This document shows, piece after piece, positions 1 to 64,000 of a stretch of DNA of 64,000 bases. The stretch is from positions 14,017,001 through 14,081,000 of the forward strand of contig OX387199.1 of NCBI GenBank assembly GCA_947561715.1, written 5' to 3'. The notes under the pieces were generated by a model, which saw only the letters and a list, made by a program, of their open reading frames with translations, searched no databases and was not told where the DNA came from. Position numbers and translations under genes: made by a program. Within the stretch, counting starts at the first letter, position 1. The number at the start of each line of letters is the position of its first letter. This DNA comes from Ascidia mentula (lineage: Eukaryota; Chordata; Ascidiacea; Phlebobranchia; Ascidiidae).

Positions 1-537
1 GGCATAAGAATCCCGGAGGATTTTAACACCACTAGATAGCGCCACTGGTTGTTTTTTGTTATCCCGTCGCGCAACGCTCCCGGCCTTTTTCGCGTATTTA
101 GTGTACGCCACTCCTCCCTCTAACGCGCCCGAATAAAATAAAAATTAAAAAGAAACAGTGGCCATCTGTCTGCAGCTTACACAATTCACATCATTGGCTA
201 CACTTTGCTTATCTTACGAATATTGTTACATGGGGCCTGACGGCACTATTGGTTGAGCTTTGCTTGGCCGTAGTGTACCTTGTTTTCACCGTAAGGTTGC
301 ACCTAGTTTGGTGCCCAACGGATGACGGTGATTGTATAGTCACCACAAAGTGGAAGTCTTTGCTTGGCCGTTTGGTCAGCAAAGTCTTCTGAAAGTCTTT
401 TGAAGACAAAAGAAGCTGAAGAAAAAGACGCGCTATTATTCGTGTGTTCAGCGTCGACCCTGCAGTTTCTGAAGTCACCCGGTTACCTGCAGCATTGACA
501 GCCCTTGTCAGGGCTCAGAGAGAGAAAGAGAATTGGA

Positions 538-1725
538 ATGGCTCAAATTCGAGCGAAAAGCTATGCTGCAGCTGCATCAACATCCTCGGCACCACCTCCA
601 GGAGGAGCACAACAAACTGGAGACGACGGCAGAGATGGTCCCTCATATAACATCGACCGAAGAGGAGAGGTGGAAGCACGCTTCAACCCTGGTCTAAAGA
701 GAGACGAGATCTATGATATACTTGACAAGATAAAGTTCCCCCTCGACATGGTGAAAGGATTTATTCAATATCCTGGAGGGAAGGTGACTTTCTATACCTA
801 TAATGAAAAACAAGCTCAACATTTTTCAGAGGAGCTTGTCTCCACCGGGAAACCGGTGTACGCTGAGCCATTCACGGAGGACATCGAACGGACCGTCATC
901 TCCTACGTGCCTCCGTTGATGAGCCAGCAGACACTCCTCCATCACCTGAAAAAACATGCACCAGTCACCAAGAACTGGAATATGCTGGACAAACGTAGAA
1001 AAGACGCAGGACAAACGAGCTTTCATGATGAAGACTTCAACACTCCAGGAAAATCCAATCCCTTGAGAGGTATGGGTCGACAATGTAAAACTTTCTGTTT
1101 TCTACCCAAGCCAACCAGCCCACTGCAATTACTGCAAGGAGCGTGGGCATGAAAAAGAAGACTGCCCACAGCTGCTGCAGCGCAAACAGCAGCCAACCCA
1201 ACGCCAACCTGAAGAGCAGCAAGAGCAACCGGAGATCGAAAAAATCGTCGAAGAAAAAGAGGATAAAGATAAGATGGAAGTGGCAGAGGAGGAGGAAGAA
1301 GAAGATCAGCAGGTCGAGCCCGACACGCCCGACACAACCGATACCACCAATAACACAACGTCAACAACATCAACGGGAGGAGTCCTATCGGACTCGCTCT
1401 CCACCAACAACACCGTTCCGGATGGGCAACCACCTCAAATTACCTCAACCAGCACGCCCAAGGCTCCAAAGCGAAAGGAACGAAGGATTAACAACTACAC
1501 CAGATGCTGTCGAGAGCGATACCCAGTGAGTTAGTCTGTACGAATGTATATGCTAAAAGACACACATTAGGTGCGAGTGTAAACGCTGGGCGCTCGAAAG
1601 CAGTTACGGGGCCAACACAAAGTACTAAGAACAAAATGTTTATGCAATAAACTGTACCGTATTCAACATTTACTTGTAACTGTGGGGTCCGCCTTCCGAA
1701 TGACTTTAACCAGACTACAATTTAA
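538..1725 (+). pseudogene. LINE family 1 ORF1, copy A (CCHC zinc-knuckle RNA-binding protein)
   Basis: ORF1 of a LINE would bind the element's RNA in a ribonucleoprotein. The start at 538 (MAQIRAKSYAAA) was chosen because it aligns with copy B's start (MTEAQSIQPRSYAAV). Next come a region beginning FNPGLKRDEIYDILDKIKFP, a CCHC knuckle (CNYCKERGHEKEDC, about 1115-1160) and an acidic and Ser/Thr-rich linker (about 1270-1430). A conserved C-terminus ends CGVRLPNDFNQTTI and TAA at 1725. The knuckle lies in a different frame from the N-terminus, so there is at least one frameshift near 1085-1115, and more breaks precede the C-terminus. Family placement in the L1/Tx1 group is an inference from the CCHC ORF1 and the ORF2 motifs. 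Confidence 0.75.
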
Positions 1726-1809
1726 TAACCCTTCAATAATTGCACACGTATGATGGAAACCTTGATAATAATGGAATTGTTAGTATGTTTTGTTTATTTG
1801 TGTTTACAC

Positions 1810-2211
1810 CATAGGCGCCTAGTCCGGGGGGGCAGGGGGGGGCGGCGCCCCCCAGTTTTTTTTTAAAAAAAAACAAGTGGCTATTACGCGCGTCTGTCCG
1901 CACCTTGTAACTCGTCGCATTTCTAACGTTCGAAGAAAAAAGACGTAAAAACAATGTGTTTCTTACGCAACGAACACAAAATATGTTGACCTAGTTTCGC
2001 TTGTTTAGCTGACATCGGTTGTTGCAATGTCAGTCTCCAGTATGATATGCCAACAAGTACGTATTGGTTGTGTCGTAGACCCTTTTGGCTAATACGCCTC
2101 ATGCATTGAAATTCAAACACAGTTTTTCGATCCTTGATGACGTCATAGTAACAAATTATGACGTCATAACATAGCCGCCCCCTCTGGAAAAATGAAAACT
2201 AGGCGCCTATG
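1810..2211. mobile_element. hAT-type MITE, 402 bp, with 8-bp target duplication
   Basis: The ends are a perfect 15-bp inverted repeat, CATAGGCGCCTAGT-type at 1810 and its complement ending at 2211. The 8-bp direct repeat GTTTACAC flanks it exactly (1802-1809 and 2212-2219). An 8-bp duplication with short inverted repeats is the hAT signature. There is no transposase ORF, so it would depend on a partner in trans. A G-rich block near the left end (about 1826-1852) resembles a C-rich block near the right end (2175-2183). The target is the LINE spacer between ORF1 and ORF2, and copy B at about 4205-4245 shows the uninterrupted sequence. Confidence 0.88.
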
Positions 2212-2243
2212 GTTTACACCTTTTACTAAATTAACCATACATA

Positions 2244-2737
2244 ATGACGTCATTTTTGAAAATTTGCACCTTAAACGTAAATGGCATGGGCCTGGCCACC
2301 AAAAGGCAGGCCTTGTTCCGCCATCTTTCCTCTTTAGCTTTTGACATCTATCTCCTCCAGGAGACTCACTCTTCACCCCAAACCGAATCCCTCTGGAAGT
2401 CCGAATGGACTTCCGGCCCTGCCCTCTTAAACTCGGCACCCTACGAAGGCTACGCCAAAGGGGGTGTCGCAGTTCTTCTCAATTCTCCGAACCTCCAAAT
2501 TCTAAAATCTGTTTCTGACTCTGCCGGCCGTATTATCGCGGTCGACATCTTAACCCGCACCCACACCCTCCATATTGTCAACATCTACGCCCCCTCTGGA
2601 AACCCGGTTAGTAATAATTTACTTTTTAATTCACTGTATTCCTATGTTACATCACCGCAGCCTATAATTTTGGCTGGAGATTTTAATTGTGTTGAAAACC
2701 CTTCCTTAGATAAATTTCCCCCTATCAAAACCTCATC
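2244..2737 (+). pseudogene. LINE family 1 ORF2, copy A, endonuclease N-terminus only
   Basis: This piece codes for the N-terminal part of an apurinic/apyrimidinic-type endonuclease, which nicks the target DNA during LINE integration. The start MTSFLKICTLNVNGMG at 2244 has the family's LNVNG motif. QETHSSPQTES follows with the catalytic Glu, then VNIYAPSG and LAGDFNCV, which carries the DFN motif. The reading frame is open to the junction and then runs into foreign sequence, adding a few chance residues before a stop near 2750. No reverse transcriptase remains in this copy. The truncation is at the 3' side, which is opposite to ordinary LINE 5' truncation. Confidence 0.82.
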
Positions 2738-2923
2738 AATCGCTTACTGAAGAAGTACCGACGAGACCGTGTCTCGAAGAAAGAAAAGAGAAGAATTGGC
2801 AGTGAACGAAGAAACAGTGTATGAAGATATTTCTTGAAGATTTCTTCAGTAAAGGGCACCTGAAGAGACTTCGGAAGACCCCTTGTCGATCGGCGGCCCT
2901 TGTTAGGGCTAGAGAATTTTGCC

Positions 2924-4132
2924 ATGACCGAGGCCCAAAGTATTCAACCCCGCAGCTATGCAGCAGTAGCATCGACGTCGTCGGCACCACCTGCGGCAGT
3001 ACAACAAACGGTAGGCGGTGCCGGCGGCGGTCCCCCTTATACCATCGACCGGACGGGTGAGGTTGAAACCAGATTCAACCCTGGACTAAAGAGAAGCGAA
3101 ATCTATGAGCTTTTGGACGCCATGAAGTTTCCCATGGATTGGCTCAAAGGAAAGGTAACCTTCTATACCAATAACTCTACTTGTGCAAAGGAATTTGCTG
3201 CCTCCCTAAACAACACTGGGAAAGCGGTGTATGCAGACCGAAGACATCGAAAGGGTTGTTGTCTCCTACGTGCCACCATGGATGACGCAACGCAGAATCA
3301 TTACATTTTTCAAGAACTTCGCACCGGTGACCAAAAATTGGCAGATGCTTGACAATTGAAGAAAAGAGCAAGGGAAAAGAGCGTTTCTATTGAAGGCCTC
3401 TGTATTGAAACAGCACCCAATTCCACGAGAGGTATGGCTAGACTCAAAAAAAGCTAAACTTCTATCATGCAACCCAGGCTGCCCACTGCAACTATTGCCA
3501 CGAGGCAGGGCATGAGAAGGAAACATGTTCACAACTCCTGAAGAAAAAAGAGCGGCAGCAACAAAACCACCAACACCCCCTTCCTGAAGAGCAACAACAA
3601 CCCGAAGAACAACGGCAACAACAACAACACCACCAGTCAGAGAACCTGCAACCTGAAGACCATCATCCCCAACAGCAAGAAGATCGATGAAGAAGATGAC
3701 GAAAGTACCGCCTCCGACAATGACACCACCTCCACCTCCATCACAACTACCACCACCTCATCACCTGGAGTTCCATCCGACTCCCTCTCACCAGCAGCCA
3801 ATATCGGGCTCCTTACACTTGGAATTAAAACAAGCACCCCGCAACCAAGAAAAAGGAGGAGGAGAAGCAACAATTATACCAAGTGCTGCAGAACAAGGAT
3901 CCCAAGTGAGGTCAGTGACTTTTCTTGCTCCTGCGAGAAACGACACATAAAATGTGAATGCGGTTTTTGGAGCCCTGCTGTAAATTACGGGACCAAACTA
4001 AGATGACCCGGCTGTGACGCATTATGCGTTCAATGTATATGTAAGGAATTTTACCGTTTAAAACCAAAAGAAAAAATAACATGTAACTGTGGGGTCCGAA
4101 TACCAATTGATTTTAACCAAACCACAATTTAA
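2924..4132 (+). pseudogene. LINE family 1 ORF1, copy B
   Basis: The start at 2924 (MTEAQSIQPRSYAAVASTSS) aligns with copy A. The same FNPGLKRSEIYELLDAMKFP block follows, then a CCHC knuckle (CNYCHEAGHEKETC, about 3489-3530), a Gln/Pro-rich linker and a Cys-rich C-terminus. The tail has several CxC pairs: KCECG, then CDALCVQCIC, then TCNCGVRIPIDFNQTTI, with a stop at 4132. Compared with copy A, part of the segment after KFP is missing. Frames change at least twice and one in-frame stop lies in the C-terminal block, so the gene is dead. The Cys-rich tail is not a domain I can name; it probably binds zinc. Confidence 0.72.
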
Positions 4133-4250
4133 TTTTAATTTTAACTAGGCAAAATAATGAATGTTTTAATAATAATAATGGACTTGTTGGAATTTATTGT
4201 TGTGTCTTATTTATTTGTGTCTGTATCTCTTGTAAAATTACTTAAACATA

Positions 4251-5713
4251 ATGACGTCACACGTAAAAATTTGCACTCTAAACGTAAATGGCATAGGCCT
4301 GGCCACCAAAAAGCAGGCCTTGTTCCGCCATCTTTCCTCTTGAGCTTTTGACATCTATCTCCTCCAGGAGACTCACTCTTCACCCCAAACCGAATCCCTC
4401 TGGAAGTCCGAATGGACTTCCGGCCCTGCCCTCTTAAACTCGACACCCTACGATGGCTACGCCAAAGGGGGTGTCGCAGTTCTTCTCAATTCTCCGAACC
4501 TCCAAATTCTAAAATCTGTTTCTGACTCTGCCGGCCGTATTATCGCGGTCGACATCTCAACCCGCACCCACACCCTCCATATTGTCAACATCTACGCCCC
4601 CTCTGGAAACCCGGTTAGTAATAATTTATTTTTTAATTCACTGTATTCCTATGTTACATCACCGCACCCTATAATTTTGGCTGGAGATTTTAATTGTGTT
4701 GAAAACCCTTCCTTAGATAAATTTCCCCCTATCAAAACCTCTCCCCCCAGCACAAATCTAGCACAATTAACTAACCTTTTTAGGTTACAAGACTCTTTTC
4801 GTCTACTCCACCCCGATTTAGTTCAATTTTCCCGTCGTTCCTTTAATTTTCAATCCCGTTTGGATCGCATTTATGTTACTCCCAATTTAACGCCTAAAAA
4901 ACATTCTTTTATTACCTGCCCCTATTCCGATCATGATTTTGTTATTCTTACTCTTAATTTGGTCTCTGCTCCACCAAGGGGCAGAGGCCCATGGAAAAAT
5001 AATGTCAAAACCTTTTACGACCCCTTTTTTGTTTATGATTTAAACCGTCATTATGTTATTTGGTCTTCACTAGCTCCTATGTTTAACAACCCCCTTGATT
5101 TTTGGTTATCCCTTGAAGTTAAAATTAAATCCCTTATAATTTCCCATTCGAAACGTTTAGTTAAAGAATCACGTGATTATGTTTCTTCCCTCCAACAATC
5201 CCTTGATACCATCAGAACTACTCTTAACTTTTCTCCGTTGAAAGAACATTTTAATTCCTTTTATTCCGTTAAATCCTTACTTAATTTTCATTTGGAAGCT
5301 TCCCGTTCTAATTTACTTAAATCCTTATCTTCTGACCCTAATTTTAAACCCATTATTGACAAAGCCCTTTACGCAAAACTTCTTCCTTTAAAATTTAATC
5401 CCCCTATTTTTGAGTTAAAAGATTCTTTTGGCCTTCCTGTAACTACCCCCAAAGAAATGCTTTCACATACTTATGATTTTTTTAAGTTGTTATATTCTAA
5501 TCAAAATCTTGAGTTACCAACCCCCTCGAACATTTTTCTTAAACCTCCTAAGTTTATTCCTGATTCTTTCTTAGAAAATTTATCTACCCCCTTTTTCAGT
5601 TTCAGAAATTAAAAAATCAGTTTTTCTTTTTCCCTAAGTTAAAACCCCCGGCCCCGACGGTCTCAGTTCAGAGTTTTACAAACTGTTCTGGGACCTGATC
5701 GGGGCCGACCTCA
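4251..5713 (+). pseudogene. LINE family 1 ORF2, copy B (endonuclease and connector, start of RT)
   Basis: The start MTSHVKICTLNVNGIG at 4251 opens the AP-endonuclease domain. One in-frame stop occurs near 4341, after which the frame is open from the QETH motif through LAGDFNCV (about 4675) and the SDHDFV motif (about 4928). The long connector runs to 5612. Near 5590-5640 the frame breaks again, and the first reverse transcriptase block (PGPDG) is visible just before the copy ends at 5713. Third-codon positions are T-rich in the connector, as in copy C. The product would be inactive. Confidence 0.75.
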
Positions 5714-5740
5714 CATCAGCCCGTCGAAGCCAACTACCTA

Positions 5741-5881
5741 TCTAGGTCAAGATGCACGGGCTGTGAGGCCCTGTTGTTAAAGTGCATCTGCGACAAAAAC
5801 TATCAACTTAAAACTAATGAAAAATTAACATGTATCTGTGGGGTCAAACTCCCTAATGATTTTACCCAGACGACAATTTAA
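5741..5881 (+). pseudogene. LINE family 1 ORF1 C-terminal tail, copy C
   Basis: This is the end of an ORF1 whose upstream part is missing. It reads CTGCEALLLKCIC, then about ten residues, then TCICGVKLPNDFTQTTI and TAA at 5881. The same end is found in copies A and B. The spacing of the C-x2-C and C-x-C pairs is preserved between B and C even though surrounding residues differ, which suggests a selected metal-binding fold. Nothing else of ORF1 remains in this copy. Confidence 0.7.
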
Positions 5882-5988
5882 AATAACTTTTCTTTCAATG
5901 GCTAAATCACCGAATTTCAATATGTGTGTTTGTCTTGTTTGTTTGTGTTCAATCTTGTATATTTTCACGCTTAAAATAACTATTTGTA

Positions 5989-8900
5989 ATGGAATCCTAT
6001 TTAAAAATCTGCACGCTAAATGTAAACGGCATTGGCCTGGCTACCAAAAGGCAGGCCTTGTTCCGCCAACTTTGCTCTTTATCTTTTGACATCTACCTCC
6101 TACAGGAGACTCACTCTACCCCCCAGACCGAGTCCCAATGGAAGTCCGAATGGACTTCCGGCCCTGCCCTCTTAAACTCGGCACCCTACAAAGGCTATGC
6201 CAAAGGGGGTGTCGCAGTTCTTCTCAACTCTCCAAATCTCAAAATTCTAAAATCTATTTCTGATCCTGCCGGTCGCGTTATTGCGGCCGGTAAATATCTA
6301 TGCCCCCTCAGGAAACCCGGTAGCAAATAATTTATTTTTTGATTTACTTTATCCTTATGTTTCATCTCCATATCCAATTATTTTTTGTGGTGACTTTAAT
6401 TTTGTTCAAAATCATTTGTTAGATAAGTTCCCCCCCATTAGAGCACATGCACCAAGCACAAATCTTGCACAACTTATTAACCTTTTTAAGTTGCAAGATT
6501 CTTTTAGATTACTTTACCCTGATTTAGTTCAGTTTTCTTGGCACGGCCCTTTCTTTCAATCACGATTAGACCGGATTTATGTTTCTCCTGAGTTAACTCC
6601 TAAAGAACATTCTTTTTTACCATCCCCCTTTACTGATCATGATTTAGTTACACTCACTCTTAATTTGGTCTCTGCCCCCCCAAGGGGCAGAGGCCCATGG
6701 AAAAATAATGTCAATACCTTTTCTGACCCCCTTTTTGTTTATGAGTTAAACCGTTCCCATTTGGTCCACACTCGCCCCTATGTATGACAACCCCTTGTAT
6801 TTTTGGTTAGCTTTGAAACTTAAAATTAAATCCCTTATTATTTTACATTCAAAACGTTTAGTTAAAGAATCCCGGAATTATGTTAGCACCCTCTATCAAT
6901 CCCTTAATAATTTAAGAAACACCCTTATCTCTTCATCCACCGACGAAAATTTTAAGTTATTCCGTTCTGTTAAAATAAACTTTCTGATTTTCATTTAGAC
7001 AATGCCCGCTCTTCTTTATTAAAATCCCTTACTTCGGACCCCAATTACAAAAACTTAGTAGACAAAGCCCTTTATTTGAAACTTCTTCCTTTTAAGTACA
7101 ATCCCCCAATTTTTGAGTTACAAGACCCCTATGGACTTCCGTTAACAACACCCAAAGAACTTCTTTCTCATACTTTTAATTTCTTTCAGTTGTTGTATTC
7201 TAATAGACATCCTGAGTTACCAACCCCTGACAATATTTTCGTTAAACAACCTCCTAAGTTAATCCCTGATACTTTTTTACCTGGTTTATCTCTTCCTTTT
7301 TCACGACCTGAAATTAAAAAATCCATTTTTTTTCCATTTGGCAAAACCCCCGGTCCCGACGGTCTCAGTGCTGAGTTTTATAAACTCTTCTGGGACCTGG
7401 TCGGGACCGACCTTACCTCTGCTTTGAATTATTCCTTTTTTAATGCGTACGCCCCTTCTCAGTTTACCCTCGGACACATTACACTTCTTTTTAAAAAATT
7501 GGACCCTTCTCTTTTAAGCAATTATAGACCTATATCTTTACTTAATTTAGACTACAAAATCCTTTCTAAAACTCTTAATTTACGAATTAAACCTTTTGTT
7601 TCGAATTTAATTTCCCCCAATCAGTTTGCCCAACCCGGATATACCCCCGCACATGCTACAACACTTCTTCGAGACCTCTTCCACCAAGCACATACACGTA
7701 ATTCGGACTCTTTCTTCGTTTCTCTCGACTTTCAGAAAGCTTTTGATTCTATCTCCTTTGATTGGCTCCACCTTCAACTCCGAATCAAGAATTTTCCCCC
7801 CGTCTTCACTAATTACCTTTCTGCTCTTCATTCTACAGCCACCTCTCAAGCCCTCCTCAACGGGTTTCCCGATCAGGAGAGGTGTCAAGCAAGGTGACCC
7901 CCTTAGCCTGAACCTCTTCCTGATTGCCGTCGATCCGTTACTCGCTGCCATACAGAACCACCCCTCAATTAGGTCCATTCCCGCGCCTTGCCGCAACACA
8001 CCCATAGCAATCGCCTACGCGGACGATGTCACCCTTGTGGTGACCGGCCGCGACTCCCTCATTCTTTCCCTCAACCTGGTTAAACAATTTTCGGTAATTT
8101 CTGGACTAACCATAAACCCCATTAAAACCCAGGCGATTGCCATCATCAAACCCCCTTGCAACATGACCCAGTATAATATAACATGGAATCAGCAGGCCAT
8201 AAGCCCTTTAAATATACCAATCGGACATCCCAACGCTATTACCGCGGCATGGCGCAAAACTATATCTTCTCTACGTTCTTACACCTCCACCATAAGCAAC
8301 CCCTTTCTCACCTACAACTCGAAAAGCATTCTTACAAAAACGCTACTCCTACCCCGAATCTCTTATTTAGCTAAAACATACCCTCTCCCCCGCCGGCAGC
8401 GGGAAACGATCGATGGCATTGTGGCAAGCTTTGTTGCAGGCCACCAGAACCCCACCCTTCCCGTAAAAACCCTGGCGGCGTCTTTTGACCACGGCGGTTA
8501 CGGCGTCGCCAACATACCACTCTATGCTGACTTATTTTATCTCTTTCCTATCAAAGATTATTATAAACACAGGACACTAGACACACCCACAACCCCATCC
8601 CTTTCATTTACAGAATATAATATTGGTCTTCAACTTTCTACAATTTTTAATTTTAGATTACGTAATAATTTGCCCCACTTAACAACACCTTCTCCGTTTT
8701 ATCAACACCTCCTTTTGTTAGTCAAAAATCTAAACCCCACAGAAACGGAATTACTTTCTCCTAAGTTGAAGCCTTCATATTTACGTTTGTCAAACCCTCC
8801 ACCCGAAACTTCTTATTTTACTGACTGGTCCTTAGTTCATTTTAGTTCCTTGCCCAATTATTTAAAAACATTCAACTATCGAGTTACTTTATAAGTTTTA

Positions 8901-9356
8901 CCCCTGAAATGTCATTATTTACCCTTTCTTTTGGACAATGACTCTTTATGTACCGTCTGTTCCTTAAGTTACGAAACTACTGAACATTTATTTTTTAACT
9001 GCACGAAAATTCAAGCACTCCGCACCTTGGTTATTTCCATTTTAAGAGCACTTTCACCTTCGAACCAACATTATTTTGATCAACCCAACCATTTGTTGTT
9101 CCCTAAGTTACTTAACAACACCCAAGAAAATCAAGCCCTCATTATTATTTTAAATACCTCACTTTCCCACACAATATGGAAAACCCGTAATAAAGTAAAG
9201 AAAAACCTCATCCCCGAAACAGACCTCCCCAATAAATTGACACGATCCTTCTCCCAATCGCTTTACTTGAAACTTCGTTTAATACGGAACAGACCAGACC
9301 CCATCCTTGAGGCAGCCTTGTCTCAGACCGTAAATTTTTTAAAAAATAACAAATAA
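5989..9356 (+). pseudogene. LINE family 1 ORF2, copy C (endonuclease, reverse transcriptase, CCHC)
   Basis: This is the fullest ORF2 in the window. Domains in order: endonuclease (LNVNG at about 6020, QETHSTPQTES at about 6105, DFNFV at about 6394, TDHDLV at about 6634); connector; reverse transcriptase with GKTPGPDG (about 7340), NYRPISLLNLDYKILSKTL (about 7520), SLDFQKAFDS (about 7725), RRGVKQGDPLS (about 7880) and the catalytic YADDV (about 8015). The C-terminal zinc motif is CTVCSLSYETTEHLFFNC (about 8946). The NYRPISLLN-DYKILSK block is typical of L1/Tx1-group LINEs. Frames change near 6290, 6785, 7000 and 7875, and an in-frame stop lies at about 8892, so at least five lesions disable it. 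Confidence 0.85.
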
Positions 9357-9768
9357 AAAGACCCCACAGAAATTTTATCCTTGTAAGCAAGTGCCTAATA
9401 AAATATTATGTAGTGTAATTCTCCCCCTTTTGTATGCGCTCACTTCACATAATTTAAAAAATCCTGCGTAATTCTCCCTCTTTAATATGCGTTCTCTTCT
9501 AAATTATCTAGTTATGTTTGTGCTTTGCTCCATCTTTTTTTGCGCTAGCTTCTTGAGTTATATAAATTTTACATGTGTTACCTCCTTTTTTTTGCGCTAG
9601 CTTCCTCTGTTTTTGACATTCCTTTGTTGGTTTTTCTCGAGTTATCCACTGTAAATATTGTAAGAGACCTATCCTTTATTAGCGCTAGTTTCCTATGTTT
9701 TTTGACACACTTTTTGTTACGCACCGGGCATCTTTTAAATGCCCTAATAAATAAAAAAAAAAAAAACA
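9357..9768 (+). other. LINE family 1 3' UTR with short internal repeats and A-tail
   Basis: The stretch after ORF2 has no reading frame. It contains several degenerate repeats built around gcgctagctt or a variant (about 9542, 9593 and 9680; weaker copies of gtaattctccc at about 9415 and 9469). A polyadenylation-like aataaa followed by a run of A residues ends it at about 9748-9766. Repeats in the 3' UTR may be recognition signals for the element's own reverse transcriptase; that function is inferred, not seen. Confidence 0.65.
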
Positions 9769-10824
9769 AACAAGACCTTACTTTTCTATCAATTAATAGA
9801 ACAAACTCCACCTTCAAAATAACGTACTCGGACCTAGAATTCGCGGTGGGAGCAAGAGACAAAATCCTAAATGATCTAAAAGAACCGACACCTTTCGACG
9901 TAGCTCACGAACAAATAATTAGCAGAAGAACCCCAAAAACCAAGGACTCAGTTAACACTATACCCGGTACCACTAGAAATGACGAAGATGCACCTACAAA
10001 AAGCAGTTAACGACCTAAACTGGGGAACTTACGTGGGCCACCACTTCTTAAAATACAAAAAAAAACACAAACAACTGTGCAATGGATACGTGCACCTGTT
10101 CCTTGAAGATTACAAAGATCAGAACATCACTTGCATCACAAAAATCTTTGGCCACAATATTCAAGTAGCGAAGCCAGGAGAAGGCTTCGGTCCTGCATGC
10201 ATAAACTGCAATCAAAGAGGGCACTGGACCAATAACTGTCCAAAGAGAAATCGTTGTAACACGTGCGGGAAATCCAGACACAGGGGAAAATGGTGCCCCG
10301 ATTTATCAGGGATTCAACAAATGTCAATTGAAAAAAAGCTCTCGTTTGACAAAAATTTCCCAAACCTGCCAACGAAATCTACCCCTATTGGAAAGGGCAT
10401 TACTACAACAACACAAGATCTATCGCCAATCCTAAACAGGATTGAAGCACACGAAAACAAAAAAAGAAGACTAAACCTAGTCCAACAACTCCCTATTCAA
10501 GAAGAGGAAGAAAAAGATGAAGGAGAAGAAGAACGTTTTTCCCACTCCAGCTCAGATGAGCTGAAAATAATGACGGAATCCGACTCGGATAAATCTTCCT
10601 ACGGTACGCCGAAAAACGCACACAACCTACAAACCACTAAATTCACAGAGACAAACAACAGGAACACCCATGCGATCTCCTTTCCGCAAGCAAACAGTTG
10701 CAGACAGGGAAGCACTTACAATCGACAACAGACAAGAAGAAAAGAAACGAAAAAACACATCTCTGACATCCAACTCAAGCTCTCAAAGGAGAAGAAAAAA
10801 GAACAAGAAAAAGTAAAAAAATAA
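9769..10824 (+). pseudogene. LINE family 2 ORF1 (two CCHC zinc knuckles)
   Basis: The ORF1-type nucleic acid-binding protein begins in one frame (DLTFLSINRTNSTFKITYSD, about 9774) and continues in another from about 9979 (HLQKAVNDLNWGTYVGHHFL). Two tandem knuckles, CINCNQRGHWTNNC (about 10201) and CNTCGKSRHRGKWC (about 10258), both fit C-x2-C-x4-H-x4-C. A long charged tail rich in Glu and Lys runs to the stop at 10824. One frameshift is needed near 9980-10010. The lack of a clear ATG at the left is expected, because the 5' end is cut by the junction with the other LINE. Confidence 0.75.
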
Positions 10825-10877
10825 GAGAACCTCACACCCTCCTTTTTTCCTTTCCTTTTGATTAAACCCCACCCAAT

Positions 10878-11275
10878 ATGACTCCGGACATTTTGACGAT
10901 CATATCTATAAATATAAACGGGCTTGAAAGAAACGTCGACAACATAGAAAAAAAATCACACAAAACAAAAACGCGGTAGTCATACAAGTGCAGGAAACAC
11001 ACCGATATAACTTCAGCAAATTAGAACAATGGGCAAACAAACAAAAATTGAGTATTAATCATAACGCCATCGCGGACCAAAAGATAGGGAAACGTATTCA
11101 CGCGGGAACAGCGATTATAACCAAAAACGTACCGCAAAACGAAACAAAACAGGAAATAATAGTAGAAAACCACGTCAATAAAATCAGCTTTGAAGTACAG
11201 GCAAATCAAAAGAACGAAAAGTACACCATAATTAACGTATACCTCAAATCAGGAACAAGCCAGGACTGTTGTGAA
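10878..11275 (+). pseudogene. LINE family 2 ORF2 start (AP endonuclease fragment)
   Basis: The start MTPDILTIISININGLERN at 10878 carries the N-terminal endonuclease motif of LINE ORF2. The catalytic-Glu block VQETHRYNFSKLEQW (about 10988) follows after a frameshift or stop near 10975. The last recognisable block is YTIINVYLKSGTSQD, ending near 11267. It then joins sequence that does not resemble an endonuclease. Only about 130 codons remain and no catalytic Asp/His pair is left, so no activity is possible. Confidence 0.7.
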
Positions 11276-12523
11276 GTGACATTCAACAATTTGGGTCATT
11301 GATGATGGTGCAATTTTTTTTTTGCTCTTTGTGGGGTTGCATTCATTTTTTTTAAGAACCCGTGGCATTGAAAACGTTGAGAGACGGGAGAAGCAGATGA
11401 TGGTGTAAAATTTTCTTGTCAGCGATGAAAGGAGTGCTTATGGGAAATTTGTGAGGCAACGTCAATTAATTTCCGCGCAATTGCGAATTCGATTTATTTT
11501 TAAGAAGTGGTAATTGGCAATTTCTTTTACTTTTGTACATTCCTTGTTTGGAAACTGAGATTTGGCCAATTTTGTATCCATTCAAGTCCTATTGTGAATC
11601 AGCAATAGACGGTGGGGAATCGCATGAAAGCAGCAAACGAGCATATATGTACAAACTTTTGTGCAATGTTTGCGATTACTCGACGTCTTTGATGTTTTGC
11701 GTTTCCAGTATGATCGTTCAACTGCAGCCCCAGTACAGCACTCGATAACTGCAGCCCCACTACAGCACTCGGTTTTCTCGGACACTTTTTGCGAATGACA
11801 GCATGCATTGTCGTTGCAGTAAAATAATTTGGCTTGCCTAGCATTTTTATGACCATTTCTCCATGCGAATGGACATTTCCCAGAGCGTTTTGGTTACAAC
11901 ATAGAATAAATAAAACAGAAAAAGATGCCACAACCCTGGCTACTGTGGAAACGTTGCATTTCGCACATGTCATTTCCTTATTTTCATTGTTCTCTTTTGC
12001 AGAATTTTCGTGTTCGTCTTTATGTTTTCATTTTTCATGTTGTGTTGTTAAGTAATTAGACCAAGGGTGACGCTTGGCACCGAAAACCCGAAGGTTAATC
12101 CAGCGTCCCCCTGCCCATACTCTCGCATTCCCCATCTTTTTATTGCTGAAATACTTTGGGCAAATAAACCAATGAATGTCAGAATTGCTACGCGGTTATG
12201 TAACAGGGAAGAACAAACATACATGAAAAAAACACTTGCTGGCAAACGTTCTACTGTTTTGAATTCCAGAAGAGAGGAACGGTGCATTGCCACTTTCCCG
12301 CATGGTTGGAGATCGCTGCAGCAATAGACATCGATCGATTTCACGCTGATTTTCCAGAGGGATCGCGAGTTTGCAAAAACTGTTTTTGTTACGCAAAAGA
12401 GCAATACTCCAGAAATTAGCAGGTGCGAAACTAATGAGGGTCAAGCGACATTTCATTTGCATCGAAGTAGAATAGCTCATTAGCTAAACTTGCGAATGTA
12501 TGCAGACACTGTTTTGACGGCAA
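11276..12523. other. No gene recognised; one short tandem repeat
   Basis: The open frames here are short, overlap on both strands and show no family motif. A 26-bp direct tandem duplication lies at about 11719-11772. Nothing else is supported. Confidence 0.5.
11719..11772. repeat. Two-copy 26-bp tandem repeat
   Basis: The unit aactgcagccccagtacagc plus actcg occurs twice in succession with one or two changes (cccagt against cccact). It is not part of a recognised element. Confidence 0.7.
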
Positions 12524-12524
12524 C

Positions 12525-12612
12525 AAAAAACGTAACTTTATTCCGACGTTTCGCCTGTTATACAACAAGGCTTCCTCAGGGAGGAAACGTCGAAATAAAG
12601 TTTCGTTTTTTA
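12525..12612. repeat. Foldback repeat with 28-bp arms and a hammerhead-like core on the minus strand
   Basis: The arms at 12525-12552 and 12585-12612 are inverted copies matching at about 26 of 28 positions (one contains tttattccgacgtttc). Read on the minus strand, the middle gives CTGAGGA, then a short stem (AGCC/GGC), then GAAACGTC. The order CUGANGA, helix, GAAA is that of the hammerhead ribozyme core. Penelope-like elements and related repeats are known to carry such cores. I do not see a full stem III and cleavage site, so this is a repeat with a resemblance only. Confidence 0.5.
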
Positions 12613-12897
12613 TATATGCCACAAGAACAGATTATTAAGTTAGTTTTCAATGTCTGTTAGGGGGTAAATTTGGGAAAAATGGGTTGGGAACCCATGATAA
12701 ACAGGAGAAGAAGACGAAGCAGGGTGGCCAATATGAAGCATGCCCCCGTTAATACATAAATATTTCAAATTTTAGATGCTTACCAAAGATGTTTGAAGAA
12801 GGCATAACATACACTGAAATATGTCAGTGTTCAACAGGAGAGGAAGACGAAGCAGGAACACAAAAAAAACACTGAAGTAAGGTATTTTGGTATAACC

Positions 12898-13263
12898 ATG
12901 AAGGAATGTTTTTATTTGGACACCATTTTTGGTACTTTCATTGTACCACAATCTCCACCACCCGAATGGAGGAAAAGTGCAGAGGACGCGAATGTTTTGT
13001 ATTTGCTACGAACAATACAAGCAGAATTGACACAGTTGAGAAGAGAGGCCAACAAAACTAATCTTATTTTGGTAATACTTGAACCTCCACAATCAAATTT
13101 GGTGGATTCACGTGAAATTATAGCAGCTGGAAATGAGGAAGCTTTACGTAGATTATTATTAAAGGTATTAAATATTTGTATATTCATGTTTGTCAGTTCT
13201 ATTAGATCTGCGTGTTTTAGGATTGCAAACAACTTGCTCATAAAATTGACAGACCAACACTAA
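12898..13263 (+). CDS. Unrecognised small open frame, possibly spliced
   Basis: The frame starts MKECFYLDTIFGTFIVPQSP and contains a helical, charged segment (LLRTIQAELTQLRREANKTN) that could form a short coiled coil. A plausible donor (AAAG/gtatta, about 13163) and acceptor (gttttag/GATTGC, about 13221) would remove the hydrophobic middle and continue as DCKQLAHKIDRPTLR. I recognise no family. An imperfect copy of the motif caacaggagaggaagacgaa lies just upstream, at about 12698 and 12832. It could be an exon of a host gene or a transposon remnant; certainty is low. Confidence 0.3.
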   Translation: MKECFYLDTIFGTFIVPQSPPPEWRKSAEDANVLYLLRTIQAELTQLRREANKTNLILVILEPPQSNLVDSREIIAAGNEEALRRLLLKVLNICIFMFVSSIRSACFRIANNLLIKLTDQH

Positions 13264-16142
13264 GAGGTACTGTAGCAACACGCATGTTTCCCTACTTAAT
13301 TCTTCACACAACTTTAGTTTTAACTCATGTAACTAAAACGATACTTTTATATTTGCATACGTGTTTGACGTTACTTAATGGTAATTGTGGAACCTAGCCT
13401 AAACATTTTGTCTGCTTAGAAAGTCCTCCATATATGCACAGCAGAGGCGTGGCACAGTTAAGGGACCTGACGCCTTTCGTGTAGCAAGGTCACACAGATA
13501 CAATTTCCAGTCATTATGTCGGAATACCTTAGACCTTCCCTGGTCTTCACGACATGACTTTTATGCGTATGGCATTTAGTCAAGCACGACTGACGTCCCT
13601 TTAGAAGAAATCCTTGCACTATTTTAGCTAGGGTTGTTATGGTTGGTTGAAGCATGAAACTGATGATTAACCGAACTCACGTATGATTTTTAAGTTTTGA
13701 CCTATTTTTTTGTGACATGAATTTATTTTAAACTAAATTACCACTTTTTACGTTTTATGGTCTTTGTTGCTGTCTAATCCGAAAACATATTTTTTTACTA
13801 CTAATAGTGCCACAAACTTAGTCCTCGTCTACTTTTGACATTTTCTTGTAGCTTAAATTTTACGAGGGGACGCCTAACTCTTGTAAGTCCATTATTTTTA
13901 GGAAGATCACCTCCAGTTTGGAAGTATCAAGTGTGACGTTTCTTAAAACTTGGCATTATTCCAAAATTGGCTTCGAGGATAATTGGTTATACCTATACAA
14001 CTTTTGTTGTTGCATATTACCAGGCCAGCTCTTTATTCATACACGTACCAGAATGAGCACTGATTATTTCTTACACGAGATGAGCCAATTTACTTTTTGA
14101 CGGCCATCCAGCTGAGCCCTTATTAGCATATTAAGTCGCATGCGGGTCGTTGCCCATACTTTTTGACGGCCCAAGAGAAAATGTAAGTATTGGTTGCGCA
14201 CGCTCCAATGCGATGGAATTTGTGGTTCACTTTAGTTTTTAATAACCTTTTTAATTTGTCATGCAGCACGCAATTTCTATAAACGCTTGATATTTTAAAT
14301 TGTTTCGAGCATTTTACGGCTGATTTCTTTTGTACACAGAAAAAAAATCACCGTGACAGCAAAACCAAGACGATAACCACCATCAGTCACCGAATTCAAT
14401 GCAACTAATTTGGAACAGCCAAACGTCAAGACGATATTGGATTTCGGATAGAAACTATCAATCTACACAAGGAAAGCGCCGCCTCCCCGTATATTTGCGG
14501 TTTGGTCGAGAGCTGCAACCCACAAATGAACACGTTTAGCGTCATTAAATGTACTGCGTTAATATAGCCATCGCTTATTCTTAGAAGCTTTGTACTCGAA
14601 GCCATGCCCATGGAGGTTCAATTGACAAGAGGTTCGAAACAGTTATTTACTTGACAAGAGGTTCTAAACAGAATTTACGTCATGTAATGTCACTGAGCAA
14701 ATGAACGCACCATCCCCGTCTCATCAAAGTGCAGAGTAGTGTTGTAGTGTTTCTGACCTTTGAGGTAACATAATTTTTGGATTCTCCTGTGTTCGAAACT
14801 ATTCGATATCTGCAATACAAGGCGCCTTCTCATATGTAAACAATGCATTTTTTGACGCAAGCGCCTTGTGTGGCGTCAAATTCGTTACATCGAAAAAGGT
14901 TTACGATTTTTGGTCGTTGCTACTTTTCGTACAGTTTTCTACATTTTTTAGTTGACGTGGAACCGACATACTTTGGAAATATGTTTATTGTTAAAAGTAC
15001 CTTTAGTTTTACGCAAAGTTGCCATGACCGTTTCAAATGCACTTCAAAATCTTTTAACCTCAAACAACGCGAAAAACATTTATATTAATAAGGCTATACG
15101 GTTTGTTGATATACAAAACAGTAAAAATCATGAAAAAGCGTGTATGTTTGTATGTTAATATGGAAATCATAATAACGCAAAATAATCTCAAATAACCTTG
15201 TTGCGAAATATATTTTTTCATGACGACATCATCACCACAGTTATTACGTTTCCATGAGTTAAATAAGCCAAAGATTTCCATTTTTTCTCCCACGACCTCT
15301 TTCAGGCTGATAAACTTTACATTGAACGACAAAGTGCAGTTGTGCACATACGTAAGCGAAATAGCCAAATTTCAATGAAAACGTATAAGTTAATGGCATA
15401 TTACAAGAAACACACAGCTGGACAGTCGATCATGCTTCAGGTTTAATTTATAGCAAATCCTTATGAAACGGAAACAGAGGTTGGACTTCGGGCGTAAATG
15501 ATGACAATGCAACTTTACAGTAGCATCGCATTTGACAAATCGAGGTGAGATCCAACAAACCACGCTTCCTGTGAGTTTGCGTGCGGCTTCAATTAAGTTT
15601 GCTTATAAACTTCAGTCGATAGAACATAGAGAAATCACCTAAAATGAGCAACCAACAACTATAGATACGGTATCCATCGACAGTTTACCAGGGTAGTTTG
15701 GTTCACCGAATCGGTGCAGTTCATTGTTTATTCATCAGCAACAAAAATGATAATTATATCCCAACTGAAAGCGTAATTTTTTGCCTTATTTTTATTTTCC
15801 AGAAAATGTAATTCATCCAGTTTGACTGAGATTTTAATCCATGATCGATATAATAGCTGAGATCACCGAGTGTAATGGTCTTCGCAGTGGGATGATCTTT
15901 ATCATCAAGCGAGACCTTGTATATTTTTTGTTACCATGATTGTGTGTGCTATTTAGTGTAATCTTTCTAGTATATCGCTTGTCTAAATGGATTTAATTTT
16001 GTTAGCTCTAACTCCCACGGGTTTATTGAGTGGTCCAATAACCATTTCAGTGGGCCGCGTATACTTGTTAAAATAAGAGAACAAGTAAATATTGTATTTT
16101 TGTTTATTTGCGACCCGTAGAAGTCTATGCGTACGATCTATT
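13264..16142. other. No gene recognised
   Basis: There is nearly 2.9 kb of AT-rich sequence here with only short open frames and no conserved motif. I see no inverted repeats long enough to define an element. It may be host intergenic DNA or introns. Confidence 0.5.
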
Positions 16143-16260
16143 GCGGTGGTTCTTAAACTTATGTGCACTGTCGCCCCCTTACAGCAATCTATACATCATC
16201 ATCGCCCCCCGCAATACAAAAGGACGAAAGAACTAACTTTCATTTTGACCACGTGATCGT
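16143..16260. repeat. hAT-like element end
   Basis: The sequence gcggtggttcttaaactt followed by a run containing tcgccccctt resembles the terminal repeats of many hAT elements (CAGTGGTTCTTAAAC type). No matching opposite end was found, so this is a weak call of a degraded end. Confidence 0.3.
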
Positions 16261-16511
16261 TGCATGAAAAAACATTATCGTGGTGTAGTGGTACTGGTAC
16301 AATACATATTCCTATACAACCTGCGAATAATACGTTAGGCCTGATGTAGTTTTGTACCTCTTAAACAATGGTTTTAGAAAAAAAATATTGCTGATGATGT
16401 GCTACCTACAAAACTAAAAATATACCTTTAATTGCCAAAATAAACGTATAATTTCGTTTTTGTGTAGGCCTACTTGCTACGAATATAGTATTTAATTTGA
16501 CGTAATGATAG

Positions 16512-16674
16512 TGTAGCGATTTTGTGCTTCATTTTGTATTTGTAGTCACGTGTGTCCGTGTGTCTGGTGATGCATGTCGGTGTGTGCCTCGCCGATAATT
16601 AAGATCGGTCGAGGCGCAGTTGAATAAAGTGGCGAGCTATAGCAACGAGTGTTTGAGAGCTGGTATCGGCTACA
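16512..16674 (+). repeat. 5' LTR of the gypsy element
   Basis: This 163-bp repeat starts TGTAGCG and ends GGCTACA, so it has the usual TG...CA ends. It contains an aataaa-like signal (gaataaag at about 16622). It differs from the 3' LTR at one site. Confidence 0.93.
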
Positions 16675-16711
16675 TTGGCGAGCACGCCAGGACCCTCTGG
16701 AATTTTCTGAT

Positions 16712-19535
16712 ATGGATGTGAGACTTTGTGCCTTGGAAAAGGCAATGCTTTCTGTAAAAATGGAGAATCGATTTCTCCGCAAAACATGCGAGGAATTGCA
16801 AGCTCGAGTTTCGGACTTAGAAGAGAGGTTATCAAAGCAAAACAGTCTTCCAAGAGCTTATATTAACGTGACTGAGTTCTTTTCCGGCGGTTCTGGGATG
16901 AATTGGCAGGAGTTTAAACTATATTTCGAAAACGTATCTGTGGTCAATAATTGGAACAATCGACACAGAAAACGCCAGAACAATTCGGCAACGACCGCGT
17001 CGAGTAACGTGGCAGAAAAGAAAAATTGTGGAGGCTGAGATTGAAAAAATGCTCGAAGCAGGTGTAATTGAGCGCTGCAATGGGCCTTGGGCTTCTCCTG
17101 TTGTTCTTGTCCCTAAAAAAGATGGAACGTACCGTTTCTGTGTGGATTACCGAAAACTTAATGAAGTTACTCGCAAAGACGCCTATCCTTTGCCTAAAAT
17201 TGAGGAAATTTTGGATACTTTGGGCAACGCGAAATACTTTAGCACATTGAACCTCGCTAGCGGGTATTGGCAAGTGGAGATGAGCGAAACTGACAAGGAA
17301 AAAACCGCCTTTAACGTTCCTGGAAAAGGTTTGTTTCAATTTAAAGTCATGTGTTTTGGTCTCACGAATGCTCCTGCTACGTTTGAGCGCCTAATGGAAG
17401 AAATACTGAGGGGAATCTTGTGGGATTCGTGTCTAGTTTACATCGATGATGTTGTTTCTTTTGCTGAATCTTTTTATTCGGGAATTGCTCGTCTTCGCGA
17501 AGTGTTTGTTCGGTTACGACGGGCGGGATTAAAATTGAAACCGAGCAAGTGCAAATTGTTCGCCAAATCCACTAAGTTTTTGGGCCATATTGTATCTGAC
17601 AGTGGCGTTAGCTGCGATCCAGCAAAAACCATCTCGATTAAGGAGTGGAAGACCCCAACGTCAGTTAAAGAAGTACGTCAGTTCTTGGGCTTTGCGTCAT
17701 ACTATCGAAGATTCATAAAGCATTTCGCAACCATTGCAGATCCCTTAACTGCTCTTACGCGGGATAAAGTGACTTTTGCTTGGACTTGTTATCCTACACG
17801 CACTGATCCCTTTATTTTGGACACAGATGCCAGTGGAACGGGTTTAGGTGGCGTGTTGTCGCAGCTTGTTAACGGCGAAGAACGGGTCATAGCTTACGCC
17901 AGTCGAACACTAAACAAATCCGAACGACACTATTGCGCTACATATAGAGAGTTGCTCGCAATTGTTTACTTTGTCAAGCATTTTCGCCATTTCTTGTGGG
18001 GTCGAAGATTTGTGCTACGTACTGACCACGCTTCATTGCAGTGGCTTTTGCACTTTAAGGAACCGGAAGGGATGCTTGCCAGATAGTTGACTACATTGGA
18101 CACTTACAACTTTGAAGTCGTCCACAGACCGGGAAAGAAACACACGAATGCAGACGGGTTGTCGAGGCAACGCTGTTGCCGGGAGGTATGCGTTGATTGC
18201 AATTCCGCTGCCAGCTTTCATGAGGGACAAGTTCTGCAGATTTCATCTCGTCCGAACCAAGACAGTAATTGGCTGGAAACTTGGAGTATCGAAGATATAC
18301 GCTCGATGCAAATTAAAGATACTGAAATTTGTGCTATGTTACGATTCAAAAGCCTTAGCCAACACAAACCTCCGCTATCAAATTTCCTTGAAGAGACTGG
18401 TAGTGAGAAGTATTATTCTCAGTGGGATCACTTAGAGGTTAACCACGGAGTGCTTTACCGAATATGGTACACCGATGAAGGTGAATTCCCATTGATAGTA
18501 GCGCCCCATAGCGTAAGGAGGGACATTTTTTTACCAGTTACACACCTTACGGACGGCAGGGAATGCTTGGGGATATAAAACATTGGTGCAGGTGGTGCGT
18601 TACTTGTGCTAAACGGAAGCCAACACATGGATGCTTTCCTTTGCCAAACCAACGAGCTGAGTTGGTCGCCGAAACTCTGGTTGAGGAGATTTTTACTCGG
18701 TTTGGAATTCCCGTTTCCTTGCATTCTGATCAAGGCCGTGATTTCGAGAGCATTCTTTTTGCAGAAGTTTGCCGCTTGTTGGACATCAACAAGACACGAT
18801 CGACCCCTTATCATCCGCAATCATCATGCAGGTCTTGTAGAAAGATTCAATCGAACTTTATTGCAAATGCTTTCGTCTTATGTAAATGGTAACCATAATG
18901 ATTGGGATATTCAGCTTCCTTTCGTAATGATGGCTTACAGATCATCGGTCCACGAGTCCACCAAATACACCCCTAACAGACTTATGCTCGGACGGGAAGT
19001 AAATGTTCCTCTGTATCTGATGTGGGGACTTCCTCCGAATCACCATGATACAGCATGTCGATGTCAGTATGTGGAAGATATGCGTCAGGCAATACGAAAC
19101 GCGTACGCGTTGACCAGAAGGGAATTGAAACGATCCAGTGAAAGACAGAAGAAGACATACGACAAATCAGTTGTACCACAAGAATTTAACGTTGGCCAGT
19201 TTGTGTGGTATTACTATCCACCGCTTGGGAAGCAGAAACTCGGAAGAGGGTGGACAGGACCATTCCTGGTGATACGGAAGTTGTCCAAAACTTTGTACAA
19301 AATCCAGAAGTCTTCGGATCATCCACCAAAGGTAATACACACTGACCAGTTAAGGGGATTCGAGGCAGAAACCATGCCTAATAACTGGCTACAACCTGAG
19401 GAGGAGGAATCGCACTTCGACTCCGATGAAAATACTACATCGGACACAGACATTTCTCCCCTCGAGGACGGTGGAACGTCCCTCCGCGGACGGGTGCGAC
19501 GTTTACCGGCGTATCTGCGTGACTATGTGTTGTAG
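16712..19535 (+). pseudogene. gypsy gag start and pol region (RT, RNase H, integrase)
   Basis: The coding part shows a coiled-coil gag-like N-terminus, then reverse transcriptase with WASPVVLVPKKDG and the YIDDV active-site motif. RNase H follows with the DTDASGTGLGGVL and TDH motifs, then the integrase zinc-binding region and core (HSDQGRDFES-type block), and a C-terminal basic region with GPFLVIRKL. The order RT, RNase H, integrase is that of Ty3/gypsy. It is a fossil with a few breaks, and much of gag and the protease region is not represented. In function it would have copied and integrated the element in the nucleus. Confidence 0.85.
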
Positions 19536-19605
19536 TGTGACTATGTTTGTAAAATGTACCACGTTTTATTTCGAGGGCGAAATTATGTTAGTTGGAGGGG
19601 GGCAT

Positions 19606-19768
19606 TGTAGCGATTTTGTGCTTCATTTTGTATTTGTGGTCACGTGTGTCCGTGTGTCTGGTGATGCATGTCGGTGTGTGCCTCGCCGATAATTAAGATC
19701 GGTCGAGGCGCAGTTGAATAAAGTGGCGAGCTATAGCAACGAGTGTTTGAGAGCTGGTATCGGCTACA
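19606..19768 (+). repeat. 3' LTR of the gypsy element
   Basis: This second copy of the 163-bp LTR is preceded by a purine-rich tract (ttggaggggggca) that fits the plus-strand primer. The ATAG duplication follows at 19769. Confidence 0.93.
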
Positions 19769-19875
19769 ATAGTTTCATGTGACTTTTGTAACATAGCTCT
19801 CGCCTCTTAGTTTTGTTGTTAACCGTTTTATTTAGTATGCATCAAGCATTTTAGCTTGTGTGTAGATTTATTAAA

Positions 19876-20097
19876 ATGGAAAAATTGCACAAAGAGTTGC
19901 TGCAAAGGAATCGCCTTTCACTTGCTAATGATTTGCAAAGAGATGAAGTTGTTCAAAGTTTGATTTGTGAACGCATTTTAAGTGACCGTTTGGTGGAGAA
20001 AATTGAATCTAAAACGACAGAGTTTGACAAAAAAGTAAAAAGCACTACACTGCAAAAAATATTGGCTCAATCTTTAGCCAAAAACTGGTATATTAAA
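19876..20097 (+). CDS. CARD-like domain, single exon
   Basis: The frame starts at ATG 19876 and reads MEKLHKELLQRNRLSLANDL, then DEVVQSLICERILSDRLVEK. This matches the pattern of caspase-recruitment domains of caspase-2/RAIDD type (H-x-E-x-L-x2-N-R-x2-LA...L...IL). It ends at a good donor (AAA/gtatgc, 20097/20098), phase 0, after 74 codons. The fifth helix motif (RG..AF) is not seen, so the domain may continue in another exon or be diverged. CARDs assemble apoptosis and inflammation complexes by homotypic binding. It starts about 100 bp after the gypsy 3' LTR. It may be a host gene exon or cargo of the element that follows. No second exon was identified. Confidence 0.6.
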
Positions 20098-20489
20098 GTA
20101 TGCGGCTCATTTTTCCTTGTTTGGCTAAGTGACTAGCCAAAATCCCTGGCTTAAGTTGGTCCAAAAAAAAATGACTTCATTTAAGCCAAATTATTGGCTT
20201 AGCCTGTGACCAATTTGTGGCTAGTTATTTATTTTAGAATCTCAGGTGGCTCAATATTTTAGAACCCCTGTGGTATGTGCTTATGAAGTGGTTTAGAACC
20301 CCTGGTTTTACTGATTTGTTGTGTATATTTGTCATGTTTTTTTTTGTTTGGCAAAAAAACTACTGTTTATATAAGTTTTGAGAGTACATACACTCAAGAT
20401 TGCGGTTTCCATACAAAAGGTAAGCAACTAGTTACTGCATCATTTCAGTAGAATTCGACTAAACAACAAATAATAAACAAACAACCAGT

Positions 20490-20745
20490 GGTTCTTTATT
20501 TTTTATCAATTGATGCAAAGAAGGGTGAAAAGGCAGCATCACTTTTCACATTTATAGCTGTTCCTGTTAATATCCATTCTATTGCATTATAACATTGTTC
20601 TGCAGGGACAGGGTATGATAAGTTCAGAACAAAGTATGAAGCTAAAAGCAACAAATAAGGCATGTATGGTTTTTCATCAGTTATTTGAAGTTGAACAAAT
20701 GGAATTTTATCAGATATTACTGTTAACTGTTTAGAACCATCATAA
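20490..20745 (-). pseudogene. C-terminal exon fragment of the CACTG-element second-gene family
   Basis: On the minus strand a frame reads VQLQITDEKPYMPYLLLLAS, then YFVLNLSYPVPAEQCYNAIE, and ends FASIDKK with a stop near 20490. The pattern A..LF..YYVFN..YP.....EFI is the same as in the terminal exon of the gene at 43369-45232. No other exon of this copy was found near it, so it is a fragment. It was inferred by comparison within the window and from memory of large multi-copy animal families. Confidence 0.45.
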
Positions 20746-20750
20746 CCGCG

Positions 20751-21449
20751 ACACTGACGATAATGGTTTTAGTGTAACCGACGCTCCAGATTATGTTTTC
20801 ACAAGTAAAGAGTTGGACAAAATGCAAGAACGCCAATCACCATTTTATTTGAGATTTAAGTGTAGACTGGATAATTTTGTTAAATCAACAGATGACCAAG
20901 CATTCGATATGAAGGAATGCTACCCTACTTTGTGTTCCCGTGCTTGGTAATAGAGGTTATCTTAGAATTTGTAGCACTTCAAAATTAATGCTTGGTGATC
21001 TGTCGAGGCACGCGCATGAAGGCAAAACGACCATGGGACAAACTGAATTTTTTTTGAATTATATAAAGGGTTGTTCAAAATTGAAAAGTTGTCGGCATCA
21101 AACTATATTACGTAACAACAAAACACAAGGAATTATTGAACAACATTTCGGAGACTTAAAGTCAAACATTTTGGATGGAAAAAGAATGGCACGAATTGAT
21201 GACTTTGTAATCAAATATTACAAAGCCATATCGATTTTGCAAAAGCAGTTTGCTGATTCCTTGATAAGTTTAAAACAGAACAAACCTTCGAAAGTAAATA
21301 TTTTAGAAACGGATAAACCTACACCAGTTGTTGAATCAAAATTTAAGAAAAGGAAACGAAACAACACCGGCTTTTATTCATCCGAAAAGTGTTTTAAGCG
21401 CCTTAACTACGAAAATCGAGAAACAACAATGACAAGACGCCGCAATTGA
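20751..21449 (+). pseudogene. Transposase-like C-terminal region, broken
   Basis: Two frames are needed. The first (about 20751-20948) reads DAPDYVFTSKELDKMQERQ. The second (20940-21449) contains RNNKTQGIIEQHFGDLKSNI followed by a run of basic residues (KFKKRKRN). Blocks with an N-x-G-I-E-x-F-x-x-L-K pattern followed by an Arg/Phe-rich segment occur at the ends of several DDE-type transposases, but I cannot assign the superfamily. It overlaps by a few bases the frame that leads into the protease region. At least one frameshift is present. Confidence 0.45.
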
Positions 21450-22230
21450 TGTTTTATTCTTGTTGTCCAGAAAAAAGTATGGATTTTAGCCTATGTAAAG
21501 AACTTTCCGATTTCATTTGGCATCACATTCCGTTTAGTCCCACTACTATTTTTGATACCGCTCTTGACACACCTTGCCGTCAGTCCGTGTCGTGGTTGGA
21601 CTTGTGTTCGCTTTGTGACAGACCACGTGGTAAAACATATCGCTCATTGACACAGAATGTTGCTAAGACTCACACAGATGACACAGTTGGATGGTTAACG
21701 GATAACGTTGTCGATTGTTTTGTTTCAAGGACTGTAAAAAACTGCAATTTAGTTGATCCTGGTAGGTTTAAGTATTTTAGCAAGAGAAGTGCTTGGTGGA
21801 AAAACGTTCAAGAATTGTCGCAGGGCATTCGATGGTTTATTTTTTAATGATAAATTATGTGAACACGTCTTTGTTCCAATTTTGTTTAATGGACATTTTG
21901 TGGTTTGATAGCTCTAGAAACCAAGTTGTACTGTATGACTCCGCTGTAGGTTCACAGACAGACTTATTGAGTTTAATCCGTAAATCCTTCGTCCCGATTT
22001 TGCGCTCTTTTACTGGTTGTAATGTCTTAGTAAAACTTGACACAATAGTAACCCAGGAAGACCGAATAAGCTGTGGTTTGTGTGTTTGTTACGCGGTGGA
22101 AACGATAACTAGAAACATGATGCGTTTACCAGTAAAGCAATTTAGCGCCTCAGAATACCGAGTTTGGATTGTGTATGCATTAGTGCAGGACTCGCTTCGT
22201 TGTAATGATGTTGTTAAGTCGTGGATAGAG
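21446..22230 (+). pseudogene. Ulp1/C48-like cysteine protease region
   Basis: Two overlapping frames (21446-21847 and 21793-22320) together cover this region. The catalytic-Asp block is ILWFDSSRNQVVLYDS (about 21895-21945). The Gln/Cys block is TQEDRISCGLCVCYAVE (about 22050-22100), with the nucleophile Cys at about 22072. Such proteases cut SUMO or related proteins; Ulp1-like domains are carried by MULE, CACTA and Ginger transposons. The expected His is not placed with certainty. The domain runs directly into a ubiquitin-specific protease domain, an unusual pairing. Confidence 0.6.
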
Positions 22231-23136
22231 AAAAACAACTTTGTCTTGTCAGGTCTTCCAAATGTCTTTGATAATTGTTGGTTTAACTCTGTGTTGCAAG
22301 CAGTTATGATGTTTGTTTGATGTGGTTCCTATTGTCGGTGGTACTGAAAGTGACTTAAAAGTAAGAATTGCTAGATTTGTTTGTTGCCTCGCGGGTAATC
22401 AGGTAGATAAGTCTTTGTATTTGCAGTTAGTTAAAGATGTTTGTGCGCACCTTGGTTGGACGTTAGGCCAGCAACAGGATCCCAACGAGTTTGTAATGCT
22501 TATCGACTTTACATCAATTTTAAAAACTTGTGAGTTAAATTTTTCGTTTAATTACAAAACATCCACCATTTGCAAGTCTTGTGGCAACGAGGAGAAATTT
22601 GAAAATCAACAACCTGTATTGAGTTTGCCTCTGTTCGATGATATCCCCGACGAAAGCAATCTCAGTGCTTATTGTGATGCTCAATTTCGCAGCGTTGCTC
22701 GGGACCGTTGTGCGCATTGCAATTTAGAAACACAAAAAGCTATATTAAATGAGCTTACTGAAACGGCGGACATACTTGCATTGGATTTTACTGGAATTTA
22801 GACGGGATAAAAAGAAAAAAACGAGTAATTCCTGATAAAACGTTGTCTTTTTCGCAAGGAGTTTCATTTAGGCTCGTGTCTGTTGTCGTACATGTTGGAA
22901 CTGGGGTTAATTTCGGTCACTACGTAGCTTACAAGTTTTCGGAATATGGAGTAACTGAGTTTAATGATAATATTGTAAGACATGTAACTTTGAAAAGCGC
23001 GGAGGAGAAAATATTGACCGGAAGTTGTATTTTTTTTTGTAAAAAATTAAAACCTGAAAACAGACCCATTCTGCCTCAACCAGTTACCGTTATTCGCAGA
23101 AAGCGACGCCGTTTTAATGAATCAGCAGCAAAGTAA
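22231..23136 (+). pseudogene. Ubiquitin-specific protease (USP/C19) domain, broken
   Basis: The Cys box is SGLPNVFDNCWFNSVLQAV (about 22250-22305) and fits GL.N.GN.C..NS.LQ. QQDPNEFVM (about 22470) is the QQD box. Two C-x2-C pairs (CKSCG at about 22570, CAHC at about 22711) match the zinc ribbon. The His box is VVVHVGTGVNFGHYVAY (about 22880-22932), followed by EFNDN with the third catalytic position. All catalytic positions are therefore recognisable. The domain is spread over three frames, with a shift near 22310 and a stop near 22800. USPs remove ubiquitin from proteins, so the element may have protected its proteins from degradation; that is inference. Confidence 0.72.
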
Positions 23137-23159
23137 AGTAATCGCATCATTTATAAAAA

Positions 23160-23706
23160 CATATCTTTTCAACACAAGGTTGACGGCAGTGATGAGTTTG
23201 TTTCAGATTTTAACTTGTTGGCATTGCCTACGCAAGAGGTGTATAAGTTTGTTTTAAAGCAACTAACAGCGTCCCTGTCCAAATCGTTTCACATTGGGAA
23301 ACATAGAACCGACTGTTTCCGCATTTGTATATACTACCGCCAAAACAAAAATCGCTTGCAAAACTTTAATAGAAATTTCGTTTCGGAAAAGTTGTCACAA
23401 AATGTGATTGAAAACCTATTGCGATTGGTACATCATTTTTTTGGTCAAAATCGCGTACGACAACGGCTTATTGGATGTCAAGTCTTTAGGGAATCGTATA
23501 GCGGATTGGAGTTGAAACAGGATACAGTTGTCCAAGAGAGCATGGTTGCCGATATGTTAAATAAAAAGGAATTGGATGATAATTTGTTTTTAAAGGGAGT
23601 GTTGCACTTTGAAGCTATCACATATTACGTTGTAAAGGTGTTTAATGTGACTTATGCTAAGGCTTCGAATGACTTGGGTTTCAAGGCAACGTCTTACATG
23701 CAATAA
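23160..23706 (+). pseudogene. Unrecognised C-terminal region after the USP domain
   Basis: The frame reads DEFVSDFNLLALPTQEVYKF and continues to YAKASNDLGFKATSYMQ with a stop at 23706. It is open for about 180 codons from about 23166, following a short gap after the USP stop, and is probably part of the same gene. A consensus acceptor (ttttcag at about 23726) and a short further frame lie just downstream. No family is recognised. Residue composition is that of a soluble protein rich in Lys and Asn. Confidence 0.4.
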
Positions 23707-23790
23707 TGAACATAATTGTGTTATTTTTCAGAGAGATGACTTCATTGCTTACATCAGGACTGTTTGTGTCTAAATGTTGTTTTATCTGTA

Positions 23791-23797
23791 AAATAAA
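23791..23797 (+). terminator. Possible polyadenylation signal of the Ulp1/USP gene
   Basis: The sequence aataaaa lies about 85 bp after the last stop codon of the preceding gene, on the same strand. Position and sequence fit a polyadenylation signal, but the motif is common in AT-rich DNA. Confidence 0.35.
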
Positions 23798-23799
23798 AC

Positions 23800-24479
23800 C
23801 ACTACGATAGCCGGAACCTTGACGTGGTGTAGTGGCTTTATACCAACACCGGCATAGTTATTAATGCTAAATTTAAAGCTTACAAACTACTTGAACTGTA
23901 CACTACATGACTGTACAATTTCTAACAAATTTATGATTACGGAAAAGCGTTGTATATACAATGTGATATAAGGTTGAGGTTTGATCAAAGAACTGAAATG
24001 TCCCGCATTTAAAAAGGAAATAGATTTCAGGTTTCTTTCGTATACGAGCCATTAGTGCAAAAAAGCAGCGTATGTTGTTCCATGCTCTTAGCTACACAGC
24101 TACATTTGAGGCGGGTCTAAAAAAATTCCTCGGTTCGGAACAATTTTAATCTTGTTTTCAAACTTGTCACTGCTTTGGTTCCAGGCTTATAAACTGAAAG
24201 CTATACAGTTTGTCATTAATTGGCCTTAGCATATTGTTGCGTCACAGATCTACCAGGATTGTCTGCTTGACTGCGTTTCGTTGGAAGCTGTCAGTTGTGG
24301 AAATTGAAAACATGTTGTGATGGTGTGACGGAAAGTTACTAAAGTTCAAAAAAAGGGATTAGCCTACAATTTGGAAACCATGTCCATTATTGTTTCGCCT
24401 TTACTTGTTTCGTTTGATCGTACGCTGCATGTCACATGGCCCTCTGTCGGACTGAAAGTTATTTCGTTGGCATACGAGC
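23800..24479. other. No gene; first copy of a diverged local duplication
   Basis: There is no open frame of note. The segment at about 24038-24290 is similar to about 24995-25260, with shared blocks such as atgttgttcca, gctacatttgaggc and cggttcggaaca. The two segments are diverged copies of the same sequence, separated by the hAT insertion. Confidence 0.6.
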
Positions 24480-24994
24480 CAGGGTTGCCATTTGGCCGTC
24501 TTCACGGCCAAATTCCAGAAATTTGGCCGTTTGAAAATCGGCCTGGCCGCGAAAAAATCGTTTGGCCGTGAGGCAGATATTTGGCCGAATTTCACTTGGT
24601 ACTATATAAATCCACAAAAGGCATTGCTGGTTTCAGGTTATCAATAGATTTGTGGACGATTGTGTTATCATAAATATGTCTCAAAAAAATTGTTACGTCA
24701 TAAACTAATCTTGACTGAGTTGGCAAAGAATTATGCTGCAATCGTAATGTTTTAGCAACATAACCGGTTTTGAAACCGCTGATAAGCATAGATAACAGTG
24801 TTTTAAACATACAATTTACGAATTTATTTCCGACTATATAGTCGTTTCTAAAGGAAATCATCAAACTTATAACGTGATTTGGCCGAATTTTGGCCGTAAG
24901 AGAAAAAAAATATCAAAAACGTGATTTGGCCGAATTTTGGCCGTAAGAGAAAAAAAAATTGGCCGTCAAGTGTTTTGACCATCTGGCAGCCCTG
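24480..24994. mobile_element. hAT element, non-autonomous, 515 bp, with TTTGGCCG motif arrays
   Basis: The terminal repeats are CAGGGTTGCCA at 24480 and TGGCAGCCCTG ending at 24994 (one mismatch). The exact 8-bp duplication ATACGAGC flanks it (24472-24479 and 24995-25002). The related segment at about 24041 has ATACGAGC once without the element, giving an empty-site control. About ten copies of TTTGGCCG or its complement lie near both ends, including a 47-bp unit repeated twice at 24871-24964. Such subterminal motifs usually bind the hAT transposase. A minus-strand frame at 24592-24864 shows no recognisable domain. Confidence 0.9.
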
Positions 24995-25002
24995 ATACGA
25001 GC

Positions 25003-25420
25003 TACCGGTGTAAAAAAATAAGCACCAACATGTTGTTCCATATGCTCTTATGAGTGCCCAAAATACGCATTAGCATCTTGTTGTACGTGCCCTGGGCTAC
25101 ATTTGAGGCAATTTAAAAAAAATTCTTCGGTTCGGAACATTTCCAAATTTGTAATCAAACATGTCGCTGGCACTATGCTGAAACTGTACAGGAGATCATT
25201 CAGCACTATTGTATTGTTGCGTCATAAACACGCATTGGTTTGTTCGAAATATTTCGCTGGAATCAGCCAGCAATCTAGTTTACAGAAACTCTTTGCTTGT
25301 GTCAGGAGGTTTAAGGAAGTGTTGTATCTTATAGCATGGAAATAGTTCGTTGTTGAGTTAAGACTGTAACGACTTACAAGTGAACAATTAGAGTAACTGT
25401 GCGTGCAGTCACCACGTTTG
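25003..25420. other. Second copy of the local duplication, no gene
   Basis: This stretch matches the segment from about 24049 with many substitutions. It carries no coding signal. A further short match (gtgcccaaaatacgcatt) recurs at 25056 and 25434. Confidence 0.55.
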
Positions 25421-25429
25421 AATATGAGC

Positions 25430-26376
25430 TATGAGTGCCCAAAATACGCATTTGCATCTTGTTCTCCGCACCATTGTTTGTGCGAATGAGAACCTTTAAC
25501 TGATCGGCTCGATGCAACCACAACCATCGCTAAAATAAATTTATGGTTTACCTCATATTTTATTTCTCTGCCTATACATACCTTTTTTTCTTTGAGCCAA
25601 ATATTACTAAAGTGCTTCTGCAGTTTTACATTATTTTTCCAGTGTGAGCTGGACTGTAAAAACTGCAATGCTTTTTCGTAGCTTTCTACACATTCTGCAC
25701 TTGCAACATTTCTCATTAGTGCAAGCACTTCGTCCTTATGTTCACCCACATTGTTGTCAGACTTTCTGACCATGCCTGTTCTCGATGAAAATCACAAATA
25801 AGGACATGTGTATCTGGAAGCATATTTTGTTTGTTGAATGTTTGTTAGCTCCTGCAAATTTTACAATGCCCACCTGCAAAAAAACTCTCAATTGCATGTA
25901 TTTCAGCATCACATTTATCAACCATAAAATAGTTTGGTTTCCAAAAAGGTGCCCAAGTTTTTGAAATGGACAATGCCTCCTCAATGTCCAATTGTCGCTC
26001 ATTTTGTGTAATGAAAAAGGAAGAGCATACTTAGATGTTTTGTAGGTAGCATCAAGTAAACAAATATCTTGCCCATAACGAATCAATAAATTGAGTTGCC
26101 AGGCAAACCGGTGTACAAACAACATAGTTTGTTCTGATTTAATTACTGTTGCTGATTCCCCATTATCAACAACATCAGGTTCCTTGCCAGCAATGTAAGG
26201 ACGGAAATATTTTTTTCCATTCATCAACTAAGTTTTGGACATTGGTTTGATCAATCTTTGCCAACCTGTATTTTGCAAAAGCTCGATAGTAGTGGTTTCG
26301 CACATCCTTTGGTCCATCTTCATTTTTAAAGAGTTTATAGGCTACATAGTGTTTCAGGCCTCTCAAAATTTGCTAT
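25430..26376 (-). pseudogene. MULE transposase fragment, reversed copy
   Basis: On the minus strand this repeats the transposase of the MULE at 36786-42056: RGLKHYVAYKLFKNEDGP (about 26310), YFRPYIAGKEPDVVDNGE (about 26190), the DDE-domain block CLLDATYKTSKYALP (about 26050) and VGEHKDEVLALMRN (about 25740). Compared with the better copy it has lost a dozen residues after NEDGP and part of the core after the first catalytic Asp. It ends near 25430 without the SWIM and Ulp1 parts. Frame breaks occur near 26220, 26010 and 25770. It is a dead 5' fragment, and its upstream side includes a putative terminal repeat at 26831-26922. Confidence 0.8.
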
Positions 26377-26830
26377 CAAGCTAGGCTTTTTTTCGAGGAT
26401 TGTGAATAAAAGTATTTGTTTCATGGTGCCAGAAAAACAGAATAATGAAAACACAATATGTCTGGCAGCAATTTAGGCATAACAATAAACGTAAAATACA
26501 TTTTTGGGCAAACATTACCATGATTGATTCATCCCTTTAGAATGTGCACATCGTATGCAGTTACGAAAATGGCGCCTTTCCTAAAGTCGAAACATTCACA
26601 CTCATTAAAAAAATACATAGCCTACTTCACTGTTTCTTTTACAAATCTCAACAGAAATGTAAAAGAAGCTGTAACGTAAAAACAGTATTGTATAGGCCTA
26701 TTTCAATAATTTTAGGATACATAACTGAGGGGTGTTTTCGCGCCAGTTACCAACGCAACGAGTGCATAGCGGTATGCCAACTTAAAAGCAGTTTGCACGT
26801 TGCCTCTTGTAATGCGATTCGAAATAAAAT

Positions 26831-26922
26831 TATTATTACATGTGTTTAAACAGCAGGTGATTGCTTTCTTCAATTAACGCTCGCGCTGATTTCTATGCAA
26901 TTCGCATATCTCGACTAATTCT
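26831..26922. repeat. Putative MULE terminal repeat (right end, copy next to the reversed transposase)
   Basis: This stretch is about 85% identical to 41968-42056 and in the same plus-strand orientation, including aacagcaggtgattgctt and tatctcgactaattct at its end. The neighbouring transposases point in opposite directions, which is what a terminal inverted repeat predicts. Confidence 0.6.
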
Positions 26923-26999
26923 AAGCTAGTGTACAAACTAAATGGGCAACGAAAGGAATACAAAAGACTGTGGATGAAACAATACAGAGAAATAAAAAA

Positions 27000-29345
27000 G
27001 AAATGCCGAAAGGTTGAAAAGTTCTGAAGAAGCATTCCATGAAATTGTCAACCAATGCATCATTTCCAAAAGTTATTTTATGTTAGACAATTGGTGTTTT
27101 TTGTTAAGTAGAAGTGCTGTAATTAAGAAACGTGGTCAAAGCGCCTTTTTTTTTCGGCCACCTAGTGGTAAATTTGGGAACTATTTTGGGCTTCACAAAG
27201 ATAACATTTTTTCTAGACATGTTAAAGTAAGATCTTAGCAAATGAATCAATGTAATACAGTAGCATATACAGTTTCTATAAATACAGATAATGATTTAGT
27301 TTTTTTTATTTTCTTTCTTTATTAAGGCATTTGCTAATGTGAATGTATCATGTCACACACAACACCCAAAACTTTTTTAAATTTTTTTTTTTTTAAAACA
27401 ACAAAGAAGTATAAAGTGCTTTGTAAATTAATACTGATAGTAATTTCAAGTAAATTAGGAATGGTGTTTGGCAGTATGTTGTCTGTCTAAGCAGTATACA
27501 GCAGCAACTAAAATTAAGGCAAGAGAGAGAGAAGAATTATTACTACTAAAGTCATACAGGCAAGTAAAAAATTGTAATAAATGGAGATATTTTGTAATAA
27601 AATGGAGTCATGCAGAAAAAGTAAAAAACTACAGAATTCGGCAAAAACAGGTAAACCCAAATTTTCAAAAAGATGAAAACAAAGGAATTAAACAAAGAGA
27701 GTTCAGAATATGTCTAGTTAGCAGAAAGAAAAATATAAAAAAAAGCTCGCGAAAGGCAGCAGAAAAGAAGAAATTCAAGGAAGGATAATGAAAGTAGGCC
27801 TACTTTATCAACAAGTACTCCGACTCACAACCCTTACAATTCCCGACAGTCATTTGGAAAGGCTGTTAAAAGATGTTGCCGTCTTCACCCAGAAAAAAAA
27901 AAGGGCGGTAATAGAAAAATTAGCACAGTCTGATAACTTTGTGGGATAAAAACGGGAGATTTTATTTTACAATGTTTTTAAGAGAGCCCTACTACATTTA
28001 TTGCAATGACGTAGAGAACCCTGAGGTTCCTGTGGGATTTTCAACTTTCTGCAGCCTCCGACCAAAAAATTTTCTTTTGCTCAATTCCTCCCCAAAAGAT
28101 CAATGCAAGCGCACTTTTCATGAAATTTTTTTCTGTCGTTACAGACTTTGAATGTTAAATACACTGTCATTCTGGGATGATGTCCTATGCTCCACAGTCC
28201 CCGACAGTAAATGTTGGACAGGAGAATGCAGTGAGTGCTCTCATTTAAGACCAATGAAACCACTAAACACAGTTTACAATCAGTGGCAAAAAAACAGATT
28301 CAGAACAACATAAGTTGCACATTGTCACAGAGGAAAAATTTGTTGGGGATGTGCTTGAAAATTTAAAATGCAGTTTCACTAATTTGGTAAATCATGTTAA
28401 TACAAAAAGAATTCAAGCAAAAAGTTTCAAAAATGACCTCATAGATCCACATAGCAGAGTTTTACAAATAGATTTTGCCAGGTCATATGACTGCAAATTT
28501 CAGATTGAGCCACAAAGTGCACTTTGGTCGAGAGAGAGTGTGACTTTATTTACAGCTGCACTTACATCCCCCACCCAAAAAAAAAAAAATTTCTGTTCTG
28601 CTCCAATATAAAATCGAAAGATAAGGACACAATCTATGTGTTCCTCGACCACCTGAACAAAAATTTTGTTATGCTACAACAAAATGAAGATATTAAAAAT
28701 GAAATACTTTGTGGAGTGATGGGCCTTCAGCTGATAGACTTTTGTATGGAAGTATTTTGCCACTTCACATGGCAAAGGTGTGGTTGATGGAATTGGTGGC
28801 AATTGCAAGTCATTGGTTCGGCGAAAGGTATTCAGCAAGCGCGAATCAGGAATTATTGTGCAAAATGCTCTAGATTTCGCAAATGTAGCTTATAAACTTG
28901 TTACAGCCACCAAAGTATGCTATATTTCACAAGGTGAAATAGAACATATGATCAGATCCGAAAACCCCTTTATCAATGTGGAAAAAGTACCAGGCATTTC
29001 AAAAATGCACATAATTCAAGCTGAGATGGGCTCTGTGAAAATGTGGAAAAATGTTGAATTTCAGAAAGTTTCAGTTCAATGTAATTTTACAATTAAGTGC
29101 CAGTATGAAGTTGGAGATTGGGTTGTTGTTGTTTATGATGGACAGCACTAACCAGGAGAAATTACAGAAAAATATTTAGATAGTTTAAAGGTCTGCACTG
29201 TGATTTCGATGAGTGGTCCAAGTTGCTATAGGTGGCCAGAAGTAAAAGATGAAATTTTGTATAGCTTCAATAATGTTCTTAAAAAAGTCTCATCCCCTTC
29301 TGTAGCAGGAAGCAGAGGGAAGTTTTCGTTTTCAAACAAAATATA
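27000..29345 (+). pseudogene. Decayed DDE-type transposase of an unassigned family
   Basis: Blocks in order along the plus strand: RQSFGKAVKRCC region (about 27850), LREPYYIYC (about 27975), LQIDFARSYDCKFQIEPQSA (about 28468) with the first catalytic Asp, then SKDKDTIYVFLDHLNKNF (about 28615). VVDGIGGNCKSLVRRKV (about 28775) and QNALDFANVAYKLVTATKV follow, and finally SGPSCYRWPEVKDEILYSF (about 29212). This order fits a large family of animal transposase-like proteins I know only as uncharacterised. Frames change several times and stops are present. It may have had its own Lys-rich N-terminal zinc region (about 27470-27790). No terminal repeats were found. Confidence 0.55.
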
Positions 29346-30489
29346 GTTTTACTTTTAATCTGTTGTGTGTTTATAACTTCATTCTTATAATTTCATATTC
29401 TGTTACGATTATTTCGGTTTTTTATTGTATCCGAATACTTTTCGCATGTTTTTAATGGCTTGTTACATTTTGTTTAAAGTTTTTGCCAGGTTCAAGACAA
29501 TTACTCCATCTTTCATGTTTTTTGACTAAAAAAAAACTTTAAAAAAACATTTTGTTTTATTTGTGTTTAGGTATTTTATTTTTATAGTTGGCTCTCATAT
29601 GTATTTTTATAATGTTTAAGTTGCTGTTGTTTTCTGTAGCATTAAATATGTTAACTTTCGTTTTTATTTAAAAACAATTTGTTAAATTTAACAAATAAAA
29701 TACAAGTTCAACATGTAATTGGTGTTACTTGTTACTAACAGTCAGTTATTGGGCATCTACTTAAGTAGAACTATGTATATTAACAGGCTGTCACACACGT
29801 AACTTTGTTTCACCCCCCCATTTTTGCAATGTATCCAATCCCAGAAGTTTAGGTGTTTGTATGATTGATATAGTTAAATCAAGTGGTTTTGTTGGGTTAT
29901 TGGTATATCTCAACAAAATTCACTGACTTTAATCATCCAACAGGCAAACACGTATATTGAATAACTTTGTGTGTCTTACAAAAATGAATATAATATGATT
30001 TAATTGTACTCAGTGTCACAAACGTAACCGCTGGAATGCTTCTGAATCAGATAAAAACACCCGGCCATCAAGCACATCAGAACAAAAGCTTTACCCGACA
30101 AGGTAAAGAGTACTGACAGCAATGCAAATTTACAAGGTATGAATTTTTTTGAAGAGTCTGCAATGGAAAGCTGTTCCTCTAAAGATATTGCGTTGTCCGT
30201 ACCCGATTGTAAAACCCACCCGTGCTGGGGGGGGACGGCAACCCCGGTCAAGAAAGCCCAACCCCTTTTTACGGCTTGTCCGTCGATGTTTTGCAACCAG
30301 CGTATCTTTGGCATCAAAATCCGTCGCGAATTGATCAAAAAACTACTAGTAAACCTCGTACGACCCTGACGTTAATGCAATCATTTATTATTTTACAACG
30401 TACGATTGTTCTTGAACAATGAGCCCACAGAGCTAATTGTTACGCAAAAATTACAAATTTTCCCGCATAATTTGGTACACACACGTGTA
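29346..30489. other. No gene; AT-rich sequence
   Basis: This is low-complexity T-rich sequence with no coding support. A small G-run (gggggggac) at about 30230 lies in a short frame that I do not support. Confidence 0.5.
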
Positions 30490-31200
30490 AGAATTGGTGT
30501 TTGTTTTGTTTGTTTGTTACGTGTTCAGCTGCAATTGAAATGTTTCCTGACTCCGGACAAACCAAACTTGGGTTAGTTGTTTTATTCAGAATACACCAAG
30601 ACACAAACACAGATATGTGGAAATCAGACGTTTTTGGTCCCACAAGCACGCCAAAATGTAGAACAGAATGGTGAAACTACACTAGGCCAAAGCCCAGTGC
30701 AGAGTAGGCGATTCCACGATGTGGAATGAAATGTGACCGCAAGAACACAGAACTTATACGCACTTGAATTATGCGTCCGCGTGAGAGCACTTATCGATAA
30801 TTGCATCTTACGAGCAATTCTCCTGGGTCGTTCCAGGAACTGTGGTATTTACCTGGGCAGTACAAAACTGCAAGTCATTCTCATTACTTCACAGCATAAA
30901 CGTTACAATAGTCTCACCCCGAAAAGTGTTTTACATAACAGGCAAAAGAACGATATGAAAGAGAAAAAGAAGAAAAGTGATATTTTAGCTTTGTCAAAGT
31001 ACATGTCACAAAACAATGGCCAAATAACAAAACCATGCGTAAAATATGTCAATCAGCAGTTACGTGCTTCATCAAAAACAAAACTAGAGCAAGGATTTTT
31101 CCTATTGGGGCTTCAGACATATAAAGAGTGGGGAGGCATATTGGGCGACCTTGCTTAATTTCGCGCCATTTAGTATAAAGGCGTCAGGTCCCGTGCTTAC
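30490..31200 (-). repeat. Interspersed LTR-like repeat, copy 1
   Basis: About 700 bp is repeated at 54425-55110, and part is found again at 32037-32276. Read on the minus strand, the core starts TGTAACGTTTATGC and runs past a TCATTCCACATCGTGGAAT palindrome toward aataaaac, as expected for an LTR. The copies are diverged by substitutions and indels, so it is an old family. It is probably a remnant of a Ty3/gypsy-like element. Confidence 0.55.
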
Positions 31201-31429
31201 AATTGTAATGCAGACACGTTAAGGGTTGAATCAACATTTCACATTTAACAGACGTCAATTACGCAAGGAATAATATTAACTAACGTTTCGGTGACAATAA
31301 GACTTAACAAAGTTTAAAAACCCTTTTACAGAAAGTGAACATAAGGGGGTTAGTATTACATAACCACTGGGGGCTAGACATTTGCATGAAAGAGTAGAAA
31401 CAAAAGTAGTATGCACATTACCGGGTAAT

Positions 31430-32036
31430 TTACGATAATGTTCCGACGTTTGTAGCCAAGATTTCTTGAAGTATCCTTGATGTTTGCAATGGCAGATAAA
31501 AATTTAGTTCATTGCCTTTAATAATCCATGAGCGTTGACAGCGAAATTGTATAGTCCAACAGCATTCCATAGGTTCGACTGTAAAGTTCTTGAAAGTGGA
31601 ATTGACAGTGCGATTTCCCGCAGCGACACGCCAACGCCCGCCGGCCGCCGTGGCCAAAACAACGAGACGGAAATTGTGCAGGGTGAAATGAACAATCACG
31701 AAAAATATCCAACGTTGTAAATGGGGAACGATAAAATCCGTGCGTACGCGAAAAACAATCTCCACTAAGTTCGAGTAAAGCGCAGAGCTGGAGTTGACGA
31801 ATCCTCAGGAAAGCACTCGTGGACGAAAATTGGGAAGAACGGTTGATGAATCCAAGAGAGATGGTAGCAGCAACGTCCAACAATGGAAAGCGAGGAACCT
31901 CGAAAATCTCAGCAAGATTTGAGAGATTTGCTCGTTAATTTGCAAGGTGAAGATTTTCGTTCGTCTTGGTAGAAATAGTTGCAATCTTCTTTCTTCGAAT
32001 TTTTGCAGGAAACTTGCAGTTACGGGGTCACCAAAA
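31430..32036 (-). pseudogene. Leader and gag-like remnant of an LTR element
   Basis: Directly downstream (minus strand) of the LTR-like repeat at 32037-32276 is TTTTGGTGACCCCGTAACT, which resembles a primer-binding region. Open but unrecognised frames follow it toward 31518. The positions relative to the repeat are those of a leader and gag start. It is a broken fossil, and the assignment is by position only. Confidence 0.35.
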
Positions 32037-32276
32037 ATGTAGGATACACAAAGGCACGCCAACTGTAGAATGAAGTGGTGAATCTACACTGAAAAAGCCA
32101 CAGAAACCAGAGATTTAAAAACAATCAAAACAGGGTAAGAATGCCGTCGCGTGAGCTACGATACTGTCATTATGTGATTACAGTCAATTCTCCTTGGGCA
32201 GTTCCAAGAACTGTGATATTTATCTGGGCGGTACAAAACTGCAAGTCATTCTCATTACGTCACAGCATAAACGTTA
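32037..32276 (-). repeat. LTR-like repeat, copy 2 (about 240 bp)
   Basis: On the minus strand it begins TGTAACGTTTATGCTGTGAC and ends CCTACA, giving TG...CA ends. The first 90 bp match the repeat at 30490-31200, and the middle (ctctggtttctgtgg) matches the one at 54425-55110. A primer-binding-like sequence follows the end. It is old and broken. Confidence 0.55.
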
Positions 32277-32339
32277 CACACGTATGCTTTTATAAACGTG
32301 CATAAGTGTCAAAAAAACATCTGTTATTAGCAAGACAAG

Positions 32340-33110
32340 TCAGGAGCCTGTGCAAGCTAAGAAGTCGTCGTCTAAAGATGCAGGTAACGACAAGGGAGAC
32401 ATTGCAACACCATCATTAGCCAATGTCGACATCCCCTGCGCACCTAGTATAGCACTCACGACACATAACAACGCCTCAAGTTCGAGTGACGCTGTCACAA
32501 ATAGGCCGGCCAAAAAAAGGGAGGCGTTATCAAGCTTCCTGGGAAATAGAGTTTTCTTGGCTAGTATACGAAGAATTTAACGGCTTTGCTCACTGTCGTG
32601 TTTGGAAATGGGCCGTTGTTCATAACCACATTTGTTCATCTTAAAAAAAATGTGCTGACTACAGGACAGCAAAAAGTATGGATAGATGGGTTTGACAATT
32701 TCTACGAGGGAAAAGCTGCCCTTCGAAAACACGAAAAAAGTCTTGTCCATACAGAGTGTGTGGGAGCTCATTTGATTAACCAGCAAGCACCAAGAACATC
32801 TGCACTTGTGAATGCAAAAACAGCGAAAAAATTAAGGCAAAAAAGAGCAGTTCAAGAGTCCATATTCGACGTCGTGCTTCATTTAGGGCGCCAGGGATTA
32901 GCAATAAGGGGTCACGAAGATGAAGACTCAAACATGATTCAAGTTCTCCATCTACTTGCCAAACGAGTTGAAGATATAAAACTGTGGCTTGAGCGTCAAA
33001 ACTTTAAATGGATAGGGCATGATACTCAAAACGAAATGTTGGAATTGCTCTCCATGACACATTGTCCGTGTTGCTTCCAAATTTTTCAACAGTTCTTCGT
33101 CTCTACTTAA
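32340..33110 (+). pseudogene. hAT transposase N-terminus (ZMYM1/TTF zinc-finger type)
   Basis: A Ser/Thr-rich leader (32350-32580) is followed by a broken zinc-finger region. The long block 32670-33060 contains GFDNFYEGKAALRKHEKSLV, then LGRQGLAIRGHEDEDSNM and LWLERQNFKWIGHDTQNEM. This order is that of hAT-like proteins with a TTF-type zinc finger followed by the start of the transposase core (RQGLA.RGH, HD.QNE). The element ends near 33110, where unrelated sequence starts, so the catalytic core and dimerisation region are missing. A frame change lies between the leader and the finger. It is a dead 5' fragment. Confidence 0.68.
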
Positions 33111-33402
33111 CACTACCTTGTTGTTGTTATGATAACGTTATAATCAAGAACCAAACATCAACGTTATTGTAATGTTATCCTAAAAACAAAAAATCAAATA
33201 CCCAGTTTGATATCCTGAAAACAAAATGGTCATTAAATACCCAGTTTGATATGGCTACTGGCGAGGCTTCTGGGTTATCAAAAATGCCCAACGACCACAT
33301 GCAGGATGGCTCCCTTAGCCGTGGTTGGAAATCCTGTACAAACATCGTCTAACTAACACTAACATATTGTTTAATACTTGCAAATCACAACCCACAAGTA
33401 AA

Positions 33403-34639
33403 TCATATCTGATTTATTGATGTTTTTTTCTGTAAAACAATAAAAAAATGTGAGAACTTTTCCAATAAAAAACACAAAAACTTCGCAGAATGTTTGTTGC
33501 ACTTACAGTTGTCTGATCATCCTCCTACAAAATACAGAAAATATTAGTCAGCAGAATTATTTGACATACTTCTGCACATTGAGCAGAAACTCCTGGCTTA
33601 TTATCTACAATATTAACACAGTTTAGAATGTTTAACAGTATTGCTTGCTCATAGTGTGTGCATACTGAGAAATACACATTCTATACTTACAAGTCTTGTT
33701 GCATCTTTCTAGAAATAAAAGGAAATCTTATATACTACGCTACAATAATAGGAAAGAATATTCACTCACATTTACTCCTTTCTCTGTCTGACTCGAAAAC
33801 AGAAACAAAACTGATTAGCATTTATAAGCCAATAGCTTAGTACGCTACAATAATAGGAAAGAATATTCACTCACATTTGCACCTTTCTCTGTCTGACTCG
33901 AAAACAGAAACAAAACTGATTAGTATTTATAAACCAATAGCTTAGTACGCTACAATAATAGGAAAGAATATTCACTCACATTTGCTCCTTTCTCTGTCTG
34001 ACATTTGCTCCTTTCTCTGTCTGACTCTGAAACAAAACTGATTAGTAGTTATTAGAAATAGCACACTACATAGACTTACAATAACCAGATTTAAATAGTG
34101 TTTATGCACGTACTAAATTATATAGGTATAAAGATTAGTATTTTTACATTTCTTCTGGGACCCATCTGTAAAAAATTAAATGAGATAAAATTCTTTACTT
34201 GTCAACTTATTTTATATCACACCACTTACTCTGATGTTTTGGGGATCTTGTTTTCACTAAATTAAAAAAAGTGTGTTGGTTGGCAAAACTTTATTCAACT
34301 GTGATTAATTTAGTTACAATACTTTGTTTACGATCTCAGTTGGCTCCCAATATTTCTGGATGTAATGCACTTGCAAACACTTATGGCATTGCGACACACA
34401 ATTTCAAAATCTATCAGGGCAATTACATTATTGGTCACAGAATTGGCTTGTTCATTGACAGCATTTCTTCTAAAAAATTCATTTTTGTACATAACTTGCA
34501 CAGTTTAGGAACCCAATAACAAGACCAACACTTTTCTACATGTTTTTAATGGGCATCATAAAGATTTGGTTAATAAGCGCAACATGTATAACAAGTATCT
34601 TACGATTGCAGCCGGCAAAATTCCTCCTGTTCGAGAAAT
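33403..34639 (-). pseudogene. Micro-exon gene, MULE-associated, copy 1 (truncated 5')
   Basis: This is a paralogue of the gene at 40489-41888 on the same strand. Exon-like units with GT-AG borders, in transcript order: 36 nt (34604-34639, FLEQEEFCRLQ), 18 nt (34148-34165, WVPEE), a set of near-identical 18-nt units (34003-34020, 33980-33997, 33875-33892, 33770-33787), 18 nt (33691-33708), 18 nt (33507-33524, EDDQTT in frame 0) and a terminal 27 nt (33403-33429, ending in a stop). The last two array units lie on a 105-bp period, and two others are separated by only 5 bp without an intron. Phases do not all agree, so this copy is probably decayed. The 5' exons are lost at the junction with a gypsy fragment near 34670. 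Confidence 0.62.
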
Positions 34640-34679
34640 CTATAAAATATATTCAGTTTAGATAATTGTTGGACAGTTA

Positions 34680-35443
34680 AAAAAGTAAAAGCAATCCAGC
34701 AGTTTCCTCGTCCCACAACCAGTAAGGACCTTCAGGAATTCGCGGGTATGATAAATTTCTACCACAGGTTCATACCAAAAGCGACACAACTCGTCTGGAG
34801 CAATCGCCTGACTTTAGCATTTGAAAAAGCGAAGGCAGCATTCGTGCGCACTACGCTTTTACACCACCCTCTGCCTCAAGCGTCACAAACATCGGTCGGA
34901 GCAGTGCTGCAGCAATTCATTGATGGTGTCTGGCGACCGTTAGCTATTTTCAGTAAACGTCTTCGACCACCAGAAGTAAAGTATAGTGCATTTGACCGAG
35001 AACTTCTCGCTTTGCATTTGTCCATCAGAGATTTTCGCTACTTTCTGGAAGGTCGCTGTTTCGCGACTTACACTGACCACAAACCGTTGATTTTTGCCTT
35101 CACAAAAGTTTCCCAACCTTGGTCTGCGCGACAACAACGTCACTTGACCGCCATTTCCGAGTTCATTACCGATGTGCGATACATCAAAGGAAAGCAAAAT
35201 CAGGTCGCAGATGCTCTATCCAGAGCCTCCATTGAATTTCCTTTGGACTTGGATTACTCTGCTTTGGCAACCGCGCAGCTTGATCCGGAAGTTCCAGCAT
35301 ACCGCACGGCTGTGACCAGTCTCTAAAAACGTCCCATGCCCCATTGTACCCAAGTCTTGGCAGCGGAAAATTTTTGAAATTGTGCATGGTTTGTCGCACC
35401 CATCTATTCGAGCCACCCGCCAGCTAGTTGCTTCCAAATTCTG
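34680..35443 (+). pseudogene. gypsy fragment: end of RT, RNase H, start of integrase
   Basis: This fossil piece of a Ty3/gypsy element has the LQEFAGMINFYHRFIP block, RNase H with a DHKPLIFAF motif and RQQRHLTAISEF, and QNQVADALSR, then the first part of an integrase region. The family differs from the young element at 16.5-19.8 kb and is shared with the pieces at 36.1, 50.2 and 58.2 kb. It has no LTR of its own in view and is broken. Confidence 0.8.
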
Positions 35444-36092
35444 ATTGTACATTTTTGTTATTGTTATCTACAAATGTCCATAAATTGAATTACTATGATA
35501 ACTTTATTAAGCCTAACATATCGGTCTCGCCGATCTTGCAACATTCACATCGATCTTACTAGTTTTTCTTTTTTTCGAAGATTGGACGCCAACGATTCTC
35601 CTATTTTGAGTCACTATTAAATAACAGCATTTAACTGAACGGGAAAACTTGATGGCATCATTGTTTGGAATCCCCAACCAAAATAAATTTGTCTGTTTAG
35701 ATGGCTAAATAAACGCAATCGCAAAAAATTTTTTATACAAAATCCATGCAAAAACCTGTCACCACTTGCTTCAACGTTATACCTAAAACTAACCATTGTT
35801 TCCAAACATGGAGCATTGTTACCAAACAATTAGCATTGGTACGAAACAAGTGCCATTTTTCGTTTAAGAGACATAGCAGACTGCAACATGCAAGGTCTTT
35901 TCATGGTTTTGTCGTTATTTGAACATGATGTACGTACAAGAATCCTGTAATCGAAATAAGCCTGGTCGTTCTCATGCGTTAGTTACCAATTACAACGTTT
36001 CTACTATTCGACACGCACGACAATTTTTCTCAAATTGTTCGACACGCAATAAAAAATCGATGCCCTGCTAGCGGGCACAATAATTTTCACTT
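35444..36092. other. No gene; includes a repeat shared with 46862-46912
   Basis: There is no coding signal. The stretch at 35776-35863 contains three degenerate copies of gcattgttaccaaaca. It matches, in reverse orientation, a shorter stretch at 46862-46912 (ctaaaactaaccat...catttttc). Confidence 0.5.
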
Positions 36093-36785
36093 TGTAGCGG
36101 CCTCTCTTATACTACGTTTACCGTTCCCTTTGCGCTCCTATAGCGAACCGGACAGATTGCCTTCTTTCTTTCACTCTCGTGGCTTAATCGCCCATTGTTT
36201 CATTCTATCTTGACGTATCTCAAATAAACACCTCTCTTCATTTGGTAACCCCGAGCGTGCAAAAACGTTATTTTTTGCATTATGACAGAAACCACTAACT
36301 ATTATGTCGTTTCGGCTTTAGATCAGGACACAGCAAAGTGTCTACTCAACCTGCCGGCAATCCGCCCAATGATGACAAATACGAATCAATTAAGGCACGA
36401 TTGATCGACACCTTTTGTTTTTTTTCGCCCTTGCACATGGTACCAAAGTCGTCCGGTGGGTGGCGCCCAGGCGGCGATCACCGCCGCAGTTACCAAGCCT
36501 AATCGTTACGCTATTTCCCATATACAAGACTTTTCCGCTCGCTTGGCCGGATGTCAAGTTTTCTCAAAAATGACCTTGTTTGCGGTTCCTGTGGATGATA
36601 TTGCGAAAACGGCGGTTATCACACCATTTGCCTTGTCGAATTTCTTCGCAAATTCGGCACAAGTCTTTCAGCGACTTATGGACACGGTATGTCAATCCTT
36701 GGACTACCGATGCGCCACAGCATTCCATTGGAACTGTTCTCCAACAATTTATTAACAATGCCTAGCGCCCACTGGCCTTTGCTCC
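36093..36785 (+). mobile_element. gypsy remnant: LTR, primer-binding site, gag start and a piece of RT
   Basis: A 148-bp LTR-like block (TGTAGCGG... to ...CTCTTCA, 36093-36240) is followed at once by TTTGGTAACCCCGAGCGTGC, a good primer-binding candidate. A gag-like start (TETTNYYVVSALDQDTAK, about 36283) comes next. After it lies reverse transcriptase sequence (NRYAISHIQDFSARLAGC, about 36500; DAPQHSIGTVLQQFINNA, about 36700). The element is collapsed to under 0.7 kb and broken. It joins MULE sequence near 36785. Confidence 0.72.
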
Positions 36786-38668
36786 AATTAACCTGCACAT
36801 TTTCAAGGCATCCCCAAATGATGAATTTAGCAAGGTCAAAATAAGCACCATAATTAAAGATCTATTAACAATCAATGATAGAATGTTATTGAAGGAACTG
36901 GCTTGCAGCATTCGCTTTCCGATGGATGCTGATCATTCAGGTCATGTCGTAGGGGAAGTATGTACAAATTTAAAATGCTGTGTGATTAAACACCAAAAAG
37001 TAGTATCTACCTTCCAATTATAAAGGCTGCTGGATTTCTACAACCTATTGATCAAAGGTTAATTACAAAAATTGATGAACTAGTCACCGAAGGAGTAAAC
37101 AGTATTGAGGAAATTTTGAGAGGCCTGAAACACTATGTAGCCCATGAACTCTTTAAAAATGAAGATGGACCAACCCTTTCAAATAGGAGATTTTATCCTA
37201 CTAAAAAGGATGTGCGAAATCACTACTATCGAGCTTTTTCAAAATACAGGTTGGCAAAGATCGATCAAACCAATGTCCAAAACTTAGTTGATGAATGGAA
37301 AAAAAGTGGTGATTCAAATGATAAGATATATTTCCGTCCTTACATTGCTGGCAAGGAACCTGATGTTATTGATAATGGGGAATCAGCAACAGTAATTAAA
37401 TCAGAACGAACTATGTTGTTTGTACACCAGTTTGCCTGGCAACTCAATTTATTGATTCGTTACGGGCAAGATATTTGTTTACTTGATGCTACCTACAAAA
37501 CATCCAAGTATGCCCTTCCTTTATTTTTTCTTTGTGTGAAAACAAATGTTGGTTACCAAGTTGTGGCCAGCTTTATTACACAAAATGAGCGACAATTGGA
37601 CATTGAGGAGGCATTGTCCATTTTAAAAACTTGGGCACCTTCTTGGGAACCAAACTATTTTATGGTTGATAAATGTGATGCTGAAATACATGCTATTGAG
37701 AGTGTTTTTGCAGGTAGGCATTGTAAAATTTGCAGGTGCTAACAAACATTCAACAAACAAAATATGCTTCCAGATACACATGTCCTTATTTGTGATTTCC
37801 ATCGAGAACAGGCATGGGAAAGATGGGTAAGAAAGTCTGACAACAATGTGGGTGAACACAAGGACGAAGTGCTTGCGCTAATGAGAAATGTTGCAAGTGC
37901 AGAATGTGTAGAAAGCTATGAAAAAGCATTGCAGTTTTTACAGTCCAGCTCACACTTGAAAAATAATGTAAAACTGCAGAAGTACTTCAGTAATATTTGG
38001 CTCAAAGAAAAAAAGGTATGTATAGGCAGAGATATAAAATATAAGGTAAACCATAAGGAGAGACAAAATCGTGTTTTCAAAGAATGTCATGTCAGATTTA
38101 GGACTGACAAGTCCCTGTCTGGCCTAATTACTATTTTACATAAGGAATTTTTGCCAAACGGTTGGAACAAGTAAGCTATTGTGTTTTATCACTAGTGCTT
38201 TACCAGAGCTCAATGACAAGACACATTTTGAATAGATACAAACAAGAAAACTTGCGGTCATCAAGCAATTACAGAAGTTACAATGAAAACATTCCCACCT
38301 ATCTACAAAATCGACCAAAAAAGGTGGTGCAACATTGTATTAAACGAATAGGAGAGTCTGTGAATGTTGAGGAAGGTAGAATTTGTAGAATAGGAGACAA
38401 TGTGTTTACTGTAGTGAGCAGTTCCACATGTGAAGTGTACAATGTAAAACTTGGTAGTGGTAGTGAATTTCCAAAATGCACATGCATTGATTTTACACTA
38501 CATTTTTTACCATACAAGCACATGTTTGCAGTTTTTAACAAGTTTTCAGATGTTGGTTGGTATAGCCTACCAGAGTGGTACCACAGCTCAGTGTACATGG
38601 TATTGGATCCTGCTGTTGTGGATCAAATCTCTTCAGGAAACGTTTATCATGATACACAACAACATTAA
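36786..38668 (+). pseudogene. MULE transposase with SWIM-type zinc finger
   Basis: The N-terminal exon begins near 36800 (FSKVKISTIIKDLL) and ends at GGGGAA/gtatgt (36957). The next exon starts at 37026 (AGFLQPIDQRLITKIDEL). The core holds CLLDATYKTSKYALPLFFL (about 37480) with the first catalytic Asp and FMVDKCDAE (about 37662) with the second. An intron (37714-37773) precedes THVLICDFHREQAWERW. The SWIM motif FPKCTCIDFTLHFLPYKHMF (about 38468) has Tyr where the third Cys is expected. A further intron near 38170 and a frame change near 38660 are likely. It would cut and join the element's ends in the nucleus. It looks slightly broken, with one or two lesions. Confidence 0.78.
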
Positions 38669-38671
38669 AAA

Positions 38672-40011
38672 TAACACCTGTCAACAGTACTTCACAAGTT
38701 AATTCAGAAAAAGACACTAAAAGTTGCAAACAAACACATCGGAAATTTGTTGACCTGATCAAATTTTTGTCAGATCTTTCATATGATGTGACTACAGAGC
38801 AAGTATTGGAAAAAGGGTGTTCAGATGTTCAAGCAATTATTTCTGAATTTTCCAAGGCATGTTCCATTGATGCCGGATTGAGAATAACACAATCACCAAA
38901 ATTGACATCCCTGAGAAGAAAAAGAAAAGTACCGACACCTTTACATGGTTCTCATGATGAACTGCCGCGTAAGCGGCCCAAACCAAATCCTTTTGCCTCT
39001 CGTGTTGGAAAGTATGCAAATATGATGCAACCGTTGCACCAAGTTACCACACTCTTACCAATGTGTAAACAGGATAAAATGCAAAAACAAACAACTAAAA
39101 GTTTTAAAAGTAAGTCCTTTTTTTGCAATGCACGTATCATGAAGGAGCCTCAGTGTCCTGAAACCAGCAAAAATCATGGCATAACTGGCTTCATTAAAAT
39201 TTATAATCCCATAAAAAAAGCTTTGCAAAATGGACCTCATTCAAGCTCCTTTTTGGAATTGAAATCACTGGATGACGAATTGCCTGCAGATGAAGTTTGT
39301 GTTTTGCAAAAGCATGACAGCCGATTTCATATTGGTTGGCTTTATGATGAAATCATTAACAGCTACCTATGGCAATTAACTTCCATGTTTGAACACACCA
39401 TATATGCATGTTCAACTGTAGCTCAAGCATTACAAAGAAGAGTGTCAATTACAAACATTTGGAAGGGTGTTAATGTACAGCAAAAACGGCTGATTTTTAT
39501 ACCCTGGAACCCTTCTGGTTGTCATTGGGTACTTTTAGTTGTTCATATTGAAAGAAAAACACTGCTCTACATTGATCCAATGTCAATGCCCTGCAAGGAA
39601 ACAGACGATTATGTTTCCACTGCACGAAAGATGGTTAATTATCTATTAGCTGTCAAGTTTGGTTGGAAAATTGCTTCCGTGGTGACTCCAGAAAGAGAAC
39701 AGCAGCCATATGGATCAAGTTGTGGAGTTATGATTTGCATGTATGCAAAATGGCTAGCATCAGGACAATGCTTACAACAATTTGGTTCTGTTAAAGGGTA
39801 CCGAATGCAAATCTTAAACTTGATTGCTGGCAAATGCCTTACTAATACAACAAAAAAGGATGTGTGCAAATCATGCAAAGATAAAGGTAACGGCTCTTCG
39901 GAACTTGTCTGGATTGAATGCACTCGATGCAAACAATGGTTTCATTTAAAGTGCGTTAACTATTCACTAGAATATGCCAAGAAAGATAAATTCTTTGTTT
40001 GTCCAATGTAA
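38672..40011 (+). CDS. Ulp1 cysteine protease with C-terminal PHD finger (MULE-borne)
   Basis: The frame is open from about 38672 to the stop at 40011. After a basic linker (LRRKRKVPTPLHG, RKRPKPNPF) comes a Ulp1/C48 domain: NPSGCHWVLLVVHIE with the catalytic His (about 39520), LLYIDPMSM with the Asp (about 39570), and EQQPYGSSCGVMICMYA with Gln and nucleophile Cys (about 39700-39730). A PHD-like finger follows: CKSCKDKG, WIECTRCKQWFHLKC, then FFVCPM at the very end, which lacks the last Cys. Ulp1 domains occur in several MULE and CACTA transposons. The frame may belong to the same protein as the transposase upstream. No lesion is seen in this part. Confidence 0.82.
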
Positions 40012-40488
40012 ATACACATATTTTTTGAATGCATAAATCATTCTGTAAGGGCAAAAGCATAGTGGAACGCAAGTGTGATCAACCAGCGAAGACAATCGGA
40101 ACGTTCTGCACAAGGATAAGGTTTATGACAAAATGAAACTTCTCTTGTGTATGAATGTGGTTGACCGTTAAGCCATTACATTGTGATGTGCCTGAACGCT
40201 TAGTGTGGTTACCGACTAGCTAGCATAGGTTTACCTGATGCTAGCTGAACGCTTGTAAAAGTGTGGTTAACCTTAACTTGCTGAGCCCCAACCTTGTAAC
40301 AAATAGTTTATGAAAGACCCAGTTTGATATGGCTATTGGCGAGGCTTCTGGGTTATCAAAAATGACCAACGACCACATGCAGGATGGCTCCCTCAGCCGT
40401 GGTTGGAAATCCTGTGCAAACATAGACTGAATAACACTAACACCTTGTTTATGACTTGCAAATCACAACTTTAGTGCATTAATTTTTT

Positions 40489-41888
40489 TTATTTCTTTTC
40501 TCCATTTTTCTGTGAAACAATAAAAAACTTTAGCAACAGTGTGTGTGCATCAGGATATTTGTTGTACTTACAACGGTCTGATCATCCTCCTACAAAATAC
40601 AGAAAACATTAGTCTGCAGAGTTATTTGCTAAATAAATTTGACATACTTCTGCATATTTTGCAGAAATCCTTGGCAAATTTAACAGGAACAAAACATATT
40701 AAATTAAAACTGATACACAACGTTAGCATAAGACAATATATACTCACATTGTCCTCCTTCTGTACTTGCCTCTGAAACAGGAACAAAACATTTTAAATTA
40801 AAACTGATACACAACGTTATATTAGCATAAGACAATATATACTCACATTGTCCTCCTTCAGTACTTGCCTCTGAAACAGGAACAAAACATATTAAATTAA
40901 AACTGATACACAACGTTAGATTAGCATAAGACAATATATACTCACGTTGTCCTCCTTCTGTACTTGCCTCTGAAACAGGAACAAAACATATTAAATTAAA
41001 ACTGATACACAACGTTAGATTAGCATAAGACAATATATACTCACATTGTCCTCCTTCAGTACTTGCCTCTGAAACAGGAACAAAACATATTAAATTAAAA
41101 CTAATACACAACGTTAGATTAGCATGAGACAATATATACTCACATTGTCCTCCTTCTGTACTTGGCTCTGAAACAGGAACAAAACATCAAATTAAAACTG
41201 ATCGGAATTTAACAGGCAAATCCTTCACAATAAGATTGAACACTTTGCCCTTTAACAGCGTGTAAAGTCTACTTATCAATCAAAAATATTACAGACTAAC
41301 AAAAAAATGATGTTTACAGTACAAAGATTTTTATCTTACAATTCCTCCCAAAAAAATGTCTTCTGGGACCCATCTGTAAAGGAAAAAAAACTGCTTTCCC
41401 TGCCAACTTATGATATGGGACACTACTTACTTTGCTTTCTTTGATATTCTGTTTATTCTATTTTAAAAAAAGTTGTGTTAGTTATTAAGTTGTGAATAGA
41501 ATTTTGTAAAAATAATATATGAAAAGCATCTTACGATTGCAGCCGTTGAAACTCTTCTAACGGAAGAAATCTGTAAAACAGTAAAAATCAAAAAAGGACT
41601 TTGCAAAACTGTTTTCCTACCTTTTGCGGCGCCTTCGGTGCTGTTGCTTCTCACCACCACCGAATTTATAGTGTTGCAACTAATTTTCGTCTCCATCTTT
41701 AAATTAATAAAAAAAAATAATAAATAAAAGCATACTATTACAAACAATTAGTTAGATAGATTAAATTTTTGTTATTATGCCTGGGTGCAAACCGTCAACG
41801 TAAAATCACCCAAACGCATTCGCACGCTGCATAAAAGACTCACGTGATTGCTTTCCCGCCATTCATTGTGTGATGCGGCAACATCCAT
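40489..41888 (-). CDS. Micro-exon gene, 11 coding exons, 110-residue predicted protein
   Basis: In transcript order the exons are 41844-41888 (45 nt, MDVAASHNEWRESNH), 41621-41679 (59 nt, basic, ends RRRRKR), 41535-41570 (36 nt, FLPLEEFQRLQ) and 41340-41373 (34 nt, WVPEDIFLGGI). Then come five 24-nt exons at 41144, 41045, 40946, 40847 and 40748, each coding (S/R)QV(Q/L)KEDN, 40572-40589 (18 nt, EDDQTV) and 40489-40509 (21 nt, KNGEKK and stop). All borders are GT-AG, phases are consistent and the total is 333 nt. The basic run could be a nuclear localisation signal. Start choice rests on phase agreement with exon 2. No family is recognised. It lies convergent to the MULE transposase gene. Function is unknown; the mudrB position is the only analogy. 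Confidence 0.72.
40700..41195. repeat. Tandem repeat, five units of exactly 99 bp, one 24-nt exon per unit
   Basis: The exons start (plus coordinates) at 40748, 40847, 40946, 41045 and 41144, always 99 apart. Units differ by only a few bases. Exon variants alternate between Q and L codons in units 1/3 and 2/4, which suggests duplication of a two-unit block. Introns contain the shared stretch aaaactgatacacaacgtta. Confidence 0.9.
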
Positions 41889-41967
41889 GACATTAGGTAT
41901 GGAAGACATTAGCATTAAGTTATGCAGAAGGCAACTGTTTTAAAATTATTATGTTATTTTACATTGA

Positions 41968-42056
41968 TAATACATGTGTTTGAACAGCAGGTGATTGCTT
42001 TGTTTAATTACCGTTCGCGCTGATTTCTATGGAATTTGCATATCTCGACTAATTCT
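41968..42056. repeat. Putative right terminal repeat of the MULE
   Basis: This stretch matches 26831-26922 in the same orientation, ending in tatctcgactaattct. It is 80 bp upstream of the micro-exon gene's proposed start codon, so it could also carry that gene's promoter, as MULE terminal repeats often do. Confidence 0.6.
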
Positions 42057-42434
42057 GGTGACGGTTCTTTAGCATCTACCGTCTACGTAAGTCTTCTTTT
42101 CTTAAGTTCCCGCCAAACATGTGTGAGAGAGCGAGATGGGAAAAAGGCGACCGAGAGAGAGGTGAGCAAAAGGCGAGTCTTACTTGACTTGTCTACGTAA
42201 GTATTTTTTCCTGCAAACTCATGGTTATATCAATTGAATCCATATTATCAAAAATTTTGAACATTTTTTTTGAACAACTCCAGTCATTAGACGTCACCCT
42301 CTGCAATGTTTCTGGTAATTCTGTTGCAACATAAATTTGCTAAAAAATAACCCAAACCATAGTGGCAGAAAAACTAAATTTAAGTTGAATTATTTTTACA
42401 TTTTTTTTTCTCTACAGTGTTACCTCGTTTTAAC

Positions 42435-42683
42435 ATGACAAATTTAACAGATAGTGTTTTATTGCAGCGCGACAAAAAAAAGCAATATAAAAATAAAATG
42501 CAACAGCTGTCTATGACAGGAAGAGCGAAGCTCTCTAGCAGATCAGTGCAGGAGGGAAGGTGCTTGATTTGGATTGGGGGAAAGTCGGCGACAAGCTATG
42601 GCTCCAATTGGTTCTACAGGCAGGTTTTTCATGTTCACCGCCTTGCCTACATGGCAAAAATTAGGGCGGTGACAGAAACACTG
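42435..42683 (+). CDS. His-Me finger (HNH) endonuclease-like gene, 5' part
   Basis: The frame starts at ATG 42435 just after a good splice acceptor (tctctacag, about 42410-42418). It contains GRCLIWIGGKSATSYGSNWF, then FHVHRLAYMAKIRAVTETL, the N-terminal half of a zinc-binding His-Me finger domain (W.G......G..........HR..Y). It is interrupted after codon CTG (42681-42683) by a CACTG-ended transposon and resumes in the same frame at 45611. Together the parts give 130 codons plus a stop. Such domains are DNA nucleases in homing endonucleases. Whether this gene is host-owned or mobile is unknown. Confidence 0.68.
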
Positions 42684-45608
42684 CACTGTTAAAAAATTTT
42701 ACTGTGAAAACCACTGGCAGCAGTTTTTACATGTTCAACACGTAAAATCTACTGCGACTTTCACCGTAAAAAGGAAAAATTACGTGCTTTTCATTGTAAG
42801 AAATACGCGTATTTTCCAGTACATTTTACTGCTTTTATCACTGTAAAATTTACTTGCTAAACCACTGGCAGCAGTTTTTACCTCAATTGTCCTGGTAATT
42901 TTTACCCCAAAAATAACCGCAAACTGTGCACACAAAAATTGCCAAAAATTTGTTTGTTGAATGACTTTGCAAACCATTAAGTGGTACATGAATGCTGCAA
43001 ACAATGTATTAGCCTGCCGAAGGCCAACACTTTTGGATGTGTTCCTCCTGCACATCGTCGCTTATTGCTTTTGGAACCAGCCTGATTTATTTCAGCAAAG
43101 TATCTGCTCAAAACCAAAATTTACTTTCATGTATTGCAACATTTCCAAAAATTTGTCCGCACCTAAACATATTTTGCATCTTAGTCATAAATAACTGTTG
43201 GCAATACAAAAAAGATTACTCCTATTAAGAGGGATATATATAGTGTTTTTAAATAAAAGAAATTGGTCTTCGCTATATTTAGCATGTCAAAGTTTTCTTC
43301 CCAAAGTCACATATAGCTATTGACTATAGTGAGACTTGGTCTGGCCATAAAAAACCACCAATACAACATTATTTAATATTTAACAATTTAGAGTAGCAAG
43401 AGCTCACAAACCGTTGAATAAATTCCATTGTTGCTGCTGCCTTTTCTGGGTATTGTATGTTAAATACATAGAATGAACAAAAAAGACCGGAGAATGCAGT
43501 AAAAAACTCACTGCATTGAAAAACCAAACTCCTCTCTATAATCAGTGAATAACAGCTGTATGATGCTGGTGTACTACCTAGAATTGAAAAGGAAAACACA
43601 TTATTATACCCAAACCACTAAAATCCAACCAAAAAATGTAATACCTGTTGCAATTATAAACGGATTGGGATCACCATTCTCAATCGTCTCTTGCAGTAGC
43701 AAGTTATCCTGTCAAGAACATTTAGGTGCATAAGCATTCAGAGGCCTAAAAATGCATACTGATCACTTACTTGGGTGCATTTTAAAACAGTTGAGGCATC
43801 TTCTTTGAAATAACTTCCCAGAAGTTCCAAAATTGAAGTGGACTTTGGAGTTTTATTTCCTATTGTTTTGCATTCAAGCCTAATCTCTTTAATGCAAGCA
43901 GCAACAGATGGTTTTGCCAGCTCTGCAAAACATGCGGTTTACCTAACAAGCATGTATTACTTGTATGTGTGATAGCTGCGATTGGTCATTCTCACAGGAA
44001 TTTCCTTTGGGTGATAACTTAAAGCCATAAGTTGACCATAGTGTTGCATGAGACATTGTGAGGTTGCCAAGAATGGCCATTTTTTAAAAATTTCGCTTAC
44101 TCTGGCATTGGTGTTGATGTCTTTTCGTTGTTTTGTAAAGGTACTCTTCATTTGTTCCATCACTTCTTTCATGTTTCTTTCTTTTTTGGTAAATTCCTCT
44201 TGGAGCCATTTTTGAAATATGGTATCATTTTCATAACCACTACTGCTTGTAGAGGGTTCTGTGGAAATCTGATCTTCAAATTCACACAATTTTCTCTTTT
44301 TTCTCATCACATTTTCCCAGCGATAAATAACTGGTTTGAAACTGAATTATGGCCATTTTCTATTGGTACACTATCTACCACATTCTAAACATTGAATGGT
44401 TGCTGGGGAACACCGTTGCCAAGGGATTGTGAAGTCATAAATCCATTGCAATGATGTATTTGCTTCGACACTGCTAAATCTGGAGTCTAGCGGTTCCGTC
44501 GAAAATCCAGATCTTGATGAAACTTTGAAAAAAACAATTGTGTACAACATTAAATACATATGACTGGTATAACGCTATGCAAAAAATTTACACAAAATAC
44601 CTGGTTCTATATTAGGTGCTTTAAGCAGCTTTCTTGCCTGCACTAGGGTGAATTGTATCAGCAGGTCCTCTAATTCAAGGTGTCTGAAGTCATGAAGTTC
44701 ACGGACACCAAGTGTATGTAAGTGTGAAACACACTCATCAAGTTTTGCTGGGTTATCAATCAGTTCAGGTAAAAGTTTAGTTACAAGATCTTCAATTTTT
44801 ATGCATATAACTGACCTAAACACAAATGCATTCCTTTAAAACAACCATTTGTTTTAGTCCCACTCCATATACATATAGTGGACATTTGTGCAACAGATCA
44901 TCAATGCAAATACATTTAAAGGAACCATCTTCATGTTGGACTTCATACACACCATATTGTGGCAAAAAAAAAAGAAATTTGGGGTACACAACAAAATACA
45001 GTTTGGATTCTACAATACATATTGCCTGAATATCACCAACTTGTAAGTCATACCCAAATTTGGACAAAACAACAAGCATACCTTGAAACTTGGCAGAAGT
45101 TAACATATCACAGTTAAATACATCAAAACCAACACTTTGGATTACGCCCATTATTACACTAGAAAAAGTTGTTGGTAAAACACGTTAAACACACACAAAA
45201 GCCTTACTTATAGGCGTATAAAACAAATCCATTATTTCAACAAATTAATTATTAATTAAAAAACAAATCAGTTCTGTAATACTTACCTCTACTGGTATCT
45301 TTCACAGCTTTTGATGACAAGTGCAAGCTTTTAACATGATTTCGTTGTATACTTTTACGCAATTATTTTCTAAAATTAAGCAAACAAGACAATTTAGACA
45401 CATTTTTATCAAGCAGACTCCCTTACCTCGCAGACAACTGTTTACAGTAACTTCTTCGCGAAAAAAAGAGAAAAAATAATTTGGGCGACTCTGCTGATTG
45501 GCTGTCGAGAAAACCTCGCCGTTTTTACGGAAGCATGCACGTAAACGATTTTACAGGAAAAATATACGCGACCGCACACAGTAACTTTTACGCATAATTT
45601 TAACAGTG
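42684..45608. mobile_element. CACTA-like (EnSpm) transposon, 2925 bp, CACTG ends, TG target duplication
   Basis: The ends CACTGTTAAAA (42684) and TTTTAACAGTG (to 45608) are perfect 11-bp inverted repeats. The 2-bp direct repeat TG (42682-42683 and 45609-45610) flanks them. Removing the element and one TG restores an uninterrupted HNH reading frame, which fixes both ends to the base. CACTA/CACTG ends with a 2-3-bp duplication define the CACTA superfamily. Motifs such as gtaaaa and actggcagcag recur near the ends. The only gene inside is the minus-strand multi-exon gene; no transposase is present, so it would depend on a related element such as the one at 58749. Confidence 0.85.
43369..45232 (-). 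CDS. Multi-exon gene with SAM-like domain, cargo of the CACTG element
   Basis: Approximate exons (minus): 45208-45232 (MDLFYTPI, doubtful), 44826-45151 (VGDIQAICIVESKLYFVVYP), 44601-44815 with a SAM-like block (LHTLGVRELHDFRHLELEDL then QARKLLKA), 44355-44522, 43961-44313 (KKRKLCEFEDQ; SEIFKKWPFLATSQCLMQHY), 43771-43922, 43645-43708 (DNLLLQETIENGDPNPFIIA) and 43369-43577 (EFFTAFSGLFCSFYVFNIQY, stop). The blocks KKWPFL, GDPNP..I and A..LF..FYVFN..YP fit a multi-copy family of uncharacterised animal proteins I remember from fish genomes. SAM domains mediate protein-protein or RNA contacts. It may be the second (TNPA-like) gene of animal CACTA elements. One or two exon borders are uncertain. Confidence 0.6.
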
Positions 45609-45610
45609 TG

Positions 45611-45754
45611 CCCGAGGGACTGGACGTGAGCCATTGGTGCCACCACAAATTGTGCACCAACACCGACCACCTCAGCATCGAGCCAAGAAACACCAACCTG
45701 CAGAGGCTGAGGTACCAGAATGAGCATTCTTGTGAGGTTCTGCCAGAGAGTTGA
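45611..45754 (+). CDS. His-Me finger (HNH) endonuclease-like gene, 3' part
   Basis: This continues the frame broken at 42683: PEGLDVSHWCHHKLCTNTDH, then LSIEPRNTNLQRLRY, ending CEVLPES with a stop at 45752-45754. The pattern L.VSH.C...C.N..HL..EP...N..R is the catalytic half of the zinc-binding His-Me finger family, with the catalytic His in VSH and the zinc-site Cys and His residues in place. A further C-x-H zinc site usually ends this family; here only one Cys (SCEVLPES) remains visible, so the end may be shortened. Confidence 0.68.
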   Translation, partial: PEGLDVSHWCHHKLCTNTDHLSIEPRNTNLQRLRYQNEHSCEVLPES

Positions 45755-48700
45755 TTACTGAGTGCCTTCACTTCGTACACCTTGTACCTGTGCATTTTTT
45801 TACCCTTTCTTGATTTTCGCGACAACCAAGCTTCTTTGTTGCTTTTGTGCATTGATTGCGACAGGACACCTTTTTTCAAGCCTGTTGTTTCTGCGTAGGA
45901 CTGCTGCATGGGGCCGGCCATTGCAGATTGAGTAGTATGTTCTTCCTTCGGGCAGGACGGAATTGTTGTCACGCAACTTCTAGAAATGTTCTGTTCCGCT
46001 TTAGTTTTCGAGCACTTGTTTGCCCCGATAATAGGCTGCTGACCTTTAGTTTGTGTAAGTGAATGACTTCTCGTCTAATTCAGTCTGTCTGACTGGTTCT
46101 GCCTAGCCTAAAATTACCACCTTTCCTTTTTTGTAATCCTAATGCACGGTTTACTCTTTCGTGAAATTTTGCCTTCTCCAGTTATACTTCAACCGTTTCA
46201 AAGCAGCATTACGACGATTCACTACGCCTATTCCACGCGGCGCAAAATCAACGCATCCACGTCCAAGCAACAAAGATGAAGTCCTTGGCAATGCTCGTCA
46301 ATTCCCACTTCACGTGCTTGGTGAAGAAAATCGTCATTAGGATGAAGTCATCTGTACTTACGACGCACTTCACGAGATGTGGAGGACTTGGATACCTGCA
46401 CGCGCATCAACTAGTTTTCGGAAAACACTTTTTCGGTGGGGAAGCTATATGTAGGGAATTCTGCTTGTCATGATTCGAAACACTTTAATATTTTGTTTTA
46501 ACTTGGGTCTTCTGAAACTGCTTTCTACTCTTTTGCATTTACATCCGTCTTTCTGACGCCATCGCTGGTTATCTCGCTTGCTTTCTTCTAAGTCCCCTTT
46601 GTCGCGTAATCGCAGCAATTATCTCTTTGTTTCTCTCTCGTCTTTGATGTATCCCTATCTCGATCTAACAGATCACAACGTGATCTCTCCTAGATCATGA
46701 TTTTGGATCTCACAGATCACGGTGTTCGGTCCCAGATTTTTGGGCTCAGACCGAACTTCGTTCCAAGAACAAACCATCGGTGTCGGGACCTGCTGCAAGC
46801 TTGATGTCGGGTCTTCGCCCATGCGACCCTTCAGCTGTCCTGTCTCTTTAGGACCGATTGAAAGAAAAATGGTACTAGTTTGGTAACAATGCTCCATGGT
46901 TAGTTTTAAGTTTAAAGGCCAGGGTTAAAGAAAAACACTGCACCTTGATATCTCACTGCTACTTACAACTCAACGCCCTAAACTGCTTTTAGGCTACTTT
47001 TTGATACTTTCATTGTTGATGACAATAATTACTGTGATGTTTTAATGACAAGCGATAGTAGGCCTGTGTGTTGTAGCAAGTTATAAAAACACCACACATC
47101 TGTCGGGACCCACAGATAACATTCCTGCGACCTCCAGGTTGGGAACCAGACAAACCCGTCGCTGTACTAACACTTCCAGAAAGGTTGCCGACACGTGAAT
47201 CGTGCAATATCATGCCACAAATATGTTGGCAACAAGTTCGGTTATTAGATCACCAATTGTTATGGCAGCTTTGGGTTAGAGTTCGCTAAGAGATTCTCCT
47301 GGATATTGCCTGGCCAATAGTGAGTGGATTTAAGTTAACACAGAGTTCATCTGACATATTGAAGCTCTGCAGTGAACGTCACCGACTTCAGTAACAAATC
47401 CAGCATCGGGATTTCCTGCAGTTCTACGAACGTTATTTTTCAAGACAGTGGGCGACATTTTTAAAGGCAAGAATTACCTGGAGGACATTGTGCCTTATGG
47501 TCAATACTTAACCCCAATTCTTGTAATAAGCACACAGTTTACACATATGGTAAAATTTGCATAATATATGGTCGTATCTGAATAAAATTTTGCGAACAAT
47601 CTATTATATGTGAACATTACAACCCGTTGTCATAAGCATCGACTATGTCAACACAGGAGTCTAAGATGCAATGCAACTGAAGGTCAAATGGGCATAAATA
47701 AGGCATCAAAGACCTAAAATGTATCGAAAACCACATTAAAGAGGCATGTAGAAGGCAAAAATATGCACGCTGTAACCTCCAAGAAACACATAGGAAGGTA
47801 CACAGACCTTGAACATGTCCTGGAGATGGAATCCAGGTTTTATGGGTCTAACAAATCACAGATTATGGCTATCAAATTGCTTCCATAAATAATCTATCAA
47901 CCAGATTTAATCATGATAAAAAGATTGCTGGTAGAGAGTGGTGCGAGGGGTTCCGAAAAAAGGCATCCTGAGATCATGCTTAGAACTACAGAACCTACAT
48001 CTCCTGCGAGGGCATCTGGCTTCAATCGTATTAAAGTTAATACCTTTTTGATCTTCTGAAGACAGTGATACACATAAATATATGCACTGCGGATCGGATT
48101 CATAATATGGATGAATAAGGCCTTATCGTTGCTCAAAAGGTGTTGTAACATACGTCACAGAAACCAGTGCTTGAATTGCGTAATGTTTTGCGCGCAGCTT
48201 TGCACATGTACTGCATAATCCCATAATGTGACCCAAATGATTAAACCATTAAATGTTCTCGAGTAAAGTGATTCATTCAACATCCTGTTTACCACATATA
48301 ATGTTCTCCTATACTTATGTCACATCACACCCATGTTCTTTGTTATATTACTTCAAGCGACTCACGATGTCACGTGACATTATTGACCAATCAGCTCTTA
48401 GTTTGGAGAGCTTTAAAGCCCATTGTGTACCTGTAAATTCATTCTACTTGTTGTATCGTATTGCTGTTACACTGCTATTATTACTGAGACTCTACAAGCT
48501 ATTCGCCGGCTTGGGATTTATTTCCGAAGCAGATTTAACAATCGAAGAGACCGCTCAGGCCATTGAGATACTGTTAACCCTTAGAGTTATTTACAGTGTC
48601 AAAAGTTTTTGGGAGGAAACGAAAGCATCAAATTCATGCTATCACCAGTCAAGAACGTGGTAAAAATATCACTATCATATGCTGTGTAAATGCAGCTTGC

Positions 48701-49104
48701 CGTTTTTTTTCCATGTTGAAAAATGAGTGTTGAACTGCAAGATGGTGCACGTCCTGAAACCATGTTTTCTTGCCAGGTATGTGACTTACATTAAAATATG
48801 TCTTCAGTGGATGTATAAATGACCTGCAACTTGCTTCATTTTGTTACAGGAGAAAGGATGGATGAATAGCGAAATTTTCTACATTTGGTTGGAACATTTT
48901 ATTAAACATGTTAACCAACTTAAAGAAATGTTCTGTTCATTTTAGATGACCATCAAACTTAAAGCTGTGTTGTTATAATGTTGTCTTTGCCACCGCACAC
49001 CAGCAACCTCTAGGTGTTTCATTTTTCTATTGAAAACCTTTTATTATCAACAAATCATCCTATGGATGCGTGCAAATCCATGAAGATCTTTTAAAGTTTT
49101 CCAA
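45755..49104. other. No recognised gene
   Basis: More than 3 kb has no family motif. Short frames occur, the longest at 48253-48663 (136 codons with one hydrophobic segment), but nothing supports them. A stretch at 46670-46730 has repeated agatcac/gtgatct words. The segment 46862-46912 matches 35776-35863 inverted. Confidence 0.5.
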
Positions 49105-49262
49105 CCAAGTCACTTCTTTGGGTTAGCTGATGGTAAAGCAGCTTGTTTCAGCACAGCAGTCAATGGATTTCGAAAATCTGGTATTTTTCATTTTAACCCT
49201 TCTGTTTTTGATGACAATGACTTTCAGTCAGCAGAGGCACAGATCGGCCTATCTCAGGGCAG
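49105..49262 (+). pseudogene. pogo/Tigger-type transposase C-terminal fragment
   Basis: The frame reads LADGKAACFSTAVNGFRKSG, then IFHFNPSVFDDNDFQSAEA. The pattern A.NGFRKTGI.PFNP.VF.D.DF is the C-terminal end of pogo/Tigger (DDE_1) transposases. Only about 45 residues remain, joined on the right to an hAT fragment. Confidence 0.6.
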
Positions 49263-49279
49263 TAAAAAGAATTCAGGAC

Positions 49280-50196
49280 AAAGCACCAAATGCAAAATGA
49301 ACGCATTGTTTTTGCACAGACAAGCTGTTTGTGTGATGAGATGAGTGCTGATCACACAGGATTGCTATTGCATGCAGAAGTGCGTTGGTTGTCACGTGGT
49401 CGAGTACTCAGCGAGTTTATTGACTACGAAAAGAAATTGTTATGTTTCTAAACAAGCAGAAAACATTTGGCATTGGTTGAACAGTTTGGCTTATTTAGCC
49501 GACATATTTGATTCCCTGAACTGTTTGCAAGGTTCTGACTTTACAATTATTGATTACACTGCCAAAATTACCGCTTTCTACAAAAAACTTATCCTGTGGC
49601 ACAGTTATGTGAAACGAAATGAGTTTGACATGTTTACAGAACTACAACAATTCATTGTTGACAGAAATGTGTCTATAATAGATCCTTGCCCTCCGCGTTG
49701 CTGAAGAATTTACAGAAATGACAGCTGATGCGGCAAACCGCATTTCTTTTAACTCATTTAAAGCAAAACACCCAAAGGTGTAAATGCACTCTCAAGTACC
49801 GGACTACGTCAACAACTTATCCCGTTTTCAACCACATGGCTATGTGAAGCCGGAAGTAGAGCATGACATACGGTTAAGCTAATGCAAAGTCAAGCAGCGG
49901 CTTCAAAAACTCGTGGACAGTATGCAGGTGCAACCATCGCATTAGCAGTGCAAATTTTGAGACAAATGGACAATTAGGTTCATGTGTTAATTGAAACTTC
50001 TTGAAAACAATCATTTTGGAATACTTTTGTGTAGCCAAATTTTTCCGTATTGTGCATACTTTTTTTATTATTTAGTTTCGGCATAACTCGAAATATTTTT
50101 CTCCGTATCGGAAAACTAAATGGGGTCGCATGTAAATGCTGATTTCATTTTCATTAAAATTGGGGTCGCTTCATAAAAAAAGGTTGGAGACCACTG
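49280..50196 (+). pseudogene. hAT transposase C-terminal half (ZBED5/SCAND3-like) with 3' terminal repeat
   Basis: From about 49328 the frame reads CDEMSADHTGLLLHAEVRWL, then SRGRVLSEFIDYEKKLL. After a frame change it continues NSLAYLADIFDSLNCLQGSD and FYKKLILWHSYVKRNEFDM (49455-49640). The LHTEVRWLSRG and LAYLADIF..LN.LN.SLQG blocks are typical of ZBED5/SCAND3/GTF2IRD2-like hAT proteins. The element's end is visible as tggggtcgct... aggttggagaccactg (50161-50196), a classic hAT 3' repeat. The 5' end is missing; it is replaced by a pogo fragment. Two or more breaks make it inactive. Confidence 0.72.
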
Positions 50197-50569
50197 CTTA
50201 AGGATAGTGACAGCAGTGGGATACGCTTGAACTTCGGGAGAGGACTGAGCGGGTGCCAATGACGAATAATCCAAATCCAGTGGTAGTCGAACAGCATCAA
50301 TGGAACCGCGCGAGAGTGCGTCGGCAACGTGGTTTTGCTTGTCTGCGATGCGTCGCACGTCTGTGGTGAACTCTGAAATCGCGATTAAATGACATTGTTG
50401 TCGCGAGGACCACGGAGCGGACACTTTACAAAAAGCAAAAGGCTTGTGATTCGTGTAAGCGGGAAAAAGGGCGACCTTCCAGAATATATCGAAAGTGACG
50501 AATGGCGAGGTGCAAGGCGAGTAGTTCCTTGTCAAGGCTCTGCTCGGGTGGTCGTAAACGTTTGCTGAA
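50197..50569 (-). pseudogene. gypsy RNase H fragment, reversed
   Basis: On the minus strand, RNase H sequence of the same gypsy family as at 34680 is visible (NHKPFAF, RQQCHLIAISEFTTDV, KQNHVADALSRGS). It is a broken fossil, bounded by the hAT end on one side and the Harbinger element on the other. Confidence 0.78.
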
Positions 50570-50998
50570 TAAGCGGGATTCACACCAGACGCGGTTGACG
50601 GCTGGCGACGCGGTTTCGAAGCGGCGGGGGATTCACACCAGCCGGCGTCATGCCGTGACGGCGTGATTTTCTCGCTCGAAGCGTCTGACGGCGGAGTTAA
50701 ATCTGATTTAACTTTTCCGTCAGACGCTTTGTTTGCTAGTAGCTCTGCTGGCTGCAGAAACTTATTTTTGTGGGTTATTTGACTTATTTCTGACAATTTT
50801 AGCTAGTTTTGTTTGTAAATTAATTGTTTTATGGTAAGTTGGCGTAAATTTTCTGGTTAAAGTTAATGGTTTTGACACTTGTTTTGTTATTTCATCATTA
50901 TTTAGTCATATGAATATACTGATTACCAATTAAATTTTATAAATTAGATTGTGATTAATATTTGGTTGAGAAATTTTGTTTGCAGTTTGTTTGTTTAA

Positions 50999-51920
50999 AT
51001 GGAATTCAATGAAATGCTAATACAAATGGTACATGATTCTCCATGTATATATGACTCTGGAAGCAAACTATATAAAGACCAGAAGCGAAAAGAAACTGTT
51101 TGGAAAAACATTAGTGAGTGCACTGGACAGTCAGGTAGGATAAATGTACTGTTGGTGTCTGGACCAGCAACTAATTAATTGTTGATTCAGTGGAGAATTG
51201 CATGAAACGATGGAAAAGCTTACAAGACCATTTTGCAAAAGAAAAGCGAAAAATTGAAAATGCACGGAAGAGTGGGGCTGCTGCTGAAAACCTGCAAATA
51301 TGGGAGCATTATGAAGCATTAAAATTTTTGCAGGATCACTTGAGGCATAAAATGTGAGTGACTTTGGTATGGGCTAAATATAAATATATTGCACTTCTAA
51401 CAAGTATGGTTTGTTGCAGGACTGTTGGAAACTTTTCCCGACCATCAACACCTGTGGTTGATTTTCCACAAGATGAACCTGTTCCAGAACGAGGTATTTA
51501 TACATATTTATTTGTGTTTTTATTATTTTAAACAAACATTCAAATGATGTTTGCAGAGGAGATAACCCTTGAGGAGGTGGAAGAAGATATAGCTACCCCA
51601 CCAAGTACATCTCTGCCATCAACTTCAAGGCAGGGCATGAAATGGAAACGCTCTGATCGATTGGATTTTCAGGTTAGTGTTTTTAGGTTGAAATGTAATT
51701 TATGCCACTCATATGTTTCATACTGTTTCAGGAAAGCATTTGCAGCATGCTCCGCCAAAATACGGAAAGCATTTCAAAATTAACAGCATCCAACACCGGA
51801 CAAGATGATGAATTTACAGGCTTTGGGAATTTTGTTGCTTGCAGCTTAAGAAGCCTGCCAAAAAAAGGCATAGGAGGCCATGTCTGCAATTACAGAGCAT
51901 CTGTCATCACTACGAGCTAA
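50999..51920 (+). CDS. MADF (Myb/SANT-like in Adf-1) DNA-binding protein, Harbinger-borne
   Basis: There are five coding exons: 50999-51134, 51191-51353, 51420-51493, 51557-51672 and 51732-51920. All have GT-AG borders and agree in phase, giving 225 codons plus stop. The MADF domain spans exons 1-2: FNEMLIQMVHDSPCIYDSGS, YKDQKRKETVWKNI, then CMKRWKSLQDHFAKEKRK. IWEHYEALKFLQDHL follows. Exons 3-4 are Pro/Ser/Thr-rich. The last exon carries DDEFTGFGNFVACSLRSLP, which resembles a BESS-type tail. In Harbinger elements such a protein helps bring the transposase to the nucleus and DNA. It looks intact. Confidence 0.85.
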
Positions 51921-52165
51921 TTTAATTGACAATGCATAATGTGTTTTTTACTGTTTATTCTTCAATGGTTCTTTCTTTTCTACTTTTCTATTCCAGCAAT
52001 TTTAAATTGTCATGCAGCATGTGTTACCTCACTGTATTCTCTGTTCACTTCTAAACATGAATTAAACCAGATCAAAGAAATTGTGTGATTTATTGCGTGT
52101 GAAAAAGAAAAAAATATACACCAAACAAGATACTACACTGAATAGAAAAAAACAACTGAAAACAA

Positions 52166-52597
52166 TTATTGCCAAGCCAGTGCACCATTCTCTGAAATGA
52201 AATAATCTTTGTTATGGTCTCGTACTGCAGCAGCACCTCTGGTATACATATTTGTACCCATGCGACCAATAGATTGGAAGTTTGAATAACTCTGCATTTC
52301 AGATCTCCATTCTCCCATAATTACATTACCCATTCTGTCTTCTCGGTCAAAAAACAAAGCAGTACAATAGAACTTTTCATTTTGCACACATTGCCTATTT
52401 TTGATCTGCAAAAAATTATGTAAACAGCATGCAGCTTTTGTTATAGCAACAACTCTGTTTGGCTGTTTTGTCTGTTTGAAACATAAAGTTCATTTTGGAG
52501 CAACCAATATACAAACCAACTTACCTTCTGGGGTACAAAATGTTGTACATCAGTGCCACTAACAATATCACTTGCTGATTTAGCAGTAATATCACAA
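52166..52597 (-). pseudogene. Harbinger transposase, last two exons only
   Basis: Exon 52525-52597 reads DITAKSASDIVSGTDVQHFV and ends at a consensus donor (AAG/gtaagt). Exon 52166-52405 starts after ttttttgcag and reads KNRQCVQNEKFYCTALFFD, then REDRMGNVIMGEWRSEM. It ends with RDHNKDYFISENGALAWQ and a stop. The final block (VRD...YF.S..GA..WQ) is the C-terminus of PIF/Harbinger DDE transposases. The catalytic core and N-terminus are absent, probably by internal deletion. Confidence 0.72.
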
Positions 52598-53104
52598 CTA
52601 AATCAAAACTATTCATTTTACACTTGTGCTAAGGAAACACACTAGACATAAATATTTTATTTTATTACAGATTTAAACGTTCAAACGATAATTGGCTTTG
52701 TCACAACATCTTACGATGCAGAGACGCTGAAATTGGCTGGCACATTGGCCTAGTTTTCGTGGCAACAAAAAATGATTTATTGCCGTCAGCGCCAACCGCT
52801 CTGCGGGTGTGAAGCCCCCTGCCGCTTCGAACAACGCGCGAAAAAACCGCGACGGCGCCGCAACGCCAGCCGCTACCGTCAACCGCGTCTGGTGTGCAGA
52901 GCCCTAAGAGGTTATGCATAACAAACATTTTATTGTTGGTTGTTAAGAAGTAAAAACATACCCAAAACTGGAAATTTCATAATTTTTTGAACAAATATAG
53001 TCGCCTTGCAATTTTTTTTCTTTGTTCCTTGAACACACAACCTCTTTTTCAATGGATTTGGGTGATCTTGCAACTAAAAAAATTATGAAAAGTCTGTTAG
53101 CAAA

Positions 53105-54110
53105 CTAAGCACCATGTATCACAAAATTTACATGTTTGGGGAAAGACACTGCCTGTTTTTCTTTCTTCATCTTGTTGTGATCTTTTCCTTGATGACATTC
53201 CAAACACACACTTCCCAAAATAACGTATGGAATTCTTGAATATTTGTCCCAAGATATTCGACTTTTGGAAATGTCTGCAAAAATGATATATTCTGCTAGT
53301 GTTTGCTGTTCAAAAATGTATTTACGCCTCATCCAACTTGTGTTGACATACCGAATACTCTCTTATTCTGTACAATAAACTTGGTTAATGTCGAAACTTC
53401 AAACTTTTCAATCAGTCTGTAAGCCTCATCCATTGAGCAAACCCACTGTAATATTACAATGTTAAAGTACACGAGTTTCTAAAAATACCTAACAACTCGA
53501 ACCTTCAGCTCATCCTTCTCCAACTCACTTAAACTCTCACATATCTGCTGCTCCAATACACATTTATGCATTAACACCTCTTATAAGGAGAAAAATAAAT
53601 ACACAAACCATTTCACTAGCTGCATTTTTTGGCTCAAACTTGACTTTTACAAGTTTTGCACAGAAAATATTTTCCTGCAGTCCATCTCCTTGCGTGCCTT
53701 TCTGAGTTGGTGACATTTATCCTTATTCTAAGCAGACATAGGGTAAGGTTTTGTATGTAACATACTTTTGTTCTTTGTGAAATTAAGAGTTTAATATAAT
53801 TACATATACTAAGTTACCCCACAAACACTTGTGAATAACATTTACCATATTTGTGTACTCCAAAAATTGTAGTACATGTAAAATTGACACAGAATAGTAG
53901 CATTGGCAATTTTTGCGAATTGCAAAACTTTTATCAAAATGCCAAGACGTTTTCCAGCACTCCTCTTGCACAACCACATAAGGAATGCTTGCAGCCTCAT
54001 TCCAATGAACAGGGCATTTATGTGCATCTTTGTAATCTAGTAAAAAAAAATCTTCACTTATGTGGCAGCCTAGTCGGTCCAACAAATGTTGGGTAATATC
54101 ACTTACCAAA
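53105..54110 (-). pseudogene. Exon remnants of an unassigned multi-copy gene
   Basis: Two minus-strand blocks share a pattern: WDKYSRIPYVILGSVCLECH (about 53200-53255) and WNEAASIPYVVVQEECWK (about 53960-54010). The first goes on with QGKDHNKMKKEKQAVSF. A pattern W....IPY.V.G....C..G.D with a following Lys-rich stretch is found in many uncharacterised animal proteins, some linked with CaRF-like domains. Other short exons may lie between. I cannot define the gene and several frames are broken. Confidence 0.35.
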
Positions 54111-54424
54111 ATGTTTGACTGTTGAGTCCTTCAATTTAAGTTGTAATGATTTTACAAACAGTTGCACCGACTTCATACAGCCTTTTATTGGCACTTAAAG
54201 AATGTTGTACCAACTTCTTAATAGTACAGTTTGAACAATCATTCTAAACTATACTAATCTTTGCGTACCAGTGTTGCATGCAGTAAAAAAGTTTCTTGGT
54301 TTCGGCCGAATAAATTCGGCAAACCGAAGTTTCGGTGCATCCCTAATAAATATTGATAAACTATTTTGCTAGCACCTGGGGCACGCCTGCCTTCACTGCC
54401 CCAGGTGCAAATCATCCTGTAGGA

Positions 54425-55110
54425 TTTGGGGTTGTTTGTTGATTACGTGTTCAGCTGCAATTGAATTTGTTTCCTGACTCCAGATAAACCAAACTTGGGT
54501 TAGTTTGTTTTATTCAGAATACACCAAGACACAACACAGATATGTGGGATCAGACGTTTTTGGTCCCACAAGCACGCCAAATGTAGAGCAGAATGGTGAA
54601 ACTGCACTAGGCCAAAGCCCAATGCAGAATAGGCGATTCCACGATGTGGAATGAATTCGGGCCACAGAAACCAGAGATTCATAGACAATCAAAACAGTGT
54701 AAGAATGCCGTCTACGATACTGTCATTATGCGATTACGGTCAATTCTCCCTGGGCGGTACAAAACTGCAAGTCATTCTCATTAAACGTTACACTAGTCTC
54801 ACCCCAAAAAGTGTTTTACATAACAGGCAAAAGAACGATATGAAAGAGAAAAGGAGAATAAGAAGAAAAGTGATATTTTAGCAATCAATGGCCAAATAAC
54901 AAAACCATGCGTAAAATATGTCAATCAGCAGTTACGTGCTTTATCAAAACAAAACTAGAGCAAGGATTTTTCCTATTGGGGCTTCGGACATGATGAGTGA
55001 GGAGGCATATATTCGGCGACCTTTGCTTAATTTCGCGCCATGTAGTATAAAGGCGTCAGGCCCCGTGCTGACTTTAATGCAGACACATTAAGGGTTGAAT
55101 CCACATTTCA
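54425..55110 (-). repeat. Interspersed LTR-like repeat, copy 3
   Basis: This copy matches 30490-31200 over its whole length and 32037-32276 in the middle. On the minus strand it has the TGTAACGTTTA start, the ATTCCACATCGTGGAAT palindrome and the terminal cagctgaacacgtaa. It is diverged and shortened by small deletions, and is an old LTR-element fossil. Confidence 0.55.
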
Positions 55111-55143
55111 CTAACATATGATGTTGTGTAAACGGAGCCAAAG

Positions 55144-55334
55144 CTTAATGAAGACAAAGCGCCAAAGGTAAGAACTTAATTGTAACACCAGTGCCTATCT
55201 TCATTAACTTACAAACCACATTTCAATTTTGTTTTTGTGCAGATGAATAAAGCCAAAGTGCAGGAGGTGAGTAACACTACTACCTATCTTCATTTACTTA
55301 TAAACCTGATTTAATTTTGTTGTTACAGACATAG
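55144..55334 (+). pseudogene. Micro-exon gene, MULE-associated, copy 3 (3' exons)
   Basis: Two 24-nt exons with GT-AG borders, 55144-55167 (LNEDKAPK) and 55243-55266 (MNKAKVQE), match at about 15 of 24 positions. Their introns are similar too (cctatcttcatt, acttataaacc). The next unit (acceptor ttgttacag, 55328) opens with ACA TAG, a stop in the same frame, so it is probably the last exon. The locus is on the strand opposite to the MULE transposase at 55461-57690 and converges with it, as at 40.0-41.9 kb. The upstream exons are lost at the LTR-like repeat. Confidence 0.55.
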
Positions 55335-55460
55335 AAAAGCAGACACTGTAAGTACATTCAGAAAATGCATGATAAATGTTTTTGTAAAAAAAGGGTTTTG
55401 CCACCTTCGCACAGCATGGTGGCATATACATCTCACTCGATAACCAAGCGTTTGCACTGG

Positions 55461-57690
55461 CTAGGGTTTGGAAAATATGATAACATTTTTATAATTAAAT
55501 TTGACAAAAAAAAAAGATATATCATTTGATGCACCATCAACAGTTTTCCTTACACACTCTGTGTGGAACCATTGTTTGCCTCTTGTACATTCAGCCCAAA
55601 GAGTCTTGGAATTATCATTGCAAAACTTGCACAAGTCTCTTTTGGGTTTACGATTTAGCCAGTTCCCTGCAATTGTATCAAATATTTCTTTGCGGTACGA
55701 GTATACAGAACCTTTTTGTTCAAGGCTTGTTGCCATAGCAAGCCACTTGGCATACATGCAAACAAAAACTCCACAACTGTCAGAATCAGGTTGGTGTACT
55801 CGTTTTGGGGATTCCACCGATTCAAGCTGAAATTTAGATTTTTCTGACAGCAAATGGTTGACGATTGATTTTGCCATAGAAACACCTTCCACATAGTCAA
55901 CACACAAGAATTTCCTTTTTCAAATGTTGACAGCAAAAAAAATCCAATGTCTTTGAGATGAACTCTTGATCTTTACGTTTTAACATCGCTTTTTCACTGT
56001 CAGGTAAAACAAGTTCAACTGTTTTTTGATCCAACATACAGAGGGGTTATCATATTTGTGGCTTGCACCTTTTTTTATATGTTTGCAATATAGGCTGGGT
56101 GTAACAAAGTCATCATCCGTGTGTTCTACAATAAATGTCTTGTTTTGATTTTGGTTTCAATCCTGTTGCAGGGAACAAGGTTTTGACTTGGTGGAAAGGT
56201 CTCATGAAGTTTGCCATAGCACCAACTCTTGAAGTAAATGAATTTGGTTTTGGTTGCTTTCTGGGCAGCCCATCATTTTTCGATAGTGGATATGATGGTC
56301 TTTTTCTTTTGAGGTTTGACTTATTCTAAAACTGCCATCGAACGAACATGCCTTCTAAAAATTCGATAACCATGTTTGAATATTTTCAGCCGCCTTGTCC
56401 AAAACAACATACTTCTATTTTTGGACGGAACACTGTTTTCTTCATAATCATGTGAATGTGTTGGTTTGTCAAATGGCTTAATTGCAGGTTCATCCATTTT
56501 CTTTGAGGCTTGTTGAACAGATAGTTGACCAACAATTTCTGGATCCAGTATCATGTGTACTGAACTGTGGTACCATGCAGGTAGACTATACTAGTCCACA
56601 TCATTGTTCTTTGTAAAAACAGCAAACATGTACTTGCAAGGGAAAAAATACCTTGTAAAATATGCACATGTGCATTTGGGAAAAGCAGCAGTTCCTCCGA
56701 AATTTTTGAAATAAATCTCATCCTTTGATCAACTTTTTATCGAAAAACATTTCCATTCCTTTCAATTATACTTGCTGTAACATTCGATGATTCCCCAATT
56801 CGCTGCATGCAATGCTTTTCTATTTTTCGAGGTCGGTTTTGAAGGAAGAGGGGAACAAAGTCACTGTAGCTTCGATAGTGACTTGAGGGAGGATCTCATA
56901 TTTTCTTGTTGATACCTAAAATGACAAGTGTAACCTATTTGCTAATGATTGGAAACATTTACAAATACACACAGTGTAATTTAAACTTACTTAGGTTATG
57001 TAAAACAGTTGTAGATGTATGCTGCATAAATACTGTGTTAAACCTCATTTCTTACTTCTTTTTCTGCCAACCAAACATTAGTGAAATATTTGTGAAGCCT
57101 TTTTTATCAGTGATAATATCATCTAGCATTAATGTCTATTTAACCTTTTGATACCCAACGTTTGTCTTCACACAAACAAAGGCAGTGCATATTTAGATGT
57201 TTTATACATGGCATCCAGAAGGCAAATGTTTTGACCATAACGCAGTAGAAGTCTGCGCTGCCAAGCAAATTTATGGACAAAGCATGGTTTGTTCATGTGG
57301 ATTATCTCGACATTTTTCAGCATCGGAATTTTCATTCCAACCAACACCGGCTTTATATGGTCGAAACAAAATATTGTCACCCTTCTCTGCATTTTTTTGT
57401 CCATTCATCAACTAGGCATTAGACATTTGTTTGATCGAATTTGGAGAGTCTTTGCCTAGTTACGGCTTTATGATGATGCGATTGAATGTCTTTTTTAATT
57501 GGAAAGAATTGCCTGTTAGTTGGTGCTGGTTTACTACTATTTTTAAAGAGTTCACGAATGACATAATGTTTGAGATGCCGCGTAATTTCGTCAACAGAAC
57601 GGACACCTTCCGATACGATTTCATCAATTTTCTCGATCAATTGTTTATCAACTGGTTGCAAGAATCCAGCTTCCTGAAATAAGATATATC
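55461..57690 (-). pseudogene. MULE transposase-SWIM-Ulp1-PHD gene, third copy, reversed and decayed
   Basis: In transcript order the blocks are AGFLQPVDKQLIEKIDEI (about 57660), LKHYVIRELFKNSSKP, then the core CLLDAMYKTSKYALP (about 57215). The SWIM motif follows (FPKCTCAYFTRYFFPCKYMF, about 56640), here with Tyr in place of the last His, and LPAWYHSSVHMILDPEIV. The Ulp1 end is HQPDSDSCGVFVCMYAKWL (about 55760-55805) and the PHD-like finger is CKFCND...WAECTRGKQWFHTEC (about 55570-55620), with Gly at one Cys. It is diverged from the 37-40 kb copy and has many breaks, so it is an older subfamily. The micro-exon copy at 55144-55334 lies at its 3' end. Confidence 0.75.
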
Positions 57691-57809
57691 AATATGCAGT
57701 TTTTAAACACATTTATATGTTTTCAACAAACAGTATTTTAAAAGGTTACCTGGCAAGTTGTGCGCTTGCGCACCAGTGTACCTCAGCCACAATATACCCC
57801 GTGAAACCA

Positions 57810-57885
57810 CTGAGCTCCTGTAGCTCAGTTGGTAGAGCGTTGGGCCTGGTTACCCCAGGGTCAAGAGTTCAAACCGCACCGTGAG
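57810..57885 (+). tRNA. tRNA-like sequence, probably a SINE head or pseudo-tRNA
   Basis: An A box (TAGCTCAGTTGG, with the full D-arm) and a B-box-like gagttcaaacc are spaced as in a tRNA. The ends gctcctg and gtgagc can pair partly. The anticodon stem and T stem do not pair well and the anticodon cannot be read with confidence. A functional tRNA is therefore unlikely; a tRNA-derived SINE head or pseudogene fits better. Confidence 0.5.
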
Positions 57886-58171
57886 CTTGATTTTTCAAAT
57901 CTTGCTCCGACTTGTCAGGAAAAAGTGGCTGATCCAGCTAGGCTGCGAGGCCTGCAAACCTAATGGTATTTTAGAAAATAACGTACTTGTTCCAAAACAT
58001 GGCCAGAATGTTCGCTTTGATTTGGAAAGCAAATTTTTTACTCCATAACTTGTTCAATGCCTTTATCATTTTCAGCCAACAGGCATTTGATGGTTGCACT
58101 TGATTTTGTTTTGCTGTATTTTTCATCTTTGAACAACTACAGATGAATATAATAGTTTTGTTTCTTTGTTA

Positions 58172-58745
58172 CTAAACTTTTAACTCCATCATATTGGGCA
58201 CGAACCTGTGGTAAAAATTGACCATCCCTGAAAACTCCTGTAAACCTTTGATGGTGGTCGGCACAGGGAAGTTCTTCACAGCTGTTGGAAAAGCTGTTCG
58301 AGATGTTCCAGGTGGGCTACATTTGTTGGACTTGCTACAAGAATGTCGTCCAGATAGACACAAAGAAAATCCAAACTTTGACAAATGGCGTCCATCAAAC
58401 TTTGAAAAGTTTAAGACGCATTCTTCAGACAGGCCGTATGGCGTGATTACAGCTGTCTTCAGAATGTCAGCTTTAGCCACGTACCAAGTCTACGTTTGAA
58501 AAGACGGAACAACCCGCGAGACGCGCGGTGAAATCATGGATATGCGGTATGGAATATCGATCGGCCTGTGTGGCGTCGTCAAAGGCGACGATAATCACCA
58601 CAAGGGCACTGGAAGGCTTTTCCACCATGTGGAGAGGGGATGCCCAAGGGTCGGCTGATCGGCGCACTATGCCCAAATCCAGCATTTTTTGAAACTCGGC
58701 TTTAGCCGACACTAACTTTTCAGGCGGGAACCGTCCGACTATCAG
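58172..58745 (-). pseudogene. gypsy reverse transcriptase fragment, reversed
   Basis: On the minus strand this fossil piece reads EFQKMLDLGIVRRSADPWAS and DRYSIPHIHDFTARLAGC, and LQEFSGMVNFYHRFVPNM comes later. It is the same gypsy family as at 34680 and 36093. It is broken and is cut at the right by the CACTG element end at 58749. Confidence 0.8.
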
Positions 58746-59071
58746 TTACACTGCAAAAATAGTTGGGTAGTGTATACCCAATATATGACCTCGAGTTTTG
58801 GGTACTTTCATTGAGAACCCCAAAACTTTTTCTTTGGGTATATAGTACCCAAACTTTGTTGGGTACACGTGGCTCATACCCAAAGGCGGCGTTTTGGGTA
58901 CCAAATGTCTATACCATATTACTATTTTGGGTTCTTTTACCTATACCCAATAAGTAATACATTCCTCTCAAGTTGTTTTGGCTCTGCTACTGGGTCACTT
59001 GTATATTTGCATGGTTTGGAAATTACTGCGCACGTAAAAATTGACGTGTTTCAATGAGCGCTTACCAACCA

Positions 59072-59140
59072 GTGGGTCTCGACGCTATTTCAGGTGGGTC
59101 GCGAAGCATTTCTAAATATTACAGTTTTCTATTAGATCAC
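59072..59140. repeat. hAT-like element end
   Basis: The sequence cagtgggtctcgacgctatt followed by ggtgggtcgcgaagc resembles 5' ends of hAT elements (CAGTGGTTCTCAA... GGGTCGCG). No partner end was found. Confidence 0.35.
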
Positions 59141-59254
59141 GAAATTATTGCATTTTCATTACGTAACATTTATGCAACAATGTTTGGTCATATCTTATTG
59201 TTGGTCGCACTGCATTAAATGACATGGACACTGAAGAAACTGCAAGGGTTAACG

Positions 59255-59435
59255 GCGACGGGTCTTCTGGCAAAAAGTTGTAAGTGTCCACGTTTCGGTT
59301 GCATGCAGCAACCTTGATCAGGTTGTAACGGTGTAAATGTGCAAAAACTCAGCATGGTCAATACTCGAGGCGCATAAACAGAGCCTGATATGCGTCTCGA
59401 CAATTGACCATGCTGAGTTTTTTTTGCCAGAAGAG
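59255..59435. repeat. Foldback repeat with two nested inverted repeats
   Basis: The outer arms are acgggtcttctggcaaaaa (59259) and its near-complement ending at about 59434. The inner arms of 33 bp (59345-59377 and 59390-59422) match at about 30 of 33 positions and contain actcagcatggtcaat. Between them the minus strand reads CTGATCA, a GC-rich hairpin and GAAACGTGG, again a partial hammerhead-like arrangement. Origin is unknown. Confidence 0.6.
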
Positions 59436-60577
59436 CCGTCCTGGGGTAGCAATAAATATAACTGACAGCAACAAAGATTTGAAAGATACCAACATTACAA
59501 AACAGGTGAACGCATAAAACACAGAAAACTAACAAAATTTGCACTGGAACAAGGTGCAATGAATTTGGCACTTCAGGAAAAATTGTGCCCAACTGCACTC
59601 AATGACATCCCATCATTTTTATTATCTGGAAAAGCACATTTAGCCAGTCAATTAAAAACTAATATATACACAAAATACGCACATACTGTGATATACATAC
59701 CATAAAACGCGCTGCAAACTTTTTCTTTGTCTTAACAATATCTACTACTTCAGACACATTGAGGTCCATTACATTCCTAATTTTGTTTTCTGTTGCAAGC
59801 AGACCACGTTTAATTACAATTTTTTAAAACACACAAAAGACAAACAGTTGGCGTCTTGCGAGTTTCTCCGGAGCGTCTCCAAGAGGGAAATGGCGCGCTT
59901 TTCGGCGAAGGGAAAAAAAGGGCGGCATTTGTCCCGCTCGCGCCAAGTAAAAAAAATGCCGCCAAAATTTGAAACAATTCAAATAAGTTACCTCGTCTTG
60001 GTGCTTGAATATGAATGGTTGTTTGTTAAACCGTTTGTAAGGAAATAGATCACGAATATAAACAATGAGGAAACATCACATTTTTGATAATACACTGTGT
60101 TCGCTACAACCGCAACAAACTACCTGTTCACTAAACTTACTTGCACAAACGGATAATTTTTATATCCTTTTGAAAAGGTATTCTGTATTAAACGAATAAC
60201 TCCAATATAGGTCTCCACTTATTGGCTTTACGCCTAGCTATGTATGTGGCAGAAAAACCGCTTCGTAACAAAATGGCTCTGGGAAACTAACAAACTTGCA
60301 GTTAAACACGCTAGGAGAAACTGACATAAACTCCCTTCATGCGCCCTATCTAGTTAATATGGAATCACCGCTCACAAGACGGTTTGCTCGACCCCATGTT
60401 GTGCAGTATCGCCTTTCTTCTCCAGTCCACAATGAATATGCAGGACTACTATACGCTACGCTTAGTCCAATTGATTTATGACGGGATTGTGACGTTTCAA
60501 TGCGACAATAGTAAACAAAGTTCCCACATTAAAGAGTAAACAAATTTTTTTTGTATTCAGTGTGTGTAGTTGGTTGA

Positions 60578-62268
60578 ATGCGAATTAAGATAACATGCAA
60601 GTTTTGCGAGAAGCAGTTTAAAAACGGAATAGCGGTGAAGCGTCATGTTTTTGGGGTTCATTCCAACGAATCTGGATTTAAATTATTTTGTAATGTGGAC
60701 GGTTGTTGTGCGCGATTAAACACTAAAGGTTCATTGCGTAAGCACCTGCAAAAATGGCATTCCGGTAAAAAGTGGATAATGTCGAGTAGTTGGTTTGCAA
60801 TGACACACCAGCGTTCACCCGCTGAAGGACCGGTAATCCAAACGATGGACACCGACATTTCGTTAACATGTATGGAGTCTACGTATGACATGGACCAAGC
60901 CTGTACTTCTGACAACGACAATGCAAACCAAGCCTATTAGTGACGATGGATTGCCTTTACAAGACAACGGGGAAGTCACAGAAAAACTTGCACAAATTTA
61001 ACTCATAATAGTCAAGGTAGAAAGCAGCAAATTGCAGTATCACTCTGCGAAGTGGCATTACAAACTTGGGCTGAAGAACTACTTGAAGAAAGTGCCAGTG
61101 CCTTTATTGGGGCAATCAAGTCTACTGCAGCAACAAATGATGGAGTAATTTTAATGAAGTATTTAGACTAGCTATGGGAATAGCAAACCCATTTTATGGT
61201 GTCCAAACAGAATACCAACGAAAATCACTTCTTCCCGGCCTGGTGGTAAATAAAATTATAGTTTTACATACCATTGACTGTTGTTTGCCTACCAGACACA
61301 TATTGTTTGACTCTCTTAAAGAAGGTTCATCACTCTCTTGAATATATTTCATTAACAGAAAACCCTGAAAACTTTAATGGAAAACTCTACTTTGTACCAC
61401 CAGGTAAATAGCAAAATACTTGTGCAGTGTGCTATATTGTGTTTAAAAGCCATAAGGTTTCGTTATTATACTACTGTGCAACAGATGGAAAGAAAAAAAT
61501 TGGACATTGGGAGCATGCTAAACACAACACCTGTTTTGCATCTATTGTTTTATTATGATGGGTTTGAGGTAGTAAATCCGCTTGGCTCAAAAACTGGCAC
61601 ACATCACATGACTACGCTAAATAAAAAAAAAACTCTACTTCAGTCGATGGTTTCAGGTGGTATATACTTTCTAATTCTTAATACTCCTGCAAAATTGAAA
61701 TCGGGAATGAATCGCATATTTTTGAGTACAGTGTTCAACACAAATGACATAAAACACAAAAATTCTTCAACCTCTTAATGCGGATCTCAATCTACTTGAA
61801 ACAGTAAATTAAAAATATGGTTTCAAAATTTTTCTGTGTTATTATATTGATTCTTGTACCTTGCAGCGTGGAATTCAGATCAAAATTCAAGGAATAGACA
61901 TGACAGTCAAAGCCACCATTGCACAAATGTCATTGGATAATTTAGCTGCACATTCAATCCTTGGTTTCACTGAACGTTTTTCAGGAAGTAACACATATGT
62001 TTCGCGATATTGTCTGTGCACTTTAAGGACATTCAAACAAAAGTAATTGTTTTCTTTGTTGCTTTAATATGTTTTCTTTGTGTGCAAGCAAGTCAAAGAA
62101 CAAGGGAAACACATGAAACTTCACTTAGAATGATTGAAGCAACTGAGAGGTATCACAATGGTGTCAAATACAAATGTCCATTGCAATTCACCCGGTGGAA
62201 AATTATGCAGCAGACATACATCATGATTTGTTTGAGGGGACAATACCTTACATTTTAAAACTAACTTT
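60578..62268 (+). pseudogene. CACTA (TNP2/Transposase_21-like) transposase with C2H2 fingers, decayed
   Basis: The N-terminal frame (60578-60940) has two C2H2 fingers: CKFCEKQFKNGIAVKRHVFG-VH and FCNVDGCCARLNTKGSLRKH. Later frames give NPFYGVQTEYQRKSLLPG (about 61190), LLFYYDGFEVVNPLGSKTGT (about 61545), then NRIFLSTVFNTNDIK, SLDNLAAHSILGFTERFSGS (about 61930), and NYAADIHHDLFEGTIPYILK (about 62205). The pattern YYDDFE..NPLGS, GDN...H...GF..SFS, CR.C and HDLLEG matches animal relatives of plant TNP2. There are several frame changes and stops. The end is cut by the element starting near 62274. Confidence 0.65.
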
Positions 62269-62636
62269 GCAGGGGCGGCATTATGAACACTTGCTCGCTC
62301 GCTAAGTTAACGAGCTCGCTAAAATAATTTTTAGCGAGGACTTTACGAGCGAGGAACTCGGTAACGTATTTGGTATTACGAAGTGTCCTCGCAAACACCT
62401 CGCTAAAGCCTGACGCAGAAACGAGAGAATGCGTCAAAATCGTGAGAAAAAAGACGTCTGACTCAGCAAAATTAGGAAGTCGCGCTATGCGACATCTTAC
62501 GGAAAGCTTTTTGTGTTTGTAGTTGAGCTTCACGTGGACATTGGCGGCATTGTTTTGCAAGTTTTATGACGAATCATTTTATTTCTTGTGTTTGGTCATT
62601 GTGTAAACTGTAGTTTTTAAAAAGTAGAAATTGATT

Positions 62637-63543
62637 ATGGATACAAAAAGCAGTAAAACTGTAAAAAAGCGATCTCCAAGATGGACAGCTGTTGAAGTAG
62701 AAGCATTAGTTAATGCAGTGGAAAAAAATGCAAAATGCATTCTGGGTTCATTTTCACCAGAAATTACAGTTGCTTCAAAACAACAAGCTTGGAAAGTAGT
62801 GACAACTATGGTAAGATTTCAGCACAATATTTTTTTATTACTGCTCTACATAGATTATGATATTTTACAGGTCAATTCAGTCAATATCAGTGGTGTTAAT
62901 CGCACAATTGATCAGGTGGAACATAAGTGGTGGGATTTAAAAAGTGGTCCAAAAAAATCAGTGTCGGAATGGAAAAAAGAATCAACCAAAACAGGTGGTG
63001 GTGTCAACAAAGCTACACCACCTTCGGATGTGCATTATCAAATAATTAACATAATTGGACAACAAGCAGTGTATGGAATAAAAGGTGCATCATCACTTGA
63101 AAGCAGTGACAGTTAAGTAACCTTTGTTATGTTACAATGGTTTGTGCACTTGTAATGCTAAATTTTTTTTTTTTGTAGAAAGTGTTTCCTAGTTTGCTAC
63201 TACTAGCCAAGCACCTAAAGATGTTGAAGAACCGGTTGCATTCACATGTTCAACTATGGATGACAGCCTTTTTGAAATAATTCAAGAACCAGTGAGCCCT
63301 GCATCATCACACTCCGAAGCATCATCACAACCCAAAGCAAAGCGCCGCCGTCGTGATCCAGAAAAGGACATAGTTGACATACAAAAAGAAATTTATGTCC
63401 AAATATCAAACATAGCTATAATTCAACAGCAACAGTTGGAACAAATGATAATAGCAAATGATTTGCAGCGACAAAAGTTGCAGTTGTCTGAAACCAGTAA
63501 AGTTGAACTAACCTGCAGTCAACCCTTCACAGTTGATGATTAG
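62637..63543 (+). pseudogene. Myb/SANT-like DNA-binding protein (NAIF1-like), Harbinger-borne, one stop
   Basis: Three exons: 62637-62810, 62871-63111 and 63179-63543, with GT-AG borders. The first two give RSPRWTAVEVEALVNAVEKN, then SKQQAWKVVTTMVNSVN and VEHKWWDLKSGPKKSVSEW, a trihelix/Myb-like domain as in NAIF1 and the second protein of Harbinger elements. The third exon codes a basic segment (KAKRRRRDPEKD) and a Gln-rich coiled coil. With these borders a TAG occurs five codons into exon 3, so the copy may be disrupted, or the exon-3 border is different. It would assist nuclear import and DNA binding of the transposase. Confidence 0.72.
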
Positions 63544-63839
63544 AACTAATTTGCATTTTCAACAATATGCTTCTTTCTGCATGTGTTTTTCAATTTTCTT
63601 TTATTCACTGCTGGTTTTAAAGGTCCAAATCTGTGCAAGTCTGTCAGGGTTTTATTCATTCTTGTTCACTGTTTTTCATTACCCTACTTCATTAGTTTCA
63701 AATTCTTCACTGTTCTTTTCACCTACCTTATGACTTTCATATTCGTTCAGTATTCTGTTACCTACTTTTTCAAGTTCATTTCTGTGTTGCTGTGCAGCCA
63801 CTTTTTTCAATAAACAAACGCAAAAACATGTCACAAACA

Positions 63840-64000
63840 TGACTTTATTGGAATGTAGAAACAATGGAATCTCTCACAGTACTACCTTGTAAGTCATGAA
63901 TTTCATTTGTTGTGGTGGTGTCTAGTAGTGAATCTATGTCAGCGTTTGCTGGCAGTGGTTGAGGCAGTGGCACATTGTGAAGGCGACAAATATTGTGCAG
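63840..64000 (-). pseudogene. Harbinger transposase C-terminus (HARBI1-like), partial at window edge
   Basis: On the minus strand the window end reads LHNICRLHNVPLPQPLPANA, then STVRDSIVSTFQ and a stop near 63846. The LHN....NVPLP block is the C-terminal region of HARBI1-type transposases (VLHN......G.P.P). Only about 50 residues are in the window, so intactness is unknown. An aataaa-like signal (on the minus strand at about 63842) overlaps the stop. Confidence 0.65.

Follow-up and report, generated by a model that had tools for sequence, protein, structure and literature searches.

The minus strand of positions 40489 to 41888 of the window (the whole stretch of 64,000 nucleotides of Ascidia mentula DNA that was analysed) carries a predicted gene of very short exons, which is probably the accessory second gene of a family of Mutator-like elements (MULEs), antisense to and converging on the gene for transposase, Ulp1 protease and PHD finger. 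As far as DNA can show, this gene appears to be both real and unusual. On our best reading, which proceeds by analogy, it would be placed like mudrB of maize and, like VANC of Arabidopsis, would encode a conserved core with a tandem peptide array, here in symmetric micro-exons; the element's own accessory gene would itself be a micro-exon gene. The preliminary description had placed a micro-exon gene inside a DNA transposon, and this placement has good support from the MULE domain PF10551, from terminal inverted repeats and 9-bp duplications in relatives, from conserved phases and borders, and from constraint that is specific to the predicted frame.

The MULE and its probable second gene in the window

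The element belongs to family A, the family defined as including the window copy, and its left edge at 36780 is the extent of blastn matches to other copies. The terminal motif at its right end has 0.04 expected chance matches at three mismatches, and PF10551 is over cut-off (E 4.3e-11) on the open reading frame at 36990-37742. The features of the element and of a second gene copy in the window are:

36780..42080, no strand assigned: family-A MULE copy that lacks its left end; the right end GGTAGATGCTAAAGAACC is intact at 42063-42080 on the minus strand
36990..38668, plus strand: transposase gene fragments with a broken frame; MULE domain PF10551 in 36990-37742
38653..40011, plus strand: C-terminal part of the transposase gene, with Ulp1 protease (PF02902) and PHD finger (PF00628)
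33403..34639, minus strand: second, decayed gene copy, of family B (W33), with exon 3, exon 4, a broken exon 5, an array at 33736-34025, 18-nt exons and the last exon

The transposase-Ulp1-PHD gene and the micro-exon gene lie on opposite strands and converge, their stops being 477 bp apart in the window. The C-terminal transposase frame is a single frame of 608 amino acids in the relatives L30x and L025, and the last frame in family B has 608 or 606 codons. In family B two complete elements are available: L30x (C1:18867119-18875384) is 8266 bp long, with 293-bp inverted repeats that are 99.3% identical and the duplication ATACTTTTG, and L33x is 7806 bp long, with 293-bp inverted repeats that are 99.0% identical and the duplication TTCATACAT. 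In both, the micro-exon gene sits between the terminal inverted repeats and is convergent with the transposase gene. Identical 9-bp flanks were seen in six of the seven copies with both ends located, the seventh (L023) having one degenerate end. Target duplications of 8-11 bp outside the terminal repeats, by which membership of the MULE superfamily is judged, are therefore found in relatives of the window copy, which itself has no left end. The leader stretch of the gene lies inside the terminal repeat in family B, and so is present at both ends; in family A this position could not be shown.

The neighbourhood of the element contains other mobile DNA. Gypsy-like open frames occupy 34646-36780, the interval that separates the two MULE copies and at which the window element has lost its left end; the sequence left of about 36780 is judged to be gypsy-like from these open frames. 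Two further MULE fragments, with transposase on the minus strand, lie at 25541-26374 and 55564-57670, and the tandem repeats listed for the window include none of about 100 bp next to either. The stretch 42684-45608, bounded by CACTGTTAAAA and TTTTAACAGTG as read by eye, is possibly another DNA transposon beside the MULE. Elsewhere in the genome, a cellulose synthase match (C71:8044065-8044532, E 7.8e-5) has a glycosyl hydrolase 6 match (E 9.2e-6) 2.3 kb downstream on its own strand, and C52 contains another glycosyl hydrolase 6 match; fusion of these domains is a mark of tunicates, with which the matches, although weak, agree.

For the gene itself, eleven minus-strand segments had been proposed (45, 59, 36, 34, five of 24, 18 and 21 nt). 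These sum to 333 nt and join into a single frame of 110 codons and a stop that contains RRRRKR; the lengths, the frame and the basic run were all reproduced, while one border of exon 2 proved wrong, a 27-nt exon had been missed and exon 1 became doubtful. Comparison with other copies places the start of the conserved exon 2 at the ATG at 41696 (AAAG/ATGGAG). The acceptor at 41679 adopted previously was rejected, as L009 has no AG there and conservation falls on the upstream ATG exon. Exon 2 measures 101 nt in L009, 95 in L010, 91 in L011 and 76 in the window copy; the last of these lengths shifts the frame, for which the acceptor at 41679 happens to compensate. The frame described as open from ATG to stop is thus open as joined but frameshifted once exon 2 is corrected, so the window copy is probably decayed, not intact. 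Its corrected exons translate as METKISCNTINSVVVRSNSTEGAAKDFFR, ending in a stop. The overlooked 27-nt exon lies at 41457-41431. Exon 1 is probably an untranslated leader; it is doubtful as the start-codon exon because its ATG is absent from family B, where the stretch sits within the terminal inverted repeat, yet the ATG is in frame with exon 2 in the family A copies L009 and L010. The corrected gene model, all on the minus strand, is:

41844..41888, minus strand: exon 1, 45 nt, probable untranslated leader; stretch kept in copies of A, B and the F type, without the ATG in B
41621..41696, minus strand: exon 2, probable start ATG, 76 nt, frameshifted; 101 nt in L009
41535..41570, minus strand: exon 3, 36 nt, core FLPLEEFQRLQS; equal length in families A, B, E and F
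41431..41457, minus strand: exon 4, 27 nt; equal length in A, B, E and F
41340..41373, minus strand: exon 5, 34 nt, WVPEDIFLGGI; 34 nt in A, B and F, 31 in E with phase unchanged
41144..41167, minus strand: micro-exon 1, 24 nt
41045..41068, minus strand: micro-exon 2, 24 nt
40946..40969, minus strand: micro-exon 3, 24 nt
40847..40870, minus strand: micro-exon 4, 24 nt
40748..40771, minus strand: micro-exon 5, 24 nt
40572..40589, minus strand: exon 11, 18 nt, EDDQTV; counterpart in copies of families A, B and C
40489..40509, minus strand: last exon, 21 nt, KNGEKK and stop

Each micro-exon belongs to one unit of a 99-bp tandem array. Chance readily supplies exons of 12-60 nt with decent splice sites; nine with good sites were observed in the window copy against a mean of 1.3 and a maximum of 6 in 300 shuffles. 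The 24-nt cassettes with strong sites are another matter: five were observed against a mean of 0.022 in 1000 dinucleotide shuffles, none of which held more than one, and the five are therefore far from chance.

Copies, relatives and constraint on the predicted frame

The interval gave 42 matches when used as a query against the genome, and 20 regions around matches, later 14 more, were examined. Family B includes L025, L030-L034 and the decayed window copy W33. The copies share a common exon plan, in which a leader and an ATG exon precede exons of 36, 27 and 34 nt, a variable number of 24-nt exons, an 18-nt exon and the last exon; family B adds a 20-nt exon after the ATG exon and an extra 18-nt exon after the array. 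Of the 11 copies annotated in family A, L009 alone has a frame that runs unbroken between the ATG exon and the stop, across 8 micro-exons; the remaining 10, the window copy included, have a broken frame, or exons that are absent, incomplete or could not be placed. The seven annotated copies of family B include three that are fully open (L025, L030 and L033, with 21, 8 and 3 micro-exons), two that are open to their early end at the far terminal repeat (L031 and L032) and two with broken frames (L034 and W33). Complete open frames are therefore present in 4 of 18 annotated copies (8, 21, 8 and 3 micro-exons), the other 14 being incomplete.

The predicted product of family A, taken from L009, reads METKITCNTINSVVVHHHHQPQQQQQHHRRRRKRFLPFEEFERLQSINRISKKAKWVPEDIFLGGI, then repeats of RQVEKEDD or RQVQKEDN, then EDDQTVKNGEKK; that of family B, from L030, reads MEFNFNSVQSVVVNHHHHHHHQQQPKKKFATRKRFLEKEEFCRLQSENKIPKTSEWVPEEIFWKRH, then repeats such as SQTEKGAS, then KDATRPEDDQTTKKTSINQI. 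The exons of L030 comprise the array of eight 24-nt exons and exons of 36, 27, 34, 20, 18, 18 and 27 nt, against a single one of 81 nt. This copy accordingly has the architecture of a micro-exon gene, with mainly symmetric exons of at most 36 nt; the 20- and 34-nt exons are not symmetric individually.

Some copies show derived structures. L031 and L032 are internally deleted B elements of 2272 and 2049 bp with perfect 9-bp duplications; they retain the beginning of the micro-exon gene, with 6 and 4 micro-exons respectively, and are too short for the transposase gene. In W33 (33736-34025) two micro-exons are fused into a 47-nt segment with the intron gone, a feature common to L034. RNA-mediated intron loss was considered for this fused exon and rejected, the junction being one base short of an exact exon-exon joint; a deletion at a shared GT would account for the joint, which was not counted as evidence of splicing.

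From exon 3 on, families A and B differ at 47 of 141 positions, and 27 of 47 residues are identical. Random placement of these changes would leave 19.1 identical on average (P 0.0007 in the predicted frame and 0.0003 in the reverse direction, against 0.55 and 0.52 in the off-frames). Only the predicted frame tolerates the substitutions that separate A from B. The NG86 omega is 0.25 from exon 3 on, and 0.23 when exon 2, aligned without gaps, is added; off frame it is 0.99 and 1.24. The comparison of synonymous and nonsynonymous change among other copies of the same genome, proposed as a check in the preliminary description, thus gives constraint in the predicted frame alone, and the conservation of phases and borders on which that description had made its gene depend is seen among the copies at the level of DNA.

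Pairwise tests of the core in the four families A, B, E and F, scored by identities, give P values of 0.0015 for A-B, 0.0017 for B-E, 0.00005 for B-F, 0.039 for A-E, 0.12 for A-F and 0.33 for E-F. Scored by BLOSUM, the six pairs, which are not independent, give P values of 0.00005-0.0173 in the first direction and 0.00005-0.0174 in the reverse; A-F and E-F reach 0.007 and 0.017. At the nucleotide level, a permissive-gap alignment of A and B that yields rough identities over gap-free columns puts introns 4 and 11 at 0.84 (above 30 shuffles) and exon 4 at 0.56. Exon identity between A and B is not above that of the alignable introns, and exon-versus-intron conservation, which fails as a coding test at this distance, was not used as support.

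The gene extends to deeper relatives. A query with the 608-residue part of the transposase found at least 86 matches (72 of 225 candidates scored), and downstream regions were read for six related elements (L038, L039, L040, L041, L042 and L043). In L041 (family E), whose transposase is 49% identical, a 135-nt ATG exon is followed by exons of 23, 36, 27, 31 and 27 nt and then by an array of ten 24-nt exons and one of 23 nt, the sequence of which differs (for example IDKAKVPE), as do its introns. In L042 (family F; transposase 67% identical) there are 36-, 27- and 34-nt exons and one 24-nt exon. Exon lengths and phases are therefore kept over four families (36, 27, 34 or 31, n x 24 nt in phase 0, and short end exons), and the residues L, F, L, Q, N, W and F of the core are invariant over A, B, E and F in an alignment whose F row starts at the core. 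Exon 2 and the following 20-23-nt exon are poorly conserved between families, and in the F copy the latter misfits the frame.

A scan for the 36-nt exon and the exon starting with ATGG, each with its core motif, recovered both core exons on the gene strand in all six loci known to carry them (the window copy W40, L009, L025, L30x, L041 and L042). It also gave one stray opposite-strand match in each of L009 and L027, and in L027 the 34-nt exon is kept as the sole core exon found. The same scan found neither core exon in L038, L039, L040 and L043, where strongly diverged exons could be missed; with four of the six related elements showing no sign of it, the gene is not universal in this MULE group. 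L039 (1-3501) and L043 (1-4101) belong to a related MULE family, with a transposase about 57% identical and a 57-bp tandem array of about 26 and about 19 copies. This array has one frame with few stops (5 and 4 across the array), and no micro-exon signals were found in it.

The gene could instead be a captured fragment of a host gene, as in Pack-MULEs. MULEs often capture host sequence, which lends this origin some weight. However, the gene accompanies transposases down to 49% identity and is for that reason an old part of the lineage, and whole-gene and joined-exon DNA searches, with the best candidates scored and some places inspected, disclosed no clear host gene with this structure. We regard capture as highly improbable.

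The array of 24-nt exons

To be counted as an array exon, a 24-nt cassette had to have an AG acceptor and a good donor and to agree with one of the types at 18 or more of its 24 positions; by construction this filter leaves out units of odd length or strong decay. The array introns are mostly 75-81 nt long. In family B the array numbers 21 exons in L025, 8 in L030, 6 in L031, 4 in L032 and 3 in L033, and between near-identical copies the number changes (3, 8, 21) with the frame unbroken. L30x and L025 align over 6.1 kb with 99.4% identity, yet have 8 and 21 such exons; this pair constitutes a natural experiment in 24-nt exon number.

Alternatively, the array could be a mere minisatellite beside the 3' terminal repeat, its splice sites and frame being products of chance or relics. 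MULE minisatellites at that position are published, in one group together with a PHD finger (PMC6446971), the array introns of family B are nearly identical (pi 0.005), and the family of L039 and L043 has its 57-bp array near the element's end. Against this, the unique exons outside the array (36, 27 and 34/31 nt) keep length and phase in four families, the constraint is specific to one frame, no shuffled sequence holds more than one of the cassettes, and full open frames exist at 21, 8 and 3 units. It is thus very improbable that the array is no more than a minisatellite, and an accessory gene of the MULE remains our preferred reading.

Variation within the array has an unusual distribution. 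Across 42 micro-exons and 37 introns of family B, diversity is 0.068 in exons and 0.005 in introns (about 13-fold); 4 of 24 exon sites vary, all of them changing the amino acid, and 4 of 81 intron columns vary, rarely. In family A (38 exons and 27 introns) the values are 0.098 and 0.054. Exons varying more than introns is the reverse of simple constraint and may reflect diversifying selection, although four variable sites are too few to call it, and the case for positive selection in the array is suggestive only.

Another reading is that the tandem unit would matter as DNA, the intron-exon block being a binding site of an element protein and the protein array secondary or co-evolving. VANC binds short motifs in tandem repeats, also within introns of VANDAL genes (PMC5735166), and the B array introns are far more uniform than the exons. 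Unequal exchange alone can yield such uniformity, however; no obvious motif common to the A, B and E units was seen by eye, and the coding constraint outside the array is a separate matter. A role chiefly as DNA therefore seems improbable to us.

It had also been suggested that short symmetric exons could let the element make protein variants by exon skipping. This is possible because the 24-nt exons are in phase 0. Taken further, the array could serve chiefly to diversify RNA, as proposed for the micro-exon genes of schistosomes, with variants evading a host factor. Every counted array exon is symmetric, and the four variable exon sites of family B and the excess of exon over intron diversity would suit such a purpose; but four sites do not suffice to test positive selection, the four intron columns that vary do so rarely but are there too, and changes of repeat number in DNA already supply variants. 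What differs in DNA between closely related copies is the number of exons (3 to 21). We consider this diversifying role unlikely as the chief one. For splicing biology, the predicted gene is a candidate case in which 21 exons of 24 nt follow one another, separated by introns of about 80 nt.

Predicted product and comparison with known systems

Splicing of the micro-exon gene is inferred from DNA; no processed copy of the family A or family B gene turned up among the 8 candidates scored in each of two DNA searches. Transcription would start in or near the terminal repeat, the leader exon would be joined to the ATG exon and every intron removed. The product would be a small basic protein, with an N terminus predicted to be polar and rich in H and Q. 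Besides a basic run it would contain a conserved core, some 33 residues long and reading roughly RFLxxxEFxRLQSxNKIPKTAxWVPEEIF, and its tail would consist of charged octapeptides. Exon plus intron would be the unit of change, so that unequal exchange would add or remove octapeptides with the frame intact, and exon skipping could do likewise in RNA.

The products of families A and B match no Pfam family over cut-off, and the family A core gave no convincing match in the PDB (two hits, at E 0.24 and 0.3, have chain names that suggest designed coiled coils); a function can consequently be proposed only by inference. The suggestion that the product acts in the nucleus fits the basic run. By analogy with MURB and VANC, its likeliest role would be to act in the nucleus as an accessory to transposition or to help the element escape silencing.

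The gene mudrB is a second gene of the MULE MuDR, convergent with the transposase gene and with a product of unknown function; MuDR has promoters in its terminal repeats, and both convergent genes are alternatively spliced (PMC3440606). It is apparently required for integration (PMC6446971) and, in the available text of one source, is reported from Zea only (PMC3276141). The likeness to mudrB is one of layout, a convergent second gene between terminal repeats in L30x and L33x, and the difference is the micro-exon array, which the available accounts of mudrB do not describe. VANC is an anti-silencing protein of the VANDAL MULEs of Arabidopsis whose function has been tested; it combines conserved domains, DUF1985/DUF287, with variable tandem peptide motifs, and differences in its gene structure are tied to the formation of tandem repeats (PMC5735166). 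The present gene resembles it in having a conserved core and a tandem peptide array with repeat-associated changes of exons and introns, and differs in that its product has no Pfam match to DUF1985 or DUF287 at E 0.1 and in its 24-nt exons, of which the available text on VANC makes no mention. The elements described here have 293-bp terminal inverted repeats, whereas many VANDALs have none.

The micro-exon genes (MEGs) of schistosomes consist mainly of symmetric exons of at most 36 bp that can be skipped without loss of frame; they are worm genes with signal peptides, enriched near transposons and not carried by one (PMC8293314). In its available text, that review discusses micro-exon genes separately from Mutator-like elements and describes a single micro-exon that was duplicated next to a retrotransposon (PMC8293314). 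The gene described here shares the preponderance of symmetric exons of at most 36 nt, but it belongs to a transposon, most introns of its array measure 75-81 nt and its 24-nt exons are near-identical tandem copies. In the literature searched, which lay mostly outside subscription papers and Repbase, we found no micro-exon gene joined with a transposon's own accessory gene; an arthropod MULE survey, in its available text, mentions exons once and introns never (PMC13359780).

The closest parallels to the position of the array are Rehavkus and the Phantom MULEs of aphids, whose minisatellite precedes the 3' repeat or follows the transposase gene; Tunicata also have Phantom elements (PMC6446971). 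Likenesses include the 9-bp duplications, the long terminal repeats, the PHD finger (for Rehavkus) and the position of the tandem array, and the difference is the convergent micro-exon gene, which is not described in the available text (PMC6446971). In this comparison of features, not phylogeny, the window element has the PHD finger PF00628, and the tandem array before the 3' repeat reads as exons. Minisatellites of other MULEs that were not read as genes may conceal such genes, a claim that can be tested. A broader conjecture, which we hold only tentatively and consider unlikely in full, is that the tandem arrays which many animal MULEs have close to their 3' end, hitherto catalogued as minisatellites, are in part hidden micro-exon genes, in which each unit would add one octapeptide to a nuclear accessory protein and the array would quickly change the length and sequence of that protein by unequal exchange and exon skipping, possibly as one side of an arms race against silencing by the host, in much the way that VANC and the repeats it targets change in Arabidopsis.
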